Assembly: GCA_030452985.1 (NCBI GenBank)
Contig: JAKDLG010000007.1
Coordinates: 1-64,000, forward strand
Source of the DNA: Humibacillus sp.
GTDB taxonomy: Bacteria; Actinomycetota; Actinomycetes; Actinomycetales; Dermatophilaceae
Reading direction: 5' to 3'
DNA: 64,000 nucleotides
Each line of letters starts with the position of its first letter. The stretch's first letter is position 1. Position numbers and translations under genes: made by a program. Below the pieces are notes generated by a model. It ran no database searches, had not been told where the DNA came from, and was given only the letters and a program-made list of their open reading frames with translations. Of this stretch, positions 1-64,000 are shown one piece after another.

Positions 1-629
1 TCGGCTCGTTGTGACACCTGGAAGCCGGCTCCCCGCGAGTCGACCCCGAGGCCCACCCGCCCGGCCCCGCAGATGACCTGGCGCGTGACGAAGAACGGGG
101 TCAGGTGCTTGACGATGGACGGGAACGGGGTGCGGCGCGGCATGAGGTAGTTCTCGTGCGTGCCGTAGCTCTGCCCCTTGCCGTCGGCGTTGTTCTTGTA
201 GAGGTTGACCGGCGCCTGCCCGGGCCGTTCGGCGAGCAGCCGCACCGACTCGAGCGCGATGGCATCGCCGGCGCGGTCCCAGGTGATCGCGTCGCGTGGC
301 GAGGTGACCTCGGGCGAGCTGTACTCGGGGTGGGCGTGGTCGACGTAGTAGCGGGCGCCGTTGGGCAGCACGACGTTCGCGAGGGTCGGGTCCTCGACAT
401 CGGTCAGCTGGCTCTCGTCGGCGTTCTGCCGGTCGAGCTGCCATCCCCGGGCGTCGCGCAGGGGGTCCTCGAAGGTGTAGTCCCAGCTCGACTGGTTCGA
501 TCGAATGCCGTGCGCGGCCGCGTAGACGCTCACCACCTGGCCCGAGAGGAACATCGGGTTCGCCATCGGGTCGCCGGGCACGGAGATGCCGAACTCCGTC
601 TCGAGACCCATGATGCGCCGCACCGTCAT
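1..629 (-). CDS. dop: Pup deamidase/depupylase Dop, 3' part outside window
   Basis: Translated leftward from the ATG at 629 the protein begins [19 protein letters not shown] and continues with [21 protein letters not shown], the conserved amino half of the Dop/PafA carboxylate-amine ligase fold. Dop deamidates the C-terminal Gln of the ubiquitin-like protein Pup and removes Pup from substrates. About 209 codons are present; the C-terminus lies beyond the left edge, where pup and the 20S proteasome genes would normally follow. A TAGGGT box ends 6 bases before the ATG, so the mRNA is probably leaderless. Dop rather than PafA is chosen from the [10 protein letters not shown] start and the extended loop region; identity is strong, the exact paralogue slightly less so. 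Confidence 0.93.
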
Positions 630-635
630 GGCCCG

Positions 636-641
636 ACCCTA
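636..641 (-). promoter_or_regulatory. -10 box of dop (TAGGGT), leaderless geometry
   Basis: TAGGGT on the minus strand is followed by six bases and then the dop ATG at 629. The transcription start would fall on or next to the start codon, and no Shine-Dalgarno sequence lies in the six-base gap. Confidence 0.55.
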
Positions 642-687
642 ACCGGCGCCCCGGCCGACGCGGCGGCCGGCCCGACGCGGCATCCGG

Positions 688-3219
688 TCAGATGACCCCG
701 ATCTTCTGTAGCCGGTTGAGCGAGAACCATCCGAACGGGATCGGCAACCAGTAGGTTGCCAGCCGATAGAGCAGCACGGCCGAGAGAGCCGTTCCGGCAT
801 CGACCCCGATCGTCGTCAATCCGTAGGTCAGGGCGGCCTCGATACCACCGAGCCCACCGGGAGTAGGTACCGCGGAGCCGATGATGGCTCCGGCGAAGTA
901 GACGACGGCCACCGCCGCGACGGGGGCCTCGGAGCCGAAGGCGCGAGTCGCACACACGAGCGCGCCGACGAACGACGCATCGAGCATGAGAGCGCCGCCG
1001 AGCAGCTGGACCAGCTTGGCCGGTCGCTGGAACACGCCGAGCACCTGAGGCACGGCCGCCTTCACCTGAGGCACGACGCGCCCGGTGATGAACACGCGCA
1101 CCCGCGGTATGGCGAACAGGCCGAGCAACACGATGACGACGACGGGAATGGCTGTGACGAGGATCGGGGGCGGGCGGAACGACAGTGCCGTGCCGGTGCC
1201 GGCCAAGACGCCGGATACCGCGAGCAGCACGAAGTACGAGCAGAACTGGGCCACCTGAGCCAGCCCCACGCTGGCTCCGGCCACGGCTGGGGTCAGGCCC
1301 GAGGTCTGCAGGTAGCGGGTGTTGAGGGCGATGTTGCCCACGGCGGCGGGGGCCACCAGACCACTGAAGGCCACGGCCAGCTGGGTCATGATGGTGTGCA
1401 CGAACCGCAGTCGGATGCGGACCGCGCCGTTCAGGGCGATCGACGCCCCGGCGAAGGTGGTGACCGCAAACCCGACTGCACCGGCGGCCCAGCCCCAGTT
1501 GGCGGTGCTGATGACCTGGGCGAAGTCGACCTTGGTGAACTGGGTGATCACGAAGTAGCCGGCGACACAGCCACCGACGATGGTCACGACCGTTCGGAGC
1601 GTCACCCGCCGCAGCTCGATGGGCTCGGGTGCCTCTGCAGACGGGGCCAGCGCGGCGAGCCGCTCGCGCACCTTGCCGAGCAGGCCCTTGTGCTGCTTGG
1701 CCTTGAGCGCCTCGCGGGTCTTGCGCGTCAGGGCGACCGGCTGCAGCAGGGGCATCGCGCGCAGCAGCGCCTCCGCGCCAAGGGCGTCGACGGCCGAGCT
1801 GACAGCACGCTCTGCCCCCACGAGCAACGCGACGGTCGTGAGCAGCTGCGCGAGGTCGATGCGCAGGGTGACGTCGTCGGCAGCGAGGTCACCGGCGCCG
1901 ATCACGGTCAGGCCCGCCCGGCCCTGCTCGTCGATGATGATGACGTCGGGTTCGAGCGAGCGGTGGGCGACGTGTCGCCGTTGCAGCTGACGGCCCAGGT
2001 GCCAGATCGCCGCCAGCTGCTCGTCGTCAAGGTCCTCACCGAGCTCTGACACCGGCGTGCCGACGGGTTGGACGAAGGCGAGGGCAGCCGAGAACGGGCC
2101 GACCTCGCACACCGAGACCGGCTCGGGCGCCGGGATACCGGCCTGGCACAGCAGCAGGCCCATCAGCGTGCGGTGCTCGAGCTCGGAGCGCAGGGTCAGG
2201 GCGGGCGGCCGGGTGAAACCGTTGCGAAGCCGCACCACGCGCAGCAGACGCAGCCCCGACGCCAGGCCGAAGGTGTCACGGTCGATGACTCGCACGTCGA
2301 CCGGGCCGGATGGCGTCGTACCCGTGTAGCGCCGGTCGCCGAGATGGTTCGCGTCGACCAGCTCGAGCCGGGTCAGCTCGAGGCCGGTGCCGACCAGGGC
2401 CCCGGCCACCTCACCGCCCGGCGGCCGCGTCGAGGTGGCGCCGAAACCGAAGCGGAACGCGAGACCGATGACCCAACCGAAGAGCAGCGAGCTGACGATG
2501 GCCGCGAGGGTCGTCGAACCCGACAGCAACGAGGTGATCACCGTGGCCACCACGATGAGGCTGGCCACCGGCGAGAACCATTTGCGGCCGGTGATGTCGG
2601 CGACGGTGAGCAGCGCGATCATCGAGACGAGCACGATGTCGAGGGCCTCGGTGCGTCCGGTCGCTGTCGGCCGGGTCAGGATCGCGCTCAGGTGACCCCA
2701 GTGCCCGTCGTCGAACAGGGTCGACAACGCGATGACGAGCACCCCGCCGACGACGGCCGCCCCCATGGCGGCCACCAGCTGCAAGGGCCGCCGACGCACC
2801 AGCAGGTCGGCGCCCACGGCGATGGGTAGCAGCAGCACCCCCAGGCCACTGAGGTAGCCGAGCAGGGTGAGCAGCAGGCGCGGCAACCCGATCGAAGCCT
2901 GGACGAGGTCCTGCTCGACCGCACCGCGCGTGTCGACGGCGACGTCAGAGAGCACGAGCCCGCCGACAAGCACCACGACGACGATCGTCAGCCGAACGGC
3001 ATCCGCCGGCCGACGGACCCGTCGGGGAATCGGCGGTTCGATGACCTCGACCTGGGAGGCGGCGTCAAGCCGCTCCGCCCGAGCGTTCTCCTCCGAGAGC
3101 TGGCCGGGGTCGACGGCGGGCAGGGCCGCACGCTCGGTGCCATCTGCGTCGACCTCACCGACGGACTGATGGGTGCACACCCCGTCACGGCCGTCGCCCC
3201 CCACCCCGTCTCTGTGCAC
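688..3219 (-). CDS. Membrane protein: N-terminal TM block, degenerate kinase-like domain, C-terminal LPG-synthase/flippase-type TM domain
   Basis: About 843 residues from a GTG at 3219. Upstream GTG/TTG codons are possible, but the frame cannot extend far without overlapping the divergent PRPP synthetase. Order: several hydrophobic segments in the first third; a soluble middle domain resembling ABC1/RIO-type kinases; and from about residue 534 a multi-span region with the AVPTPGGLGGIEAALTYGL signature of the lysylphosphatidylglycerol synthase/flippase transmembrane family (UPF0104). In the kinase-like part the catalytic loop reads HRSLEPDVIII, so the usual Asp and Asn are absent, and the DFG position reads GAGD. 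This suggests a pseudokinase. There is no aminoacyl-transferase domain, so lipid transport or scaffolding is more likely than synthesis. It lies 58 bases upstream of dop on the same strand. Confidence 0.8.
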   Translation of the reverse strand: MHRDGVGGDGRDGVCTHQSVGEVDADGTERAALPAVDPGQLSEENARAERLDAASQVEVIEPPIPRRVRRPADAVRLTIVVVVLVGGLVLSDVAVDTRGAVEQDLVQASIGLPRLLLTLLGYLSGLGVLLLPIAVGADLLVRRRPLQLVAAMGAAVVGGVLVIALSTLFDDGHWGHLSAILTRPTATGRTEALDIVLVSMIALLTVADITGRKWFSPVASLIVVATVITSLLSGSTTLAAIVSSLLFGWVIGLAFRFGFGATSTRPPGGEVAGALVGTGLELTRLELVDANHLGDRRYTGTTPSGPVDVRVIDRDTFGLASGLRLLRVVRLRNGFTRPPALTLRSELEHRTLMGLLLCQAGIPAPEPVSVCEVGPFSAALAFVQPVGTPVSELGEDLDDEQLAAIWHLGRQLQRRHVAHRSLEPDVIIIDEQGRAGLTVIGAGDLAADDVTLRIDLAQLLTTVALLVGAERAVSSAVDALGAEALLRAMPLLQPVALTRKTREALKAKQHKGLLGKVRERLAALAPSAEAPEPIELRRVTLRTVVTIVGGCVAGYFVITQFTKVDFAQVISTANWGWAAGAVGFAVTTFAGASIALNGAVRIRLRFVHTIMTQLAVAFSGLVAPAAVGNIALNTRYLQTSGLTPAVAGASVGLAQVAQFCSYFVLLAVSGVLAGTGTALSFRPPPILVTAIPVVVIVLLGLFAIPRVRVFITGRVVPQVKAAVPQVLGVFQRPAKLVQLLGGALMLDASFVGALVCATRAFGSEAPVAAVAVVYFAGAIIGSAVPTPGGLGGIEAALTYGLTTIGVDAGTALSAVLLYRLATYWLPIPFGWFSLNRLQKIGVI

Positions 3220-3324
3220 GTGCCCATGATGCCCGACCAACCTGCACAGATCCGTCACGCGAGGCCCCCGCGGGTCCACGCATGCCACGAGCACCCTGGG
3301 CGCGCCCCTGAGCCGGCTTTCGGC

Positions 3325-3330
3325 TAGGGT
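3325..3330 (+). promoter_or_regulatory. -10 box for the PRPP synthetase operon
   Basis: TAGGGT at 3325-3330 would start transcription near 3337, giving a leader of about 31 bases before the GTG at 3368. It lies in the 148-base divergent interval with the membrane-protein gene. No clear -35 hexamer is visible. Confidence 0.4.
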
Positions 3331-3367
3331 GACGCTGGCAGGCGAACCTCGAGAGAGACCACCCGAA

Positions 3368-4357
3368 GTGAACGATGTCGTTGTGTTCAGCGGGTCGGCG
3401 CACCCGGCCCTGGCCGACCGTATCTGCGCCCACCTCGGTGTCGAGCGCTCCCCCGTCGACATCAAGCGCTTCAGCAACGACTGCCTGCAGGCTCAGCTGC
3501 TGGCCAACTGTCGCCAGCGCGACGTCTATATCGTGCAGCCGCTCGTGCCTCCGACGCAGGAGCACCTGATGGAGCTGCTGATGATGATCGACGCCGCCCG
3601 GGGCGCCTCAGCCGCACAGATCACCGCCGTGATGCCGCACTACGCCTACGCCAGGTCTGACAAGAAGGACGCGTCGCGCATCTCGCTCGGCGGTCGTCTG
3701 GTCGCCGACATGATCGGGACGGCGGGCTGCCACCGGGTGTTGACGATGGCCCTGCACGCGCCCCAGGTGCACGGCTTCTTCTCCATGCCCGTCGACCACC
3801 TGACCGCCATCGGCGTGCTGGCCGACCACTTCCGTGACCACGACCTGACCGACGGGGTCGTGGTGAGCCCCGATCTCGGCAACGCCAAGGTCGCGACCCA
3901 GTTCGCCCGCCTCCTGGGGCTGCCCGTCGCGGCGGGCTCGAAGCGGCGGCTGACCGACGACCGGGTGGTGATCGACTCCATCGTCGGCGACGTGGCGGGG
4001 CGACGGGCGATCGTGCTCGACGACGAGATCGCCACCGGCGGATCCATGGTCGAGCTGATGGACCGGCTGCGCGACGCCGGAGCCACCGAGGCCGCGATCG
4101 TCTGCACTCACGGCTTGTTCGCCGGCAAGGCCGTGGAGCGTCTACGGGGTCATCCCTTCGTCACCGAGGTGGTCAGCACCGACACCGTTCCGCGGCCACC
4201 CGGATGGCCCGAGCTGAAGGTGCGCTCGGTCTCAGCCCTGTTCGCCGAGGCCATCAGCCGCATCCACCAGGGCCGCTCGGTCAGCTCCCTGTTCGAAGGC
4301 GTCGACCCCACGCACGCGCCGCCCCAGGCCCAGCTGCCGTTCGACCCGCACTCGTGA
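3368..4357 (+). CDS. prs: Ribose-phosphate pyrophosphokinase (PRPP synthetase)
   Basis: Makes 5-phosphoribosyl-1-diphosphate from ribose-5-phosphate and ATP, the precursor for nucleotides, His and Trp. The 329-residue protein starts VNDVVVFSGSAHP from the GTG at 3368. It shows the ATP/catalytic segment MPHYAYARSDKKDASRISL around residues 89-107, LHAPQVHGFF near 129-138, and the PRPP-binding loop VLDDEIATGGSM near 216-227 (typical VDDxxxTGGT). The catalytic-loop Lys-Arg pair is present (SKRRL near 191). It is somewhat divergent from housekeeping Prs (LDDEIATGGS), so a second Prs may exist elsewhere. Its stop overlaps the next start as GTGA, indicating translational coupling. Confidence 0.9.
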   Translation: MNDVVVFSGSAHPALADRICAHLGVERSPVDIKRFSNDCLQAQLLANCRQRDVYIVQPLVPPTQEHLMELLMMIDAARGASAAQITAVMPHYAYARSDKKDASRISLGGRLVADMIGTAGCHRVLTMALHAPQVHGFFSMPVDHLTAIGVLADHFRDHDLTDGVVVSPDLGNAKVATQFARLLGLPVAAGSKRRLTDDRVVIDSIVGDVAGRRAIVLDDEIATGGSMVELMDRLRDAGATEAAIVCTHGLFAGKAVERLRGHPFVTEVVSTDTVPRPPGWPELKVRSVSALFAEAISRIHQGRSVSSLFEGVDPTHAPPQAQLPFDPHS

Positions 4358-4770
4358 ACCGAGCTCTCGACCTGTTGCGTCGACCGGTGGGTGCCGCCCT
4401 CGTCGACGTGGTGCTGGTGATCGTCTTCGCGGCCGTCGGACGCGCATCGCACGACGAAGGCAACCCCGTCATCGGCGCGCTCTCGACGGCCTGGCCCTTC
4501 GTCGTCGGCACCGCCGTCGGCTGGCTGGTCGTGCGGATGCTGCGCGGCTCGTGGCCGCTCGAGGTGGGCCCCGGCATCACGGTGTGGTTCGCCACGCTGG
4601 TGATCGGGATGCTGCTACGCCGAGTGACCGGCGAAGGCACGGCTGCCTCTTTCGTCGTGGTCGCAGCCATGGTACTGGCCGTTTTCCTGATCGGTTGGCG
4701 AGCCGCTTCCGCACGCTGGTTGCGTCGGCGAAGCGACCATCCGGCATCGCACGGGGCACCGGTGCCCTGA
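4354..4770 (+). CDS. DUF3054-type small membrane protein
   Basis: 138 residues beginning VNRALDLLRRPVG at a GTG whose last bases overlap the prs stop. Four hydrophobic spans can be seen (about residues 12-30, 45-62, 72-90, 98-116) with a conserved-looking charged motif VGRASHDEGNP after the first. This layout matches the DUF3054 family common in actinobacteria; its function is unknown. The 4-base overlap means expression is tied to prs. Confidence 0.75.
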   Translation: MNRALDLLRRPVGAALVDVVLVIVFAAVGRASHDEGNPVIGALSTAWPFVVGTAVGWLVVRMLRGSWPLEVGPGITVWFATLVIGMLLRRVTGEGTAASFVVVAAMVLAVFLIGWRAASARWLRRRSDHPASHGAPVP

Positions 4771-5074
4771 CGTTCGACCTGGCGGTCTCGCCGCGCGAGC
4801 GGAGGCGCGGGCCTGGCCGACAGGGATTCCTGGCACCGCCGGCTTCATCGCCAAGGCAACCGGGTTGAACGAGTCTTGACCAATGGCAGACCCTTTCGTG
4901 GGTCTGGAGGCCGGTAGCGTGACCGTCACGACGATGTGGCCTACGTCACAGGCTGTTCGTCGGGTGGGTTCTGAACACGGAGAGGGAGCCCACGCAGACT
5001 CTCGGGAGTTCGCCACGGAGCGGGTTGGTGGTGCTGCTCGAGGCTGCCCTCGACGACGCAGTGAGGAAGTAGTC
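4771..5074 (+). promoter_or_regulatory. Promoter and structured leader of the M14 peptidase gene
   Basis: This 304-base gap holds TTGACC (4876-4881), a 7-bp hairpin (4887-4906) and a TAGCGT box (4915-4920). Transcription from that box would give a leader of roughly 150 bases. The leader contains an 8-bp stem (4964-4971 with 4986-4993, one G-U) and a small ACTC-TCGG-GAGT hairpin (4998-5009), and ends in a GAGGAAG ribosome-binding site (5063-5069). No known riboswitch consensus was recognised. Confidence 0.4.
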
Positions 5075-7666
5075 ATGGGTCACCGGAAGATGGTCATCGG
5101 CATCAGCGCGGCTGCCTTGGTTCTGGGCGGGGGGTCGATCGCGGCAGGTGCTCCCACCACGGCGACAGAGGCGGGGTCTTCGGCGGCCGGGGCGGCACGG
5201 TCGTGCAGCCCGCTGACGACCACCCCGCGATACCGCGGGGGCATCCCGACCGCCAAGCAGGTCCTTGGTTTCGACCTCGGCACCCGCAAGGCCACCGACC
5301 AGCAGCTCTACCGCTATCTGTCGGCCATCGACCGCGCCAGCGACCAGGTGGTGACGGGCACGTTTGCGCGCACGGCCAAGGGCACGCCGCTCAAGTACGC
5401 GCTGATGAGCACGAGGGGCAACGTCAAACCGGCCAAGCTGAAGCAGATCTCGGCCGATGCGGCGAGTCTGCGTGACCCCAGCCTGAGCGCGGCCCAGCGG
5501 CAGGCCATCGAGCAACGGATGCCGGTCATTCTGTGGCTTTCCGGCAACGTCCACGGCAACGAACCGGCGGCCGGTGACGCGATCATGCAGATCATGTACG
5601 AGCTGTCAGACCGTTCGGACTGTGTTGCCACGAACATCACCAGTAACGCGCTGGTCGGGTTCATCCCCACCCAGAACCCGGACGGGCGCACTGCCGACAC
5701 GCGAGAGAACAGCTATGCGTTCGACATGAACCGCGACTGGTTTTCTCGCACCCAGCCGGAGACCGCGGGCAAGCTCGACCTGCTGAACACCTATCCGCCG
5801 CAGCTGTACATCGACGAGCACGGCATGGGCGGCAACGGCTACTTCTTCCCGCCCAACTCCGACCCGACATACCACGAGACCAGCATCCGGTCGATCAACT
5901 GGATCAACAACGTGTACGGCGCTGCCAACGGGGCTGCGTTCACCGCGAAGATGCTCGACTTCGAGACCTACCAGGCGGGGTACGACCTGTTCTACCAGGG
6001 CTACGGCGACACCACGCCCACGACCCAGTTCGGCGCCGCCGGCATGACGTTCGAGGTGGGCCAGCAGGCGAGCTATCCGGAGCAGACCTACAAGCAGTAC
6101 CTCTCAGCGATGTCCTCGCTGTACGCAGGGGCGACCAACCGGAAGTCCATCCTGACCCAGTGGCACCAGGGGTACGCCCAGGCTCAGCGTCAGGGCCAGC
6201 AGTGCAGCCTCCAGCCCAACCAGGTCTACAACCCCGGCAACACCGTCGAGTACACCGTCCCCGACAAGGCGGTGTGTGGGTACTTCCTGCGCACCGACAA
6301 CGCCCAGAAGCAACGAGACCTCAGCGTTGTGGTCCGACGCCTGCAGCAGGCGGGCGTCTCGGTCTACACCTTGACCAAGCCGCTGACCGTGCCCGACTAC
6401 ACCGCCTACGGCCGCGCAGCGGTCGCTCAGACCATGCCGACCGGGACCTACTGGATCCCGATGGCCCAGGCCGAGAAGCACTGGATCCAGGCAATGCTCA
6501 ACGAGAACACCTACGTGCCGTTCCCGTACTTCTACGACGTGAGCGGGTGGAGCATGCCGTTGCTGTCGAACCTCGATGGCGGCTACACCGGCACGAAGGT
6601 CAAGCCCACCGCGGCGAAGCTCCCGCTGCAGAAGGTGCGCCCCGTGAAGCTGCCGGCCGGACTGCCGCGGGTGGGTGTGCTCAGTTCGAGCAGCAGCCCC
6701 TTCCGGCCATCGCAGAGTGCTGGCTGGCTCAGCTGGCGCCTCGACAAGGACTGGAAGATCCCCCAGACCGCCGTCGACCCCAGCCAGGTGTCGGCATCGA
6801 CCCTCTCGCGCCTGGACACCCTCATCGTGCCCGAGACCAACGCCGACCGGATGGCCACCCTGCTGGGTGACAGCGGGCAGGCCGCGTTGCGCGCGTGGGT
6901 CAACGGAGGCGGGCACCTCATCGGGTGGGAAGGCGGCGCCCAGCTCGCCGCATCCATCGGCCTGTCGAGCGCGATTCTCTCCAATCCGCAGGGACAAGCC
7001 CCCGGCACGTTGTTCCGGGTCAAGGTGGCCGCGAACTCGCCCCTCACGACCGGGGTCGGGGCAACCGACTGGGCGATGTACAACAGCGACCCCGTCATGC
7101 GGGCCGCCAACCCGGCCGATGTCGTCGCGTCCTACCCGGCCGCCACCTCCGCCGACTGGTACGTGTCCGGCTACCAGGTCGGTGCGGAGGAGCTCGGTGA
7201 GACCGCGATGGAGATCAGCGAACCGGTAGGAACCGGGAACGTCACCGTCTTCTCGGTCGACCCGAACTTCCGGGCCTACTCCGACGGCACGGCCAAGCTG
7301 CTCTACAACGCCATCCTCACCTCGCGCGGCACCCAGACGGCCAAGTCCCTGCCCAGCAACGCACCTCGTGCAGGCTCAGCCGACCGGCGTGGCGCAGAGG
7401 CACGAGCCAAGAAGGCCGCCGCCGCGCTGGTGCGACCCGACGACCCCGCCCTCGAGGTCCGAGTGCGCCCGACCGACGCCACCGCCGCCGAGCGAGTGCT
7501 CCGCGCGCACGGCGTCGCCATCCAGACGGCGACGTCACCCGCCTCGGTCAGCCTGACCGTCGCCGCCGGCAGGAACGCTTCACCCGACCCCGCACCCTGG
7601 GTCCGAGGACTGGCTGAGGAACTGCGCCAAGCCGGAGTGAGGCCGCTGAACATCTCCACACCGTGA
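5075..7666 (+). CDS. Secreted M14-family zinc carboxypeptidase with GATase-like C-terminal region
   Basis: 863 residues. The ATG at 5075 is chosen because GAGGAAG lies 5 bases upstream and the product then starts with a signal peptide (MGHRKMVIGISAAALVLGG, cleavage probably near SIAAGA). Zinc ligands fit H160-x-x-E163 in SGNVHGNEPAAGD and H249 in YIDEHGMGGNGYFFPP, with NPDGR near 201 and NRDWF near 219. Glu327 in MTFEVGQQ is a candidate catalytic Glu. The second half (RVGVLSSSSSPFR..., then HLIGWEGGAQLAASIGL) resembles a class-I glutamine-amidotransferase fold without an obvious nucleophile Cys. It likely acts on extracellular peptides. It is convergent with arc, and a strong hairpin separates them. 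Confidence 0.88.
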   Translation: MGHRKMVIGISAAALVLGGGSIAAGAPTTATEAGSSAAGAARSCSPLTTTPRYRGGIPTAKQVLGFDLGTRKATDQQLYRYLSAIDRASDQVVTGTFARTAKGTPLKYALMSTRGNVKPAKLKQISADAASLRDPSLSAAQRQAIEQRMPVILWLSGNVHGNEPAAGDAIMQIMYELSDRSDCVATNITSNALVGFIPTQNPDGRTADTRENSYAFDMNRDWFSRTQPETAGKLDLLNTYPPQLYIDEHGMGGNGYFFPPNSDPTYHETSIRSINWINNVYGAANGAAFTAKMLDFETYQAGYDLFYQGYGDTTPTTQFGAAGMTFEVGQQASYPEQTYKQYLSAMSSLYAGATNRKSILTQWHQGYAQAQRQGQQCSLQPNQVYNPGNTVEYTVPDKAVCGYFLRTDNAQKQRDLSVVVRRLQQAGVSVYTLTKPLTVPDYTAYGRAAVAQTMPTGTYWIPMAQAEKHWIQAMLNENTYVPFPYFYDVSGWSMPLLSNLDGGYTGTKVKPTAAKLPLQKVRPVKLPAGLPRVGVLSSSSSPFRPSQSAGWLSWRLDKDWKIPQTAVDPSQVSASTLSRLDTLIVPETNADRMATLLGDSGQAALRAWVNGGGHLIGWEGGAQLAASIGLSSAILSNPQGQAPGTLFRVKVAANSPLTTGVGATDWAMYNSDPVMRAANPADVVASYPAATSADWYVSGYQVGAEELGETAMEISEPVGTGNVTVFSVDPNFRAYSDGTAKLLYNAILTSRGTQTAKSLPSNAPRAGSADRRGAEARAKKAAAALVRPDDPALEVRVRPTDATAAERVLRAHGVAIQTATSPASVSLTVAAGRNASPDPAPWVRGLAEELRQAGVRPLNISTP

Positions 7667-7711
7667 CCGGGGTCGCGGCGAGTCGATGAGGCGGCGAACC
7701 GCCCTCAATCA

Positions 7712-7752
7712 GGCTCAACCGCGCCAGACCGCCGGTCTGGCGCGGTTGAGCC
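7712..7752. terminator. Perfect 19-bp inverted repeat between convergent genes
   Basis: Bases 7712-7730 are the exact reverse complement of 7734-7752, with a 3-base GCC loop. It sits in the 133-base gap between the ends of the M14 gene and arc, so it can terminate both. There is no long T tract on either side, as is usual for actinobacterial hairpin terminators. Confidence 0.8.
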
Positions 7753-7799
7753 CGGCGAGTCCGCCGCCGCGGGTCACAGCGTGAGGGAGCAGCTCGGGT

Positions 7800-9608
7800 T
7801 CAGAGGTACTGGCCCGTGTTGGCCGTGGCGATGGAGCGACCGGGTTCGGAGCCGTCCTTGCCCTTGACCAGGGTGCGGATGTAGACGATCCGCTCCCCCT
7901 TCTTGCCGGAGATTCGAGCCCAGTCGTCGGGGTTCGTCGTGTTCGGCAGGTCCTCGTTCTCCTTGAACTCCTCGACGCAGCTGGACAGCACGTGCTCGAC
8001 GCGGATGCCCTTCTGGCCCGTGGTGAGGAAGTCCTTGATCGCGAGCTTCTTGGCGCGGTCGACGATGTTCTGGATCATCGCGCCCGAGTTGAAGTCCTTG
8101 AAGTAGAGAATCTCCTTGTCGCCACCCTGGTAGGTGACCTCAAGGAACCGGTTCTCCTCGACCTCGGAGTACATCCGCTCGACGGCGGCCGTGATCATCT
8201 CGTCGACCGTCGCGGCACGGTCGCCGTCGTGCTCGACGAGATCATGCTCGTGCAGCGGCAGCGTCACGGTGAGGTACTTGCTGAAGATGTCACGTGCGCT
8301 CTCAGCATCGGGACGCTCGATCTTGATCTTCGCGTCGAGACGGCCGGGTCGCAGGATGGCCGGGTCGATCATGTCCTCACGGTTCGAGGCGCCGATCACG
8401 ATGACGTTCTCCAGCCGCTCCACGCCGTCGATCTCAGCGAGCAGCTGCGGCACGATGGTCGTCTCGACATCACTGCTGACCCCTGAGCCACGGGTGCGGA
8501 AGAGCGAGTCCATCTCGTCGAAGAACACGACGACCGGGGTGCCGTCGGAGGCCTTCTCGCGCGCGCGCTGGAAGATCAGCCGGATGTGGCGCTCGGTCTC
8601 GCCGACGTACTTGTTGAGCAGCTCGGGGCCCTTGATGTTGAGGAAGTAGCTCTTCTCGGTCTGCTGCCCGGTGCGAGCCGCGACCTGGCGGGCCAGCGAG
8701 GCTGCAACAGCCTTGGCGATGAGTGTCTTGCCGCAGCCGGGAGGACCGTAGAGCAGCACGCCCTTGGGTGGCTTGAGCGCGTGCTCACGGTAGAGCTCAG
8801 GGTGCAGGAAGGGTAGCTCCACCGCGTCGCGGATCGCCTCGATCTGACCGACGAGGCCCCCAATGTCCTCGTAGGCGACATCGGGCACCTCCTCGAGCAC
8901 CAGCTCCTCGACATCGAGCTTGGGCACCACCTCGTGCACGAAGCTCGAGCGGGCGTCGAGGGTCAGCGAGTCGCCGACCCGGATCCGTTCCTTGATCAGG
9001 GGGTCGGCCAGTCGACACACCCGTTCCTCGTCGCCGTGGGTGACCACGACGACGCGGTCATCGCCCAGCTTGTCCTTGACGGTGACCACCTCACCGACGC
9101 GCTCGAACCCGTGCGCCGACACGACGTTCAGGGCTTCGTTGAGCATCACCTCGCGGCCCAGGCCCAGGTCGGTCACGTCGACGCTCGGGCTGATGGCCAC
9201 GCGCATCTTGCGACCCCCCGTCAGGATGTCTACCGCGCCGTCGTCAGGTTGTTCGAGCACCAGGCCGTAGGTACTGGGCGGCTGCGCGAGCCGGTCGACC
9301 TCCTTCTTCAGGTTGACGATCTGCTCCCGGGCCTCCTTGAGGGTGCGCACGAGCCGCTCGTTCTGGGTCGACAGCGTCGACAGCGAGGTCTGCACCTGTG
9401 CGAGCCGCGCCTCGAGCTCCCGGGTGCGCTGCGGTGAGTGGCGCGCCGCGTCGCGCAGCGCGCTCACCTCCGACCGGAGGGCGTCGAGCTCGCGAGCCTC
9501 ACCGCGCGACCGATCCGCTTGGTTGGGGTCGGTGGGGTCGAGCTGGCTCGGCTGCTGCTGCGCGTCAAGATCGCCATTCCAGTCGGTACCGCGGGATTCG
9601 TCGGACAT
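7800..9608 (-). CDS. arc: Proteasome-activating AAA ATPase Arc (Mpa)
   Basis: 602 residues. The ATG at 9608 has AGGAGG 5 bases upstream. The hexameric ring recognises pupylated proteins, unfolds them and feeds them to the 20S proteasome. Layout: acidic N-terminal tail, coiled coil about 42-108 that binds Pup, OB-fold interdomain about 112-235, then the AAA module with Walker A GPPGCGKT (288-295), Walker B VVFFDEMD (about 360-367) and arginine-finger region [10 protein letters not shown]. The C-terminus is GQYL, whose penultimate Tyr is the motif that opens the 20S gate. It follows trmI on the same strand after 69 bases. dop, usually the next gene, is instead more than 7 kb away. Confidence 0.96.
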
Positions 9609-9677
9609 CTCGGCCTCCTCAAGCGCCACTCGCACACCACCGGCACAACGTGACCCTTCGAGCCTAACTCGGGGTGG

Positions 9678-11335
<1,658 letters not shown>

Positions 11336-11547
11336 TGCATAGCTCCCTTCCGGCCCGCCGTCTTGGGGCCCCGTGTCCTCACCCTGCCCGCCTCGGCGTT
11401 CGTGGTGGCTGCGTCGAGCTCCGCCTGTGGACAAGAAGCCGCCGTGGCAGGGGGTGTGGACGCGCCGGGACGACCGGTCCCCGAGGCCCGGCCCTTGGGC
11501 AACGGACGACCCACGACCGGCGTGCCACCGGGGACGGTCGACTTGGG
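11336..11547. promoter_or_regulatory. Intergenic region upstream of the SSB-like gene with one DnaA-type box
   Basis: TGTGGACAA at 11426-11434 is the exact complement of TTGTCCACA, the DnaA box consensus of high-GC actinobacteria. It lies between the M50 protease stop and the SSB-like start. No second box or AT-rich unwinding region was seen, so this is not an origin. No convincing -10 box was found for the SSB-like gene. Confidence 0.4.
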
Positions 11548-12774
11548 CTACCGGCGTGAACGCCGGGACAGCTCGGCGCCGACCACGTCGTTGATGTGCG
11601 CAGCCGTGGCGAGCCCCGCGACCCGACGAGTCTGCGCGTCGACCACGATCGCGACCGACAATGAGCGTTCGCTCATCAAGCGAACCAGCTCGGTGAGGAC
11701 GGCGTCAGGCGGCAGGTCGAGCACCCAGGCTCGCGGCTGGGCCAAGGCCACGGCCGACAGTCGGGCGGTCGGGCGGCTGACCTCGGGTACGGCAGCGGCG
11801 GCAGCCGGGTCGACGAGCCCGAACGGCCAGCCGCTCGCGTCGGTCACCGCCACCCACGACCCCGTCGAAGCGCCGCTTTCGGGCCGGTGGTTCGACTCGG
11901 TGGGCAGGGCCACGGCACCCGCCATCAGGTTGCCGGCCGCCGCCACCGTGGTGTCACCAGGCACGAGCACGACCGGTTCGAGAACGCTCAGCGCGGGCCC
12001 GGCCGTCGCGTCGTGGATCTGGCCTGACCGGATCGAGGCCGACGCGCCGCGCCACAGGAAGAACGCGATCATCGCCACCCACACCAGGGAGATGAGGCTC
12101 GGTTGCTGACCGCGCATGAGCGGGACCCCGATAAACCAGAGCACTGCCCCGACGGCGACGATCCGCCCGAGCCAGCCCGCGGCACTGAGCCCGGTCCCCT
12201 TCCGTCCGGTCACCTGCCACACCAGGGAGCTGACGATCTGGCCGCCGTCGAGAGGGAGGCCGGGCAGCAGGTTGAACACGCCGACGAAGAGGTTGACGTA
12301 CGCGGTCGCGCCGAGCAGGTTGGCGGCCAGGTCGTTGCTCACGAGGGGCTGGGCCAGCCAGGCCACCAGCGCGAGAGCCAGGTTCGACAGGGGTCCGACG
12401 ACGGCCACCAGCGCCGTGGTACCGGGAGTGACGTCGGTGGAGTCGTAGACGGTGTGCCCACCCCACACATCGGCCACGACCCGGTCGACCTGGTGGCCGC
12501 GCATCCCCGCCACGACGGCGTGGGCCGCCTCGTGCACGAGCACCGAGATGAGCAGCAGGACACCACTGCTGGCGGCCACGAACACGGCGAAGCCCATCGA
12601 CCGGCCGCTGTTGCGCAGGGTCGGGGAGACGACGAGCAGGAGCAGCACGATGATCAGCGGCCACGACCGGGCGATGAACACCGGGGTGCCACCCACCGAG
12701 CCGATACGCCAGCCGTATCCGCCCCCGGCGCGCCCGGCCTGATCGGCACGATCGGCGTGCGCGCCCTCACTCAT
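11548..12774 (-). CDS. Site-2-type M50 metalloprotease with C-terminal CBS pair (Rip3-like)
   Basis: 408 residues, an intramembrane zinc protease. HEAAHAVVAGMRG carries the HExxH site, and NLLPGLPLDGGQIV supplies the third ligand Asp of the NxxPxxxLDG motif; both lie in membrane spans. After the last span (SLVWVAMIAFFLWRGASAS) two CBS-like segments follow, one ending near DASGWPFGLVDPAAAAAV and the other with VLTELVRLMSERSLSVAIVVDAQTRRVAGLATAAHINDVV, which may sense adenylate nucleotides. Substrates are unknown; anti-sigma factors are typical. It is leaderless: TAGGCT, six bases, ATG. Diverges from the RecB-like nuclease. Confidence 0.9.
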   Translation of the reverse strand: MSEGAHADRADQAGRAGGGYGWRIGSVGGTPVFIARSWPLIIVLLLLVVSPTLRNSGRSMGFAVFVAASSGVLLLISVLVHEAAHAVVAGMRGHQVDRVVADVWGGHTVYDSTDVTPGTTALVAVVGPLSNLALALVAWLAQPLVSNDLAANLLGATAYVNLFVGVFNLLPGLPLDGGQIVSSLVWQVTGRKGTGLSAAGWLGRIVAVGAVLWFIGVPLMRGQQPSLISLVWVAMIAFFLWRGASASIRSGQIHDATAGPALSVLEPVVLVPGDTTVAAAGNLMAGAVALPTESNHRPESGASTGSWVAVTDASGWPFGLVDPAAAAAVPEVSRPTARLSAVALAQPRAWVLDLPPDAVLTELVRLMSERSLSVAIVVDAQTRRVAGLATAAHINDVVGAELSRRSRR

Positions 12775-12780
12775 GACCTG

Positions 12781-12786
12781 AGCCTA
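12781..12786 (-). promoter_or_regulatory. -10 box of the M50 protease gene
   Basis: TAGGCT on the minus strand, six bases before the ATG at 12774. It faces the RecB-like promoter across 180 bases. Confidence 0.5.
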
Positions 12787-12863
12787 TGCCTCGAACCCGT
12801 GCGAGGCGGCCTCTCCGCTGTGCGCCAGCCCTGCTTGACCTGTGCGCCTGACCGAACTTTGCG

Positions 12864-12919
12864 ATGTGGATGACTCGGTATGGATGACCCGGTATGGAGG
12901 ACGCGGTGTGGATGACGCG
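12864..12919. repeat. Four tandem 14-bp units in a divergent promoter region
   Basis: Units 12864-12877, 12878-12891, 12892-12905 and 12906-12919 follow the pattern GTATGGATGACSCG with one to three differences each. They end 23 bases before the -10 box of the RecB-like gene, so they cover its -35 region. Confidence 0.85.
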
Positions 12920-12942
12920 GTCGTCCTGTCGGTGGGGCCACA

Positions 12943-12948
12943 TACAGT
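12943..12948 (+). promoter_or_regulatory. -10 box of the RecB-like nuclease gene
   Basis: TACAGT followed by six bases and the ATG at 12955; leaderless geometry. The tandem 14-bp repeats occupy the region just upstream. Confidence 0.5.
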
Positions 12949-12954
12949 CTCACC

Positions 12955-13797
12955 ATGGCCCCTGCACTGTCACCGAGTCGCGCATCCGACTTCATGACGT
13001 GCCCCCTGCTCTACCGCTTCCGGGTCATCGACCGCCTGCCGTCGAAGCCGACGACGGCGACCGCGCGCGGCACCCTGGTCCACGCCGTGCTCGAGCGGCT
13101 GTTCGACCTTCCGAGCCACGAGCGCACCCTCGATGCCGCGGTCGACCTCGTTCCGCAGGAATGGTCCCGGTTGACCGACCAGGAGCCCGAGATGCTCGAG
13201 CTGCTCGCCGACGGCGACACGACCGAGTGGTTCTCCGGGGCCGGCGCGCTGCTCACGACCTGGTTCGGGTTGGAAGACCCGACGCGCCTCGAGCCGGCCG
13301 AGCGTGAGCTCTACGTCGAGACCGAGGTCGACGGCCTGGTGCTACGCGGCTACGTCGACCGCCTCGACGTCGCCCCCAACGGGGCGATGCGGGTCGTCGA
13401 CTACAAGACCGGGCGCTCGCCCTCGGAGCACTTCGAGGCCAAGGCGCTGTTCCAGATGAAGTTCTACGCGCTCGTGCTCTGGCGGTTGCGCGGCGAGATC
13501 CCCAAGCGGCTGCAGCTGGTCTACCTCGGCAACGGCGAGATCCTCGCCTACGAGCCCGACGAGCACGACCTGCTGGCCGTCGAACGCAAGATCAAGGCGC
13601 TGTGGACCGCCATCGAGCGAGCCGCCAAGACGGGTGACTGGCGCCCTCGCCCCAGCCGACTCTGCGACTGGTGCGACCACCGCGCGATCTGTCCGGCCTG
13701 GGGCGGCACACCCCCGCCGTTGCCCGACGACGCCGCGACCCGGGCCATCGACCCGGCGCGCAGCGGAGTCGTCGAGACCGCTGGCGCCGACGCCTGA
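12955..13797 (+). CDS. RecB-like PD-(D/E)XK exonuclease with Fe-S cysteines
   Basis: 280 residues. N-terminal SPSRASDFMTCPLLYRFRVID and RGTLVHAVLERLFDLP match the AddB/RecB/Cas4-type nuclease fold. The catalytic strand MRVVDYKTGRSP gives the D-x-K core, with QMKFYALVL supplying the QxxxY motif. One Cys in MTCPLLY and three in LCDWCDHRAICP fit the C...CxxCx(5)C 4Fe-4S arrangement. There is no helicase domain and no CRISPR array nearby, so it is the stand-alone actinobacterial protein that conservedly accompanies arc/trmI. Substrate unknown. Confidence 0.9.
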   Translation: MAPALSPSRASDFMTCPLLYRFRVIDRLPSKPTTATARGTLVHAVLERLFDLPSHERTLDAAVDLVPQEWSRLTDQEPEMLELLADGDTTEWFSGAGALLTTWFGLEDPTRLEPAERELYVETEVDGLVLRGYVDRLDVAPNGAMRVVDYKTGRSPSEHFEAKALFQMKFYALVLWRLRGEIPKRLQLVYLGNGEILAYEPDEHDLLAVERKIKALWTAIERAAKTGDWRPRPSRLCDWCDHRAICPAWGGTPPPLPDDAATRAIDPARSGVVETAGADA

Positions 13798-13870
13798 GCT
13801 CCCGCCACTGACCGCACCCAGTTCACCCTGCACCGGATCAGTTGGCGAACGCTGGGTCGTCCGCTCTCGG

Positions 13871-14146
13871 ATGACCCGGCTGTCCGACAACGAGGCCGAG
13901 GCCCGGTCGGCGACGTGGGCCGCAGCCGTGGAGGCGCCGGCCCCGGTGGTGACCAGCGCCGGCGAGCTGTATGGCATCCCGGGAGGCGTGCAGCGCCGTC
14001 ACCACCTCGGCCACTCCCACGACTGGGTGGGTTTCGAGCCGGCCGCGAACCTGACCGGCGCTCACGAGGTTCCGGCTGCTGCGGCGGCTCGATCTCGTTC
14101 GGTGAGCGAACCGAACGGCGACCCGATCAACGCAGGGCGTCGTTGA
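13871..14146 (+). CDS. Unknown small protein, coding status uncertain
   Basis: The frame from the ATG at 13871 encodes 91 residues (MTRLSDNEAEARSATWAAAVEA...GGVQRRHHLGHSHDWVGFEPAANLTG...). Third codon positions are almost all G or C for the first 70 codons and then loosen. This favours real or recently real coding on this strand. I recognise no family. The open frame runs on upstream without an ATG (GERWVVRSR), so the start may be wrong or the gene may be a decayed remnant. No -10 box or ribosome-binding site is evident. Confidence 0.35.
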   Translation: MTRLSDNEAEARSATWAAAVEAPAPVVTSAGELYGIPGGVQRRHHLGHSHDWVGFEPAANLTGAHEVPAAAAARSRSVSEPNGDPINAGRR

Positions 14147-14304
14147 GTCCCCTGATCTCGTGCCTCCAGGCCCCCCGTGCAGCACCCTCCGGAACCGGCC
14201 AAGAAATCGCCTTACGGAACCTGCGCCTGGGGGACCTCGTGGCCGATGATGACGAGCAGGGCACACTTCCTGGCCGGTTGACCTGGGCCGAACTGAACCG
14301 AGGC

Positions 14305-14346
14305 GCAACTTGGGTTGACACCGCAGCGTGGAGCAACCTAGGTTGC
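14305..14346 (+). promoter_or_regulatory. Promoter with palindromic operator, leaderless HTH operon
   Basis: A consensus -35 TTGACA (14315-14320) and -10 TAGGTT (14339-14344) are 18 bases apart and put the transcript start at the ATG at 14351. The perfect 14-bp palindrome GCAACCTAGGTTGC (14333-14346) covers the -10. A half-degenerate copy, GCAACTTGGGTTGA (14305-14318), covers the -35 with its start 28 bases upstream. This is an autoregulation-type operator pair, probably bound by the HTH protein it drives. Confidence 0.7.
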
Positions 14347-14350
14347 AGCT

Positions 14351-14581
14351 ATGTCAAGTCAGCTCGAGCAGCACGCCGCAGACACCACCGCGCCGTTGCA
14401 GGCGCTGCGGGCCGTCGTGGGGTTGCGGCGCCTCGCCGACCGGCTGGAACTGCATCAGGTGCAGGCAGCTCTGGACGCCGGCTACGGCTGGACCGAGATC
14501 GCCGCAGCACTGGGAGTCACCCGGCAGGCGGTGCACAAGAAGTACCACCGACGAGTGCGAGTCGAACAAAGGAGAACGTGA
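14351..14581 (+). CDS. Small helix-turn-helix DNA-binding protein
   Basis: 76 residues. The second half, DRLELHQVQAALDAGYGWTEIAAALGVTRQAVHKKYHRRV, is a classic HTH (GYGWTEIAAALGVTRQAVHKKY) of the type found beside Clp-N-domain proteins in actinobacteria. No effector domain is present. Translation appears leaderless. The stop overlaps the next gene's start by one base (TGATG), with AAAGGAGA as the ribosome site for the downstream gene. Likely an autoregulator of this two-gene operon. Confidence 0.8.
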   Translation: MSSQLEQHAADTTAPLQALRAVVGLRRLADRLELHQVQAALDAGYGWTEIAAALGVTRQAVHKKYHRRVRVEQRRT

Positions 14582-15528
14582 TGGGGACGCGAACTGACAC
14601 GACGCACCAGACGCTGCTGATCCTGATGGCGGCCAACGACGAGGCCCTGCGCGCCGGGCACAGCCAGGTCGACGTCGACCACCTACTTCTCGGCCTCCTC
14701 GTCGTGGACGGCGACGCCGCGCACGCGTTGATCACTGCCCGCGTGGGCTTGGCGCAGGCCCGGCAGGCGCTCGCCGCGCAGGAGCGTGACGACGTGCGCG
14801 CATTGGGCCTGGACGATGCGTTGGCGAACGAGCACTGGGTGCCTCCGGTACCGCTGAAGTATGCGGCTGACCTGCTGCCCTTCACCGTTGCGGCCAAAGC
14901 GGTGGTGAAAGACCACCGACGCTGGCGAGAGACCGACCTGACGCTGCTCGAGCAGCTACTCGCCGATCCGGAGGCGTCTGTGCCGCGCTTGCTCAGCCGT
15001 CTCGGGGTCGACGGCGCCGCGGTCCTGACGGCGGCACCGTCATCCGACCGGAAGGGGCGTTCGTCGTCGGGGGGTAGGTATGTTCAGGTCGAGGTGACCG
15101 TGCCCGTGTCCGCCGGCGCTCTGTGGGCCACGGTCGCCGACCCGGCTCGTCGCCCGGAGTGGGACGACGACGCCGGCGTCGTGCAGGTTCTCGACGAACA
15201 CACCTTCGCGGTGACACCGCGGTTCATGGTCGAGCTGGCTTCGGAGGGACGCGCCGGACGGCTGCCCGAGGTTTCGGTGACCTACCACGTGATCGATCAG
15301 ACGCCCGGGCGATTTGTAGAGTGGGAGCTGCTCTACCCGCCAAGGAAGGGGCGAGAATCCCACTCGGAGCGGCAGAGCATCGAGATCACTTCCGTCGACG
15401 GCGGCTCGCGGCTGACCCTGACGGCCTCGCGTTCGCGGTCTCGGAACGTTCTGGTACGGCGGTTGTGGAACTGGACCGGGGGTCAAGAGCTGCGGGTCCG
15501 CGCCCAGGCCCTCGCCCAGGTCTCCTGA
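14581..15528 (+). CDS. Clp-N repeat domain fused to an SRPBCC/START-like domain
   Basis: 315 residues. Residues about 5-140 (TTHQTLLILMAANDEALRAGHSQVDVDHLLLGLLVVDG..., LLEQLLADPEASVPRLLSRLGVD) are a double Clp R-domain like those of ClpC/ClpA, which bind degradation substrates or adaptors. No AAA ATPase follows. Instead, after a Ser/Gly linker (SSDRKGRSSSGG), residues from about 162 (YVQVEVTVPVSAGALWATVADPARRPEWDDDAGVV) form a START/polyketide-cyclase-like pocket domain. The fusion suggests a ligand-responsive adaptor or decoy for the Clp machinery; that role is inference. Confidence 0.82.
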   Translation: MGTRTDTTHQTLLILMAANDEALRAGHSQVDVDHLLLGLLVVDGDAAHALITARVGLAQARQALAAQERDDVRALGLDDALANEHWVPPVPLKYAADLLPFTVAAKAVVKDHRRWRETDLTLLEQLLADPEASVPRLLSRLGVDGAAVLTAAPSSDRKGRSSSGGRYVQVEVTVPVSAGALWATVADPARRPEWDDDAGVVQVLDEHTFAVTPRFMVELASEGRAGRLPEVSVTYHVIDQTPGRFVEWELLYPPRKGRESHSERQSIEITSVDGGSRLTLTASRSRSRNVLVRRLWNWTGGQELRVRAQALAQVS

Positions 15529-15610
15529 TCGGCCCCTGCTGCCACGAACGCCACTCTCGTCCCGCGACCGCCCGGCGAGACCGGGTGCGCGCCGGCTCAT
15601 CGATCAGACG

Positions 15611-16993
15611 TCAGCGGATGAATCCGTCGGCTACCTCGAGAGCCGCGTCGAGCATGGCGAGGCCTTCGAGCGCCTGATCGGCAGTGGTCGTGCACGGGGG
15701 CGCGATGTGCGTGCGGTTGAAGTGCGTGAACGGCCAGAGTCCACGCTCCTTGCAGGCAGCGGCGAACGCGGTCATCGGCGCCGCAGCCGCGCCGGTGGCG
15801 TTGTAGGGCACCAACGGCTCACGGGTCTCGCGGTCGCGCACCAGCTCGACCGCCCAGAAGACGCCGAGCCCGCGCACCTCACCGACGCTCGGGTGTCGTT
15901 CGGCGATCTCACGAAGCCGCGGCCCGATGACCTCGGCGCCGAGGGTGCGGGCGTGCTCGATGATGCCCTCCTCGTGGAAGGCGTTGAGCGAGGCCACCGC
16001 CGAGGCGCAGGCGAGCACGTGGCCGGAGTAGGTGAGGCCGCCGGGGAAAGGCCGGTCGTGGAAGGTGGCCGCGACGGCATCCGAGATGATCACACCCCCG
16101 AGCGGCACGTAGCCGGAGTTGACACCCTTGGCGAAGGTGATCAGGTCTGGGGTGACACCCCAGTGGTCGACCGCGAACCACTCTCCGCACCGACCGAAAC
16201 CGGCCATCACCTCGTCGACGATGAAGACGATGCCGTGCTCGTCGCACAGCCGGCGCACGCCGGCGAGGTAGCCGTCAGGCGGCACCAGCACGCCGTTCGT
16301 GCCGACGACCGGCTCGAGGATGATGGCGGCCACCGTGTGCGCGCCCTCGACCATCAGCGTGTCGCGCAGGTGCGCAAGCGCCCGGTCGCACTCCTGCTCG
16401 TCGTTCTCGGAGTGGAAGGCCGAGCGGTAGGTGTAGGGCCCCCAGAAGTGCACCACCCCAGCCATGCCGGGCTCGGAGGGCCAGCGCCGCGGGTCACCGG
16501 TCAGGGTGATCGACCCGGCGGTGGCGCCGTGGTAGCTGCGGTAGGTGGCGAGCACCTTGTGCCGCCCGGTGTGCAGTCGGGCCATCCGGATGGCGTTCTC
16601 GTTGGCCTCCGCACCCCCGTTGGTGAAGAAGACCGACTCGAGACCGTCGGGAGCGACCTCGCTGATCAGTCGGGCCGCCTCGCTGCGGGCGTCGTTGGCG
16701 AAGGTCGGGGCGGCCGTGATGAGTCGCGCCGCCTGCTCCTGGATGGCCGCGATCACCTTCGGGTGCTGGTGGCCGATGTTGACGTTGATGAGCTGGCTGC
16801 TGAAGTCGAGGTAGCGCTTGCCGGCGTAGTCCCAGAAGTACGACCCCTCGGCGCGGGCGATCGGCAGCGGGTCGATGGCCCCCTGGGCCGACCACGAGTG
16901 GAACACGTGCGACCGGTCGAGCCGACGCACCTCCTGCTCGCTCATGCCGTCGAGGTGGGCGCCGATCATGGTGCGTTCGTCGAGCTCGGTCAT
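15611..16993 (-). CDS. Class-III PLP aminotransferase (omega-amino acid type)
   Basis: 460 residues from the ATG at 16993, with GAAGGAAAGAG upstream. Signatures: GSYFWDYAGKRYLDFSSQLINVNIGHQHPKV, FFTNGGAEANENAIRMAR, IVDEVMAGFGRCGEWFA and the PLP-lysine region DLITFAKGVNSGYVPLGGVII. This fits beta-alanine/GABA/diamine:pyruvate transaminases. Placed 67 bases downstream of a CoA-acylating semialdehyde dehydrogenase, it most likely produces the semialdehyde that enzyme consumes. beta-Alanine to malonate semialdehyde is the simplest match; the exact substrate is not decided by sequence. Confidence 0.88.
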   Translation of the reverse strand: MTELDERTMIGAHLDGMSEQEVRRLDRSHVFHSWSAQGAIDPLPIARAEGSYFWDYAGKRYLDFSSQLINVNIGHQHPKVIAAIQEQAARLITAAPTFANDARSEAARLISEVAPDGLESVFFTNGGAEANENAIRMARLHTGRHKVLATYRSYHGATAGSITLTGDPRRWPSEPGMAGVVHFWGPYTYRSAFHSENDEQECDRALAHLRDTLMVEGAHTVAAIILEPVVGTNGVLVPPDGYLAGVRRLCDEHGIVFIVDEVMAGFGRCGEWFAVDHWGVTPDLITFAKGVNSGYVPLGGVIISDAVAATFHDRPFPGGLTYSGHVLACASAVASLNAFHEEGIIEHARTLGAEVIGPRLREIAERHPSVGEVRGLGVFWAVELVRDRETREPLVPYNATGAAAAPMTAFAAACKERGLWPFTHFNRTHIAPPCTTTADQALEGLAMLDAALEVADGFIR

Positions 16994-17060
16994 CGTCTCT
17001 TTCCTTCGTTCGGCGGTTCGGAAGGGGGCTGGCAGCCAGGCTGGTGGATGCCGGCTGCCG

Positions 17061-18572
17061 TCAGCGGGTGCGCGGGAAGCCGAGGTCGACGCTCGAGGTG
17101 GCCGGGTCGGGCCAGCGCTGCGTGACGACCTTGCCGCGGGTGAAGAAGTTGATGCCTTCGGGGCCGTACATGTGGGTGTCACCGAAGAGCGAGTCCTTCC
17201 AGCCACCGAAGGAGTAGTAGGCGACCGGAACCGGGATCGGCACGTTGATGCCGACCATGCCCACCTGCACCTCGTTCTGAAAGCGGCGGGCTGCTCCACC
17301 GTCGCGAGTGAAGATGGCGGTTCCGTTGGCGTACTGGTTGGCGTTGATCAGGTCGAGTCCCTGGTCGAAGGTGTCGACGCGCACGACGGATAGCACCGGG
17401 CCGAAGATCTCGTCGCGGTAGACGCTCATGTCGGCGGTCACGTCGTCGAGCAGGGTGGTGCCGAGGAAGAAGCCGTCGGCAGGCAGCTGCTGCTCACGGC
17501 CGTCGACGACGACCGTGGCCCCGGCCTCGGCGCCCTGTGCCACGTAGGCCGCCACCTTGTCGCGGTGATCGCTGGTGATGAGCGGCCCCATGTCGGTGCC
17601 CGGTTGGTTGCCCGCCGCGATCTTCAGCTTCGGCAGCCGCTCTGAGACAGCGGCCACGAGGTCGTCGCCCACTCCCCCGACGGCCACCGCGACCGAGAGC
17701 GCCATGCAGCGCTCACCGGCGGCGCCGTAGGCCGCGGAGACGATGGCGTCGGCCGCCATGTCGATATCGGCATCGGGCAGCACGAGCGCGTGGTTCTTCG
17801 CCCCACCCAGGGCCTGGACGCGCTTGCCGTTGGCGGTGCCGCGCTCGTAGATGTACTTCGCGATGGGGGTGGAGCCGACGAAGCTGACGGCGGCGATGTC
17901 GTCGTGGTCGAGCAGGGCGTCGACCGCCTCCTTGTCGCCGTGCACGACGGTGAAGACGCCGTCGGGCAGCCCGGCCTCCTTCCACAGCTCGGCGAGGAAG
18001 AGGCTCGCCGACGGGTCCTTCTCGCTGGGCTTGAGCACGAACGCGTTGCCGCACGCGATGGCGTTGGCGCACATCCAGAGCGGCACCATGACCGGGAAGT
18101 TGAAGGGAGTGATGCCCGCGACGACCCCGAGCGGCTGCCGGATGCTGTAGACGTCGACCCCGGTCGACGCCTGCTCCGAGAACCCGCCCTTGAGCAGCTG
18201 CGGGACGCCGGTGGCGAACTCGACGTTCTCCAGGCCCCGGGCGATCTCGCCGGCCGCGTCGCCGAGCACCTTGCCGTGCTCGCTGGTGACGATCTCCGCG
18301 AGGTCGTCGCTGCGCTGGTGGAGCAGCTCGCGGAAGGCGAAGAGCACGCCAGAGCGGGCTGAGAGCGAGCTGTGGCGCCACGTGGCGGCCGCCGCCACGG
18401 CGCCCTTGACCGCCTCGTCGATCTCACCCGCGGTCGCGAGCGGAACGGCGCCGGTCTGCACCCCGGTGGCAGGGTCGAAGACGGGCGACGTGCGGGCGGA
18501 GCTGCCCGGGGCACGTCGGCCTGAGATCCAGTGGTCGATCGCGGTGATGCCGGCAGAGGAAGGGGTCGTCAT
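17061..18572 (-). CDS. mmsA: (Methyl)malonate-semialdehyde dehydrogenase, CoA-acylating
   Basis: 503 residues. The ALDH-superfamily protein has GITPFNFPVMVPLWMCANAIACGNAFVLKPSEKDPS (NAD site), VSFVGSTPIAKYIYERG, the nucleophile Cys in YGAAGERCMALS, and the MmsA-type end VPVPVAYYSFGGWKDSLFGDTHMYGPEGINFFTRGKVVTQRW. It oxidises malonate or methylmalonate semialdehyde to acetyl- or propionyl-CoA. First gene of a two-gene leftward unit with the aminotransferase; leaderless TAATCT-N6-ATG promoter facing the MocR regulator. Confidence 0.93.
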   Translation of the reverse strand: MTTPSSAGITAIDHWISGRRAPGSSARTSPVFDPATGVQTGAVPLATAGEIDEAVKGAVAAAATWRHSSLSARSGVLFAFRELLHQRSDDLAEIVTSEHGKVLGDAAGEIARGLENVEFATGVPQLLKGGFSEQASTGVDVYSIRQPLGVVAGITPFNFPVMVPLWMCANAIACGNAFVLKPSEKDPSASLFLAELWKEAGLPDGVFTVVHGDKEAVDALLDHDDIAAVSFVGSTPIAKYIYERGTANGKRVQALGGAKNHALVLPDADIDMAADAIVSAAYGAAGERCMALSVAVAVGGVGDDLVAAVSERLPKLKIAAGNQPGTDMGPLITSDHRDKVAAYVAQGAEAGATVVVDGREQQLPADGFFLGTTLLDDVTADMSVYRDEIFGPVLSVVRVDTFDQGLDLINANQYANGTAIFTRDGGAARRFQNEVQVGMVGINVPIPVPVAYYSFGGWKDSLFGDTHMYGPEGINFFTRGKVVTQRWPDPATSSVDLGFPRTR

Positions 18573-18578
18573 GCCCCG

Positions 18579-18625
18579 AGATTACGTGACAGACGGGTGC
18601 CACACAAAGCATTCTTTGCTATGTT
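18579..18625. promoter_or_regulatory. Divergent leaderless promoters and candidate MocR operator
   Basis: The 59-base gap contains TAATCT (18579-18584, minus) six bases before the mmsA ATG and TATGTT (18620-18625, plus) six bases before the regulator GTG. Between them is an inverted repeat CAAAG-CATT-CTTTG (18605-18618) in a locally AT-rich stretch. A protein bound there would touch both promoters. Confidence 0.6.
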
Positions 18626-18631
18626 ACAAAA

Positions 18632-19987
18632 GTGCTGGCTGCGATCTCCGTCGTCGAGAACCGACTCGACGAGCCCACGACCAAAGGGTTGGCGCGCGCC
18701 GTGACCCGAGCCATCCGCGACGGGGCCCTCGAGCCGGGCCAGCACCTTCCCCCGATCCGCACCGTGGCACAGCAGCTGATGCTCTCCCCCACGACCGTCA
18801 GCGCGGCCTGGCAGCTGCTGGCCCGGTCGGGCACGATCCGCAGCGACGGCCGACGGGGCACCACGATCGCCCCCAGCGGCTCTGCCGGAGGCGAGCGCTA
18901 TCTGCGAGCACTGCACCACCAGAGCGACGTCTCGCTCGACCTGTCGACCGGAACGCCCGATGCCGCGATGCTGCCCGACATTCGGGCGGCACTCAGCGCC
19001 ATCCCGCACAGTGCGACGCCCGCGAGCTACCTCGACGACCCGGTGCTCCCCGAGCTGAGGGCCAGGCTGCTCGCCGACTGGCCGTACACGTCCGACGGCC
19101 TGCTCGTCGTCGACGGCGCCCTCGACGCGCTCGACCTCGTGGTTCGCACCCTGCTGCGCCCCGGTGACCTCGTGCTCGTCGATGCGCCCGCCTTTCCCCC
19201 GCTGCTCGACCTGCTGGAGCACCGTGGCGTCGCGGTGGCGGGCATCCCCCTCGACGCGACCGGGCCGGTGCTCGCGCACGTGGAGGCGGGTCTGGCCAAG
19301 GCGCCGGCGGCCCTGTTCCTGCAGCCACGCAGCCACAACCCCACTGGCGTCTCGATGTCGCCGACGCGGGCCCGAGCGCTGGCTCGCCTCGTCGCTGCCA
19401 GCGACGTCTTCGTGGTCGAGGACGACTCGGCCGGCCCGATCGCGGCGGGTGAGCCGATCAGCCTGGGTCGCTGGGTTCCCGACCAGGTGCTGCACGTGCG
19501 TAGCTTCAGCAAGTCGCTCGGCCCTGACCTTCGCATCGCCGCGATGAGCGGCCCGCCGCAGCTGCTCGCACCCGTGCGGCATGCCCGTGCCCTTGGACAG
19601 GGCTGGACCAGTCGTCTGCTGCAACATCTGTTGGTGGCTCTGCTCGAGAACCCCGAGTCGCTCGGCCAGGTGGCCACGGCACGGTCCGAGTACGCACGCC
19701 GGCGAGAGCTCGTCGTGAAGCGCCTGGCCGAACGCGGCATCGAGGTGGGCGGCACCGATGGCATCAACATCTGGGTACCGGTGCGGGACGAGGCTGCGGC
19801 CGTGCTTCGCCTCGCCAGCCACGGCATCGCGGTCACCCCGGGCTCCCCGTTCTCGATCGACCGCCGGGCCGGCGAGGCGGCCCATATCCGGGTGACGACC
19901 GGGCTCGTGCGTGACGACCATGTCTACGTGGCCGACCTCATCGCGGATGCCGCCGACGTCAGCGCCTGGACCGCCGCGCACCGTTGA
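18632..19987 (+). CDS. MocR/PdxR-type regulator: GntR wHTH fused to aminotransferase domain
   Basis: 451 residues from GTG. An N-terminal winged helix (TTKGLARAVTRAIRDGALEPGQHLPPIRTVAQQLMLSPTTVSAAWQLLARSGTI, about 12-66) is joined to a fold-type-I aminotransferase domain with FLQPRSHNPTGVSMS, VEDDSAGPI and the PLP-lysine segment VRSFSKSLGPDLRIAAMSG. Such regulators use PLP and an amino acid as effector. Divergent position makes it the likely activator or repressor of mmsA and the aminotransferase, sensing an amino acid such as beta-alanine or GABA. Confidence 0.92.
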   Translation: MLAAISVVENRLDEPTTKGLARAVTRAIRDGALEPGQHLPPIRTVAQQLMLSPTTVSAAWQLLARSGTIRSDGRRGTTIAPSGSAGGERYLRALHHQSDVSLDLSTGTPDAAMLPDIRAALSAIPHSATPASYLDDPVLPELRARLLADWPYTSDGLLVVDGALDALDLVVRTLLRPGDLVLVDAPAFPPLLDLLEHRGVAVAGIPLDATGPVLAHVEAGLAKAPAALFLQPRSHNPTGVSMSPTRARALARLVAASDVFVVEDDSAGPIAAGEPISLGRWVPDQVLHVRSFSKSLGPDLRIAAMSGPPQLLAPVRHARALGQGWTSRLLQHLLVALLENPESLGQVATARSEYARRRELVVKRLAERGIEVGGTDGINIWVPVRDEAAAVLRLASHGIAVTPGSPFSIDRRAGEAAHIRVTTGLVRDDHVYVADLIADAADVSAWTAAHR

Positions 19988-20001
19988 CTGGGGGCCTTCG
20001 T

Positions 20002-20922
20002 TCAGGCTGTGGCCGTCGGTGCGTCCGCCGAGCGCAGCTGCTGTGCGATCGCAGCCACCTCGGCGGGCCCCGTACCGCAGCAGCCGCCGACGAGGCGGGC
20101 ACCCGCAGCCACCCAGCGCTCGACCAGAGAAACGTCGAGCAGACCGTCGTACGCCCACCGCCCGGTCTCGCTGATCCAGCTGCCGCCACGGTTCGGGTAG
20201 GCCACGGCCGGCAGGCCGGTCACCGCCACCGCCGTGCTCACAGCTCCCAGCACGTCAGCCTGATCCGAGCAGTTGATCCCCGCGGCGACCACCGACCGGT
20301 GTCCGGTCAGCACCGCAAAGGCGTCGCTGAGGGGCTGACCGGCGCAGGTCACCGCGCCCCGGACCGAGTAGCTGAACCAGGCGGGGACATCAAGGTCGTC
20401 CAGCAGCTCGACGATCACCTGCGCCTCGTCGATGTCCGGGATGGTCTCGACAGCCAGCAGATCGGGGCCCGCCTGCGCCAACAGCTCGAGCCGCGGGCCG
20501 TGGAAGTCGCGAAGCTGAACCTGCGACACGCCATAACGACCCCGGTACTCCGACCCGTCCGCGAGCATCGCACCGTACGGACCGACCGACGCGGCCACGA
20601 ACAGGCCGGGCTGAGCTTGACGCATCTCGTCGCGCACCGCGGTGGCGATGGTGATGCTGCGCACGATCAGTCGGCGGGCGGCGCCGGCGTCGTACCCGGC
20701 CGCCACGAGCCCCTCGACGCTGGCCTGGTAGCTCGCCGTGGTGGCCACCCGTGCCCCGGCGCGGTAGTAGGCGCGGTGGGCGTCGGCGATGCGGCCTGGT
20801 TCGTCAGCCAGCAACCGAGCGGTCCACAGACTCCCGGCGAGCGCGACCCCCTCCTGTTCGAGCGCGGTCGACAAGCCACCGTCGAGCACGATCGGTGCGG
20901 TCAGCTCAGCCGAGGTGAACAT
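20002..20922 (-). CDS. mmuM: Homocysteine S-methyltransferase
   Basis: 306 residues. Transfers methyl from S-methylmethionine (or AdoMet) to homocysteine to give methionine. It starts APIVLDGGLSTALEQEG and holds the zinc-binding Cys in VAAGINCSDQ and the CysCys pair in [12 protein letters not shown]. There is no cobalamin or pterin domain, unlike metH 5 kb away, so it is the B12-independent route. It is convergent with the MocR gene (14 bases apart). Confidence 0.92.
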   Translation of the reverse strand: MFTSAELTAPIVLDGGLSTALEQEGVALAGSLWTARLLADEPGRIADAHRAYYRAGARVATTASYQASVEGLVAAGYDAGAARRLIVRSITIATAVRDEMRQAQPGLFVAASVGPYGAMLADGSEYRGRYGVSQVQLRDFHGPRLELLAQAGPDLLAVETIPDIDEAQVIVELLDDLDVPAWFSYSVRGAVTCAGQPLSDAFAVLTGHRSVVAAGINCSDQADVLGAVSTAVAVTGLPAVAYPNRGGSWISETGRWAYDGLLDVSLVERWVAAGARLVGGCCGTGPAEVAAIAQQLRSADAPTATA

Positions 20923-20967
20923 GTTCCCATTCTGCCCAACGCCGGTATGCCGAACTCGACCGGAGAC

Positions 20968-21351
20968 TCACCCGCCGTTGGTGACCGAGCGCACGGCCTT
21001 GAGTCGCAGGTTCTCGGCCCTTACCGCGGCAAAGGTCGCCCGCTCGGACTCCAGCCACGCGGGCATCTCTGCCAGCAGCGCCTTGATCTGATCGGTCGTG
21101 AGGAACTCGGTGATTCCGCCCCGGGCCAGGCCCGAGCTGGAGATGCCCAACCGACGGGCCGCCTCCTGACGCGGATGCGGACCGTGACGTCGCAGGGCGC
21201 TCAGCCACTCGGGCGGATCCTCCTGCAGCGCCTTGAGCTCGGCGCGACTCACCACACCGTTCTGAAACTCGGCCGGCGTCTCCGAGAGCAGCACGCTGAG
21301 CTTCTTCGCGGCAGTCTGTGCCTTCATGGTCTGTGGCCTGGGAGAGCTCAT
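20968..21351 (-). CDS. DUF5997 family protein
   Basis: 127 residues: MKAQTAAKKLSVLLSETPAEFQNGVVSRAELKALQEDPPEWLSALRRHGPHPRQEAARRLGISSSGLARGG is the recognisable DUF5997 core. It is a small soluble actinobacterial protein of unknown function, usually encoded next to a LysR-effector-domain protein. Here its start overlaps the UvrA2-like stop (ATGA), so the two are translationally coupled. Confidence 0.85.
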   Translation of the reverse strand: MSSPRPQTMKAQTAAKKLSVLLSETPAEFQNGVVSRAELKALQEDPPEWLSALRRHGPHPRQEAARRLGISSSGLARGGITEFLTTDQIKALLAEMPAWLESERATFAAVRAENLRLKAVRSVTNGG

Positions 21352-23921
21352 GCGCCCACTTTAGGGGCGGTCACGGATGCCGTCGTGCTCGTCTCGCTGC
21401 CTGCCTCGCAGCTCGACGAGATGGCCCGGCTCAGACGAGCCGCCAGATAGGGCGCGGTGACGCTCTCCTTCGACTCCGCCACCACGGCGGGTGGCCCGGT
21501 CGCGACGACCCTGCCTCCTGACTCGCCGCCTCCGGGCCCGAGGTCGATCACCCAGTCGGCGGTGGCGATCGTGTCGAGGTCGTGTTCGACGAGCACGACG
21601 GTGTTGCCCGCGTCGACAAGGCGGTGCAGCTGGCGCAGCAGGAGGGTGACGTCGGCCGGATGCAGTCCGGCTGTCGGCTCGTCGAGCAGATAGAGCGCAT
21701 GCCCACGACGGGCCCGTTGCAGCTCTGTCGCCAGCTTGATGCGTTGCGCCTCACCTCCACTCAGCTCGGTTGCGGGCTGGCCGAGACGCAGGTAGCCCAG
21801 CCCCACCTCCTGCAGGGTCTGCAGGCTTCGGCCGGCGGCGGGAACGTCGCGCAAGAAGCTGGTCGCCTCATCGACCGACATCGACAGCACGTCGGCGATG
21901 GTCTTCTCCCGGTAGGTGACCTCGAGGGTCTCGGCGTTGTAGCGCGCGCCGTGACAGGTGGGGCAGGGAGCGTACGTGCCGGGCAGGAAAAGCAGCTCGA
22001 CCGAGACGAAGCCTTCCCCCTGACAGGTCTCACACCGTCCCTCGGCGACGTTGAACGAGAACCTGCCCGCCGCGTACCCGCGAGCACGAGCCTCGTCGGT
22101 TGCCGCGTAGATCCGGCGCACGGCGTCGAACAGACCGGTGTAGGTCGCGAGGTTCGAGCGGGGGGTGCGACCGATCGGTCGCTGGTCGACCCGGACCAGC
22201 CGGTCGAAGGCTTCCAGCCCCGAGGCGTCGTCGACGTCGACCTTGAGGGTCTCCTCCTCGGAGTCGACGGAGCCGGGCCTGTCGTTCGTGTCATCGGACG
22301 GCTGGCCGAGGTGCGTTCGCACGAGCTCGGCCAGCACCTGCGTCACGAGGGTCGACTTGCCCGACCCGGATACCCCGGTCACGGCGGTGAGCACACAGAG
22401 CGGGATGTCGACCGACACGTCGTGCAGGTTGTGGCGGGACACCCCATGCAGGTGCAGCCAACCCTGTGGTGAGCGGGGGGCCTGCTCGAACCGCTGCGCT
22501 CGACCGAACAGGTACTCCCCTGTCGCCGAGTCGGCTACCTGTTCGAGCCCGGCCACCGGGCCGCTGTAGAGCACTCTCCCCCCGTTCTCGCCGGCGCCCG
22601 GGCCGATGTCGACCACCCAGTCGGCGCGACGAACGACGTCGAGGTCGTGCTCCACGACGAAGAGCGAGTTGCCCGAGGCCTTCAGTCGGTCGAGCACGTC
22701 GATCAGGGGTTCGGCGTCGGCCGGGTGCAGCCCCGCCGACGGCTCGTCGAGCACGTAGACGACGCCGAAGAGACCCGACCGCAGCTGGGTGGCGATCCGC
22801 AGTCGCTGCGCCTCACCGGGTGACAGGGTCGTCGAGCCACGACCGAGGCTGAGGTAGCCGAGGCCGAGGTCGAGCAGCACCTCGACCCGTGCCACCAGGT
22901 CGGCGCAGAGGCGCACCGCCACCTCGGTCGCCTCGCCGGAACCGGCCGAGGAGGTGGCGGCCCCCGCCTCGGTGAGCTCGGCGACCGGACGGAGCAGGGC
23001 CACCAGCTCGATGAACGACAACGCGTTGGTCGCCGCGATGTTCAGCCCTTGAAAGGTGACAGACAGCGAAGGCGGCTGCAGCCCGGTGCCGTGGCAGACC
23101 GGACACGTCGCACTGCGCACGAAGCGCATCGCCTTGTCGCGCATCATCTGGCTCTTCGTGTCGGCGAGCACGTGACGCACATGCTTGCGCGCGCTCCAGA
23201 AGGTGCCGTGGTAGTCGCGACCGGTGGAGTCGTCGGGCTCGCCGCGCCGGTCGACGAGCACTCGCGGCTGCTCGTCGGTGTAGAGCAGCCAGTCGCGGTC
23301 GTGGCGGGAGAGGTCGCGCCACGGTGCGTCGACGTCGATCCCGACGGCCTTGGTGACCCGCAGCAGGTTCTTTCCCTGCCAGGCGCCCGGCCACGCCGCG
23401 ATCGCCCCGTCGCGAATGCTGAGCGACGGGTCGGGCACGAGCAGGTCCTCGGCCACGTCGTGCGCAACTCCCAGCCCGTGACACTCTGGACACGCCCCGG
23501 CTGCGGTGTTCGGCGAGAAGGCTTCGGCCCCCAGCCGTGGCACTCCCTCGGGGTAGGTGCCGGCGCGGGAGTACAGCATCCGCAGCAGGTTCGAGAGAGT
23601 CGTGATGGTGCCGACCGTCGATCTCGAGCTCGGGGCGCCGCGCCGCTGCTGCAGGGCCACGGCCGGCGGCAGCCCGGTGATCTCCTGCACGTGCGGGGCG
23701 CCGACCTGCTGCAGCAGGCGTCGAGCATAGGGCGCCACCGACTCGAAGTAGCGGCGTTGGGCCTCGGCGTAGATGGTGCCGAACGCGAGTGACGACTTGC
23801 CCGACCCCGAGACCCCGGTGAAGGCGACCATGGCATCGCGGGGCATGTCGACGTCGACGTTGCGCAGGTTGTTCTCGGTCGCGCCCCGCACATGGACGTC
23901 ATGGTCAGTCGGATCGTACAT
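21348..23921 (-). CDS. UvrA2-like ABC ATPase (excinuclease A paralogue)
   Basis: 857 residues from the ATG at 23921. Two ABC modules: Walker A GVSGSGKSSLAFGT near the N-terminus and GVSGSGKSTLVTQ in the second half, with signatures LSPGEAQRLRIATQL and LSGGEAQRIKLATELQ, and Walker B VYVLDEPSAGLHP and LYLLDEPTAGLHP. Zinc-finger Cys sets are seen at CPECHG, CPVCHG and CETCQG...CPTCHG. It is about 100 residues shorter than housekeeping UvrA (about 950), matching UvrA2/DrrC-type proteins linked to resistance to DNA-binding drugs. A canonical uvrA should be elsewhere. Coupled to DUF5997. Confidence 0.9.
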   Translation of the reverse strand: MYDPTDHDVHVRGATENNLRNVDVDMPRDAMVAFTGVSGSGKSSLAFGTIYAEAQRRYFESVAPYARRLLQQVGAPHVQEITGLPPAVALQQRRGAPSSRSTVGTITTLSNLLRMLYSRAGTYPEGVPRLGAEAFSPNTAAGACPECHGLGVAHDVAEDLLVPDPSLSIRDGAIAAWPGAWQGKNLLRVTKAVGIDVDAPWRDLSRHDRDWLLYTDEQPRVLVDRRGEPDDSTGRDYHGTFWSARKHVRHVLADTKSQMMRDKAMRFVRSATCPVCHGTGLQPPSLSVTFQGLNIAATNALSFIELVALLRPVAELTEAGAATSSAGSGEATEVAVRLCADLVARVEVLLDLGLGYLSLGRGSTTLSPGEAQRLRIATQLRSGLFGVVYVLDEPSAGLHPADAEPLIDVLDRLKASGNSLFVVEHDLDVVRRADWVVDIGPGAGENGGRVLYSGPVAGLEQVADSATGEYLFGRAQRFEQAPRSPQGWLHLHGVSRHNLHDVSVDIPLCVLTAVTGVSGSGKSTLVTQVLAELVRTHLGQPSDDTNDRPGSVDSEEETLKVDVDDASGLEAFDRLVRVDQRPIGRTPRSNLATYTGLFDAVRRIYAATDEARARGYAAGRFSFNVAEGRCETCQGEGFVSVELLFLPGTYAPCPTCHGARYNAETLEVTYREKTIADVLSMSVDEATSFLRDVPAAGRSLQTLQEVGLGYLRLGQPATELSGGEAQRIKLATELQRARRGHALYLLDEPTAGLHPADVTLLLRQLHRLVDAGNTVVLVEHDLDTIATADWVIDLGPGGGESGGRVVATGPPAVVAESKESVTAPYLAARLSRAISSSCEAGSETSTTASVTAPKVGA

Positions 23922-24086
23922 TCGTGGTTCGTACCCTTCGGCGACGCGCCTTGCTCGGTTCCTGCCGTCCTTGCAGCCACGGCCAGCACCCTGCCAGCGC
24001 CCCAACGGCTCAGCGCCTGCCAGGCCAATTGTGCACCGGTTCGCTGCACTAGCCTCAGGGAGCCCCCACCACCCGAGAGGTCACCG

Positions 24087-24854
24087 ATGCCGGAGTCGTT
24101 CCGCGTGCAGTTCGTCGATGGTGTCACCCCTGACAAGTGGGCCCGCATCTGGGCAACGCGCGTGCCCGACCTGCCCCTGGAACTCACGCTCGCCGGCGAC
24201 GACCCGGTGCACGACCTACGTGCGGGCGTGGCGTCGATGTGCTTCGTGCGTCTGCCCATCGACCGGGAGGGTCTGCACGTCATCCCGCTCTACGAGGAGG
24301 TGCCGGTCGTGGTGGTGGCCAAGGACCACCCGGTGGCGGCATTCGAGGTGGTCGACGTGCACGACCTCGCCGACGAGCAGCTGGTGGCGCCGTCGCACTC
24401 GGTGCCGGAGTGGCTCGCGGTCACCGACGAAGAGCGGGCGGCCCGGGCCGACGCGATGCCGCCGATGACCATCAGGGCAGCCGTGGCGGTCGTCGCCAGC
24501 GGATCCGGCATGGTCATCACGCCCCTGTCGGTCGCTCGCCTGCACCACCGCAAGGACGTCGTGCATCGCCTCGTGACAGGCGTCGCGCCGTCTCAGATCG
24601 GGCTGGCGTGGCGTATCGACGACGACGATGAGCGCATCGAGACCTTCATCGGCATCGTGCGAGGACGCACCGAACGCAGCAGCCGGGGCGAGACACCGCC
24701 CAGCCGGTCGGCCCCTGCCCCGAGCTCGATTCCTGGCTCAGCCCCTGGCTCGGCACGGACACCCGGTCCGCGGGCCCGCCGGTCCCCCAAGCTGACCGGC
24801 CGCGGTGGCGCCGTGACGCGCGGCTCGGGGCAGCGCCGCCGCAAGCGACGCTGA
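24087..24854 (+). CDS. LysR-type effector-domain protein lacking the DNA-binding domain
   Basis: 255 residues from the ATG at 24087 (GAGAGG upstream). MPESFRVQFVDGVTPDKWARIWATRVPDLPLELTLAGDD... DMCFVRLPIDREGLHVIPLYEEVPVVVVAKDHPVAAFE is the periplasmic-binding-like ligand domain of LysR regulators, beginning right at the ligand fold with no winged helix. The tail after position 200 is Ser/Pro/Arg-rich and basic, ending RGSGQRRRKRR. This protein and DUF5997 are normally direct divergent neighbours; here the UvrA2-like gene separates them. Its partner or ligand is unknown. Confidence 0.82.
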   Translation: MPESFRVQFVDGVTPDKWARIWATRVPDLPLELTLAGDDPVHDLRAGVASMCFVRLPIDREGLHVIPLYEEVPVVVVAKDHPVAAFEVVDVHDLADEQLVAPSHSVPEWLAVTDEERAARADAMPPMTIRAAVAVVASGSGMVITPLSVARLHHRKDVVHRLVTGVAPSQIGLAWRIDDDDERIETFIGIVRGRTERSSRGETPPSRSAPAPSSIPGSAPGSARTPGPRARRSPKLTGRGGAVTRGSGQRRRKRR

Positions 24855-24875
24855 GCCGCGACCGGCCGACCGAGG

Positions 24876-25607
24876 TCAGTGCCCCGAGCGAACGGGGGCC
24901 ACGAGGACGATGAGGTCGGCGGCGCGAACCCCGGCCAGGCTCCGCACCTGAACCGCACCCTCGATGTCGGGCACCGGCACAACGTGCGGAATGGCGATGG
25001 TGGGCACGCCTGCGGCGGTGGCCGAACGAACTCCGGTCGGGGAGTCCTCGAGGGCGACACAGTCGCGGGGGTCGATGTCGATCAACCGGGCTGCGGCCAG
25101 GTACGGCTCGGGGTGCGGCTTGCCGTGGCTGACCTCGTCACCGGTGACCAGCGCTCGGAAGGTGCCCTCGGGCAGGGCCCCCACGACCATCTCGGCGAGC
25201 GAGCGCCACGACATCGTCACGAGCAGTGAGGGCACCTCGAGCCGGCCCAGCTCGAAGAGCAGCTCACGGGCCCCCGGGCGCCACGGCACCTGCTTCTCGA
25301 CCTGGGCGACGACCCGCCCCAACAGGCCTTCGATGATCTCGTTGACCGTCAGGTCGATACCCGACTGGTCGATGATCATCTGCGCCGACACCTCGAGGGC
25401 GTTGCCGACGAGCTGGTGGGCGAACTCGTCGTTCCAGACGCCTCCGTGCTCGGCGACCAGCTCGTGCTCGGCCTGGATCCAGTAGGGCTCCGTGTCGACC
25501 AGGGTGCCGTCCATGTCCCAGAGCACCGCCGCGGGAAGCGACCTCGTCGCCGCGATCGTCGACGGCGTCGGGCCGACGGCGCCGGATGGCTCTGCAGCAT
25601 CCGTCAT
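24876..25607 (-). CDS. HAD-superfamily phosphatase (beta-phosphoglucomutase-like)
   Basis: 243 residues with motif I AVLWDMDGTLVDTEPYWIQAE, motif II LLVTMSWRS, motif III Lys in TGDEVSHGKPHPEPYLAAA and motif IV CVALEDSPTGVRSATAAGVPTIAIP. It is a HAD subfamily IA enzyme with a helical cap; the substrate is unknown. The start is 6 bases after the metH stop, so it is co-transcribed, perhaps clearing a phosphorylated metabolite in that unit. Confidence 0.88.
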   Translation of the reverse strand: MTDAAEPSGAVGPTPSTIAATRSLPAAVLWDMDGTLVDTEPYWIQAEHELVAEHGGVWNDEFAHQLVGNALEVSAQMIIDQSGIDLTVNEIIEGLLGRVVAQVEKQVPWRPGARELLFELGRLEVPSLLVTMSWRSLAEMVVGALPEGTFRALVTGDEVSHGKPHPEPYLAAARLIDIDPRDCVALEDSPTGVRSATAAGVPTIAIPHVVPVPDIEGAVQVRSLAGVRAADLIVLVAPVRSGH

Positions 25608-25613
25608 CTCTGG

Positions 25614-28600
25614 TCAGTCCTCGGGGTCGTAGGCGAGGTTCGCCGACAGCCAGCGTTCGGCCTGGCCCAGCGTCCAGCCCTTGCGCCGGGCGTAGTCCTC
25701 CACCTGGTCACGGCCGACCCGACCGACCACGAAGTACTGCGACTGCGGGTGCGAGAGGTACCAGCCCGACACCGCGGCACCGGGCCACATGGCCATTCCC
25801 TCGGTGAGCACGATGCCGGTGTTCGCCTCGACGTCGAGCAGCTCCCAGAGGGTCTGCTTCTCGGTGTGCTCCGGGCACGCGGGGTAGCCCGGTGCGGGCC
25901 GGATGCCGGCGTACTGCTCCTTGATGAGCGCCACGTTGTCGAAATGCTCATCGGGCGCGAAGCCCCAGAACTCCTTGCGCACCCGCTCGTGCAGCCGCTC
26001 GGCCATCGCCTCGGCGAGACGGTCGGCCAGCGACTCGAGCAGGATGGCGTTGTAGTCGTCGAGCTCCTTGCGGTAGGCGGCGACCCGCTCCTGCGCCCCC
26101 AGCCCGGCCGTGACGGCGAAACCTCCGACGTAGTCGCGCAGCCCGGTGTGCTTCGGCGCGACGAAGTCGGCCAACGACCGGTTCGGCACCCCGTCGCGGT
26201 GCTGCCCCTGCTGGCGCAGATGGTGCAGCAGCACGTGTGGCTCGTTGCGGTCCTCGTCGAGGTAGAGCTCGACATCGTCGCCCACGGCGTTCGCGGGGAA
26301 CAGGCCGATGACACCCTTGCCGGTGAGCCACTTCCCGGCGACGACCTGGTCGAGCATCTCCTGGGCGTCTTCGTACAGCTTGCGGGCGGCCGGCCCGCTG
26401 GCGGGGTTGTTGAGGATGTCGGGGAAGCTGCCCTTCATCTCCCAGGCGTTGAAGAAGGGCTGCCAGTCGATGTAGCGCCGCAGCTCGTCGAGCGGGTAGT
26501 CGTGGAAGACCCGCACGTGCTGAGCGGGCGCCCCCGAACGCACGATGGTCGAGATGTCCTTGTCCTGCTGCAGCAGCAGACGCGGGCGCGGCGGGTGGTA
26601 GTCGTCCCAGCTGAGCGGGGTGCGATTGGCCTGAGCCTGCTCGAGGGAGAGCAGCGGCCGCTCGTGCTTGGTGGCGTGCCGCTCGCGCAGCGCGTCGTAG
26701 TCGGCCTTGATGTCGGCCAGCAGCTGGGGTCGCTGCTCGTCGCTGAGCAGGGCGGCGGCCGTCGGCACCGAGCGGGACGCGTCCTTGACCCACACGACGG
26801 GGCCGTCGTAGCGCTTGTCGACCTTCACCGCGGTGTGGGCTCGAGAGGTCGTCGCCCCCCCGATGAGCAACGGCAGCGACAGCCCCTGGCGCTGCATCTC
26901 GGCCGCGAAGTTGACCATCTCGTCGAGCGACGGCGTGATCAGCCCCGACAACCCGATGATGTCGGCGTCGTGCTCCTTCGCAGCGTCGAGGATCTTCTGG
27001 GCCGGCACCATGACGCCGAGGTCGATGACCTCGTAGTTGTTGCACTGCAGCACCACCCCGACGATGTTCTTGCCGATGTCGTGCACGTCACCCTTGACGG
27101 TCGCCATGACGATCGTGCCGTTGGTGTCCTTCGCCGCAGCCAGCTCGGGGTCCTTGGCCTTCTCCTCCTCGATGAAGGGGATGAGGTATGCCACCGACTT
27201 CTTCATCACCCGCGCACTCTTGACCACCTGCGGGAGGAACATCTTGCCGGCGCCGAAGAGGTCGCCGACGACGTTCATCCCGTCCATCAGCGGCCCCTCG
27301 ATAACCTCGATGGGCCGCCCTCCGGCCTGCTCGATCTCCTGGCGGAGCAGTTCGGTGTCACTCTCGGCGTGCGCGTCGATCCCCTTGACCAGGGCGTGGG
27401 TGATGCGCTCACGCAACGGCAGCGAACGCCACTCCTGCTCGCTGACCTCGGCGACCTCTCCGGCCCGGTTGTGGGTCTCGGCGATCTCGAGGAGACGCTC
27501 GGCGGCATCCGGTCGCCGGTTGAGCACGACGTCCTCGATGCGCTCGCGCAGCTCGGGTTCGATGTCGTCGTAGACGGCGAGGGCACCGGCGTTGACGATG
27601 CCCATATCGAGCCCGGCGCGGATCGCGTGGTAGAGGAACACGGCGTGGATGGCCTCGCGCACCGGGTTGTTCCCGCGGAAGCTGAACGACACGTTCGAGA
27701 TGCCGCCCGACACCCGGGCGCCCGGAAGGTTCGCCTTGATCCAGCGGGTGGCCTCGATGAAGTCGACACCGTAGGGGGCGTGCTCCTCGATGCCGGTCGC
27801 GAGGGCGAAGGCGTTCGGGTCGAAGATGATGTCCTCGCCGGGAAAGCCGACCTCCTCGGTGAGGATGCGGTAGGCGCGGGCGCAGATCTGCTTGCGCCGC
27901 TCGAGCGAGTCGGCCTGACCTTCCTCGTCGAAGGCCATCACCACGGCCGCCGCTCCGTACTTGCGCACCAGTCGGGCCTGTTCGACGAACTTCTCCTCCC
28001 CCTCCTTCATCGAGATCGAGTTGACGATCGACTTGCCCTGCACGCACTTGAGGCCCGTCTCGATGACCTCCCACTTCGACGAGTCGATCATCACCGGCAC
28101 CCGGCTGATGTCGGGCTCGCTCGCGATGAGCTTCATGAAGCGGTCCATGGCGGCGACGCCGTCGATCATCCCCTCGTCCATGTTGACGTCGATGACCTGA
28201 GCGCCGCTCTCGACCTGTTGGGTCGCCACCGACAGGGCGGCGTCGAAGTCACCGTCCTTGATCAGCTTGCGAAAGCGCGCCGAACCGGTGATGTTCGTGC
28301 GCTCCCCCACGTTGACGAAGAGGCTGTCGTCGGTGATGGTGAACGGCTCGAGGCCCGACAGTCGCATGGCCGGCGCGACGGCCGAGGGCACCCTGACCGC
28401 CCGCCCCTCCACGGCCTTCGCGATGGCGGCGATGTGGTCGGGGGTGGTGCCGCAGCAACCCCCCACGAGGTTGACCAGGCCCGCTTCGGCGAACTCCCCC
28501 ACGATGGCCGCGGTCTCTTCAGGGGCTTCTTCGTACTCGCCGAAGGCGTTCGGCAGGCCCGCGTTCGGATAGCACGACACGAACGAGTCGGCGAGGCGGC

Positions 28601-29405
28601 TCATCTCGGCGATGTAGGGCCTCATCTCCTTGGCGCCGAGAGCACAGTTGAGGCCGACGGCCAGCGGCCGCACGTGGCGCACGGAGTCCCAGAACGCCTC
28701 GGTCACCTGCCCGGAGAGGGTGCGGCCCGAGGCATCGGTGATGGTGCCCGAGATGACGACCGGCCAGCGGCGCCCGTGCTCCTCGAACAGGGTCTCGACC
28801 GCGAAGATCGCTGCCTTGGCGTTCAGGGTGTCGAAGATCGTCTCGATGAAGATGAGGTCGCTGCCGCCGTCGACCAGCCCACGGGCGGCCTCGTGGTAGG
28901 CCGCGACGAGCTGGTCGAAGCTGACGTTGCGGGCACCGGGGTCGTTGACGTCGGGCGAGATGGATGCCGTTCGCGTCGTCGGGCCGAGCGCCCCCGCGAC
29001 GTACCGTGGCTGGTCGGGCGTGCGGGCCTGCATGAGGTCGGCCTCACGTCGGGCGAGCCGGGCTGCCTCGAGGTTGATCTCGTAGGCCAGCTCCTGCATG
29101 CCGTAGTCGCCGAGTGAGATCGCCTGGGCGTTGAAGGTGTTCGTCTCGATGATGTCGGCGCCGGCCTCGAGGTACTCGCGGTGGATGCTCGCGATGATGT
29201 CGGGCTGGGTCAGTACCAGCAGGTCGTTGTTGCCCTGCACGTCGCTCGGCCAGTCGGCGAAGCGCTCACCGCGGTAGCCGGCCTCGTCGGGCCGGTCGCG
29301 CTGGATCGCGGTGCCCATGGCGCCATCGAGCACCATGATGCGCTGGCGCAGGGTGGTGGTGAGCGCCTCCGTGGCGTCGGGGCGCAGCTTCGCCGAATCG
29401 AACAT
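25614..29405 (-). CDS. metH: Cobalamin-dependent methionine synthase
   Basis: 1263 residues from the ATG at 29405, with AGGAGGAG just upstream. Transfers methyl from 5-methyl-tetrahydrofolate to homocysteine via cobalamin. In order: homocysteine domain with zinc Cys in [11 protein letters not shown] and [11 protein letters not shown]; pterin-binding domain ([20 protein letters not shown]); B12 cap and Rossmann domain with the cobalt-ligating [15 protein letters not shown]; and AdoMet reactivation domain ([21 protein letters not shown]). All modules are complete and it is close to the usual full length. The actinobacterium therefore needs B12 for this route. Confidence 0.97.
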
Positions 29406-29453
29406 CGTCACTCCTCCTGGTCCCACTCCGTCGTCCCTCCGGTCAGAGACGGT

Positions 29454-29478
29454 GGACGGCAAGGACCGTCCGATTCTA
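29454..29478 (-). promoter_or_regulatory. metH promoter (-10 TAGAAT) and leader hairpin
   Basis: TAGAAT on the minus strand (29473-29478) would start a leader of about 60 bases. A 6-bp hairpin (29454-29459 with 29466-29471) sits at its very 5' end. No cobalamin-box or SAM/SAH aptamer core was recognised in the leader. Confidence 0.4.
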
Positions 29479-29637
29479 CGGAGGCGCGCCGCATCGCTGT
29501 TCGCGCGTTCGCCCTTCGACCCTCCGGCATCCCCCGGCCGCCCGCTCGGGGACCTGCTCGAGACCTGCCCGAGGCCGGCTCCGCGCCCTTCTGCAGCTCT
29601 GTGCGTGCCGGTTGGGCCGGTGCGCGGTCGCACGACA

Positions 29638-29643
29638 TAGTGT
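29638..29643 (+). promoter_or_regulatory. Candidate -10 box of the PAC2 gene
   Basis: TAGTGT lies 50 bases before the GTG at 29693. A possible TTGGGC -35 is 20 bases upstream, longer than ideal. Confidence 0.3.
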
Positions 29644-29692
29644 GGGCAGATACGGCGGTGCTGAGGTGCCGTGCCCGCGCGAAGGAGGCCGA

Positions 29693-30547
29693 GTGCTGGA
29701 GTTCGAGGATGTTCCGGAACTGGTTGACCCGGTACTCATCGCCGCCTTCGAGGGCTGGAACGACGCTGGTGAGGCGGCCACGACTGTCGTTCGTCATCTC
29801 GGCGAGGTGTGGGAGGCCGAGGTCGTGGCGGCCTTCGACCCGGAGGACTACTACGACTTCCAGGTGAACCGCCCACGGGTGATGATCGACGAGGGCCAGC
29901 GGGTGCTCTCGTGGCCCACGACCCGCATTCTGGTGGCCACCGAGACCGGCTTCGAGCGCGACGTCGTGCTCGTGCAGGGCATCGAGCCGTCCATGCGGTG
30001 GCGCGCCTTCTCCATGGAGCTGCTCGAGCTGGCCCGGCACCTGGGTGTCACGACGATCGTGACCCTCGGGGCCCTGTTGGCCGATGTGCCACACACCCGG
30101 CCCATCCCCGTCACGGCGACGGCCGAGGACGAAGGCATCATCCACCGCTACGACGTGGAGGCCAGCCGCTACGAGGGCCCGACCGGCATCGTCGGGGTGC
30201 TGAGCCACACGGCGAACGAGGCCGGGCTGGCGACCCTGTCGGCGTGGGCGGCCGTGCCGCACTACGCGGGCGGGGCCCCGTCGCCCAAGGCCACGCTCAG
30301 CCTGTTGCGACGGCTTGAGTCGCTGCTCGGCATCACGGTGGCGCACACCGACCTGGAGGAGAACGCCCGAGCGTGGGAGCGCGGGGTCGACGAGCTCGCG
30401 CAGAGCGACGAGGAGGTCGCCGAGTATGTGCAGTCGCTCGAGGAGGCCCAGGACACCGCCGAGCTCCCGGAGGCGAGCGGTGACGCGATCGCCAGGGAGT
30501 TCGAGCGCTACCTACGCGGCCGCGACGACGACCCGCCCGCCCGGTGA
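29693..30547 (+). CDS. PAC2 family protein
   Basis: 284 residues from GTG with GAAGGAGG 4 bases upstream. [30 protein letters not shown] and [66 protein letters not shown] are the PAC2 (proteasome-assembly-chaperone-like) signature found in every actinobacterial branch. The C-terminus is acidic. Function in bacteria is not established; despite the name, a link to the Pup-proteasome genes 20 kb away is not shown. Confidence 0.9.
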
Positions 30548-30591
30548 CCGCAGACTGATCCGCAGCCTGATCGACGGCAGCCGCCGGTGGT

Positions 30592-31848
30592 TCAGAGGCG
30601 CACGCCGAGCAGGGCGTCGAGAGCCCGACCCAGCACGCCCGGCGCACCCAGGTCGTCGCCGCCACGACTGAGGGTCTGGCTCGCCCACCGGTCGACGGCC
30701 TCGAGCGCCCGCGGGCTGTCGAGGTCGTTCGCCAGCGCCGCGCGGATGTCATCGACGGTCTGGTCGGCGACCGGCCCGCCGTTGCCCGAGAGCGCCTTGC
30801 GCCACGTGTCGAGCCGCTGCTGGGCCGCGACCAGCAGCCCGTCGTCGTACATCCAGTCGTCATGGTGGTGCCGGGCCAGCAGCGCCAGCCGGATCGCCAT
30901 CGGGTCGACCCCCTCGCGCCGAAGGGCCGAAACGAGTACCAGGTTGCCCTTGCTCTTGCTCATCTTCTCGCCCTCCAGCCCCACCATCCCCTGGTGCACG
31001 AAGGCACCCGCGAACGAGGCGGACCCGCTGAGTGCCCGACCGTGAGCGGCACTCATCTCGTGGTGCGGGAAGACGAGGTCACTTCCGCCTCCCTGCACGT
31101 CAACGGGCACGCCGAGGTGGTCGAGGGCCAGGCACGCACACTCGATGTGCCAGCCCGGTCGACCCGGGCCCAGCGAGGCGCCGTCCCACTCCGGCTCACC
31201 GGCTCGCGCCGCCCGCCACAGCAGCGCGTCGAGGCGGTTGCGTTTGCCGGCGCGGTCGGGGTCGCCGCCGCGTTCCTCGAACACCTCGAGCATGCCGGCC
31301 TCGTCGAGGTGGCTGACGTGGCCGAACTTGGGGTCGCGGGCGACGTCGAAGTAGACGTCAGCCCCGCCCGGCCGGGTCGCGTCGTCAGCCGGCACGGTGT
31401 ACGCCCACCCCTGGGCCACCAGCCGTTCGATCGGGGCGATGAAGGTGGGAATGCTCTCGACCGCGCCGAGGTACTCGTCGGGCGGGATCACCGCCAGCGC
31501 CGTCATGTCCTCGCGGAACAGCCCGATCTCGCGCATCGCGAGCTCTCGCCAGTCGATCCCGTCGCGCTCGGCCCGCTCGAGCAGCGGGTCGTCGATGTCG
31601 GTGATGTTCTGCACGTACCGCACGGTCGCCCCGCTGTCGCGCAGGGCGCGCACGAGCAGGTCGAAGGTGACGTAGGTGGCCGCGTGCCCTAGGTGGGTGG
31701 CGTCATAGGGGGTGATGCCGCAGACGTAGAGCGTCGCAGTGTCACCGGAAGCCGCTCGTACCAGCTGGCCGGATGCCGTGTCGCGCACCATCACCTCGGG
31801 CGAGCTTCCGGGTACCTCGGGCAGGAACGGCGTGGGCCAACTCTTCAC
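30592..31848 (-). CDS. mshC: L-cysteine:1D-myo-inosityl 2-amino-2-deoxy-alpha-D-glucopyranoside ligase
   Basis: 418 residues from GTG. MshC attaches cysteine to GlcN-Ins in mycothiol synthesis. It is a cysteinyl-tRNA-synthetase relative with [23 protein letters not shown] (zinc Cys43, HIGH-type THLGH), [27 protein letters not shown] and the KMSKS loop [10 protein letters not shown]. The [11 protein letters not shown] form and lack of an anticodon domain separate it from CysS. Leaderless: TAGAGT, six bases, GTG. Heads the conserved cassette reading mshC after SCO1664, DUF3090 and MSMEG_4193 genes. Confidence 0.95.
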
Positions 31849-31854
31849 CAGCAG

Positions 31855-31860
31855 ACTCTA
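31855..31860 (-). promoter_or_regulatory. -10 box of mshC
   Basis: TAGAGT on the minus strand, six bases before the GTG at 31848, inside the 30-base gap after the SCO1664-family gene. mshC can therefore be expressed separately from the genes upstream. Confidence 0.5.
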
Positions 31861-31878
31861 ACCCTGCTCTGACCCTGT

Positions 31879-32709
31879 TCAGAGCGGCGGCCACGGAACG
31901 GCGGGCCACCCACCGCTGGGCCGCGGATGCCGTCCTTTCGAGAGCAGTCGCTCGACGCGACCCACGAGCGCCGCCAGGTCGCGCTCGGGCAGCAGCGCGC
32001 CCAGGGTGACCTGCACGGCCTCCTCGCAGAGCGCGGCCGCCAGCCGTTGCAGCTTGTCACGGTCGTCGGCGCGCAGCGGCTGACCGGCCCACCCCCAGAG
32101 CACCGTTCGCAGCTTCGGCTCGGGCGAGAAGCTCACCCCGTGGTCGATGCCCCAGAGCCGACCACCCTCGTCGCGTAGGCAGTGCGAGCCCTTGCGGTCA
32201 GAGTTGTTGATGACGGCGTCGAGCACGGCGAGCGAGCGCACGTCGTCGGCGCCGGAGTGCACGACGGTGACTCCCGCCCCGGTCGGCGACTCACCGTCGA
32301 ACACCGCGAGCCACCCCGGAGGGGTGGCGCCGGTCGGCACGAGGTCGACGACGAGGTCGCCCGCTACCGGCGCGAAGGGGTCGCCGACCCAGAGCTGGGC
32401 CGACCCCGGGCCGAGCGGGCCGTCGCGCATCACGGTGGGCGGCACGACATCCCAGCCACCGAGGCGGGACACGGCCCCCGCGGCGACCTCCCGGCCGGCC
32501 AGGGTGCCGTCGGGAAAGTCCCACAGCGGCCGTTCGCCGCGGACCGGCTTGTAGATGACGTAGCGATCGACCCCACCGCCCGACTCCGCGAGGCGGGCCA
32601 GGATCGCGAGGTTGGAGGATTCGGCAACCCTGCCGATGACCTCCAGCTCACCGTCGAGATCGACCATCTCCGGCGGGTCGGGAGGATGCGCCTCAGCGCT
32701 TGTAGCCAT
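31879..32709 (-). CDS. SCO1664 family protein (PI3/4-kinase-like fold)
   Basis: 276 residues from the ATG at 32709 (a GTG two codons earlier is an alternative). NLAILARLAESGGGVDRYVIYKPVRGERPLWDFPDGTLAGREVAA gives a nucleotide-binding Lys (YKP) and Glu. AVLDAVINNSDRKGSHCLRDEGGRLWGIDHGVSFSPEPKLRTVLWGW has the NxDRK...H...GIDHG arrangement of kinase catalytic and metal sites, so it may be an active small-molecule or protein kinase. The start lies inside the DUF3090 gene (17-base overlap). Confidence 0.88.
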   Translation of the reverse strand: MATSAEAHPPDPPEMVDLDGELEVIGRVAESSNLAILARLAESGGGVDRYVIYKPVRGERPLWDFPDGTLAGREVAAGAVSRLGGWDVVPPTVMRDGPLGPGSAQLWVGDPFAPVAGDLVVDLVPTGATPPGWLAVFDGESPTGAGVTVVHSGADDVRSLAVLDAVINNSDRKGSHCLRDEGGRLWGIDHGVSFSPEPKLRTVLWGWAGQPLRADDRDKLQRLAAALCEEAVQVTLGALLPERDLAALVGRVERLLSKGRHPRPSGGWPAVPWPPL

Positions 32710-33256
32710 TGGCACGCGGGCAGATGTGGCCGGTCTGGTCGAGCGGACCCCCGCAGAAGGGGCAGGGCGGGCGTCCGGCCGCCACGAGCGCCTTGGTGCG
32801 TCGTGCGAACGCCCGCGCCGTGACCGGCGTCAGGCTCACGCGAAGAGAGTTGCGCCCCAGCGCTCCCGGCGCCTCACTGGCGGTGGGGTTGTCGGAGGAG
32901 CCGTCGCTGACCTCGTCGGGGTCGTGGTCGTGGCACTCGATGACGACCATCGACCGGGTCTCGTCCCACGCGAGCGAGAGCGTCTGCACGTGCCAGTCCT
33001 CGTCGAAGGGGGTCTGCAGGGGATCGGTGTCCTCCACCAGCCCGCCGGGAGTGCCGGGTTCGGCTGCCTCGGCGGGGGCCAATTGGTCGAGCACGTCGTT
33101 GACGCGGTCGGCCAGGATCGACATCTGCTCCTTCTCGACGGCCACCGTGACCAGTCGCATGGAGTCGACAGCCTGCAGATAGAAGGCACGCTGCCCCACG
33201 GGGCCAACGGTGCCCACGACGAAGCGTTCGGCGGGGTCGAAGTCCTGCAAGGTCAT
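32693..33256 (-). CDS. DUF3090 family protein
   Basis: 187 residues: DFDPAERFVVGTVGPVGQRAFYLQAVDSMRLVTVAVEKEQMSILADRVNDVLDQL. The C-terminus carries CPFCGGPLDQTGHICPRANGYKR, a CxxC...C zinc-binding tail. Always found between the SCO1664 and MSMEG_4193 families next to mshC; no activity is known. Leaderless TAGGCT-N6-ATG promoter. Confidence 0.92.
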   Translation of the reverse strand: MTLQDFDPAERFVVGTVGPVGQRAFYLQAVDSMRLVTVAVEKEQMSILADRVNDVLDQLAPAEAAEPGTPGGLVEDTDPLQTPFDEDWHVQTLSLAWDETRSMVVIECHDHDPDEVSDGSSDNPTASEAPGALGRNSLRVSLTPVTARAFARRTKALVAAGRPPCPFCGGPLDQTGHICPRANGYKR

Positions 33257-33262
33257 TATTCG

Positions 33263-33268
33263 AGCCTA
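33263..33268 (-). promoter_or_regulatory. -10 box of the DUF3090 gene
   Basis: TAGGCT on the minus strand, six bases before the ATG at 33256, just after the stop of the upstream phosphatase gene. Confidence 0.5.
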
Positions 33269-33279
33269 TCCCAGCACGG

Positions 33280-34008
33280 TCAGGAGCCTGCGCCGCCGCC
33301 GACCTCGGCGTCGCTCGCCGCCGCGCCACGGTGCTCTGCCGGCTTGCCCTCGGGCGGCCGCAGACCGGAGAGCTCACCGCCGTTGTCGTTGAGCCGCAGC
33401 ACGAACGGCCTACGCGGGGTGTAGCGCACGACGCTCACGGATGCCGGGTCGACCTGGATGCGCTGGAAGTCGTCGAGCTGGGCCCCTGCGGCGGCCGAGA
33501 GGATCGACTTGATGACGTCGCCGTGCGACACGGCAACCCAGATCGCGTCGGGCCCGTGCTCGGCCGCGACGCGGCGGTTGGTCTCGCGCACCGCCTTGAG
33601 TGCCCGCCGCTGCATGGCGAGCATCGACTCGCCCGGGAAGTCGGCCGAGCCGGGAAAGCGGGCCTTGCTCGGGGTGGTCTGCACGACCTTCCAGAGCGGC
33701 TCCTTGACGAGCTCGCTGAGCTTTCGCCCGGTCCAGGCCCCGTAACGGCACTCTCCCAGCCCGACGTGCTCGCTGCGGACCACCGAATCGAACGGCTGTG
33801 CGAGGCGGTCGGCGGTCTGCACGCACCGCACCAACGGCGACGTCACCACCTCGACGACCGGCAGGCCCGCCGCCGCCAGACGCACCCCCACGGCATCCGC
33901 CTGCGCTTCACCCCGCTCGTCGAGCTCGACCCCCGGCGTCCAGCCGGCCAGCACCCCCGAGGCGTTGGCGCTCGAGCGGCCGTGACGAACGAAGATGACG
34001 GTAGGCAC
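33280..34008 (-). CDS. MSMEG_4193-family histidine phosphatase/phosphomutase-like protein
   Basis: 242 residues from the GTG at 34008. VPTVIFVRHGRSSANASGVLAGW has the catalytic RHG. SPLVRCVQTADRLAQPF and the second catalytic His in IWVAVSHGDVIKSIL complete the histidine-phosphatase site, with Glu in GECRYGAWTGRKLSEL. First gene of the mshC-linked cassette; substrate unknown. A TACGCT box seven bases before the GTG favours this start over the upstream in-frame ATG. Confidence 0.92.
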   Translation of the reverse strand: MPTVIFVRHGRSSANASGVLAGWTPGVELDERGEAQADAVGVRLAAAGLPVVEVVTSPLVRCVQTADRLAQPFDSVVRSEHVGLGECRYGAWTGRKLSELVKEPLWKVVQTTPSKARFPGSADFPGESMLAMQRRALKAVRETNRRVAAEHGPDAIWVAVSHGDVIKSILSAAAGAQLDDFQRIQVDPASVSVVRYTPRRPFVLRLNDNGGELSGLRPPEGKPAEHRGAAASDAEVGGGAGS

Positions 34009-34015
34009 GACCGTC

Positions 34016-34021
34016 AGCGTA
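34016..34021 (-). promoter_or_regulatory. -10 box of the MSMEG_4193-family gene
   Basis: TACGCT on the minus strand, seven bases before the GTG at 34008. It shares a 67-base divergent gap with corA. Confidence 0.45.
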
Positions 34022-34075
34022 GACGGCGGGCTCCGCCTGTCGGCATCCGAGGGCTCGACGTGGTGAAGTAGTCCC

Positions 34076-35077
34076 GTGATCGTTGACAAGGCCATCTATC
34101 GTGACGGCCACCGGTACGGCTGCGGCGACCTCAGCGACGAGCTCGACGCCCTGCGATCCGGAGCCGAGGGCTTCATCTGGATCGGCCTGAAGGACCCCAC
34201 CGACGAAGAGTTCGAGCTGGTCAACTCCGAGCTGCACCTGCACCCGCTCGCGGTCGAGGACGCTGTCAAGGGCGACCAGCGCGCCAAGATCGAGCAGTAC
34301 GAGAAGTCGGTGTTCGTGGTGCTGAAGACCGTGCGTTACATCGACGCCACGAGCGACATCGAGACCGGTGAGCTGATGCTCTTCATCGGCGACCGCTTCG
34401 TCGTCACGGTGCGCCACGGCGAGGCCAACCCGCTGCAGGGGGTGCGCCACCAACTGGAGATCGAGGAGAGCCACCTGATGCACGGGCCGATGGCCGTGCT
34501 CCACTCGGTCATGGACTCGGTCGTCGACAACTACCGGGTCGTCGACCGGGAGATTCGGCGCGACCTCGAGCAGATCGAGGCGCAGGTGTTCGGCAGCCCC
34601 GCCGGGGGTGACGCCAACGTGATCTACCGTCTCAAGCGCGAGGTGCTCGAGTTCCGGCGGGCCAGCGGGCCGCTGGCCGAAGCTCTCACCTCGTACATGG
34701 AGCGCGGCGCCGGGCGACTGCTGCAGCCCGATGTGCTCCTCTTCTTCCGTGACGTGGAGGACCACCTGCGTCAGGTCAACGACCACGTCGACGCCTACGA
34801 CCACCTGCTCACCGACATGCTCTCGGCCCACCTCTCAGGGGTCTCGGTCAAGCAGAACGAGGACATGCGCAAGATCTCGGCCTGGGTGGCCATCGCCGCG
34901 GTCCCGACGATGATCGCCGGGATCTACGGCATGAACTTCACGAACATGCCTGAGCTCGACGCGAGCATCCACCTGGGCGGCGGTGAGTTCCACTACGGCT
35001 ACTTCGTCGTGCTCGCGGTGATGGTCACCGTCTGCACCACGCTCTACCGGGCCTTCAAGCGGTCGGGCTGGCTCTAA
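34076..35077 (+). CDS. corA: CorA-family magnesium/cobalt transporter
   Basis: 333 residues from GTG. It has a large cytosolic N-domain, then a long helix (VEDHLRQVNDHVDAYDHLLTDMLSAHLSGVSVKQNEDMRKISAWVAIAAVPTMIAGIYGMNF) holding the signature YGMNF of the pore loop, and two C-terminal spans ending in a basic tail (RAFKRSGWL). Complete for the family. Likely constitutive Mg2+ uptake. Confidence 0.94.
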   Translation: MIVDKAIYRDGHRYGCGDLSDELDALRSGAEGFIWIGLKDPTDEEFELVNSELHLHPLAVEDAVKGDQRAKIEQYEKSVFVVLKTVRYIDATSDIETGELMLFIGDRFVVTVRHGEANPLQGVRHQLEIEESHLMHGPMAVLHSVMDSVVDNYRVVDREIRRDLEQIEAQVFGSPAGGDANVIYRLKREVLEFRRASGPLAEALTSYMERGAGRLLQPDVLLFFRDVEDHLRQVNDHVDAYDHLLTDMLSAHLSGVSVKQNEDMRKISAWVAIAAVPTMIAGIYGMNFTNMPELDASIHLGGGEFHYGYFVVLAVMVTVCTTLYRAFKRSGWL

Positions 35078-35121
35078 CACCGCGGCCGGGTCTCGCTGGT
35101 TCAACGGGCCGTGCGGGGTTG

Positions 35122-35982
35122 TCAGGTGGCAGTGATCCAGCCGGCGGCGAGGGAGGCAGCGAGCACGACACCGAGGACCACTCGGTACCAGACGAACGGC
35201 ATCAACGTGTTGTTCGCCACGAACCGCAGCAGCCAGGCGATCGAGGCGTAGGCCACCGCGAAGGCGACCACGATGCCGACGAAGATGGGCCCGATCCCCA
35301 GCCCGGCGAGGTCGGTTCGCTCCTTGACCGCCTCGAACAGGCCCGCGGCCGTCAGGGCCGGGATGGCCAGGAAGAAGCTGAGGCGGGTCGCGGTGACCCG
35401 GTCGATGCCGCGGGCGATGCCCATCGAGATGGTCGCTCCCGAACGGGACACTCCCGGGATGAGCGAGAAGCACTGGACGAGGCCGATGATGAGCCCGTCG
35501 AGGGGTTTGACATCGTGCTCGCCGCGCACGGTGCCGGCGGCGACGTGGCGCGCGTAGACGCGCTCGGAGACGACCATGACGATGCTCCACAGCAGGAGCG
35601 CGGCTGCGACCACCCAGAGGCTGCGCAGGCCCCCGGAGATCAGGTCGCGCAGACCGAAGCCCACGAGCCCCACGGGTAGCGAGCCGATCACGACGGCCCA
35701 CGCGAGCCCGTAGTCGGGATCGGCGCGCTGGTCGGCGTGCGCCAGGCCCCGGAACCAGGCGGCGGCGAACCGCACGATGTCCTTCCAGAAGAAGAGCAGG
35801 GTCGCGGCGATCGCGCCGAGCTGGATGATCGCCGTGTAAGCGGTCACCGCGGGGTCGCTGACCTCCAGCCCGAGCAGCTTCTCGGTGATCGTCAGGTGAC
35901 CGGTCGAGCTGACCGGGAGGTACTCCGTCAGACCCTCGACGATGCCGAGGACGACGGAGTCGAGGTAGCTGAGGTCAGCCAT
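35122..35982 (-). CDS. uppP: Undecaprenyl-diphosphatase
   Basis: 286 residues, polytopic. It recycles the lipid carrier of peptidoglycan synthesis by removing a phosphate from undecaprenyl diphosphate. BacA/UppP motifs: GIVEGLTEYLPVSSTGHLTITEKLLG (catalytic Glu) and FSLIPGVSRSGATISMGI (catalytic Arg-Ser). Convergent with corA across 44 bases. Confidence 0.95.
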   Translation of the reverse strand: MADLSYLDSVVLGIVEGLTEYLPVSSTGHLTITEKLLGLEVSDPAVTAYTAIIQLGAIAATLLFFWKDIVRFAAAWFRGLAHADQRADPDYGLAWAVVIGSLPVGLVGFGLRDLISGGLRSLWVVAAALLLWSIVMVVSERVYARHVAAGTVRGEHDVKPLDGLIIGLVQCFSLIPGVSRSGATISMGIARGIDRVTATRLSFFLAIPALTAAGLFEAVKERTDLAGLGIGPIFVGIVVAFAVAYASIAWLLRFVANNTLMPFVWYRVVLGVVLAASLAAGWITAT

Positions 35983-36077
35983 GGGTCAACGAGCCAATCG
36001 GGTGGGAGACAGGTCGGTCGGGAGCAGACGGAGAGGCCACCCCCCAAGAGGGACGGCCCCGGTGCACCGTCGCGACC

Positions 36078-37148
36078 CTATCCTGAACGCGGGCTCGGAG
36101 CTCGCACTTCGGACAGGACACCCAGCGTCTGCACGGCTTGCGCGCGGGTCATGCCACCGCCCACCGACACGGCGAGGGTGGTCACACCCGCATCTTCGTA
36201 GCGCTGCATCCGACCGGCGATGCGCTGCGGCGAGCCGAGCAGGGATGTCTCGTCGATGAACTCCAGCGGCACGGCCGCTGCGGCGTCGCGCACGCGCCCG
36301 GCGAGGTAGAGCTCCTGGATCTGGTCGGCCTCGTAGGCGAAACCCATCCGGCGGGCCAGCTGGTTGTAGAAGTTCTGTTCCTTCGAGCCCATGCCGCCGA
36401 TGTAGAGGGCGCAGTAGTCCCGCACGTGGTTGGCGGCCTCTGCCACGTCGTCGACCAGTACCACGGGCGTCGACGCCACCACGTCGAAGCCCGGCATGGG
36501 GTTGTCGGCGTCGGCCCGGCCTCCGGCTCGACGGCCGGCCTCGATGGTCGCGAGCAGCTCGGGAGCGTGCTCGGGGCTGAAAAAGATGGCGAGCCAGCCG
36601 TCGGCGATCTCGCCGGTCAGCTCGAGGTTCTTCGGGCCCACCGCCGCGAGGTAGATCGGGATGTCGGGCCGGATCGGCCGCGAGGCGAGCTTCAGAGCCT
36701 TGCCGATGCCGCCGGGCAGCGGCAGCGTGAAGTGCCGACCCTGATAGCTCACGGTGTCGCGGCGCACCGCGGCGCGAACGATGTCGACGTACTCCCGGGT
36801 GCGCCCGAGAGGCTTGGCGAACGGCACCCCGTGCCATCCCTCACTGACCTGGGGGCCCGAGACGCCGAGTCCGAGGCGGAAACGACCACCGGACATGGTG
36901 TCGATCGTGGTCGCGGTCATCGCGGTCATCGCCGGCGTGCGGGCCGGGATCTGCATCACCGCCGCACCGAGGCCGATGCGCTCGGTGCAGGCCCCGATCC
37001 ACGCCAGCATCGAGGGGCTGTCGGAGCCGTACGCCTCGGCGACCCAGACGCTGTCGTAGCCCAGCTTGTCGGCCGCCACCGCGATCGCCACCATGTCGTC
37101 TCCGGTGGTGCCGCGCCCCCAGTACCCGACGTTGACTGCAAGTCTCAT
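36078..37148 (-). CDS. LLM-class F420-dependent oxidoreductase
   Basis: 356 residues. A luciferase-like TIM barrel: LAVNVGYWGRGTTGDDMVAIAVAADKLGYDSVWVAEAYGSDSPSMLAWIGACTERIGLGAAVMQIPARTPAMTAMTATTIDTMSGGRFRLGLGVSGPQVSEGWHG. The GYDSVWVAEAYGSD and RFRLGLGVSG segments are typical of F420-binding mycobacterial/streptomycete members. Substrate unknown. It diverges from an aldo/keto reductase over 24 bases. Confidence 0.9.
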   Translation of the reverse strand: MRLAVNVGYWGRGTTGDDMVAIAVAADKLGYDSVWVAEAYGSDSPSMLAWIGACTERIGLGAAVMQIPARTPAMTAMTATTIDTMSGGRFRLGLGVSGPQVSEGWHGVPFAKPLGRTREYVDIVRAAVRRDTVSYQGRHFTLPLPGGIGKALKLASRPIRPDIPIYLAAVGPKNLELTGEIADGWLAIFFSPEHAPELLATIEAGRRAGGRADADNPMPGFDVVASTPVVLVDDVAEAANHVRDYCALYIGGMGSKEQNFYNQLARRMGFAYEADQIQELYLAGRVRDAAAAVPLEFIDETSLLGSPQRIAGRMQRYEDAGVTTLAVSVGGGMTRAQAVQTLGVLSEVRAPSPRSG

Positions 37149-37172
37149 GAACGCAGGCTAGCGTTCGTGCCC

Positions 37173-38111
37173 ATGCACAGGCGTCTGGGCTCGTCGGGCC
37201 TCTCCATCGCCCCTCTCGGCCTCGGCACGATGACGTGGGGCAACGGCGTCGACCGTCACGATGCGGGCGAGCACCTTCGGGCCTTCGTGGATGCCGGCTG
37301 CAGCCTCGTCGACACCGCGCACGGTTACGGCGGGGGTGAGGCCGAGACGATGCTCGGTGAGATCCTGCGCGCCGAGGTCAGCCGCGACGAGCTGGTGATC
37401 GCCACCAAGGCGGGCATCACCCGGGTCGACGGTCGGCGCCGCGTCGACGTCTCGCGACGCGCCCTGATGGACGCACTGGGCGCGTCGTTGCGTCGGCTGG
37501 GTACCGACCACGTCGACCTGTGGCTGGCTCACACCTGGTCTGACGACGCGCCGCTGGGCGAGACGCTCTCGGCGCTCGAGTGGGCCGTCGCCTCAGGCCG
37601 AGCGCGCTACGTCGGGGTGTCGAACTACTCGGCCTGGCAGACGGCACGCGCCTACAGCCTTCTCGAACAGTCGCGAGTCCCGCTGACGGTCAACGAGGTC
37701 GAGTACTCCCTCGTGTGCCGCTCGCCAGAGCTGGAGCTCGCCGACGCGGCCGTCTCGCTCGGCGTGGGCCTGCTGCCGTGGTCTCCCCTGGGGCGTGGCG
37801 TGCTGACCGGAAAATACCGCACCGGCATCCCGTCGGGATCTCGGGCCGTCTCCCCCGACTTTCCGGGCTTCGCCGAGCGATTCCTCGACGAACGGTCCCG
37901 GCGTATCGCCGATGCGGTGGCGACAGCGGCACGCGGCCTGCGGGTACAGCCCACCGAGGTGGCCCTGGCCTGGGTACGCGACCGTCCGGGGGTCACGGCG
38001 CCGATCGTCGGTGCCCGAAGTCTGACGCAGCTGCGCTGCGCACTCTCGAGCCTGCAGCTGGTGCTGCCGGCGGAGATCGTCGACGCCCTCGACGAGGTGT
38101 CGACGACCTGA
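37173..38111 (+). CDS. Aldo/keto reductase
   Basis: 312 residues from the ATG at 37173 (GTG at 37167 possible). A TIM-barrel NADPH reductase with the catalytic tetrad readable as Asp and Tyr in SLVDTAHGYGGGEAE, Lys in ELVIATKAGI and His in VDLWLAHTWSDD. The cofactor-binding end PTEVALAWVRDRPGVTAPIVGARSLTQL is intact. Subfamily resembles general-stress AKRs; substrate unknown. TAGCGT lies 8 bases before the ATG. Confidence 0.92.
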   Translation: MHRRLGSSGLSIAPLGLGTMTWGNGVDRHDAGEHLRAFVDAGCSLVDTAHGYGGGEAETMLGEILRAEVSRDELVIATKAGITRVDGRRRVDVSRRALMDALGASLRRLGTDHVDLWLAHTWSDDAPLGETLSALEWAVASGRARYVGVSNYSAWQTARAYSLLEQSRVPLTVNEVEYSLVCRSPELELADAAVSLGVGLLPWSPLGRGVLTGKYRTGIPSGSRAVSPDFPGFAERFLDERSRRIADAVATAARGLRVQPTEVALAWVRDRPGVTAPIVGARSLTQLRCALSSLQLVLPAEIVDALDEVSTT

Positions 38112-38112
38112 C

Positions 38113-38511
38113 TCAGACCTGGGTGCCGTCACCCGTGTCTACGTCGTCTTCGTCGTCATCTTCGTCGTCATCTTCGTCGTCATCTTCGTCGTCGTCGAAG
38201 TCGTCGTCTTCGTCTTCGTCGTCTTCGTCGTCGTCATCATCGTCGTAGTCGTCGGAGTCGAGGCCGGCGTAGACACTGGGCTGCTCGACCTCCTCGTCGT
38301 CGTCGAACTCCTCGCCGTAGATGGCCAGAGGCGTGGCGACCTCGGTCGACTCGTAGAGCGCCTCGTCGTAGTCGTCGAAGGCCTCGGCGAGATCCTGAGC
38401 CGCAGCGATCACCATCGGGTGGTCGGGGTCGCGGCTCGTCTGTGCGGCCTCGAGATGGCGCTCGAGGGCGGTGATCAGCTGCTTGAGAGCGGCACGGGGG
38501 TCGACGGTCAT
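38113..38511 (-). CDS. Small protein with a long Asp/Glu tail (often mislabelled primosomal protein)
   Basis: 132 residues. The first 70 (DPRAALKQLITALERHLEAAQTSRDPDHPMVIAAAQDLAEAFDDYDEALYESTEVATPLAIY) are a conserved helical actinobacterial domain. The rest is almost only Asp and Glu encoded by GAC/GAT/GAA/GAG runs. Its stop is 2 bases past the end of the aldo/keto reductase gene (convergent). No catalytic motif; a DNA-mimic or chaperone-like role is possible but not shown. Confidence 0.8.
   Translation of the reverse strand: MTVDPRAALKQLITALERHLEAAQTSRDPDHPMVIAAAQDLAEAFDDYDEALYESTEVATPLAIYGEEFDDDEEVEQPSVYAGLDSDDYDDDDDDEDDEDEDDDFDDDEDDDEDDDEDDDEDDVDTGDGTQV
38142..38253. repeat. GAN-codon microsatellite in the acidic protein gene
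   Basis: Plus-strand triplets TCG/TCA/TCT repeat throughout, with three exact 12-bp units TCGTCGTCATCT at 38151-38186. All units are multiples of three, so copy-number changes would lengthen or shorten the acidic tail without breaking the frame. Confidence 0.85.
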
Positions 38512-38653
38512 GCCCTGACGTTAGTCGACCGGAACGGGGCAGGGAAACTCCTACGACACCGCCTCGCAGACGGCTCCCGGCCGCCCCATCGCCCGCTGAC
38601 CACCGTCTGTCTTGCGTCCGGCATAGGATCCGCGGGCGCCGGTCAGCTCGTGC

Positions 38654-39472
38654 TCAGATACCGGTGCCCTTGACGACGTCTTTGGCGGGCGGCGCCGTGA
38701 TATCGACTGGCTCACCGTACTTCGAGATAGTGATGGTCGACGTGATGCTCTTGAACGCGAAAGTGAGCTTTCTCAGGTGGTTCCTGGAGTCGATCCACGC
38801 GGAGTAGCTGACCGTCTTGGGCAGGCTCGCCGCACCGGCGGCGGTGGGCCCGGCCAGCGTCTTGGTGTCGAGCGTGAGGTCGTACTTGGTCAGCTGCTCG
38901 CCGTCGACACGCTCCGTACCGATCTTCTTGACCGTGATCAGCCCCTTGTCGAACAGGTCGTACATCCGGTTCGGGTCAGACTTCGAGGCTGCCTGCGTCA
39001 CCTGTTTGCCGATGGCGCTGTTCTCGTCGAAGACAGCCCACGTGCCAGCGGGCTGGTTGGGCAGACCCAAGAGGTAGACCCGCTTGTCGACCAACCGCAC
39101 CTGCAGCTTCAGGCCCGACAGGCCCATCTGGATGGCCATCGCGGGGTTGGCCGGGTCGAGCTTGGCGTCGCCGTCGAGCTTCATGGCCTGGCCGGCCCCC
39201 GAGAGCGACATGGACACATGCGCGGTGGTGGCGGCAGCAGCAGCGGCCTTGAGCACCTTGACGAACTCCGCCTTGTCGAGGTCGCCGTTCGCGGCCGGGG
39301 CCGCCGAGGTCGCTGTCCTGCTCGGTGCGGCGGCAGGGCTGGCGGGCAGGGACGTCCCGGCGGCCGGAGTGGCCGTGGTGGAGGTGGCGCTACCGCACGC
39401 GCTGGCGAGAAACACGGCTGGAACGACGATGGCGGTGGCAGCGGCACGTCGAAGGATGTGGCGATGTCTCAT
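38654..39472 (-). CDS. LppX/LprG-like lipoprotein
   Basis: 272 residues. The signal peptide ends in lipobox LASAC (Cys26), followed by an Ala/Thr/Ser/Pro linker to about 62. The mature part (FVKVLKAAAAAATTAHVSMSLSGAGQAMKLDGDAKLDPANPAMAIQMGLSGLKLQVRLVDKRVYLLG ... VSYSAWIDSRNHLRKLTFAFKSITSTITISKYGEPVDITAP) has the LolA/LppX half-barrel pattern of actinobacterial lipid-carrier lipoproteins. Probably exported and anchored outside the membrane. Confidence 0.87.
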   Translation of the reverse strand: MRHRHILRRAAATAIVVPAVFLASACGSATSTTATPAAGTSLPASPAAAPSRTATSAAPAANGDLDKAEFVKVLKAAAAAATTAHVSMSLSGAGQAMKLDGDAKLDPANPAMAIQMGLSGLKLQVRLVDKRVYLLGLPNQPAGTWAVFDENSAIGKQVTQAASKSDPNRMYDLFDKGLITVKKIGTERVDGEQLTKYDLTLDTKTLAGPTAAGAASLPKTVSYSAWIDSRNHLRKLTFAFKSITSTITISKYGEPVDITAPPAKDVVKGTGI

Positions 39473-39606
39473 GGTGAAGACCTCCTGTGTACGTCAACGC
39501 GCGCCCCACAGGTGCAGTTCCCCTGACGACCTTCCTGACGACGCAGTGGCGGACCCGCGGTGGGTCCTCGTCCGACGTCAGCGACTCCGGTGCAAGAATG
39601 GGGTTG

Positions 39607-39792
39607 ATGAGCGAGTACGAGTACCGCGTGCTGACCTTCGACCGGCACGTGCCGAAGGCCGAGGCGCGTCAGGCGGTGCGTGAGCATGCGGAGTACGGCC
39701 GCTGGGAGCTCGCCCGTAGCGTGATCTACGAGGGCGGGGTGAGGCGCATCTGGCTGCGTCGGCGCATCATGCGGGTCAACCGCACGGCCTGA
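39607..39792 (+). CDS. DUF5703 family small protein
   Basis: 61 residues: MSEYEYRVLTFDRHVPKAEARQAVREHAEYGRWELARSVIYEGGVRRIWLRRRIMRVNRTA. The HAEYGxWEL core and basic LRRRIMRV end identify the DUF5703 family. Function unknown. An AAGAAT sequence ends seven bases before the ATG, possibly a leaderless promoter. Convergent with the M20 peptidase gene. Confidence 0.82.
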   Translation: MSEYEYRVLTFDRHVPKAEARQAVREHAEYGRWELARSVIYEGGVRRIWLRRRIMRVNRTA

Positions 39793-39810
39793 CGGCGCGC
39801 CCTCGAACCG

Positions 39811-41157
39811 TCAGCAGGTGCGCAGGAAGTCACCGAGCACCCGGGCCCCGAACCGCAGGGAGGCTGTGGGCACCCGTTCGTCGATGCCGTGGAACATCGG
39901 TGCGAAGTCGAGGTCGGCCGGCAGTCGCAGCGGAGCGAAACCGTAGCCCTTGATACCGAGGCGGCTGAGCGCCTTGTTGTCGGTTCCGCCCGACAGGCAG
40001 TACGGCAGCACCGCAGCGCCCGGATCCTCCCGCAGCAGTGACTGCTTCATGGACTCGACGAGGTCGCCCTCGAAGGCCGCCTCGAGAGCGACGTCCCGAT
40101 GGTGGACCTCCACCTCCACGTGCTCACCCGCCAGCTCTCGGATGGTGTTCATCAGGTCGTCCTCGTGACCCGGCAGGAACCTGCAGTCGAGCGCAGCCGT
40201 GGCGCTCTGGGGGATGACGTTGTGCTTGTAACCCGACTCGAGCATGGTCACATTGGCCGTGTCGCGCAGCGTTCCCCGTACGAACCCCTGAGCGCCGCCG
40301 AGCGCGTTGAGCACGGCGTCGAGGTCGTCATCGGCGTAGGGGATCGTGGTCATCGCGCTGACGGAGTCGAGCAGCTCACGCACTGACGCGATGTACTCCC
40401 GTGGCCACTCGTGAGCGGAGATGCGACCGATGGCGGCAGCCAGCCGCACGATCGCGTTCTCGTCGTTGGGGACTGAACCGTGGCCGGCCCGACCCTGCGC
40501 ACGCAGCTTGAGCCAGGCGATGCCCTTCTCGGCGGTCTGCAGAAGATAGGCGCGCCGCTCACCCTGCGGTGTGGCGAGCGTGACGCTGTAGCCGCCGACC
40601 TCGCTGACCGCCTCGCTGACCCCGTCGAACCAGTGCGGGTGGTGGTCGACCAGCCAGTGGCTCCCGTAGGTGCCCCCAGCCTCCTCGTCGGCGAAGAACA
40701 CGAACGTGGTGTTACGGGCCGGCTTGGTTCCCGTTCGGGCGAAGTGGCGGATGTTCGCCAGAATCATCGCGTCCATGTCCTTCATGTCGACCGCGCCTCG
40801 GCCCCAGATGCAGCCGTCGCGCTCTTCGGCGCCGAACGGGTCGACCTGCCAGTCGTCGGCGTTCGCCGGCACCACGTCCAGATGCCCGTGCACCGCCAGA
40901 CCGGGCCGGCTCGAGTCCTCGCCCTCCAGCCGCAGCACGACCGTCGCCCGACCCGGTTCGCTCTCGAGCAGCTCAGCCTCCAACCCGACCTCGGCGAGCT
41001 GCCCCATGACGTACTCGGCGGCCTCACGCTCCCCCGGCCCTGAGCCGTCACCGTGGTTCGTCGAGTCGATCTGGATCAGGTCGGAACAGATTCGAACCAC
41101 CTCGTGCTCGGGGGCCGTCTGCGGGGTGTCTGAACGGGTCGGCTCGTCGCGGCTCAT
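39811..41157 (-). CDS. M20 family metallopeptidase
   Basis: 448 residues from the ATG at 41157. Zinc site residues: His-x-Asp in LAVHGHLDVVPAN, Asp in GRGAVDMKDMDA, the catalytic Glu and ligand Glu in FVFFADEEAGGTYGS, and His in FAPMFHGIDERVP. A dimerisation lid domain (WLKLRAQGRAGHGSVPNDENAIVRLAAAIGRI) is present. Belongs to the ArgE/DapE/CPG2 amidohydrolases. Actinobacterial members of this subgroup are dipeptidase-like; the exact substrate is open. Leaderless TACGCT-N7-ATG. Confidence 0.9.
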   Translation of the reverse strand: MSRDEPTRSDTPQTAPEHEVVRICSDLIQIDSTNHGDGSGPGEREAAEYVMGQLAEVGLEAELLESEPGRATVVLRLEGEDSSRPGLAVHGHLDVVPANADDWQVDPFGAEERDGCIWGRGAVDMKDMDAMILANIRHFARTGTKPARNTTFVFFADEEAGGTYGSHWLVDHHPHWFDGVSEAVSEVGGYSVTLATPQGERRAYLLQTAEKGIAWLKLRAQGRAGHGSVPNDENAIVRLAAAIGRISAHEWPREYIASVRELLDSVSAMTTIPYADDDLDAVLNALGGAQGFVRGTLRDTANVTMLESGYKHNVIPQSATAALDCRFLPGHEDDLMNTIRELAGEHVEVEVHHRDVALEAAFEGDLVESMKQSLLREDPGAAVLPYCLSGGTDNKALSRLGIKGYGFAPLRLPADLDFAPMFHGIDERVPTASLRFGARVLGDFLRTC

Positions 41158-41164
41158 GCCCGTC

Positions 41165-41170
41165 AGCGTA
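41165..41170 (-). promoter_or_regulatory. -10 box of the M20 peptidase gene
   Basis: TACGCT on the minus strand, seven bases before the ATG at 41157. Confidence 0.45.
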
Positions 41171-41280
41171 TGCCGCGCCGCCGGTGTCAGCCGACCGACC
41201 CGGTTCGTGTTTTGCGGCGGCATCGTGCTAACGTTTCGCCTCGCTGCACGGGCTCGATGGAGCCCGCGCAAGACACCTTT

Positions 41281-41363
41281 GTCGGGGTGGCGGAATGGCA
41301 GACGCGCTAGCTTGAGGTGCTAGTGCCCTAACGGGCGTGGGGGTTCAAGTCCCCCCCTCGACA
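41281..41363 (+). tRNA. tRNA-Leu (anticodon GAG)
   Basis: An 83-base class-II tRNA. The acceptor stem GTCGGGG pairs with CCTCGAC (one G-U), the anticodon arm CTAGC-TTGAGGT-GCTAG exposes GAG, a long variable arm follows, and the T arm is GGGGG-TTCAAGT-CCCCC. The CCA end is not encoded. It reads CUC (and CUU by wobble), the second-commonest Leu codon here. Confidence 0.96.
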
Positions 41364-41483
41364 CACATCTTTCGGATTTGCGCAGCTCAGCGTCGTGGGG
41401 TCCCGCCTGATCGTGGGGCTCCGGACCAGCGGCACCGTGACCGTGCTTCGGTCGCTCGCTGGGTCTTCGTCGGCGTGACCTCT

Positions 41484-42125
41484 TCAGGCTTTCGGGTTGG
41501 TCTTCGGGTCGCCCTCCGTGCCGGTCTCGGAACTGCCTTGGCCGCGGCCGTTCTGCGCGGACGCCGCCCGCTCGCGCAGCCTGCCGGTGAAGATCGACCC
41601 CAAGGCGGCGAGGAAGATCAGGTTGAACACCAGCTGCACCGATACCAGGGCGCGGGCGGTCTGACCGGCAGCGTGAACGTCGCCGTACCCCACCGTGGAG
41701 ATGCTCGACAAGCTGAAGTACAGGGCGTCAGTCCGGGTCACCAACCCCACGAACTGATCGGGGCTGGCCTCCTGCACGAGCAGGAAGCCGAGCGAGAAGA
41801 GCGACACCGCCAGAACGGCCAACAGCGCGAGAGACTGCACGCTGGCCACCTCCTCGCCCCGCAGCTGTCGGCGGTACTGCCCGACGATCGCCCAGGCGAC
41901 CAGAACGGTCGCCACGGTGGTCACCAGCAGACCCACCACCAGATCGCCGCCCCGCTCGTTGATCGGAACCGCGTAGTATGCCACGAGCACCCCGAGCGAG
42001 CCCCCCAGCGGATGGCGCCACCGTCTGACGGTGGAACTCGGATGGGTGTCGCTCGGCACCGCAGCCGCCGTATTCCTCGGGTGCACATCTAGAGCCTGCG
42101 GCATCCTCCTCGCGAAGTCGAGCAC
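41484..42125 (-). CDS. Two-pore-domain-type potassium channel family protein
   Basis: 213 residues from GTG (an internal ATG ten residues in is an alternative start). Four hydrophobic spans can be seen; the last two flank the pore loop ALYFSLSSISTVGYGDVHAAGQTARALVSVQLVFNLIFLAALGSIF, with the K+ selectivity filter TVGYGD. No RCK/TrkA domain follows; the tail is short and polar. An ion-channel-superfamily protein. Confidence 0.88.
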   Translation of the reverse strand: MLDFARRMPQALDVHPRNTAAAVPSDTHPSSTVRRWRHPLGGSLGVLVAYYAVPINERGGDLVVGLLVTTVATVLVAWAIVGQYRRQLRGEEVASVQSLALLAVLAVSLFSLGFLLVQEASPDQFVGLVTRTDALYFSLSSISTVGYGDVHAAGQTARALVSVQLVFNLIFLAALGSIFTGRLRERAASAQNGRGQGSSETGTEGDPKTNPKA

Positions 42126-42320
42126 CCCGGCAGCGTGTCAGCGAACTCGTTCGACCGGCGAGAGCCCGGCCTCCGCGCCAGACGGTTCAGCCGTCGCGCC
42201 ATGGCTGCGGATGACACCATGCCCGCGTCGTGTCGGCCGCCCCACGTGATGTCCGCGTTAGCGCGCAGACTCCGTCGGATCTCATCAAGCTACCCGACCG
42301 CTCCGCCTACAGTGGCGCGG
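42126..42320. other. Divergent intergenic region, channel / MFS exporter
   Basis: 195 bases between the two divergent starts. Only the TACAGT box of the MFS gene (42308-42313) stands out. No gene, repeat or RNA was recognised in the rest. Confidence 0.4.
42308..42313 (+). promoter_or_regulatory. -10 box of the MFS gene
   Basis: TACAGT, seven bases before the GTG at 42321; it fixes this start among several upstream in-frame codons. Confidence 0.45.
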
Positions 42321-43586
42321 GTGACGTTCCTGCGGGCGCTCGCGGCCCTTCTGCGACAACGCGGTTTTCGCCGCCTGTTCGTCAGCCGCATCAGCTCCCA
42401 GGGCAGCGACGGCATCTTCCAGGTCGCCCTCGCCAGCCACGTCCTGTTCAGCCCGGAGAAGGCGGCCGATGCCCGCAGCATCGCACTCGCCTTCGCCGTG
42501 ATCCTGCTGCCCTACAGCCTGGTCGGGCCTTTCGCCGGCGTGCTGCTCGACCGGTGGGACCGCCGCCGCGTGCTCGTCGTGGTGCAGCTCGCCCGTCTCG
42601 TCGCGATGCTGGCCGTCGCCGCGCTCAGCGCCGGAACGAACGTGAGCGCCGGGTTCTTCGCCGCAGTGCTCGTCGTCTTCTCGCTCAACCGCTTCATCCT
42701 CTCCGGCCTGTCTGCTGCGCTCCCGCACGTCGTCACCCGCGACCTGCTGGTCAGCGCGAACTCCGTGGCACCCACCTGTGGCACCCTCGCCTACCTCGTC
42801 GGCGGGGCGCTCGGCACCGGCCTGGCTGCCGTCAGCACCGATGAGGTGGTGGTGCTCGTATCGTGCGTCGGGGTCGCGGGGGCGAGCTGGGCGGCGGCCC
42901 GCCTTCCCTTCGTCGGGCCCGACGGGGCGGAGGCGCTTCTGGGCGTGCGTCATCTGCTCGGCCGAGTGGCCGCCGGGTTCGTGGACGCGGCCCGCACCCT
43001 CCCCCGACGAGGTCGGCTGCTGCTCACGCTCGTGCTGCTCACCCGCCTGCCGTTCGGCTTCTTCCTGCTGCAGACCCTGCTGATCGTGCGGCACGAGACC
43101 TCTGCCGGTGACCAGGCCACGGCGATCGCCGCCGCCGCCGCGGCCGCTGCCGCGGGTTTCGGGCTGGCCGCTTTCCTGACGCCCTGGCTCCTGCCGAAGG
43201 TGGGTGCGATCCGCTATGCCGCCGGTGTCCTCGCTGTCGGTGCGGTGGGCTGCGCCGGCCTCGGCCCGTGGCTCTCTCCGTGGAGCATGAGCACCCTGGG
43301 GTTCGTGGTCGGCGTCAGCTCCCAGGGCGTCAAGATCACCGTCGACAGCCTGCTCCAGACCCACGTACCTGACCATCTTCTGGGGCGCACCTTCTCGGTG
43401 TACGACGTGATGTACAACGCGGGCCTCGTCGTGGCCGCCGCTTCGGCCGCCGCTCTGCTGCCGGCATCCGGCCTGGTCTGGTGGCCCTTCGTGGTGTTCG
43501 CCGTGCTGTACCTCGCGCTGGCCTTGGCCATCGGGCCCCTCTGGCAGCGCGTGAGTCATGCCGATGAGACCCGCCCACTAGGCTGA
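42321..43586 (+). CDS. MFS transporter
   Basis: 421 residues, about 12 hydrophobic spans. The loop GVLLDRWDRRRVLVVVQLARLV between spans 2 and 3 is the MFS motif A equivalent. FRRLFVSRISSQGSDGIFQVALASHVLFSP is typical of the MFS_3/enterobactin-exporter-like group. Substrate unknown. The next gene's -10 box overlaps its stop codon. Confidence 0.88.
   Translation: MTFLRALAALLRQRGFRRLFVSRISSQGSDGIFQVALASHVLFSPEKAADARSIALAFAVILLPYSLVGPFAGVLLDRWDRRRVLVVVQLARLVAMLAVAALSAGTNVSAGFFAAVLVVFSLNRFILSGLSAALPHVVTRDLLVSANSVAPTCGTLAYLVGGALGTGLAAVSTDEVVVLVSCVGVAGASWAAARLPFVGPDGAEALLGVRHLLGRVAAGFVDAARTLPRRGRLLLTLVLLTRLPFGFFLLQTLLIVRHETSAGDQATAIAAAAAAAAAGFGLAAFLTPWLLPKVGAIRYAAGVLAVGAVGCAGLGPWLSPWSMSTLGFVVGVSSQGVKITVDSLLQTHVPDHLLGRTFSVYDVMYNAGLVVAAASAAALLPASGLVWWPFVVFAVLYLALALAIGPLWQRVSHADETRPLG
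43579..43584 (+). promoter_or_regulatory. -10 box of the HipA-like kinase gene
   Basis: TAGGCT, six bases before the GTG at 43591, lying in the last codons of the MFS gene. Confidence 0.5.
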
Positions 43587-43590
43587 CCGC

Positions 43591-44373
43591 GTGCCTGCCC
43601 CCGACGGCCTTCCCGTGGTGACCGCAACCCGCTACGTCACTCCGCTCAAGGAGGGCGGATCCCTGCCCGGCATCGTGGAGGCCTCCGACGACGGAACCTA
43701 CGTGCTGAAGTTTCGTGGGGCGGGGCAGGGCCTGAAGGTGCTCGTGGCCGAGATCGTGGTGGCCGGGCTCGCTGCGCTCATCGACGTGCCGGTCCCTGCG
43801 CTGGCCGTGGTCGACCTCGACGCGCGGATCGCCAAGTACGAGGCCGACGAGGAGGTCCAAGACCTGTTGACGGCCTCGCTGGGCACCAACCTCGGCGTCG
43901 ACTACCTGCCCGGCTCGCTCGGCTACGACGGTTCCCGCCCGCCCCCGGCCGACCTGGCCGAGCGGATCATCTGGCTCGACGCCCTCACTGCGAACGTCGA
44001 CCGCACCTGGAGCAACCCCAACCTGCTGGTGTGGCACGGCCGTACCTGGGCGATCGACCACGGAGCGGCCCTCTACTTCCACCACTCGTGGCCGAGCCGC
44101 GCCCCCTCGCCCGAACGTTTCGCCGCCCAGCCGTTCGACGCGAGCAAACACGTGCTGCGTCAGGTGGCGGGTGACGTGTCGGCGCGTCACGGCGAGCTTG
44201 CCGAACGCGTCACCCCGGATGCCGTGTCGGCCGTGGTCGACTCGGTGCCGGCCGAGTGGCTGGAACCTACGGCCGCCCTGCCCGACGCCGTCGCCGTGCG
44301 CACGGCGTACCGTGACCTGCTGGCCGCTCGGCTCTCCGGCCCCGCGGCGTGGCTGCCCGGGGCTGCGTCGTGA
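43591..44373 (+). CDS. HipA-like kinase family protein
   Basis: 260 residues from GTG. ATRYVTPLKEGGSLPGIVEASDDGTYVLKFRGAGQGLKVLVAEIVVAGLAALIDVPVPALAVVDLD supplies the nucleotide-binding Lys (VLKF) and a Glu. ERIIWLDALTANVDRTWSNPNLLVWHGRTWAIDHGAALYFHHSW supplies a catalytic NxDR...N and a metal-binding IDHG. This is the compact HipA-like group, not the full HipA toxin. The stop overlaps the DUF3037 start (GTGA). The pair resembles a two-protein module of unknown substrate. Confidence 0.86.
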   Translation: MPAPDGLPVVTATRYVTPLKEGGSLPGIVEASDDGTYVLKFRGAGQGLKVLVAEIVVAGLAALIDVPVPALAVVDLDARIAKYEADEEVQDLLTASLGTNLGVDYLPGSLGYDGSRPPPADLAERIIWLDALTANVDRTWSNPNLLVWHGRTWAIDHGAALYFHHSWPSRAPSPERFAAQPFDASKHVLRQVAGDVSARHGELAERVTPDAVSAVVDSVPAEWLEPTAALPDAVAVRTAYRDLLAARLSGPAAWLPGAAS

Positions 44374-44786
44374 TCGGCTACCAGTACGCGACGTTGCGAC
44401 TCGTCCCGCGCGTCGACCGGGAGGAGTTCATCAACGTCGGCGTGGTGCTCTACGCCCAGGACGCCGGGTTTCTCGATGCCGCCTGGGAGGTCGACGATGC
44501 TCGCGCATCGGCCCTCTGCCCCACCTGCGACCTCGACGGGGTGCGCGCGGGGCTCGAGCAGGTCAGGGCCGTGTGCCGCGGCGAGGCCGGTCGCGGCCTG
44601 CCGCGCTTCGAGCGGGCCGGGCAGCGGTTCGGCTGGATCGTCGCCCCCCGGTCGACCGTCGTGCAGCCCGGGCCGGTCCACGGGGGGCTGTGCGCCGATC
44701 CGGCGACCGAGCTCGAGCGTCTGCTCGTGTGCCTGGTCAGGGCCGAAGCGCCCACATCGCCACCGCAGAGGCGGCCGCGACGTTGA
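44370..44786 (+). CDS. DUF3037 family protein
   Basis: 138 residues: YQYATLRLVPRVDREEFINVGVVLYAQDAGFLDAAWEVDDARASALCPTCDLDGVRAGLEQVRAVCRG is the DUF3037 signature. Coupled to the HipA-like kinase by a 4-base overlap, an arrangement seen in many phyla. The last 50 bases overlap the 3' end of the convergent RNA methyltransferase gene, so the Pro/Arg-rich tail SPPQRRPRR may be dispensable. Confidence 0.86.
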   Translation: MIGYQYATLRLVPRVDREEFINVGVVLYAQDAGFLDAAWEVDDARASALCPTCDLDGVRAGLEQVRAVCRGEAGRGLPRFERAGQRFGWIVAPRSTVVQPGPVHGGLCADPATELERLLVCLVRAEAPTSPPQRRPRR

Positions 44787-45543
44787 GCGAGTCGACGCCC
44801 CCTGCCATCGGGATGCGCACCGTGACGTCGGCGGCCGCGACGGTGCGGGCTGAGAGCCCGTCACCCTCCGCCCCGACGACCAGGACGAGACGCTCAGGCG
44901 GCGCCGAGGCCAGCTCTTCCAGACTGGCCGACTCGTCGGTCAGCGCCATGGCCACAATGGTGAAACCGGCCTCGTGCAGCTCGTCGACTCCGGCGGGCCA
45001 CGGGTCGATGCGGGTCCACGGCACCTGGAACACCGTGCCCATCGAGACGCGAATCGCTCTGCGGTAGAGCGGGTCGGCGCAGCGCGGCGACACGAGCACG
45101 GCATCCGCTCCGAGGGCGGCGGCGCTGCGGAAGATGGCGCCCACGTTCGTGTGGTCGACGACGTCCTCGATGACGACCACCCGCTTCGCGGCGGAGATGA
45201 CCGCGGCCACGCTCGGCAGCTCCGGGCGCTGCATCGACGCCAGAGCCCCGCGGTGCAGGTGGAAGCCGGTGCGCGCCTCAATCACGTCATGGGCGGCGAC
45301 GTAGACCGGTACCCCGTCGTTCTCGGCAAGCTCGACGAGGTCGGCCAGGTCGTCGACCCAGCGACGCGCCATCAGGTACGACCGCGGCCGGTGGCCGGCG
45401 CGCAGGGCCCGCCGGATCACCTTCTGGCTCTCGGCGATGTAGAGGCCACGCTCGGGCTCGGTTCGACGGCGCAGGGCCACATCGGTCAGTGAGACGTAGT
45501 CGGCGAGCCGAGGGTCGGACGCGTCGGTGATCTCGATCGGCAC
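44737..45543 (-). CDS. TrmH/SpoU-family RNA 2'-O-methyltransferase
   Basis: About 268 residues. A TACGGT box six bases upstream favours the GTG at 45543 over the GTG two codons earlier. Substrate-binding N-domain (ITDASDPRLADYVSLTDVALRRRTEPERGLYIAESQKVIRRALRAG), then the SPOUT knot: VVIEDVVDHTNVGAIFRSAAALGADAVLVSP, LVLVVGAEGDGLSA and VRIPMAGGVDSLNVAAASAVAMWAL. It methylates rRNA or tRNA ribose with AdoMet; the target base cannot be told. Confidence 0.92.
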   Translation of the reverse strand: MPIEITDASDPRLADYVSLTDVALRRRTEPERGLYIAESQKVIRRALRAGHRPRSYLMARRWVDDLADLVELAENDGVPVYVAAHDVIEARTGFHLHRGALASMQRPELPSVAAVISAAKRVVVIEDVVDHTNVGAIFRSAAALGADAVLVSPRCADPLYRRAIRVSMGTVFQVPWTRIDPWPAGVDELHEAGFTIVAMALTDESASLEELASAPPERLVLVVGAEGDGLSARTVAAADVTVRIPMAGGVDSLNVAAASAVAMWALRP

Positions 45544-45549
45544 CTGCAC

Positions 45550-45555
45550 ACCGTA
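45550..45555 (-). promoter_or_regulatory. -10 box of the RNA methyltransferase gene
   Basis: TACGGT on the minus strand, six bases before the GTG at 45543. Confidence 0.4.
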
Positions 45556-45620
45556 GTCGCCACCCCCATCACAGACGACGCCATGGCGCTGGAACCGTCG
45601 CGGCCGGCATCCGCCTCTGG

Positions 45621-46400
45621 TCAGCCGGTGAACCAGACCAGCTTGACGATCGCGACCAGGCCGATGGTGATGATGAGAGCACGGAGCACCGGGGGTGGGA
45701 TCCGGCGGCCGACCCGTGCACCGATGATGCCACCCAGGAACGCACCGCCACCCACGAGCAGCACAACGAGCCAGTCAATGCTGTCGCGGGCGAAGAGCAG
45801 GAACACGGTAGCGGCGACGAAGTTGACCACCAGCGCAAGAACGTTCTTGTACCCGTTGAGCCGCTGGAGAGGCTCGGCGCTGAGCGCACTGAACAGACCC
45901 ATAAGCAGCACGCCCTGCGCCGCCCCGAAGTAACCCCCGTACATGCCGGCCACGAAGACTCCGACACCCATCACCGGGGCGTGCCACGACGGAACCACTC
46001 GTTCGCCGTCCTGCGCGTGCCGCTGCGACCGTGCCTGTAGTCGCGGCCCGCCGATCACCAGGATGAGCGCGATGAGGATGAGAACCGGCACGATGGCCTT
46101 GAACGCGGTGGCGGGCAGCACCAGCAGCAGCCCGGCGCCGACCACCGAGCCGACGAACGAGAGCGGCATGAGACGTCTGAGCGTCGGTGCCTGCCCCGTC
46201 AGCTCGTGTCGGTAACCCCACGACCCCGTCACCCCGCCCGCGACAAGCCCGATGTTGTTCGACACGTTGGCCACCAGCGGGTTGATGCCGAAGAAGAGCA
46301 GGGTGGGAAAGGTGATCAGCGTTCCCGAGCCGACCACCACGTTGATCATGCCCGCGGCAGTACCCGCCAGTGCGACGGCGACGGCAGACCAGAACGACAC
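45621..46400 (-). CDS. TauE/SafE (TSUP) family membrane transporter
   Basis: 259 residues, 7-8 spans. N-terminal AVALAGTAAGMINVVVGSGTLITFPTLLFFGINPLVANVSNNIGLVAGGVTGSWGYRHEL and the repeated half GMYGGYFGAAQGVLLMGLFS show the inverted-repeat TSUP layout. Probably a sulfite/sulfonate or organic-anion exporter. Leaderless TAGGGT-N6-GTG. Confidence 0.9.
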   Translation of the reverse strand: MSFWSAVAVALAGTAAGMINVVVGSGTLITFPTLLFFGINPLVANVSNNIGLVAGGVTGSWGYRHELTGQAPTLRRLMPLSFVGSVVGAGLLLVLPATAFKAIVPVLILIALILVIGGPRLQARSQRHAQDGERVVPSWHAPVMGVGVFVAGMYGGYFGAAQGVLLMGLFSALSAEPLQRLNGYKNVLALVVNFVAATVFLLFARDSIDWLVVLLVGGGAFLGGIIGARVGRRIPPPVLRALIITIGLVAIVKLVWFTG

Positions 46401-46406
46401 CGGGAC

Positions 46407-46412
46407 ACCCTA
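46407..46412 (-). promoter_or_regulatory. -10 box of the TauE/SafE gene
   Basis: TAGGGT on the minus strand, six bases before the GTG at 46400. Confidence 0.5.
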
Positions 46413-46443
46413 CAAGCACGGCGTCGACTCCCGGTGCGACCGT

Positions 46444-46486
46444 GACTCATCCGACTCATCCGTCATCCGACTCATCCGACTCATCC
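46444..46486. repeat. 9-bp tandem repeat GACTCATCC
   Basis: Four exact GACTCATCC units (46444, 46453, 46469, 46478) with one 7-base shortened unit in the middle, in the gap between the stomatin stop and the TauE promoter. Confidence 0.85.
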
Positions 46487-46495
46487 AAGAGATGC

Positions 46496-46527
46496 AACCG
46501 GCCCCCGCCGCAGGGCGAGGGCCGGTT
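46496..46527 (-). terminator. Hairpin after the stomatin/NfeD unit
   Basis: AACCGGCCC (46496-46504) pairs exactly with GGGCCGGTT (46519-46527), and the interior can add C-G pairs. It lies about 50 bases past the stomatin stop, before the TauE promoter. Confidence 0.65.
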
Positions 46528-46573
46528 CCGGAGCTGATCTGTGCGCTGGGGACGAGCCGGACGCCCCACCCCC

Positions 46574-47764
46574 TCAGCGAGGAGGCGCCGCTTCCCCGGC
46601 CGGCGGGTCGGTCGCGGGAAGGTCAGCGATCTGCGGGGCCGGCGGCATGGGCAGCTCCGGTGCCACGGCGGGGGGCGCCGATACTTGCGACAACGCCTCC
46701 GACTGCCGCACCGACTGCCGCTGACGGCCGACGGGCGCGGTGTGCTCGCTCGACTCGGCACTGGCCCTGGCGGCCTCCTCGCGTGCCTCGGCAAGGGCCT
46801 TGGCGGGGTCTTCGAGCATCGTGTCGCCGAACGCGTCACTGTCCCCGTCGCCCGCGTCGACCCATTCCTGCTCGTCGTCGCGGGACGGTTCGTCGTCCCT
46901 CCCGCCGAGTGCGTTGCCGATGCCCTTGAGCGCATCGGTCAGCTCGGACGGCACGATCCACATCTTGTTCGAGTCGCCTCGGGCGATCTGCGGCAGCACC
47001 TGCAGGTACTGGTAGGCGAGCAGCTTCTGGGTGGGCTTGCCGCGGTGGATCGCCGTGAACACCTGCGAGATGGCGCGGGCCTGGCCCTGAGCCTCGAGAA
47101 TGCGAGCCTGGGCGGAACCTTCCGCACGCAGGATCTGGCTCTGCTTCTCACCCTCTGCGGTGAGGATCGCCGACTGCTTGAAGCCCTCTGCGGTCAGGAT
47201 GGCGGCGCGGCGGTCACGCTCGGCGCGCATCTGCTTCTCCATCGAGTCCTGCACCGAGTGCGGCGGGTCGATGGCCTTCAGCTCGACTCGGCTCACGCGG
47301 ATGCCCCACTGGCCGGTGGCCTCGTCGAGCACGCCGCGCAGCTGCCCGTTGATCTGGTCGCGGCTGGTCAGGGTCTGCTCGAGGTCGAGGGAGCCGATGA
47401 CGTTGCGCAAGGTGGTGACCGTGAGCTGCTCGATGCCCTGGATGAAGTTGGCGATCTCGTAGACCGCAGCCTTCGCGTCGGTGACCGCGTAGTAGATGAC
47501 GGTGTCGATGCTGACGACGAGGTTGTCGGAGGTGATCACCGGCTGCGGCGGGAAGGTGACGACCTGCTCACGTAGATCGATGTTGGCGCGCACCTTGTCG
47601 ACGAACGGGATGAGGAAGTGGAGTCCCGCTGTCAGAGTCTTGTTGTACCCGCCGAGGCGCTCGACGATCTGCGCCGTCTGCTGCGGCACGATCCGTACCG
47701 TGCGCAGCACGATGATGACGGCGAGGATGATGAGGAGCAGCGGAATGATGAGTAACGGGTCCAC
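46574..47764 (-). CDS. SPFH/stomatin-like membrane protein
   Basis: 396 residues from GTG with GGGAGAAG upstream. One N-terminal span (LLIIPLLLIILAVIIVLRTV), then the SPFH domain (VPQQTAQIVERLGGYNKTLTAGLHFLIPFVDKVRANIDLREQVVTFPPQPVITSDNLVVSIDTVIYYAVTDAKAAVYEIANF) and an Ala/Glu coiled coil (RAAILTAEGFKQSAILTAEGEKQSQILRAEGSAQARILEAQGQA). The C-terminal 110 residues are acidic and Pro/Ala-rich. With the upstream NfeD it forms the paired stomatin/NfeD operon thought to organise membrane microdomains. Confidence 0.93.
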   Translation of the reverse strand: MDPLLIIPLLLIILAVIIVLRTVRIVPQQTAQIVERLGGYNKTLTAGLHFLIPFVDKVRANIDLREQVVTFPPQPVITSDNLVVSIDTVIYYAVTDAKAAVYEIANFIQGIEQLTVTTLRNVIGSLDLEQTLTSRDQINGQLRGVLDEATGQWGIRVSRVELKAIDPPHSVQDSMEKQMRAERDRRAAILTAEGFKQSAILTAEGEKQSQILRAEGSAQARILEAQGQARAISQVFTAIHRGKPTQKLLAYQYLQVLPQIARGDSNKMWIVPSELTDALKGIGNALGGRDDEPSRDDEQEWVDAGDGDSDAFGDTMLEDPAKALAEAREEAARASAESSEHTAPVGRQRQSVRQSEALSQVSAPPAVAPELPMPPAPQIADLPATDPPAGEAAPPR

Positions 47765-47861
47765 GGGCTTCTCCCTGTTCTGCCCATCGCAGAGCGCGGG
47801 CGGTTACGAACGCGCCGGTCGGCACGTCCTCGATGTCAGTTGCAGCTCAGGTGTCCGAGGC

Positions 47862-47893
47862 GACGTCAGAGCTTGACGTCAGAGTTCGACGTC
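47862..47893. repeat. 13-bp direct repeat across the NfeD stop codon
   Basis: GACGTC recurs exactly every 13 bases at 47862, 47875 and 47888, with GACGTCAGAG shared by the first two units. The third unit lies inside the end of the NfeD gene. Confidence 0.75.
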
Positions 47894-48325
47894 GGGGACC
47901 CGGCTGACCACGGCCGTGGCACCGTCGATGCGATCGACGACGACCTCTTGGCCGGTCTCGATACCGTCGCCCACCGTGCGGGCGGTCCAGGTCTCGCCGG
48001 CCAGCTTCACGGTGCCGCTCGAGTCTGACACCCGGTCGATCACCACTGCCGAGCGGCCCAGATGAGCAGAGGTCCCCATCGCCGGTACCTTCACGCGCGA
48101 GAAGCGGCGGTGCATCCACGGCCGTACCACCAGCAGCAAGCCGGTCGCGACGATGACGAACACCACGGCCTGAACCGCGAACGGCGCACCGAGCGCGGCA
48201 GCAACGGAGCCTCCGAGCGCACCCCCACCGATCATCAAGAAGGTGAAGTCAACGGTCACCGCTTCGATCGCGACGAGCACCAACACCAAGCCGAGCCACA
48301 CCAACGACGCCTGTCCGTCGAACAT
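47879..48325 (-). CDS. NfeD-like membrane protein
   Basis: 148 residues. Spans at about 8-28 and 33-70 (WLGLVLVLVAIEAVTVDFTFLMIGGGALGGSVAAALGAPFAVQAVVFVIVATGLLLVV), then a C-terminal OB-fold (GRSAVVIDRVSDSSGTVKLAGETWTARTVGDGIETGQEVVVDRIDGATAVVSR). This is the short NfeD form without ClpP-like protease. GGAGGAAGG precedes the ATG. Partner of the stomatin 114 bases downstream. Confidence 0.92.
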   Translation of the reverse strand: MFDGQASLVWLGLVLVLVAIEAVTVDFTFLMIGGGALGGSVAAALGAPFAVQAVVFVIVATGLLLVVRPWMHRRFSRVKVPAMGTSAHLGRSAVVIDRVSDSSGTVKLAGETWTARTVGDGIETGQEVVVDRIDGATAVVSRVPDVEL

Positions 48326-48458
48326 CGCGACACCTTGCCTTCCTCCGTGCGGCGATCGTCACCGCAACGTGCCTCACCTATGAGACGTACAACAGTCTGC
48401 CTCAGTTCCCTCACGCGTCACAGGGCGGGTGGGTTCAAGATGCCGAGATCGTGACGGC

Positions 48459-49244
48459 TCAGGTGCGGGCCCGGGCCGACCAGCGGTCACCGTGTCGCTC
48501 GAGCACCAGCGGCAACCCGAACGTGTCGGAGAGGTTCTTCTCGGTGAGGGTGATCTCGATCGGGCCCGCTGCGACGACACGGCCACCTCGGATCATGAGC
48601 ACGTCGGTGAACGAGGGGGGAATCTCCTCGACGTGGTGGGTCACGAGCACCATGGCCGGTGCCTCGATGTCGGCGGCCAGACCACCCAGGCGCCGCACCA
48701 GGTCCTCCCGGCCGCCGAGGTCGAGCCCCGCGGCCGGCTCGTCGAGCAGCATCAGCTCAGGGTCGGTCATGAGCGCCCGGGCGATCTGTACCCGTTTGCG
48801 TTCTCCCTCGCTCAGCGTTCCGTAGGCCCGATCAGCCAGGTGGTCGGCCCCGAGCGTCCGCAGCAGCGTCATGGCCCGAACGTAGTCGGCCGGGTCGTAC
48901 TGCTCGTGCCACCGGCCGATGATGCCGTAGGAGGCGGTGACGACGACGTTGCCGACCAGCTCGCCGCTCGGGATCCGCTCGGCCATCGACGAGCTGGCCA
49001 GACCGATCCGCGGCCTCAGCTCGAACACGTCGACGGCTCCGAGCACCTCCCCGAGGATGCCGGCCACACCACTGGTGGGATGCATGCGCGCGGCAGCGAT
49101 CTGCAGCAAGGTCGTCTTTCCGGCCCCGTTGGCGCCGAGCACGACCCAGCGCTCGCCCTCCTCCACCTCCCAGTCGACCGCGTCGAGAAGGGTGGCGCCG
49201 CCACGACGCACGGTGACACCAGCGAAGGCGAGGACGTCACTCAT
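48459..49244 (-). CDS. ABC transporter ATP-binding protein
   Basis: 261 residues from the ATG at 49244. Walker A GANGAGKTTLLQ, signature LSEGERKRVQIARAL, Walker B LMLLDEPAAGLDL, switch His in VLVTHHVEEIP. It resembles the stand-alone ModF/YfmF-like ATPases for which no permease is adjacent; none is encoded here. Leaderless TAGGGT-N7-ATG, facing another leaderless gene. Confidence 0.92.
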   Translation of the reverse strand: MSDVLAFAGVTVRRGGATLLDAVDWEVEEGERWVVLGANGAGKTTLLQIAAARMHPTSGVAGILGEVLGAVDVFELRPRIGLASSSMAERIPSGELVGNVVVTASYGIIGRWHEQYDPADYVRAMTLLRTLGADHLADRAYGTLSEGERKRVQIARALMTDPELMLLDEPAAGLDLGGREDLVRRLGGLAADIEAPAMVLVTHHVEEIPPSFTDVLMIRGGRVVAAGPIEITLTEKNLSDTFGLPLVLERHGDRWSARART

Positions 49245-49251
49245 GGCACCG

Positions 49252-49298
49252 ACCCTATGGCACGGTCGCTCCGGCTCTCGGAGGGCGCACCCTACGAT
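49252..49298. promoter_or_regulatory. Back-to-back leaderless promoters
   Basis: TAGGGT (49252-49257, minus) is seven bases before the ABC ATPase ATG, and TACGAT (49293-49298, plus) is six bases before the ATG at 49305. The two -10 boxes are only 35 bases apart, so both -35 regions overlap the opposite promoter and the two polymerases must compete. Confidence 0.55.
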
Positions 49299-49304
49299 GG
49301 CGAG

Positions 49305-50072
49305 ATGTCCGAGCTGCCCGCCTCCGTGCGACTCGCGCTGTGGGTGACGCACTCGTGGAACGGGGGCCCGCCCCTGGCCGAGGCGCTGGCCAGATCGTTC
49401 CCCGACCTTGACCACGTGGCCGGCGACCTGGCTCGGCTCGGTCTCTGGAACGACCTGGGTGAACGGGCGCTCTTCGTGGCACTGCCCCGCCCGGGCGACA
49501 CCAGCCGGATGCCGCCGGGCTCGCAGCGCGCCTCCGCTCTCGCCACCGACGTGGGTGAGTGTGTGTACGTACCCGGCATCGGTGGCGTGCTCGTGCCGAG
49601 GCTCTCGGAGTTCGGGCCCGAGGGCGACGTCGGAGTGCGCGCCGACTGGGCCGCCTTCGAGGCCGACCCCGTGCCCCGACACCGTCTGGAGATGCTCGAC
49701 CTGCGTCACGTGCACCGCGCCCTGTCAGCGCGCCTGTCTGAGCACGCGGAGCGCTTCGAGTCGGTCGGCGGCGCGCCCTGGGGGTCTGACGTGCGCGCCG
49801 AGATAGAGTCGGGAGTCGGCACCACCCGGTGGGGCGTACCGAGCGCGACACCGGGCCGCGCCCTCACGCTGATGGCGCTGGCCGCCGACGTGTCGAGGGT
49901 GGCCCACCGCACCGGGCAGCTGACGTCACTGGGATCGGGCGGGCTGGATGCCGGAACCGCCACGTCCCGGGGTCTGCTGCTGCGGGCCCTGGCCGCCGAC
50001 GCCGACGACGCGCTGACCGACGCGACCAACATCGCGGTCATGACCATCGCGGGCTGGCGACCAGACCGCTGA
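49305..50072 (+). CDS. Conserved actinobacterial protein of unknown function
   Basis: 255 residues: MSELPASVRLALWVTHSWNGGPPLAEALARSFPDLDHVAGDLARLGLWNDLGERALFVALPRPGDTSRMPPGSQ... EAAGECVYVPGIGGVLVP-type segments, largely helical and soluble, with no signal peptide. I recognise the general actinobacterial type but no named domain. Leaderless start. Confidence 0.7.
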   Translation: MSELPASVRLALWVTHSWNGGPPLAEALARSFPDLDHVAGDLARLGLWNDLGERALFVALPRPGDTSRMPPGSQRASALATDVGECVYVPGIGGVLVPRLSEFGPEGDVGVRADWAAFEADPVPRHRLEMLDLRHVHRALSARLSEHAERFESVGGAPWGSDVRAEIESGVGTTRWGVPSATPGRALTLMALAADVSRVAHRTGQLTSLGSGGLDAGTATSRGLLLRALAADADDALTDATNIAVMTIAGWRPDR

Positions 50073-50083
50073 CGACCGTGAGC

Positions 50084-50515
50084 TCAGACGGGACCGTGCC
50101 CGTTCACGCCGGTGTCGTCGTGCTGCCTGCGCAGCACCGCTCTCGCGTAGGCCCGCTCCGCATCGATGTCGATGCAGCGCTCCACGACGCCCGACCGCGT
50201 GCGCAGCACCACCGCATACCCGCCGTCGACGCGCTCGAGACCGACGAAGCCGTCCCCGACCAGCTCGCGCAGCTGGTCCTCGCGTGGCAACCAGATCGCC
50301 TTGCTCTGCTCGATGCTGTCGAGCGCCCACTCGGTGGTGCCGTTGAACCCGAGCACGTCACCGCTCGAGAAGTGGTGCACGTCGACAGTCAGCTCGCTGA
50401 TCACGAACACGTCGTTCTCCATGCCCGAGACCGGAAGGACGAACCGGTCACCGGTGGCAGGGGTCCATGCCACCCCCGACTCGATGAGGCGACGGGCGAG
50501 CTCGATGGTCAGCAT
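50084..50515 (-). CDS. Conserved actinobacterial protein, unknown function
   Basis: 143 residues: LTIELARRLIESGVAWTPATGDRFVLPVSGMENDVFVISELTVDVHHFSSGDVLGFNGTTEWALDSIEQSKAIWLPREDQLRELVGDGFVGLERV. The TPxxGDRF...FNGTTEWALDSIE...LPREDQLRELL pattern is a conserved soluble actinobacterial family, sometimes mislabelled as a pilus-assembly protein. No catalytic motif is evident. Convergent with the preceding gene, 11 bases apart. Confidence 0.75.
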   Translation of the reverse strand: MLTIELARRLIESGVAWTPATGDRFVLPVSGMENDVFVISELTVDVHHFSSGDVLGFNGTTEWALDSIEQSKAIWLPREDQLRELVGDGFVGLERVDGGYAVVLRTRSGVVERCIDIDAERAYARAVLRRQHDDTGVNGHGPV

Positions 50516-50557
50516 GCTTCATCCTCACATCTGATCGACGCGGCCTCAACGGTTGCC

Positions 50558-50563
50558 TAGGTT
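50558..50563 (+). promoter_or_regulatory. -10 box of the PIG-L gene
   Basis: TAGGTT, six bases before the ATG at 50570. Here the six-base gap is GGAGGC, so an SD-like sequence is present but would be at most partly transcribed. Confidence 0.45.
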
Positions 50564-50569
50564 GGAGGC

Positions 50570-51301
50570 ATGACCAGCCAACCCGCGTGCACTGCCCTCG
50601 ACGAGACCAGCTTCCAGTCGGTGCTCTGCGTTGCCGCACACCCCGACGACCTCGAGTACGGCGCCGCGGCTGCCGTCGACAAGTGGGTGCACGCGGGGAA
50701 GACCGTCACCTACCTGCTCGCCACTCGGGGCGAGGCGGGGATCGACACGATGTCTCCCGACCGGGCGGGACCCGCGCGTGAGCAGGAGGAGCGCAACGGC
50801 GCGGCTGCGGTCGGTGTCGACGTCGTCGACTTCCTCGACGGGTTCACCGACGGCACGGTCGAGTACGGGCTTGCGCTCCGTCGTGCCCTGGCCCGTCAGA
50901 TCCGGATTCGTCGGCCCGACCTGATCCTGTCATTGACGCACGAGGAGTCGTTCGCCGGTGGTGGGCTGAACCAGGCCGACCACCGCGCCGTGGGGTTGGC
51001 CGTCATCGACGCCCGCGCGGATGCCGGCAACCGCTGGATCTACCCCGAGCTGGTCCAGGACGGTCACGAGCCCTGGTCGACCAAGCAGGTCTTCGCCTGC
51101 AACGACCCCGCACCGACCCACTTCGTCGACGTCACCGGCCACTTCGACGCAGCTGTCGCCTCCCTGTCGGCCCACGAGCAGTACCTGGCCGCGCTCGGGC
51201 CGGACTACCCTGCGCCCGCGGAGCTGCTGTCATCCATTCTGGGCGGCGGTGCCGCATCCCTGGGCGTGGAGCACGCCCTGCTCGGCCGCCTCCTCGGCTG
51301 A
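50570..51301 (+). CDS. PIG-L (LmbE-like) zinc deacetylase
   Basis: 243 residues. The zinc site AAHPDDLEYGAAAAV near residue 26 and the second part ADHRAVGLAVIDARADAGN (His) are intact; LILSLTHEESFAGGGLNQADH lies between. Related to MshB and Mca of mycothiol metabolism but shorter and without their signatures, so it more likely removes an N-acetyl group from another sugar or glycoconjugate. Confidence 0.88.
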   Translation: MTSQPACTALDETSFQSVLCVAAHPDDLEYGAAAAVDKWVHAGKTVTYLLATRGEAGIDTMSPDRAGPAREQEERNGAAAVGVDVVDFLDGFTDGTVEYGLALRRALARQIRIRRPDLILSLTHEESFAGGGLNQADHRAVGLAVIDARADAGNRWIYPELVQDGHEPWSTKQVFACNDPAPTHFVDVTGHFDAAVASLSAHEQYLAALGPDYPAPAELLSSILGGGAASLGVEHALLGRLLG

Positions 51302-51333
51302 CCACCAGCCCACCCCCCAGCCCGATGAACGCG

Positions 51334-51383
51334 GCGTTCGTTCTCGAACACCCCGTTGTAACAGTGGGTTCGAGAACGAACGC
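51334..51383. terminator. Perfect 16-bp inverted repeat between convergent genes
   Basis: Bases 51334-51349 are the exact complement of 51368-51383, with an 18-base loop. It sits in the 95-base gap between the PIG-L stop and the glgM stop. It probably terminates transcription from both sides. Confidence 0.7.
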
Positions 51384-51396
51384 GGCCTTCAGATGG

Positions 51397-52599
51397 CTAC
51401 TGGTCGAGGACGGTGCGGTAGACCTCCAACGTGCGATCGCCGATCGTCGACCACGAGAATGACTCGATGGCTCGATTGCGCCCGGCCAGGCCGAACTGGC
51501 GGGCTCGGTCGGGGTCGGACACCGCGTCGGTCAGCGCGGCTGCGAGGTCGGCGATGAACGCCTCCGGGTCGACCGGCGTGCCGGTGCCTCCGGGAACCTG
51601 GTCGATCGGCACGAGCCAGCCGGTCTGACCGTCGACCACGACCTCGGGGATGCCGCCGGTCGCCGTGGCGACGACCGCCAGCTCGCACGCCATCGCCTCG
51701 AGGTTGACGATGCCGAGCGGCTCGTAGACGGACGGGCAGGCGAACACGGTGCCGTGGCTGAGCAGGGCGACCACCTCGGCGCGGGGGAGCATGTCAGAGA
51801 TCCACACCACGCCTTCGCGACCCTGACGCAGGTCGGCCACCAGCTGCTCGACCTCGGCCAGGATCTCCGGCGTGTCGGGCGCTCCCGCACACAGCACGAT
51901 CTGCACGTCGGGGGGCAGCTCGGCGCAGGCCCGCAACAGGTACGGCAGCCCCTTCTGCCGCGTGATGCGGCCGACGAACACGACCGACGGCCGGTCGGGG
52001 TCGACCCCGTGACGCACGACGGTGTCACGCGCCTCGTCGGAACGGTCACACGACCAGAGCTGGGAGTCGATCCCGTTGTGCACGACATGAACTCGTGACG
52101 GGTCGAGGCTCGGGTAGCTGCGCAGGATGTCGGTGCGCATCCCGGCGCTCACAGCCACCACCGCGGCCGCACCCTCGTAGGCCGTGCGCTCCGCGAACGA
52201 CGACACGCGGTACCCGCCGCCGAGCTGCTCGGCCTTCCACGGGCGCATCGGCTCGAGTGAGTGAGCGGTCACGACGTGCGGCATCCCGCCCAGGAGTGAG
52301 GCGATATGCCCGCCGAAGTTCGCGTACCAGGTATGGGAGTGCACGATGTCGGCACCGACGCAGTCACCGGCCATCGTCAGGTCGACGCCGAGGGTCTTGA
52401 GGGCCGCGTTCGACGAGGCCAGCTCGGCGAGGTCGGCGTAGGCCGTGGTGTCCTCCTCGTCGCGGGGCTCGCCGAAGCAGCGCACCTGCACCTCGACGTC
52501 ACCACGCTCACGAAGAGCCCGGACGAGCTCGGCCACATGGACCCCGGCCCCTCCGTAGATGGCCGGCGGATATTCCTTGCTGAGGATGTCTACGCGCAC
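51397..52599 (-). CDS. glgM: GT4 alpha-maltose-1-phosphate synthase / glycogen synthase (GlgM, formerly GlgA)
   Basis: 400 residues from the GTG at 52599 (VRVDILSKEYPPAIYGGAGVHVAELVRAL). A TAGTCT box seven bases upstream supports this start. GT-B fold: VDLTMAGDCVGADIVHSHTWYANFGGHIA, SFAERTAYEGAAAVVAVSAGMRTDIL, FVGRITRQKGLPYLL and the nucleotide-sugar site VFACPSVYEPLGIVNLEAMACELAVVATATGGIPEVV. This actinobacterial GT4 type adds glucose from ADP-glucose to glucose-1-phosphate, feeding GlgE, rather than being a GT5 starch synthase. Opposite strand to glgC, as in mycobacteria, but with one gene between. Confidence 0.9.
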   Translation of the reverse strand: MRVDILSKEYPPAIYGGAGVHVAELVRALRERGDVEVQVRCFGEPRDEEDTTAYADLAELASSNAALKTLGVDLTMAGDCVGADIVHSHTWYANFGGHIASLLGGMPHVVTAHSLEPMRPWKAEQLGGGYRVSSFAERTAYEGAAAVVAVSAGMRTDILRSYPSLDPSRVHVVHNGIDSQLWSCDRSDEARDTVVRHGVDPDRPSVVFVGRITRQKGLPYLLRACAELPPDVQIVLCAGAPDTPEILAEVEQLVADLRQGREGVVWISDMLPRAEVVALLSHGTVFACPSVYEPLGIVNLEAMACELAVVATATGGIPEVVVDGQTGWLVPIDQVPGGTGTPVDPEAFIADLAAALTDAVSDPDRARQFGLAGRNRAIESFSWSTIGDRTLEVYRTVLDQ

Positions 52600-52606
52600 A
52601 ACAGTG

Positions 52607-52612
52607 AGACTA
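52607..52612 (-). promoter_or_regulatory. -10 box of glgM
   Basis: TAGTCT on the minus strand, seven bases before the GTG at 52599 and squeezed into the 14-base gap after the methyltransferase stop. glgM thus has its own promoter. Confidence 0.5.
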
Positions 52613-52613
52613 G

Positions 52614-53834
52614 TCACTTCCTGCGCAGCACCGCGATCTCACCGGCACTGATGATCAACGGACGGTTGTACGTGCCCTGCAGCTCGTAGCCGCGTGCCTC
52701 GAACATCTCGACGATGCGGCCCGACGTGACCGGCTCGACCACCCCGATCTCGTGAGCGTCGGACTTCATCGGCTTGCCCTTGATCGAGTTGAGCGACACC
52801 GCGTACCGCGGGCCGATCTCACAGACCCGGTCGACGTAGTGCTCAACGACATCGGGTTCCATCTCCTGGAACGAGTAGGAGTTGACGAACACGTCGTAGT
52901 GGCCGGTCAGGTCAGGTAGCCGCCAGTTCGGCAGGCACCCCGACTGCGGGACCTGCAGCTCACCGGTCTGAGCGACATCGTCGGGCCCGAGCACCCGTTC
53001 GCAACCGAACAGCTCGGTCAGGTAGTAGGTGCCGACGGTCAGCAGGGGTGGGATGTCGAGGTTGACGTACCGGGCGTGCGGGTCGCGTGCCATCACGATC
53101 TCGCCGAGCACCCCGAAGCCCCCGCCGAGCTCGAGGAACGACCGGGGCGGCTCGGTGACGTGGCGGCTCAGTGCCGCCAGGCACAGCAGGTAGTTCAGGT
53201 AGGGCCGACCGTGGCGCACCTCCGGGACGGGAGAGACGGCGTATCGCTGCAGAGGGCTGCCCACGGCGGCTTCCCCGAATCCGTCGAGATCGAAGGGCCA
53301 CCGGTTCTGGTCCCACGCGAGCCGGGCGGCGTCGAAGTCGCGTCGGGCGTCAACACCACCAGTGAGGGACGTGCGCAGCCACTGCTCGGTCACGTACGGA
53401 TTGATCTCGAGCGCGTGGGGAAGCAGGGCGTCGATGCGGGCGTAGGTGAAGCCGTTGCCGTAGACGGGATAGAACCAGAAGTCGGCTGTCGGCCACGACT
53501 TGAACCGGCTCATCCCGTGCGCGCGCATGTCGGCCAACAGGTGCTCGAGACCGGGGCCCCAGAAGTTCGTGGGCCGGTGGTGCGGGTCACAATCAGCGAG
53601 ACCCTCCAGGGAGCGAGCCGTCATCACCTCCCATCGCGGGTCCTCGTCGGGCCTTACAAGGGTGGCGTGCGCGTCCTGCGGGGCCGGCGACCGCCTGGGT
53701 ACAGGCACGGACACGGGCACAGGCACGGCTGGTGCCGGACCCGGGCGGCCTGGCTCGGCGGCAGGAGCACCGACTCTGCTGAGACGGCGTCCGGCTCGTT
53801 GCGCGAGGCGATGGTGAAGAGGCGTGGGAGGCAC
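52614..53834 (-). CDS. Putative sugar O-methyltransferase
   Basis: 406 residues from GTG (leaderless TAGTCT-N6). After a Pro/Val-rich N-terminus ([16 protein letters not shown]) the body has [40 protein letters not shown] and an AdoMet-binding core [46 protein letters not shown], with [22 protein letters not shown]. This matches the putative sugar O-methyltransferase group of polysaccharide loci. The position between glgM and glgC suggests methylation of a glucan or maltosyl intermediate; that is inference. Confidence 0.75.
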
Positions 53835-53840
53835 GCGCCG

Positions 53841-53898
53841 AGACTAGCGACACAGCCGAGGGCCGGGGGGTGATCCACTTCACGTTTGTGGCTAGGGT
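53841..53898. promoter_or_regulatory. Divergent leaderless promoters, sugar methyltransferase / glgC
   Basis: TAGTCT (53841-53846, minus) is six bases before the methyltransferase GTG; TAGGGT (53893-53898, plus) is seven bases before the glgC ATG at 53906. The 71-base gap holds both promoters. Confidence 0.55.
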
Positions 53899-53905
53899 GA
53901 CTGCC

Positions 53906-55165
53906 ATGGCCCGACGAAGCGCTAACGCAGGTCCGAAGATCCTCGCGATCGTGCTCGCAGGCGGTGAGGGCAAACGTCTGATGCCGCTCACGGCCGACCG
54001 AGCCAAACCGGCCGTTCCGTTCGGTGGCATCTATCGCCTCATCGACCTGGCCCTGTCGAACGTCGTCAACTCCGACTACCGCAAGGTCGTCGTGCTGACG
54101 CAGTACAAGTCGCACAGCCTCAACGCCCACGTGACACGCACGTGGCGGCTCTCGGTGCTCCTCGGCAACTACATCACGACGGTGCCGGCACAGCAGCGGG
54201 TCGACAAGAACTGGTATCTCGGCAGCGCCGACGCGATCTACCAGAGCCTCAACCTGATTCACGACGAGAAGCCCGACATCGTCGTGGTGGTCGGTGCCGA
54301 CCACGTGTACCGCATGGACTTCAGCCAGATGGTCGAGCAGCACATCGAGTCGGGCGCCGCGTGCACGGTCGCCGCCATCCGGCAGCCCATCTCGATGTCC
54401 GACCAGTTCGGCGTCATCGAGGTCGACCCCGAGCATCCCACCCAGATCGCCGCGTTCCGTGAGAAGCCCACCGACCCGGCCGGGCTGCCCGACAACCCGA
54501 ACGAGATCCTCGCTTCGATGGGCAACTACGTCTTCACGGCTGACGCCCTCGAGGCAGCGGTCATCCGCGATGACGTGCGCGAGGGCAGCAAGCACGACAT
54601 GGGCGGCGACATCGTTCCCGACTTCGTCAGCCGAGGCGAGGCCGCCGTCTACGACTTCGGCGAGAACGACGTGCCGGGCGCCACCGACCGCGACCGGGGC
54701 TACTGGCGTGACGTCGGGACCATCGACTCGTACTACGACGCGCACATGGACCTCATCTCCATCCACCCGATCTTCAACCTCTACAACTACGACTGGCCGA
54801 TCTTCACCAGCCACAGCCCCTACCCTCCGGCCAAGTTCGTGCACGGCAGTGGCGACCGCATCGGAGAGGCGCTCAACTCCGCCGTCTCGCCGGGCGTGGT
54901 CGTATCGGGGGCCCACATCTACTCGTCGGTGCTCTCGCCCCTCGTCCGGGTGCACTCGTACGCCAGCGTCCAGGGCTCGGTGCTGCTCGACGGGGTGACC
55001 GTGCACCGGCACGCCCAGATCCGCCGCGCCATCCTCGACAAGAACGTCGTCGTGCCGGAGGGCGCCCAGATCGGCGTTGACCACGAGCACGACCGGGCGC
55101 GTGGCTTCCACGTCACCGAGAGCGGCATCGTCGTCGTCGGCAAGGGGCAGGTCGTCACGGCGTGA
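53906..55165 (+). CDS. glgC: Glucose-1-phosphate adenylyltransferase
   Basis: 419 residues from the ATG at 53906. Makes ADP-glucose. [40 protein letters not shown] (nucleotide site), [35 protein letters not shown] and [20 protein letters not shown] are present, followed by a left-handed beta-helix C-terminus ([50 protein letters not shown]). Full length. Committed step supplying glgM. Confidence 0.97.
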
Positions 55166-55216
55166 CCGCGGGCTCGCCGTGACGACGCGATCGAGCCCCG
55201 CGACCGCGGGGACGCC

Positions 55217-56080
55217 GTGATCGACGACAGTCCGCGACCGGCAAGCGTCGCCGACCCGCGACCGGGGCGCGTCGGCATCCAGGTTCCGCCGCAGCACGCC
55301 GCGTACGCCGACATCCGACGAACCTGCGCGACGCTCGAAGAGCTGGGCGTCGACATCCTTTTCACGTGGGACCACTTCTTCCCGCTGAGTGGCGACCTCG
55401 ACGGCCGGCACTTCGAGTGCTGGTCGATGCTCGGGGCCTGGGCCGAGGCCACCGAACGGGTCGAGATCGGGGCCCTCGTCTCGTGCAACAGCTACCGCAA
55501 CCCGAACCTGGTGGCCGACCTGGCCCGCACCATCGACCACATCAGTGACGGTCGCCTGCTGCTGGGTGTCGGGTCGGGCTGGTTCGAGCGCGACTACGAC
55601 GAGTACGGCTTCGACTTCACGACGGCCGGCGGCCGCCTCGATGCCCTCGAACGCGACCTGCCGGTGATCCGCGAACGCTGGCGCCGGCTCAACCCGCCGC
55701 CGACCCGCGACATCCCGGTGCTCATCGGCGGCGGGGGCGAGAAGAAGACCCTGCGCATCGTGGCCGAGCACGCCGACATCTGGCACGGCTTCGGCGACGC
55801 CGAACAGATCGCGCACAAGCATCGAGTGCTCGATCAGTGGTGCACCCGCCGCGGACGCGACCCCCTCGAGATCGAGCGGTCGGCGGGCGTCGCTTTCGTG
55901 CCGGGCCGCAACCCCGACCAGCGCGCCGACTACGCCGCCCATGCCCAGCGGCTGCACGACATCGGTACCCGTCTCTTCACGGCGAGCGTGACGGCAGTCG
56001 ACCCCGACCTCGGGCGGGTGCGCGACCTGCTCCGGTGGCGTGACGAGGTCAACGCGGTCCCGACGGTGCCTCGGGCCTGA
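55217..56080 (+). CDS. LLM-class F420-dependent oxidoreductase
   Basis: 287 residues from GTG. RVGIQVPPQHAAYADIRRTCATLEELGVDILFTWDHFFPLSGDLDGRHFECWSMLGAWAEATERVEIGALVSCNSYRNPNLVADLARTIDHISDGRLLLGVGSGWFERDYDEYGFDF is typical of the F420-binding luciferase-like barrel (WDHFFPLSGD, RLLLGVGSGWF). It is shorter than the LLM protein at 36 kb and not a close paralogue. Substrate unknown; it may share glgC's transcript. Confidence 0.9.
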   Translation: MIDDSPRPASVADPRPGRVGIQVPPQHAAYADIRRTCATLEELGVDILFTWDHFFPLSGDLDGRHFECWSMLGAWAEATERVEIGALVSCNSYRNPNLVADLARTIDHISDGRLLLGVGSGWFERDYDEYGFDFTTAGGRLDALERDLPVIRERWRRLNPPPTRDIPVLIGGGGEKKTLRIVAEHADIWHGFGDAEQIAHKHRVLDQWCTRRGRDPLEIERSAGVAFVPGRNPDQRADYAAHAQRLHDIGTRLFTASVTAVDPDLGRVRDLLRWRDEVNAVPTVPRA

Positions 56081-56110
56081 CTCGGCGACGGCGGGCAGGC
56101 TGTGCGGGAC

Positions 56111-56133
56111 GCCGGATGCCGGATGCCGGATGC
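56111..56133. repeat. Short tandem GCCGGAT repeat upstream of serB
   Basis: Three consecutive copies of the 8-base step CCGGATGC lie about 30 bases before the serB -10 box. They contain two copies of the GGATGCCG octamer that is enriched across the window. Confidence 0.6.
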
Positions 56134-56160
56134 GTCGTTCGGCTCGCCACCTGGCGTCAC

Positions 56161-56166
56161 TACCCT
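56161..56166 (+). promoter_or_regulatory. -10 box of serB
   Basis: TACCCT, six bases before the GTG at 56173. Confidence 0.4.
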
Positions 56167-56172
56167 GTCGGG

Positions 56173-57459
56173 GTGACCGAACCGCGCGGCCCGCGCCTCG
56201 ACGAGACGACCGACAGCACCGACAGCACCGACAGCACAGACGCCCCTGACACCCTGGGCATCACCGTGACGGGGATCGACCGGCCGGGAGTCACCGGCGC
56301 GCTGCTGAGCACCCTGGCCGGTGTGGGCGCCGAGGTGCTCGACATCCAGCAGGTCGTCGTTCACGGCCACCTCACGCTGGCGGTCGTCCTGCGACCGGGT
56401 CGACAGGTGGACGCGCTGCGAGACGCGGCAGCCGTGACCGCCCACCGGCTCGGGCTCTCGCTGGAGGTCGTGCCGGGAACGGGCGACAACGCGCGCCCGC
56501 GGCAGGGGCGCGCAGCGGTCGTCGTGCTCGGTGCGCCGCTGGGAGCGGACGCCGTGTCGCTCGTCACCACCCGCATCGGCGAGCACGGCGCCAACATCGA
56601 CCGCATCCGTCGGCTGTCGCGCTACCCCGTGACGACGGTCGAGTTCGACATCTCCGGGGCCGACGTACCGACCCTGCGCACCGAGCTCAACCTCGCCGCC
56701 GCCACCGTGGGCATCGATATCGCCGTGGCTCCCGGCGGGCTGGCCCGACGGGGACGGCGGCTCGTCGTGCTCGACGTCGACTCGACCCTGATCCAGCAGG
56801 AGGTCATCGAGCTACTGGCGGCCCACAGCGGTCGGGAGGCCGAGGTCGCCGAAGTCACGGCTCGGGCGATGGCCGGCGAGCTCGACTTCGAGGAGTCACT
56901 TCGGGCACGGGTGGCGACGCTCGCCGGCCTCCCGGCATCCGTGCTGGAGCAGGTGCGCGACGAGGTGGTGCTCACCCCCGGTGCGCGCACGCTGGTACGA
57001 ACCCTGAAGCGCCTCGGCTTCACCGTGGGGCTCGTCAGCGGCGGGTTCATCGAGATCGTCGGCGCGCTCGCCGAGGATCTCGGAATCGACCATGTTCGCG
57101 CCAACCGGCTCGAGATCGAGAACGGGCGGCTCACCGGGCAGGTCGTGGGCGAGGTGGTCGACCGCGCCGGCAAGGCACGAGCGCTGCGCGCCTTCGCCGA
57201 GGAGGAAGGGCTGCCGCTCAGTCGCACGGTGGCCATCGGCGACGGCGCCAACGACCTCGACATGCTCGACATCGCGGGGCTGGGGGTGGCGTTCAACGCC
57301 AAGCCGCTGGTGCGCGAACGGGCCCAGACCTCCGTCAACGTGCCATACCTCGACTCCGTGCTCTACCTGCTCGGGATCTCACGCGAGGAGATCGAGGAAG
57401 CCGATCGGGGCGACGGCACGCCGACCCTGGCTCCGTGCGTCAATCACCACGATCACTAG
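56173..57459 (+). CDS. serB: Phosphoserine phosphatase with two ACT domains
   Basis: 428 residues from GTG. The N-terminus has a DST-DST-DST stretch, then ACT domains (LGITVTGIDRPGVTGALLSTLAGVGAEVLDIQQVVVHGHLTLAVVL and a second around SLVTTRIGEHGANIDRIRRLSRYPVTTVEF). The HAD core follows: nucleophile in VVLDVDSTLIQQEVIELLAAHSG, VGLVSGGFIEIVGALAEDLGID, Lys in RAGKARAL, and AIGDGANDLDML. Makes serine from phosphoserine; ACT domains give amino-acid feedback. The cphB -10 box overlaps its stop. Confidence 0.95.
   Translation: MTEPRGPRLDETTDSTDSTDSTDAPDTLGITVTGIDRPGVTGALLSTLAGVGAEVLDIQQVVVHGHLTLAVVLRPGRQVDALRDAAAVTAHRLGLSLEVVPGTGDNARPRQGRAAVVVLGAPLGADAVSLVTTRIGEHGANIDRIRRLSRYPVTTVEFDISGADVPTLRTELNLAAATVGIDIAVAPGGLARRGRRLVVLDVDSTLIQQEVIELLAAHSGREAEVAEVTARAMAGELDFEESLRARVATLAGLPASVLEQVRDEVVLTPGARTLVRTLKRLGFTVGLVSGGFIEIVGALAEDLGIDHVRANRLEIENGRLTGQVVGEVVDRAGKARALRAFAEEEGLPLSRTVAIGDGANDLDMLDIAGLGVAFNAKPLVRERAQTSVNVPYLDSVLYLLGISREEIEEADRGDGTPTLAPCVNHHDH
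56212..56238. repeat. 9-bp tandem repeat encoding Asp-Ser-Thr in serB
   Basis: Three in-frame GACAGCACC/A units (56212, 56221, 56230) code for (DST)3 just before the first ACT domain. Units are multiples of three, so copy number can change without frameshift. Confidence 0.8.
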
Positions 57460-57462
57460 GCT
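57457..57462 (+). promoter_or_regulatory. -10 box of cphB, overlapping the serB stop
   Basis: TAGGCT, six bases before the ATG at 57469. Its TAG is also the serB stop codon. Confidence 0.5.
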
Positions 57463-57468
57463 GGCCCG

Positions 57469-58377
57469 ATGCAGTCCCCGGCAACAGCGCCCGTGGCCCC
57501 GAGGTCGGTGCAACGCACGCTCCTCATCATCGGAGGAGCCGAAGACCGGATCGGGCGTTCGGTGGTTCTCAAGCGCTTCGTCAAGCTCGCCGGTGGGCGC
57601 CGGTCACGGATCGTACTGATCCCCACCGCGTCGTCGTTCGCGAGCGAGGTGGCGCAGGCCTACCGCGACGTCTTCACCCGGCTGCGCGGCGGCGAGGTCA
57701 CGGTCGTCGACCCGGTGACCCGTCGTGACGCGAACGACCCGGAGATGGTCGAGGCCCTCGACGCGGCGACCGGGGTCTTCATCACCGGTGGAAGCCAGGT
57801 CAAGCTCGCCCAGAACATCGTCGGAACCCCGGTCGGCGACGCCATCCTGCGCGCCCACGAGCGCGGCGCGGTCGTCGCCGGCACGTCTGCCGGCGCCTCC
57901 ATCATGAGCCGCTACATGATCTCCCTCGGCGAGGAGGGGGTGACACCGCGGCAGCGGGTCAGCCAGATCTCGGCCGGGCTCGGTCTCGTCGAGGACATCA
58001 TCATCGACCAGCACTTCGACCAGCGAGGGCGGTACGGGCGCCTGATGTCGATCGTGGCGGCGTCGCCGAGCCTGCTCGGCATGGGCATCGACGAGAACAC
58101 CGCGGCCGAGATTCGTGGCGACGCCACGATGACGGTCATCGGCAGCGGGGCCATCTTCCTCGTCAACGCCCGCAACGCGATCACCGACGCTCCCGAGGCC
58201 CGTCGAGGCGCCCCCCTGCTCGTGTCCGGAGCGGTGGTGCACTCCCTGCCCACGGGCAGCACGTTCGACCTGACCGAGGTCGAGCTGACCGACTTCATCG
58301 AACGCCACCCCGACATCGAGGGCTCTGTCGTACCGGCCCAGGTGCGCACCGAACGCACCCGCAGCAGCGCTCACTGA
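57469..58377 (+). CDS. cphB: Cyanophycinase
   Basis: 302 residues. A peptidase S51 serine exopeptidase that cuts cyanophycin into beta-Asp-Arg dipeptides. TLLIIGGAEDRIGRSVVLKRFV, GVFITGGSQVKLAQNI (Gln110), the nucleophile elbow VVAGTSAGASIMSRYM (Ser140) and IIIDQHFDQRGRYGRLMSIVAASPSLLGMGIDENTA are all conserved. No signal peptide, so intracellular. Just upstream of cphA but with its own promoter, so storage and mobilisation can be set separately. Confidence 0.95.
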   Translation: MQSPATAPVAPRSVQRTLLIIGGAEDRIGRSVVLKRFVKLAGGRRSRIVLIPTASSFASEVAQAYRDVFTRLRGGEVTVVDPVTRRDANDPEMVEALDAATGVFITGGSQVKLAQNIVGTPVGDAILRAHERGAVVAGTSAGASIMSRYMISLGEEGVTPRQRVSQISAGLGLVEDIIIDQHFDQRGRYGRLMSIVAASPSLLGMGIDENTAAEIRGDATMTVIGSGAIFLVNARNAITDAPEARRGAPLLVSGAVVHSLPTGSTFDLTEVELTDFIERHPDIEGSVVPAQVRTERTRSSAH

Positions 58378-58398
58378 CCACGACCGCCGCGCAGGTCA

Positions 58399-58404
58399 TA
58401 GGGT
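58399..58404 (+). promoter_or_regulatory. -10 box of cphA
   Basis: TAGGGT about 65 bases before the cphA ATG, giving a leader of about 58 bases with an AGGAGGAG ribosome-binding site. Unlike its neighbours, cphA is not leaderless. Confidence 0.45.
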
Positions 58405-58468
58405 CATCTCCGGGACGTGTCAGCAAGGCCGTCCGCCACCACCGCGTTGATCGTGCAGGAGGAGCTCC

Positions 58469-61357
58469 ATGGCCGTCGAGGTTCCCACCCCCACCGGGCC
58501 CGCTCGGCCCGACCTGCGCATCCTGGAGACCCGGGTCTACCGCGGCGGCAACGTCTGGAGCTACCAGCAGGCGATTCACCTCGTCGTCGACCTGGGCAGC
58601 CTCGAGCAGTACCCGACCGTGTCTCTGCCGGGCTTCACCGACCACCTGTTGGAGGCGGTGCCTGGCCTGGCCCGCCACACCTGCTCCCTCGGACGCAAGG
58701 GCGGTTTCATCGAGCGAATGCGGGACGGCACCTGGCTCGGTCACGTCGCCGAGCACGTCGCCCTGCAGCTGCAGACCATGGCCGGGCACGACCAGCGCCG
58801 GGGCAAGACGCGCGGGGTGAAGGGCAAGCCCGGCCAGTACAACATCATCTACGGCTACACCGACGAACGGGTCGCGGTGGCGGCAGGGCGTCTCGCCGTG
58901 CGGCTGATCAACCACCTGGTCGAGGCCGAACCGGAGTTCGACTTCGAGACCGAGCTCAACGAGTTCCTGCGCCAGGCCGAACGGGTCGCGTTCGGGCCTT
59001 CGACGAACGCGATCCTCGAGGAGGCGGCCTCCCGCGACATCCCCTTCATCCGGCTCAACTCGGCGTCGCTCGTGCAGCTGGGCCAGGGGGTGCACGCCCA
59101 GCGCATCCGCGCCACGATGACCTCGAAGACGGGTGCGCTCGCTGTCGACATTGCCGGCGACAAGGACCTCACCACGACCCTGCTCGGTTCGGCGGGGCTA
59201 CCCGTTCCCAAGCAGGAGGCGGTACGCACACTGCAGGGCACCCTGGAGGCAGCGCACAAGATCGGCTTCCCCGTCGTCGTCAAACCCCTCGACGGCAACC
59301 ACGGGCGCGGAGTCTGCCTCAACCTGAGCAGTGACGCGGAGGTCGAGAAGGCCTTCGACATCGCGAAGGGCGAGTCGAGACGCGGCACGATCATCGTCGA
59401 GTCGTTCGTCACCGGCCGCGACTACCGCTGTCTCATCGTCGGCGGAAAGATGCAGGCCATCGCCGAACGGGTGCCGGCCCACGTGGTGGGCGATGGCACC
59501 CACACGGTGGCCGAGCTGGTCGCGGTCACCAACGCCGACCCGCGCCGTGGCGTCGGGCACGAGAAGGTGCTGACCAAGATCAAGGTCGATGACGCGGCCC
59601 TCGAGGTGCTTGCCGGCCAGGGTCACACCCTCGAGTCGGTGCCACCGGAGGGCGAGATGGTCAAGCTGGCCCTCACGGGCAACATGTCGACCGGTGGCAT
59701 CTCGATCGACCGCACCTTCGACGCCCACCCCGACAACGTCGAGATCGCCGAGGAGGCGGCGCGCATGGTCGGTCTCGACGTGGCCGGCATCGACTTCATC
59801 TGCCCCGACATCACCTTCCCCGTGCGTGAGACCGGTGGCGCGATCTGCGAGGTCAACGCGGCGCCCGGCTTCCGCATGCACACCCACCCGACGATCGGCG
59901 AACCGCAGTTCATCGCCAAACCCGTCGTCGACCTGCTCTTTCCGCCCGGCTCGCAGTCGCGGGTGCCGATCGTGGCGGTCACCGGCACCAACGGCAAGAC
60001 GACCACCTCGCGCATGATCGCCCACATCTTCAAGGGGCTGGGGCGCAAGGTCGGCATGACCTCGACCGACGGCGTCGTCATCGACGAGCGCCTGGTCATC
60101 AAGGCCGACGCGTCCGGGCCCCGGTCGGCGCGGATGGTGCTGCAGAACCCGCGCGTCGACTTCGCCGTCATGGAGGTCGCCCGTGGCGGCATCCTTCGCG
60201 AGGGTCTGGGCTATGACCGCAACGACATCGCCGTGGTGACCAACGTGGCCCCCGACCACCTGGGGCTGCGGGGGATCGACACGCTCCGCCAGCTGGCCGA
60301 TGTCAAGGCCGTCGTCGTCGAAGCTGTGCCGCGCAACGGGTTCGCGGTGCTCAACGCCGACGACCCGAACGTGCGCAACATGCGACGACGGTGCTCAGGC
60401 GAGATCGTCTGGTTCACCATGGAGGAGCCGGGCAGCGAGATCCGCGACTTCGTCGACGACCACTGCCGCCGTGGCGGCCGTGCGATCGTGCTCGACCCCA
60501 GCGACCGGGGCGACATGATCGTCATCAAGCACGGTCGACGCAGCATGCAGCTGGCCTGGACCCACCTGCTGCCGGCCACCTTCGGAGGCGCTGCCCGCTT
60601 CAACGTCGCGAACTCGCTCGCCGCCGCTGGGGCGGCCTTCGCCGCGGGCGCCCCCCTGCACGACATCCGCCAGGGCCTGCGCACCTTCTCGACCTCGTAC
60701 TACCTCTCTCCCGGGCGGCTCAACCTCATCGAGGTCGGAGGCGCCAGCGTCTTCCTCGACTACTGCCACAACGCCGCTGGTATGCGCGAGCTGGGCGCCT
60801 TCGTCGACCGCTACGCCGAGCAGATGCAGCTGCAGAACGACCTCGCGAAGACCTCCCGCATCGGCATGATCGGGGCCGCCGGAGACCGTCGCGACGACGA
60901 CATGCGCGAGCTCGGCGAGGTGGCCGCCCACCACTTCGACGTCATCGTCATCCGCGAGGACGAACGGCTCCGCGGTCGCAAGCCGGGCGTGACGGCCCGG
61001 CTCGTCGCCGAAGGGGCCAAGGCGGCCATGGCCGCCGGGGCGCGGTGCCAACAGGTGGAGGTGGTGCTCGACGAGCTCGGCGCCGCCCGCCACGTGCTCG
61101 CCCGCACCAACCCCGGAGATCTCGTGGTTCTGTGCGTCGACCAGCACGCCATGATCGCGGCCGAGCTCGAGGAACGCACCAAGTACGCCCAGGCCGGCGC
61201 CCACGTGGGCGAGGGAGAGGGCGCCACCAGCGACCCCGACCTCGACCCCGGCACGCTCACCTCCTCCGCCGCCGCGGAGGGCACCGAGGCCTCCGACGAG
61301 GCGCTCGCCACCGCTCCCAACGAGATGGAGGAGAAGGTCGACGACACGGCCATCTGA
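58469..61357 (+). CDS. cphA: Cyanophycin synthetase
   Basis: 962 residues from the ATG after AGGAGGAG. Builds multi-L-arginyl-poly-L-aspartate from Asp and Arg with two ATP per unit. An N-terminal domain (LRILETRVYRGGNVWSYQQAIHLVVDLG; ERMRDGTWLGHVAEHVALQLQ) is followed by ATP-grasp, about 225-480 (VVVKPLDGNHGRGVCLNL; EVNAAPGFRMHTHP), which adds Asp. A Mur-ligase domain with P-loop VTGTNGKTTTSRM (about 504-516), DYCHNAAGMRELG and GAAGDRRDDDM adds Arg. About 90 residues longer than classical CphA (about 870), partly due to an acidic Ser/Thr/Ala tail after HVGEGEGA. Well formed, so the strain probably stores cyanophycin. Confidence 0.96.
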   Translation: MAVEVPTPTGPARPDLRILETRVYRGGNVWSYQQAIHLVVDLGSLEQYPTVSLPGFTDHLLEAVPGLARHTCSLGRKGGFIERMRDGTWLGHVAEHVALQLQTMAGHDQRRGKTRGVKGKPGQYNIIYGYTDERVAVAAGRLAVRLINHLVEAEPEFDFETELNEFLRQAERVAFGPSTNAILEEAASRDIPFIRLNSASLVQLGQGVHAQRIRATMTSKTGALAVDIAGDKDLTTTLLGSAGLPVPKQEAVRTLQGTLEAAHKIGFPVVVKPLDGNHGRGVCLNLSSDAEVEKAFDIAKGESRRGTIIVESFVTGRDYRCLIVGGKMQAIAERVPAHVVGDGTHTVAELVAVTNADPRRGVGHEKVLTKIKVDDAALEVLAGQGHTLESVPPEGEMVKLALTGNMSTGGISIDRTFDAHPDNVEIAEEAARMVGLDVAGIDFICPDITFPVRETGGAICEVNAAPGFRMHTHPTIGEPQFIAKPVVDLLFPPGSQSRVPIVAVTGTNGKTTTSRMIAHIFKGLGRKVGMTSTDGVVIDERLVIKADASGPRSARMVLQNPRVDFAVMEVARGGILREGLGYDRNDIAVVTNVAPDHLGLRGIDTLRQLADVKAVVVEAVPRNGFAVLNADDPNVRNMRRRCSGEIVWFTMEEPGSEIRDFVDDHCRRGGRAIVLDPSDRGDMIVIKHGRRSMQLAWTHLLPATFGGAARFNVANSLAAAGAAFAAGAPLHDIRQGLRTFSTSYYLSPGRLNLIEVGGASVFLDYCHNAAGMRELGAFVDRYAEQMQLQNDLAKTSRIGMIGAAGDRRDDDMRELGEVAAHHFDVIVIREDERLRGRKPGVTARLVAEGAKAAMAAGARCQQVEVVLDELGAARHVLARTNPGDLVVLCVDQHAMIAAELEERTKYAQAGAHVGEGEGATSDPDLDPGTLTSSAAAEGTEASDEALATAPNEMEEKVDDTAI

Positions 61358-61382
61358 GCCGAATGCCGCCCGTCTCTGCGGT

Positions 61383-61798
61383 TCAGGGCTTGTCGAGATA
61401 CAGGCAGAAGGGATGCCCGGCGGGATCGAGCAGCACCCGCACGCCAGCCTGCGGCTGATGCTGGGGGAGGTCGGCCCGAGCGCGACGGCTCGTTCCGTCT
61501 CGCCTGCCAGATCAGTGACCTGGAAGTCGAGGTGAAGCATCATCTGCTGGCTGCCGGGCGGCGCAGGCCACACCGGCCGCACGAACCCTTCGTTGCGCTG
61601 AATGCTGAGATAGGCCACCCCCTCACCGAGGTCGAGAGCGGCGCCGCTCTCGCCCTGCGCCCAGATTTTCCACCCGCGGAGCTCTGAGTAGAACCGCGCC
61701 AGAACACCGACATCCGGCGCGTCGAGCACGACCCCCCACCAATCTTTGCGCCGCCAGCGATCAGGGGCGAGTGGCGGCGGCGCGGATGGCGTGCTCAT
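61383..61798 (-). pseudogene. VOC/glyoxalase-like gene with a one-base frameshift
   Basis: From the ATG at 61798 the frame encodes MSTPSAPPPLAPDRWRRKDWWGVVLDAPDVGVLARFYSELRGWKIWAQ ... MLHLDFQVTDLAGETERAVALG. At 61475-61477 the normal ending continues in another frame: ADLPQHQPQAGVRVLLDPAGHPFCLYLDKP and a stop at 61383. One missing G in a G run explains it. The restored product, about 138 residues, would be a complete VOC domain with the usual GHPFCLYL end. Either a real loss or a sequencing error in the homopolymer. Leaderless TACGCT-N6-ATG promoter (61805-61810) intact. Confidence 0.85.
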
Positions 61799-61849
61799 GC
61801 GACGAGCGTACGGAGCGCTGTGGTGGCCTGCAGTGTCAGTGGTGCCCTC

Positions 61850-61855
61850 TAGTTT
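61850..61855 (+). promoter_or_regulatory. -10 box of the AlkA-type glycosylase gene
   Basis: TAGTTT gives a leader of about 46 bases ending in GGAAGAAGG before the ATG at 61908. Confidence 0.35.
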
Positions 61856-61907
61856 CGGAACAGGTCATTTCTCGCCGCGCTCTGCGGCTACCGGAAGAAG
61901 GTCTTCG

Positions 61908-62780
61908 ATGACGGAACACCAGGTCGACATCGAAGTGCTCGGGCCGTGGTCACTGGCCACCAGCCGAACGTTCTGGGAGGGCTTCGCGCCCGCCGCGCTC
62001 GCCCGCACCGGCGCATCGGCGACGCTCCGGTCCGTCTTTCTCAATGAACACGACTGGTCACGAACCGAGGTCAACGTGACCCAGCACGATGCCACTGCCG
62101 TGATCTCGGTGTCTGGTGATGGCGACCTCGAGGCCGCCGTGGCGCAGGTGTGCCGCTTCCTGGCCCTCGACGTCGACGCGCGTGGCTGGCCCGCCGTGGG
62201 TGAAAGCGATGCCGTGATCGCCGACGCCCAGCGTCAGCTGCCGGGTCTGCGTCCCTGTGGGTTCCACTCCCCCTACGAGGCGGCCGCGTGGGCGGTGCTG
62301 TCGCAGCGGGTGCGCATCGTTCAGGCGGCCCGGCTGCGCGCCGACCTCGTTCGCGAGCACGGCGACGACGGCGCCTTCCTCCCGCCGCAGCGGCTGCGTA
62401 CCCTCGAGCTCGACCTGCCGGGCCGCAAGAGCGAGTACCTGCGGTCGGTGGCCGACGCCGCTCTCGACGGTCGCCTCGACGGCCCGACCCTGCGCCACGT
62501 CGACCCCGCCGAGGCGGTGAGCCGCGTGGCGCAGATCAAGGGGCTCGGGCCCTTCTCGGCCGAGCTCGTCGTGCTGCGCGGAGCCAACGCCCCCGATGCG
62601 GTCCCGGCCCACGAGCGTCGCCTCGAGGCCGAGGTCACCGAGCGCTACGGGCCCGACCGCGACCTCGTCGAGGTCTCGCAGGCGTGGAGACCCTTCCGCA
62701 CCTGGGCGTCGGTGCACCTGCGTGCCCTGCGCGAACAACGTGAGAACCCGACCGGCCCACACGGCGGCAGCGGGCCCTGA
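61908..62780 (+). CDS. AlkA-type DNA-3-methyladenine glycosylase family protein
   Basis: 290 residues. HhH-GPD fold: HSPYEAAAWAVLSQRVRIVQAARLRADLVREHG, then the hairpin VAQIKGLGPFSAELVVLRG and RPFRTWASVHLRALR. Removes alkylated bases by flipping them out of DNA. After GANAPDAV the active-site segment reads PAHERRL where E. coli AlkA has its catalytic Asp, so a Glu or no acid may serve. The N-terminal domain is divergent (VLGPWSLATSRTFWEGF). Confidence 0.85.
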   Translation: MTEHQVDIEVLGPWSLATSRTFWEGFAPAALARTGASATLRSVFLNEHDWSRTEVNVTQHDATAVISVSGDGDLEAAVAQVCRFLALDVDARGWPAVGESDAVIADAQRQLPGLRPCGFHSPYEAAAWAVLSQRVRIVQAARLRADLVREHGDDGAFLPPQRLRTLELDLPGRKSEYLRSVADAALDGRLDGPTLRHVDPAEAVSRVAQIKGLGPFSAELVVLRGANAPDAVPAHERRLEAEVTERYGPDRDLVEVSQAWRPFRTWASVHLRALREQRENPTGPHGGSGP

Positions 62781-62790
62781 CCACGCTTGC

Positions 62791-62824
62791 CGACGGGGCG
62801 ACGCCGCGCGACGCCGCCCCGTCG
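62791..62824. terminator. 10-bp hairpin after the glycosylase gene
   Basis: CGACGGGGCG (62791-62800) pairs exactly with CGCCCCGTCG (62815-62824) between two convergent genes; the interior can pair further. Confidence 0.65.
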
Positions 62825-62830
62825 GGGCGT

Positions 62831-62860
62831 CGCAGTCGCAGTCGCAGTCGCAGCCGCAGA
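62831..62860. repeat. Hexamer tandem repeat CGCAGT
   Basis: Five 6-base units, three CGCAGT followed by CGCAGC and CGCAGA, directly after the hairpin, in the gap between the glycosylase and the Mur-ligase-like gene. Confidence 0.8.
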
Positions 62861-62887
62861 CGAAAGCCGGTGGTCAGCGGATGCCGC

Positions 62888-64000
62888 TCACCCGATGGGT
62901 GCGGTGGCAGGCGCGAGCTGGTCGGCCTGGGCCAACAGGCTCTGCCGGTAGCTCTGGGTGTCGGGGTCGGAGGTCGCTTCGAGGGTGGCCCGGATGAGGT
63001 CAGCCACGGCCTGACGCTCTCGGCCGAGGTCGGCCTGGAGCAGGGCCCGCAGCACCAGGGCCGCAGTGTGATGAGGCCGGGTCTCCAGCACCTCCTCGAC
63101 GAGGCACTGCGCCTCGAGCGTCTTGCCCTGGGCACGCAGGCCCTGGGCGGTCAGCAGCTGGGCCCGGTGGCGGTGCGGCTCCTTCAGCCCGGCATCCAGC
63201 GCGTGTTCGAAGCTGGACAGCGCGGCGGCACTGTCGCCGACCACGTCGAGCGCGCCGGCGAGCTCGAAGAGCAGGCGACCGTCACCGGGGTGGGTCTGGG
63301 CCAGGTCTCGAGCAGCCGCGACCCGGGCAGCGGCGTCCTCCAGCGCCCAGAAGGCGCCGATCTCGGCCTCGAACTCGTGCTCGCCCCGAGCCGCCACGAC
63401 CTTGCGGCGGATCGCCTTGGCGTCGTCGACCTTCCCGCCCTGTTCTCGGATCCAGCGGTCAACCGCCTCCCGCTCGGAGTGGCACATCAACGCGATGACA
63501 TCGCCCGGCTGGGCGTTGCCCACGATGACCTCGAACGACGACAGCTCGGTGTCGAAGCAAGGCACGTCGAGCACACCCACCCTGGCCAGGCCTTCCCGGA
63601 ACAGGCCCGCCAGCCCGTCGGGCTCGCGTCCGCGCAGGTAGGCGTGAACCACCTTGACCACGACCTGGTCGGCCTCGCGTCCCGCGATCTCGCCCATGGC
63701 CGTGATCGCCTCGTCAGGCCGGTCGCCGGCGCAGCCCAGGCTGAGTCGCACCGACCCACCGGGCGCCGTGAGGCCGCGGGCCACCTGGAGCAATGCCTCG
63801 AGGCCGGCCTCGTTGTGAGCCATGTCGATGATCGCCGTTGCCTTGCCGCCCGACGACAGCGGCAGGGAGTAGGTGTTGAGTCGCCCCCAGTTGTGCTCGG
63901 GGTCGGGCGCGAAGGTGCGCAGCCCCTCGATGACGGCGGCCCGGGCCACCCCGAGACCGAGCGCCGCCGCGGCGCCGGCGAGCGCGTTGGCGATGTTGTT
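62888..64000 (-). CDS. Mur-ligase-like protein with C-terminal TPR region, 5' end outside window
   Basis: 370 codons remain and the frame is open through the right edge (NNIANALAGAAAALGLGVARAAVIEGLRTFAPDPEHNWGRLNTYSL), so the P-loop half lies outside. AIIDMAHNEAGLEALLQVARGL parallels DYCHNAAGMREL of cphA, and SLGCAGDRPDEAI parallels its GAAGDRRDDD. So this is the second half of a Mur-type amide ligase related to the cyanophycin synthetase C-terminal module. After about residue 225 a helical repeat tail follows (GRLLFELAGALDVVGDSAAALSSFEHALDAG; LTAQGLRAQGKTLEAQCLVEEVLETRP; TAALVLRALLQADLGRERQAVADL), TPR-like. Substrate unknown. Confidence 0.82.
   Translation of the reverse strand, partial: NNIANALAGAAAALGLGVARAAVIEGLRTFAPDPEHNWGRLNTYSLPLSSGGKATAIIDMAHNEAGLEALLQVARGLTAPGGSVRLSLGCAGDRPDEAITAMGEIAGREADQVVVKVVHAYLRGREPDGLAGLFREGLARVGVLDVPCFDTELSSFEVIVGNAQPGDVIALMCHSEREAVDRWIREQGGKVDDAKAIRRKVVAARGEHEFEAEIGAFWALEDAAARVAAARDLAQTHPGDGRLLFELAGALDVVGDSAAALSSFEHALDAGLKEPHRHRAQLLTAQGLRAQGKTLEAQCLVEEVLETRPHHTAALVLRALLQADLGRERQAVADLIRATLEATSDPDTQSYRQSLLAQADQLAPATAPIG

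Follow-up and report, generated by a model that had tools for sequence, protein, structure and literature searches.

A stand-alone relative of the cyanophycin synthetase M domain encoded beside cphB and cphA in Humibacillus sp.

The locus

The window, that is, the whole stretch of DNA analysed (64,000 nt from Humibacillus sp., the start of contig JAKDLG010000007.1), ends in a cyanophycin locus, in which cphB and full-length cphA are followed by two further genes and then by a ligase gene on the opposite strand, cut by the window edge. The features are as follows.

57469..58377, plus strand: cphB, cyanophycinase, 302 aa (TIGR02069, Peptidase_S51)
58469..61357, plus strand: cphA, full-length cyanophycin synthetase, 962 aa (TIGR02068, Pfam domains)
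61383..61798, minus strand: glyoxalase/VOC-like gene between cphA and the ligase gene, outside the module, 3' end uncertain (Glyoxalase_6, E 9.2e-13)
61746..62780, plus strand: open reading frame between cphA and the ligase gene, outside the module, without a Pfam hit
62888..64000, minus strand: 3' part of the ligase gene lying in the window (C-terminal 370 aa), with Mur_ligase_C and the TPR tail
62888..63382, minus strand: TPR tail of the ligase, approximately residues 581-744 (TPR_5, E 3.8e-15)

An earlier note on this DNA had described complete cphB and cphA genes and, two genes further on, a second Mur-ligase-type enzyme related to CphA and ending in helical repeats, and the description holds in each of these respects. 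The cphB product scores 229.3 bits against the cyanophycinase model TIGR02069 (cut-off 126.6), and the cphA product 1150.1 bits against TIGR02068 (cut-off 850), covering nearly the whole model. The latter contains the N, ATP-grasp (G) and Mur-like (M) domains, with the N-domain motif Cx19HxxEH. The intervening genes are the glyoxalase-like gene on the minus strand and the open reading frame on the plus strand, whose product may resemble an AlkA-type DNA glycosylase; the same frame is present in loci L049 and L075, both of which cover a single stretch of one further genome. The motifs thought to be parallel in the two enzymes are found in the translations (DYCHNAAG and GAAGDRRDDD in CphA, DMAHNEAG and GCAGDRPDE in the ligase).

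The ligase gene, on the minus strand, runs off the right edge of the window and is complete on the parent contig (62888-65122, with its ATG at 65122 and its stop ending at 62888), encoding 744 aa. The part beyond the window supplies the N domain and the P-loop, so that the protein comprises what appears to be a degenerate N domain of the CphA type, then a Mur-ligase domain corresponding to M of CphA, and finally a TPR tail. An ATP-grasp domain, which the earlier note proposed to look for beyond the edge, is absent from the completed protein: no ATP-grasp family matches at E 1 or better across the full 744 aa, and the P-loop comes already at residue 177.

The helical repeats are TPRs (the TPR_5 match covers residues 617-733). 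Judged from matches through the tail and from protein lengths, the tail occurs in the branch of the window's ligase and nowhere else; by length and alignment it is absent from 19 of the 25 orthologues in the class sample and shortened in one, that of Dermacoccus. It is also the fastest-evolving part of the ligase. Since the tail is so confined, recruitment to granules by the TPR part, as proposed earlier, is not supported as the core function of the enzyme, and the tail was rejected as its defining part in general. In the window's branch it is probably a later docking module.

Domains and catalytic residues

The ligase carries Mur_ligase_M and Mur_ligase_C domains. Its M domain aligns with that of CphA by hhalign at E 1.2e-79, the solved structures nearest to it are those of CphA1s, and it scores 336.8 bits against TIGR02068, over model positions 478-855 only. 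Scores against the NCBIfam models of the Mur family are well below the cut-offs: 88.3 bits for the best MurE model (cut-off 373), 39.8 for murC (335.1), 40.9 for murD (211.95), 38.7 for murF (288.6) and 24.4 for FolC, TIGR01499 (162.65). A classical MurC/D/E/F or a folylpolyglutamate synthase, the outcome that the earlier note had set against its own reading, did not appear. Its suggestion of a CphA2-like enzyme was rejected, because the ATP-grasp domain is absent and the Mur-ligase site is kept.

The N region resembles the N domain of CphA only weakly (hhalign 71%, E 3.7e-5, 126 columns, with the 723-aa ligase of L060, whose start is misplaced, left out of the profile), as against 0.5% and 0.3% with CphA's G and M domains. 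PF18921, the family of the CphA N domain, has no hit in the ligase, and the Cx19HxxEH site is found in none of 31 ligases. I read the region as a putative degenerate CphA N domain. It is rich in arginine, and R73, R79, R86, R102 and R121 do not vary in any of the 23 aligned orthologues. The predicted structure of a 90%-identical Humibacillus orthologue (L049:8001-10235) would agree with this reading, in that its alignment with CphA1 takes in both ends and leaves out the G domain. Its best match to CphA1 reaches Z 26.3 (model 14-562 to chain 1-877) and its best match to a Mur ligase Z 19.8, but with the CphA1 entries 7txv and 7lgn the model reaches Z 17 only, which does not exceed its scores with Mur ligases. 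The model, made by AlphaFold with 7 sequences, is of moderate overall quality (pLDDT 68.9), and its M core is of low confidence (pLDDT under 50 for residues 198-315).

All 23 aligned orthologues have the same six residues at K181, T182, T204, E240, D267 and H268 of the ligase. Mapped by an alignment offset of 318, the first four correspond to K499, T500, T522 and E558 of TeCphA1 and the last two to D585 and H586 of SuCphA1, all functional residues according to the accessible text of PMC9427784 and PMC9262961. With the P-loop Lys/Thr, the Mg-binding Thr/Glu and the catalytic Asp-His in place, the protein is predicted to be a competent Mur-type ligase.

The same residues make it very unlikely that the protein only regulates or scaffolds, as a CphA-like subunit that attaches to CphA or the polymer but performs no ligation; an idle copy would have no need of invariant ATP/Mg and catalytic residues. 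What speaks for such a role is that some lineages add a TPR and that MurE-like proteins not known to be ligases, such as PAP11, are among the structure matches of the ligase. Furthermore, contacts of the M core build the CphA1 tetramer, according to the accessible text of PMC9427784, and a spare M domain could join it.

Distribution and linkage to cphA and cphB

Among 296 sampled genomes of its class the ligase was found in 25, each of which also has a CphA-type match; in the phylum it was found in 24 of 396 sampled genomes. CphA-type matches in both samples are M-domain matches of the ligase query, confirmed as CphA, by a separate search or by motif, at the fetched loci only. The co-occurrence in the class gives a Fisher p of 1e-31, a figure that counts related genomes many times over and is uncorrected for relatedness. 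Over the two samples there are 45 distinct ligase genomes, and only one (G511, 67% complete) is without a CphA-type match. Five class genomes have a CphA-type match and no ligase, so the ligase is not needed for cyanophycin in general.

At all 28 loci measured the ligase gene is convergent with cphA. (L075 and L055, duplicates of L049 and L050, were dropped before the motif, residue, first-tree and convergence counts; the CphA of L044, cut by its contig, was left out of the CphA motif, residue and first-tree counts and kept in that of convergence.) Being convergent in Actinobacteria, the ligase gene need not be co-transcribed with cphA. Its upstream neighbours there are fabG-fabI, and the fabI region of 11 relatives gave no match to the ligase, cphA or cphB; some relatives lack all three together. 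The ratio dN/dS lies between 0.06 and 0.34 in six pairs, indicating purifying selection. Given the M-domain match, the conservation of the gene, its linkage to cphA and this selection, the observation is not a matter of chance.

One candidate docking site for the ligase was the DPD tail at the C-terminus of CphA. Within the class, all 30 CphA tails compared from genomes with the ligase have it and none of five from ligase-less genomes does, but it is not required, since in other classes only 4 of 11 CphAs, all 11 from ligase-bearing genomes, have it.

Phylogeny and relatives in Alphaproteobacteria

In the tree, the ligases form a clade apart from the sampled full-length CphAs, and two alphaproteobacterial plasmid relatives lie inside the ligase clade with 100% ultrafast bootstrap. 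The outgroup consists of two distant Mur sequences on a long branch, L001 from the ligase's own genome and L088 from a viral contig, so that a split of the ligase before CphA diversified would depend on the root; the separation of the two clans is the part that the sequences support. Four rows labelled as ligases (ligP_L104, L105, L114 and L115) fall inside the CphA clade and are very probably mislabelled CphAs, some of them overwriting the ligase of the same locus. The separate clade, together with purifying selection and the retained catalytic residues, led me to reject a recent truncated cphA duplicate or pseudogene.

The two relatives, from Shinella and Ruegeria (WP_160788060.1 and WP_117873666.1, 601 and 578 aa), are annotated as Mur ligase family protein. 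Their genes follow cphB-cphA in the same orientation, 12 and 14 bp behind cphA. A match on a Paracoccus plasmid is likewise annotated as a Mur ligase. The search of viral contigs returned one distant Mur ligase only.

Three positions considered as marks of specificity were dropped: E438 of HNEAG, since Acinetobacter CphA1 (7lgm) also has HNEA; P406, since Shinella and L103 differ; and L248, which stands at the position of CphA R577 in 28 of 31 ligases, whereas L072, L100 and both alphaproteobacterial relatives have R as in CphA.

The ligase might also make or decorate a different molecule and be a mere neighbour of the cph genes. The divergence of its N domain, with the five invariant arginines, and the presence of fabG-fabI upstream in Actinobacteria would suit such a role. 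I consider it distinctly improbable in view of the single ligase genome of 45 without a CphA-type match, the joint absence of ligase, cphA and cphB in relatives, and the separate cphB-cphA-ligase arrangement in Alphaproteobacteria.

Proposed function

The linkage to cphA, the joint absence and the alphaproteobacterial arrangement indicate that the ligase very probably serves cyanophycin metabolism. With a probability of roughly 60%, I take it to be a stand-alone ATP-dependent amino-acid ligase of the CphA M-domain type (N-M, without G), acting on cyanophycin or an aspartate-containing precursor. Most likely it would attach an amino acid to a carboxyl of the Asp type in that substrate. The dipeptide ligase suggested in the earlier note, or a ligase for a different side chain, would also be a candidate. 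The carboxyl would be activated as an acyl phosphate and the amino acid joined to it in trans to CphA, and the outcome might be to set the side-chain composition, to repair bare Asp side chains or to make starter units. CphA is complete in the carriers examined, which would make a side-chain ligase superfluous if it did not differ in substrate or timing.

The last of these outcomes, taken as the main role, would make the enzyme a starter synthetase that couples free Asp with Arg or elongates beta-Asp-Arg, providing short primers for CphA. The Cx19HxxEH site makes CphA1 primer-independent. It is present in 29 of 29 CphAs of the class set (the window's included) and in 9 of 11 from other actinobacterial classes, and extra priming seems unnecessary there; moreover, an M-type enzyme cannot add backbone Asp. 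On the other side, two of those 11 lack the exact motif, as do the CphAs of Shinella and Ruegeria (though HxxEH is present), and a free-standing M domain could accept small acceptors. The first ligations of CphA1 are very slow and short primers speed synthesis, according to the accessible text of PMC9262961. An argument from the replacement of R577 by L248 failed on the exceptions given above. On balance I regard the priming role as unlikely.

A more far-reaching scheme can be put forward tentatively, as less likely than not: in many Actinobacteria and some Alphaproteobacteria the polymer may be the work of two ligases, CphA building the Asp-Arg chain and an ancient M-type ligase adding a second kind of amino acid or finishing side chains. 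As a rule, a single enzyme is credited with making cyanophycin; if the scheme were true, the stored polymer would not be chemically the same as textbook cyanophycin. It is even conceivable that the N-M form goes back to a pre-CphA ligase, from before the ATP-grasp domain joined.

A conserved second ligase that accompanies cphA and cphB in two phyla points to an unrecognised step in the pathway of a number of non-cyanobacterial producers and offers a testable route to new polymer compositions. Such producers would include relatives of wastewater phosphate accumulators, which are discussed for nitrogen recovery in the accessible text of PMC9123174 and PMC10687191. The ligase also has a bearing on the assembly of CphA out of an ATP-grasp enzyme and a Mur ligase, and it counsels caution, in that an actinobacterial genome credited with two cphA copies need not encode two synthetases. 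In one study, of Tetrasphaera MAGs (PMC10687191, accessible text), the ligase may have been counted as a short second cphA.

Comparison with known systems

MurE and the other Mur ligases have the Mur_ligase_M and Mur_ligase_C domains and the fold in common with the ligase, which nevertheless scores far below their cut-offs. The active site of CphA2 is the ATP-grasp G site, and whereas CphA2 works at that one site, the ligase has no G domain and keeps the M site. Like the ligase, CphA2, the beta-Asp-Arg polymerase of cyanobacteria, is a second, reduced relative of CphA without the N-domain peptidase motif (PMC9262961); it polymerises dipeptides at a single active site (PMC10206079, both in their accessible text). 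No G-less CphA paralogue of the present kind is described in the literature searched, where the CphA1 structure paper of 2021 and the PNAS survey of 2023 figure as references only, nor in the accessible parts of PMC10206079, PMC9427784, PMC9262961, PMC9123174, PMC10687191 and PMC11915815.

A protein of Legionella adelaidensis (WP_058462805.1) is similar in having an N domain (here PF18921) and an M domain with no ATP-grasp hit, and in standing in a row with cyanophycinase. Unlike the ligase, it keeps the Cx19HxxEH motif and branches inside CphA with a Chryseobacterium enzyme; this position is read as a separate loss of G. The Shinella and Ruegeria proteins share Mur M and C domains and an N region that MAFFT aligns with that of the ligase. 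They differ from the window's ligase, with its TPR tail, in having no TPR hit and no Pfam hit in the N region, and their genes are co-directional with cphA, whereas the actinobacterial ligase gene is convergent with it.

CphA1 has the G domain and the Cx19HxxEH motif, both of which the ligase lacks, and the ligase falls in a separate clade and short of the CphA cut-off (336.8 against 850 bits). The two are nonetheless alike in the M domain (identity approximately 36-40%, the ligase having retained the catalytic residues tested) and in the placement of the putative degenerate N domain, and the ligase gene lies beside cphA and cphB.

The locus and the complete ligase gene

The ligase gene, cut by the right edge of the window, was completed from the parent contig (70,376 bases). 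The relevant features, with domains in residues of the 744-residue protein, are:

57469-58377: cphB, complete, passes its NCBIfam cut-off
58469-61357: cphA, complete, passes its NCBIfam cut-off
60395-61798, minus strand: open frame of a glyoxalase-like gene, lying between cphA and the ligase gene
65122-62888, minus strand: ligase gene, 744 aa, from an ATG at 65122 (outside the window) to a stop ending at 62888
Residues 175-387: Mur_ligase_M (Pfam)
Residues 426-546: Mur_ligase_C (Pfam)
Residues 617-733: TPR_5 (Pfam)
52614-53834, minus strand: 406-aa open frame adjoining a glgA-like glycosyltransferase gene, without Pfam match

Antisense to cphA, the glyoxalase-like frame continues without a stop to 60395, which leaves its true end uncertain; the gene may be a recent arrival.

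Domain anatomy

No NCBIfam model attains its cut-off on the window's ligase. A Pfam scan of all 744 residues found no match within residues 10-165 and no ATP-grasp family at E 1 or better. Profile comparison by hhalign aligned residues 10-165 with the N domains of CphA (71%, E 3.7e-5, 126 columns), as against 0.5% and 0.3% for the backbone-building G domain and the side-chain-attaching M domain. The motif Cx19HxxEH is described in a section of PMC9262961 as the zinc site that, in CphA1, cuts cyanophycin into primers. It is present in all CphAs of the set of loci fetched from the window's class (29/29) and in 9 of 11 from other classes; a motif check found it missing from all 31 ligases, and its exact form occurs in neither of the CphAs that accompany the alphaproteobacterial relatives considered below (0/2).

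An AlphaFold model of a Humibacillus orthologue (mean pLDDT 68.9, with the M core poorly predicted) has as its best structural matches four CphA1 entries (Z 25.3-26.3, rmsd 8.1-8.9 Å, 444-461 residues). Since these pair model residues 14-567 with chain residues 1-877, the alignment spans the missing G domain. The best Mur ligase match comes behind these four (Z 19.8, rmsd 3.9, 293 residues), and two further CphA1 entries reach Z 17 only.

Catalytic residues and candidate specificity sites

The P-loop residues K181 and T182, together with T204, E240 and the pair D267-H268, are invariant across 23 aligned ligase orthologues. At an alignment offset of 318, the first four correspond to K499, T500, T522 and E558 of TeCphA1, and the pair to D585/H586 of SuCphA1. 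The portions consulted of PMC9427784 and PMC9262961 assign the TeCphA1 residues to Mg-ATP binding, report that K499A impairs activity, and give the SuCphA1 pair as that mutated to inactivate M.

Candidate specificity sites, judging from the alignment, include G224 (S553 in CphA) and N411 (S747), which are common to the ligases and both alphaproteobacterial relatives and differ in CphA; a further one is Y495 of YLRGR, invariant in 23/23 ligases and present in both relatives, at a position variable in CphA. The replacement of CphA R577 by L248 was rejected as a mark of specificity: L248 is not kept in two of the fetched loci (L072, L100) or in the alphaproteobacterial relatives.

Association with cyanophycin genes

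A clear orthologue (E below 1e-140) was found in 25 of 296 genomes of the class sample, every one with a CphA-type match; five genomes had such a match without the ligase (Fisher p 1e-31, relatedness of the genomes ignored). The two genes lie on separate contigs in 3 of the 25. The phylum sample gave ligase matches in 24 of 396 genomes, four of which the class sample had already included; a second, CphA-type match was seen in all of the 24 but G511, a genome 67% complete. Among 22 ligase-less genomes searched for cyanophycinase, 19 gave no match and three a weak one (best E 9.7e-7).

Wherever both genes share a contig in the class set, they stand tail to tail (28/28), at -4 to 8758 bp and within 3 kb in 26. 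Around fabI in 11 ligase-less relatives, matches to cphA, cphB and the ligase are all absent. Six of these (L089, L091, L093, L097-L099) have serB tail to tail with fabI, with 0.16-1.6 kb between match ends, at the site that holds the three genes in carriers; 5.9 kb separates the two in another (L090), serB is inverted in L092, and it was not found near fabI in three. The three genes therefore look like one unit, jointly gained or lost.

By homology with the M domain of CphA1, the ligase would activate a carboxyl group and attach an amino acid there; part of PMC9262961 describes how that domain phosphorylates the Asp just added, at its side-chain carboxyl, before Arg is attached. Backbone-building would not be expected, since the G domain is missing. 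As a complete CphA is present in carriers too, the ligase should contribute something beyond it, by using a different amino acid or a different acceptor (free Asp, short primers or bare Asp residues) or by acting at a different time. That it acts on cyanophycin or its precursors in the broad sense, whichever the amino acid, I consider somewhat probable (about 0.6).

Tails and selection

The TPR tail is found in 11 (732-753 aa) of 31 distinct ligases, is missing in 19 and is shortened in that of Dermacoccus (634 aa), as scored by length and alignment, with Pfam applied to the window's protein only. Tailed ligases in the class sample all belong to the window's family and a sister family of the same order. 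The tail is the fastest-evolving part: over three pairs compared for both, its dN/dS is 0.26-0.37 and that of M 0.10-0.14. Several ligase-less genomes contain free-standing TPR-type open frames (164-238 aa) that match the tail, and these are a possible source. Across six pairs the ligase shows dN/dS of 0.06-0.34, always higher than cphA in the same pair (0.03-0.24), which argues that it is functional, though evolving faster than CphA.

The CphA tails have features of their own. Seven related CphAs (the window's, with its C-terminus within 61340-61357, and L044-L049) end exactly in DDTAI, while the 15 residues ahead of it average 31% ungapped identity; DDTAI may serve at the C-terminus for binding or degradation. 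Each of the seven genomes has a TPR-tailed ligase; the partner CphAs of four other tailed ligases (L051-L054) end without DDTAI. DPD (residues 922-924 of the window's CphA) is kept inside the otherwise variable tail. Among the CphA tails compared, those from ligase-bearing genomes of the class have it in 30 of 30 cases and those from other classes in 4 of 11, and it is missing in 5/5 ligase-less genomes; L106, L110, L112 and L116 are further examples.

A possible earlier sighting, and relatives

A portion of PMC10687191 reports two Tetrasphaera MAGs with two cphA copies "in series", of which the shorter has the lower expression, in surroundings resembling those in other Tetrasphaera genomes (cphB, serB, glgC, glgA). 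Since the window's locus also has genes of these kinds, the shorter copy, as far as that account goes, may well be this ligase gene. Searches of an open-access library for cyanophycin together with Mur ligase and related terms yielded no description of such a ligase.

In plasmid records, "Mur ligase family" genes turned up next to cphA in Ruegeria (two records), Shinella and Roseateles sp. XES5. NCBI names the alphaproteobacterial relatives "Mur ligase family protein" only. In both fetched loci (Shinella, Ruegeria) cyanophycinase, cphA and the ligase gene follow one another in that order, with gaps of 12 and 14 bp. The M domains of these two ligases fall in one group with those of Actinobacteria (100% ultrafast bootstrap; the actinobacterial ligases together, 89%), apart from full-length CphAs, and the N regions have a common L-x-G-(P/A)-x-L start.

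Other plasmids carry different forms. In Legionella adelaidensis (L123:4323-7967) an N-M protein with Cx19HxxEH and without an ATP-grasp match is encoded in a row with cyanophycinase and isoaspartyl peptidase, with no cphA within the fetched 11 kb. CphA relatives on Deinococcus plasmids (L121:5023-7197, L124:3699-6215, L122:4684-7183) have a shortened or degenerate G region, by a domain scan covering all but the KNUC1210 protein; cyanophycinase is missing from the fetched stretch in two cases. The KNUC1210 relative, annotated as two overlapping genes, sits behind cphA-isoaspartyl peptidase-cyanophycinase.

CphA itself is a fusion of ATP-grasp and Mur ligase, according to the part consulted of a published tree analysis (PMC11915815). 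Because the Legionella form and those of two Deinococcus plasmids, with G lost or degenerate, branch inside CphA, the tree indicates repeated origins of CphA derivatives that have no working G, with the present ligase family a separate one.
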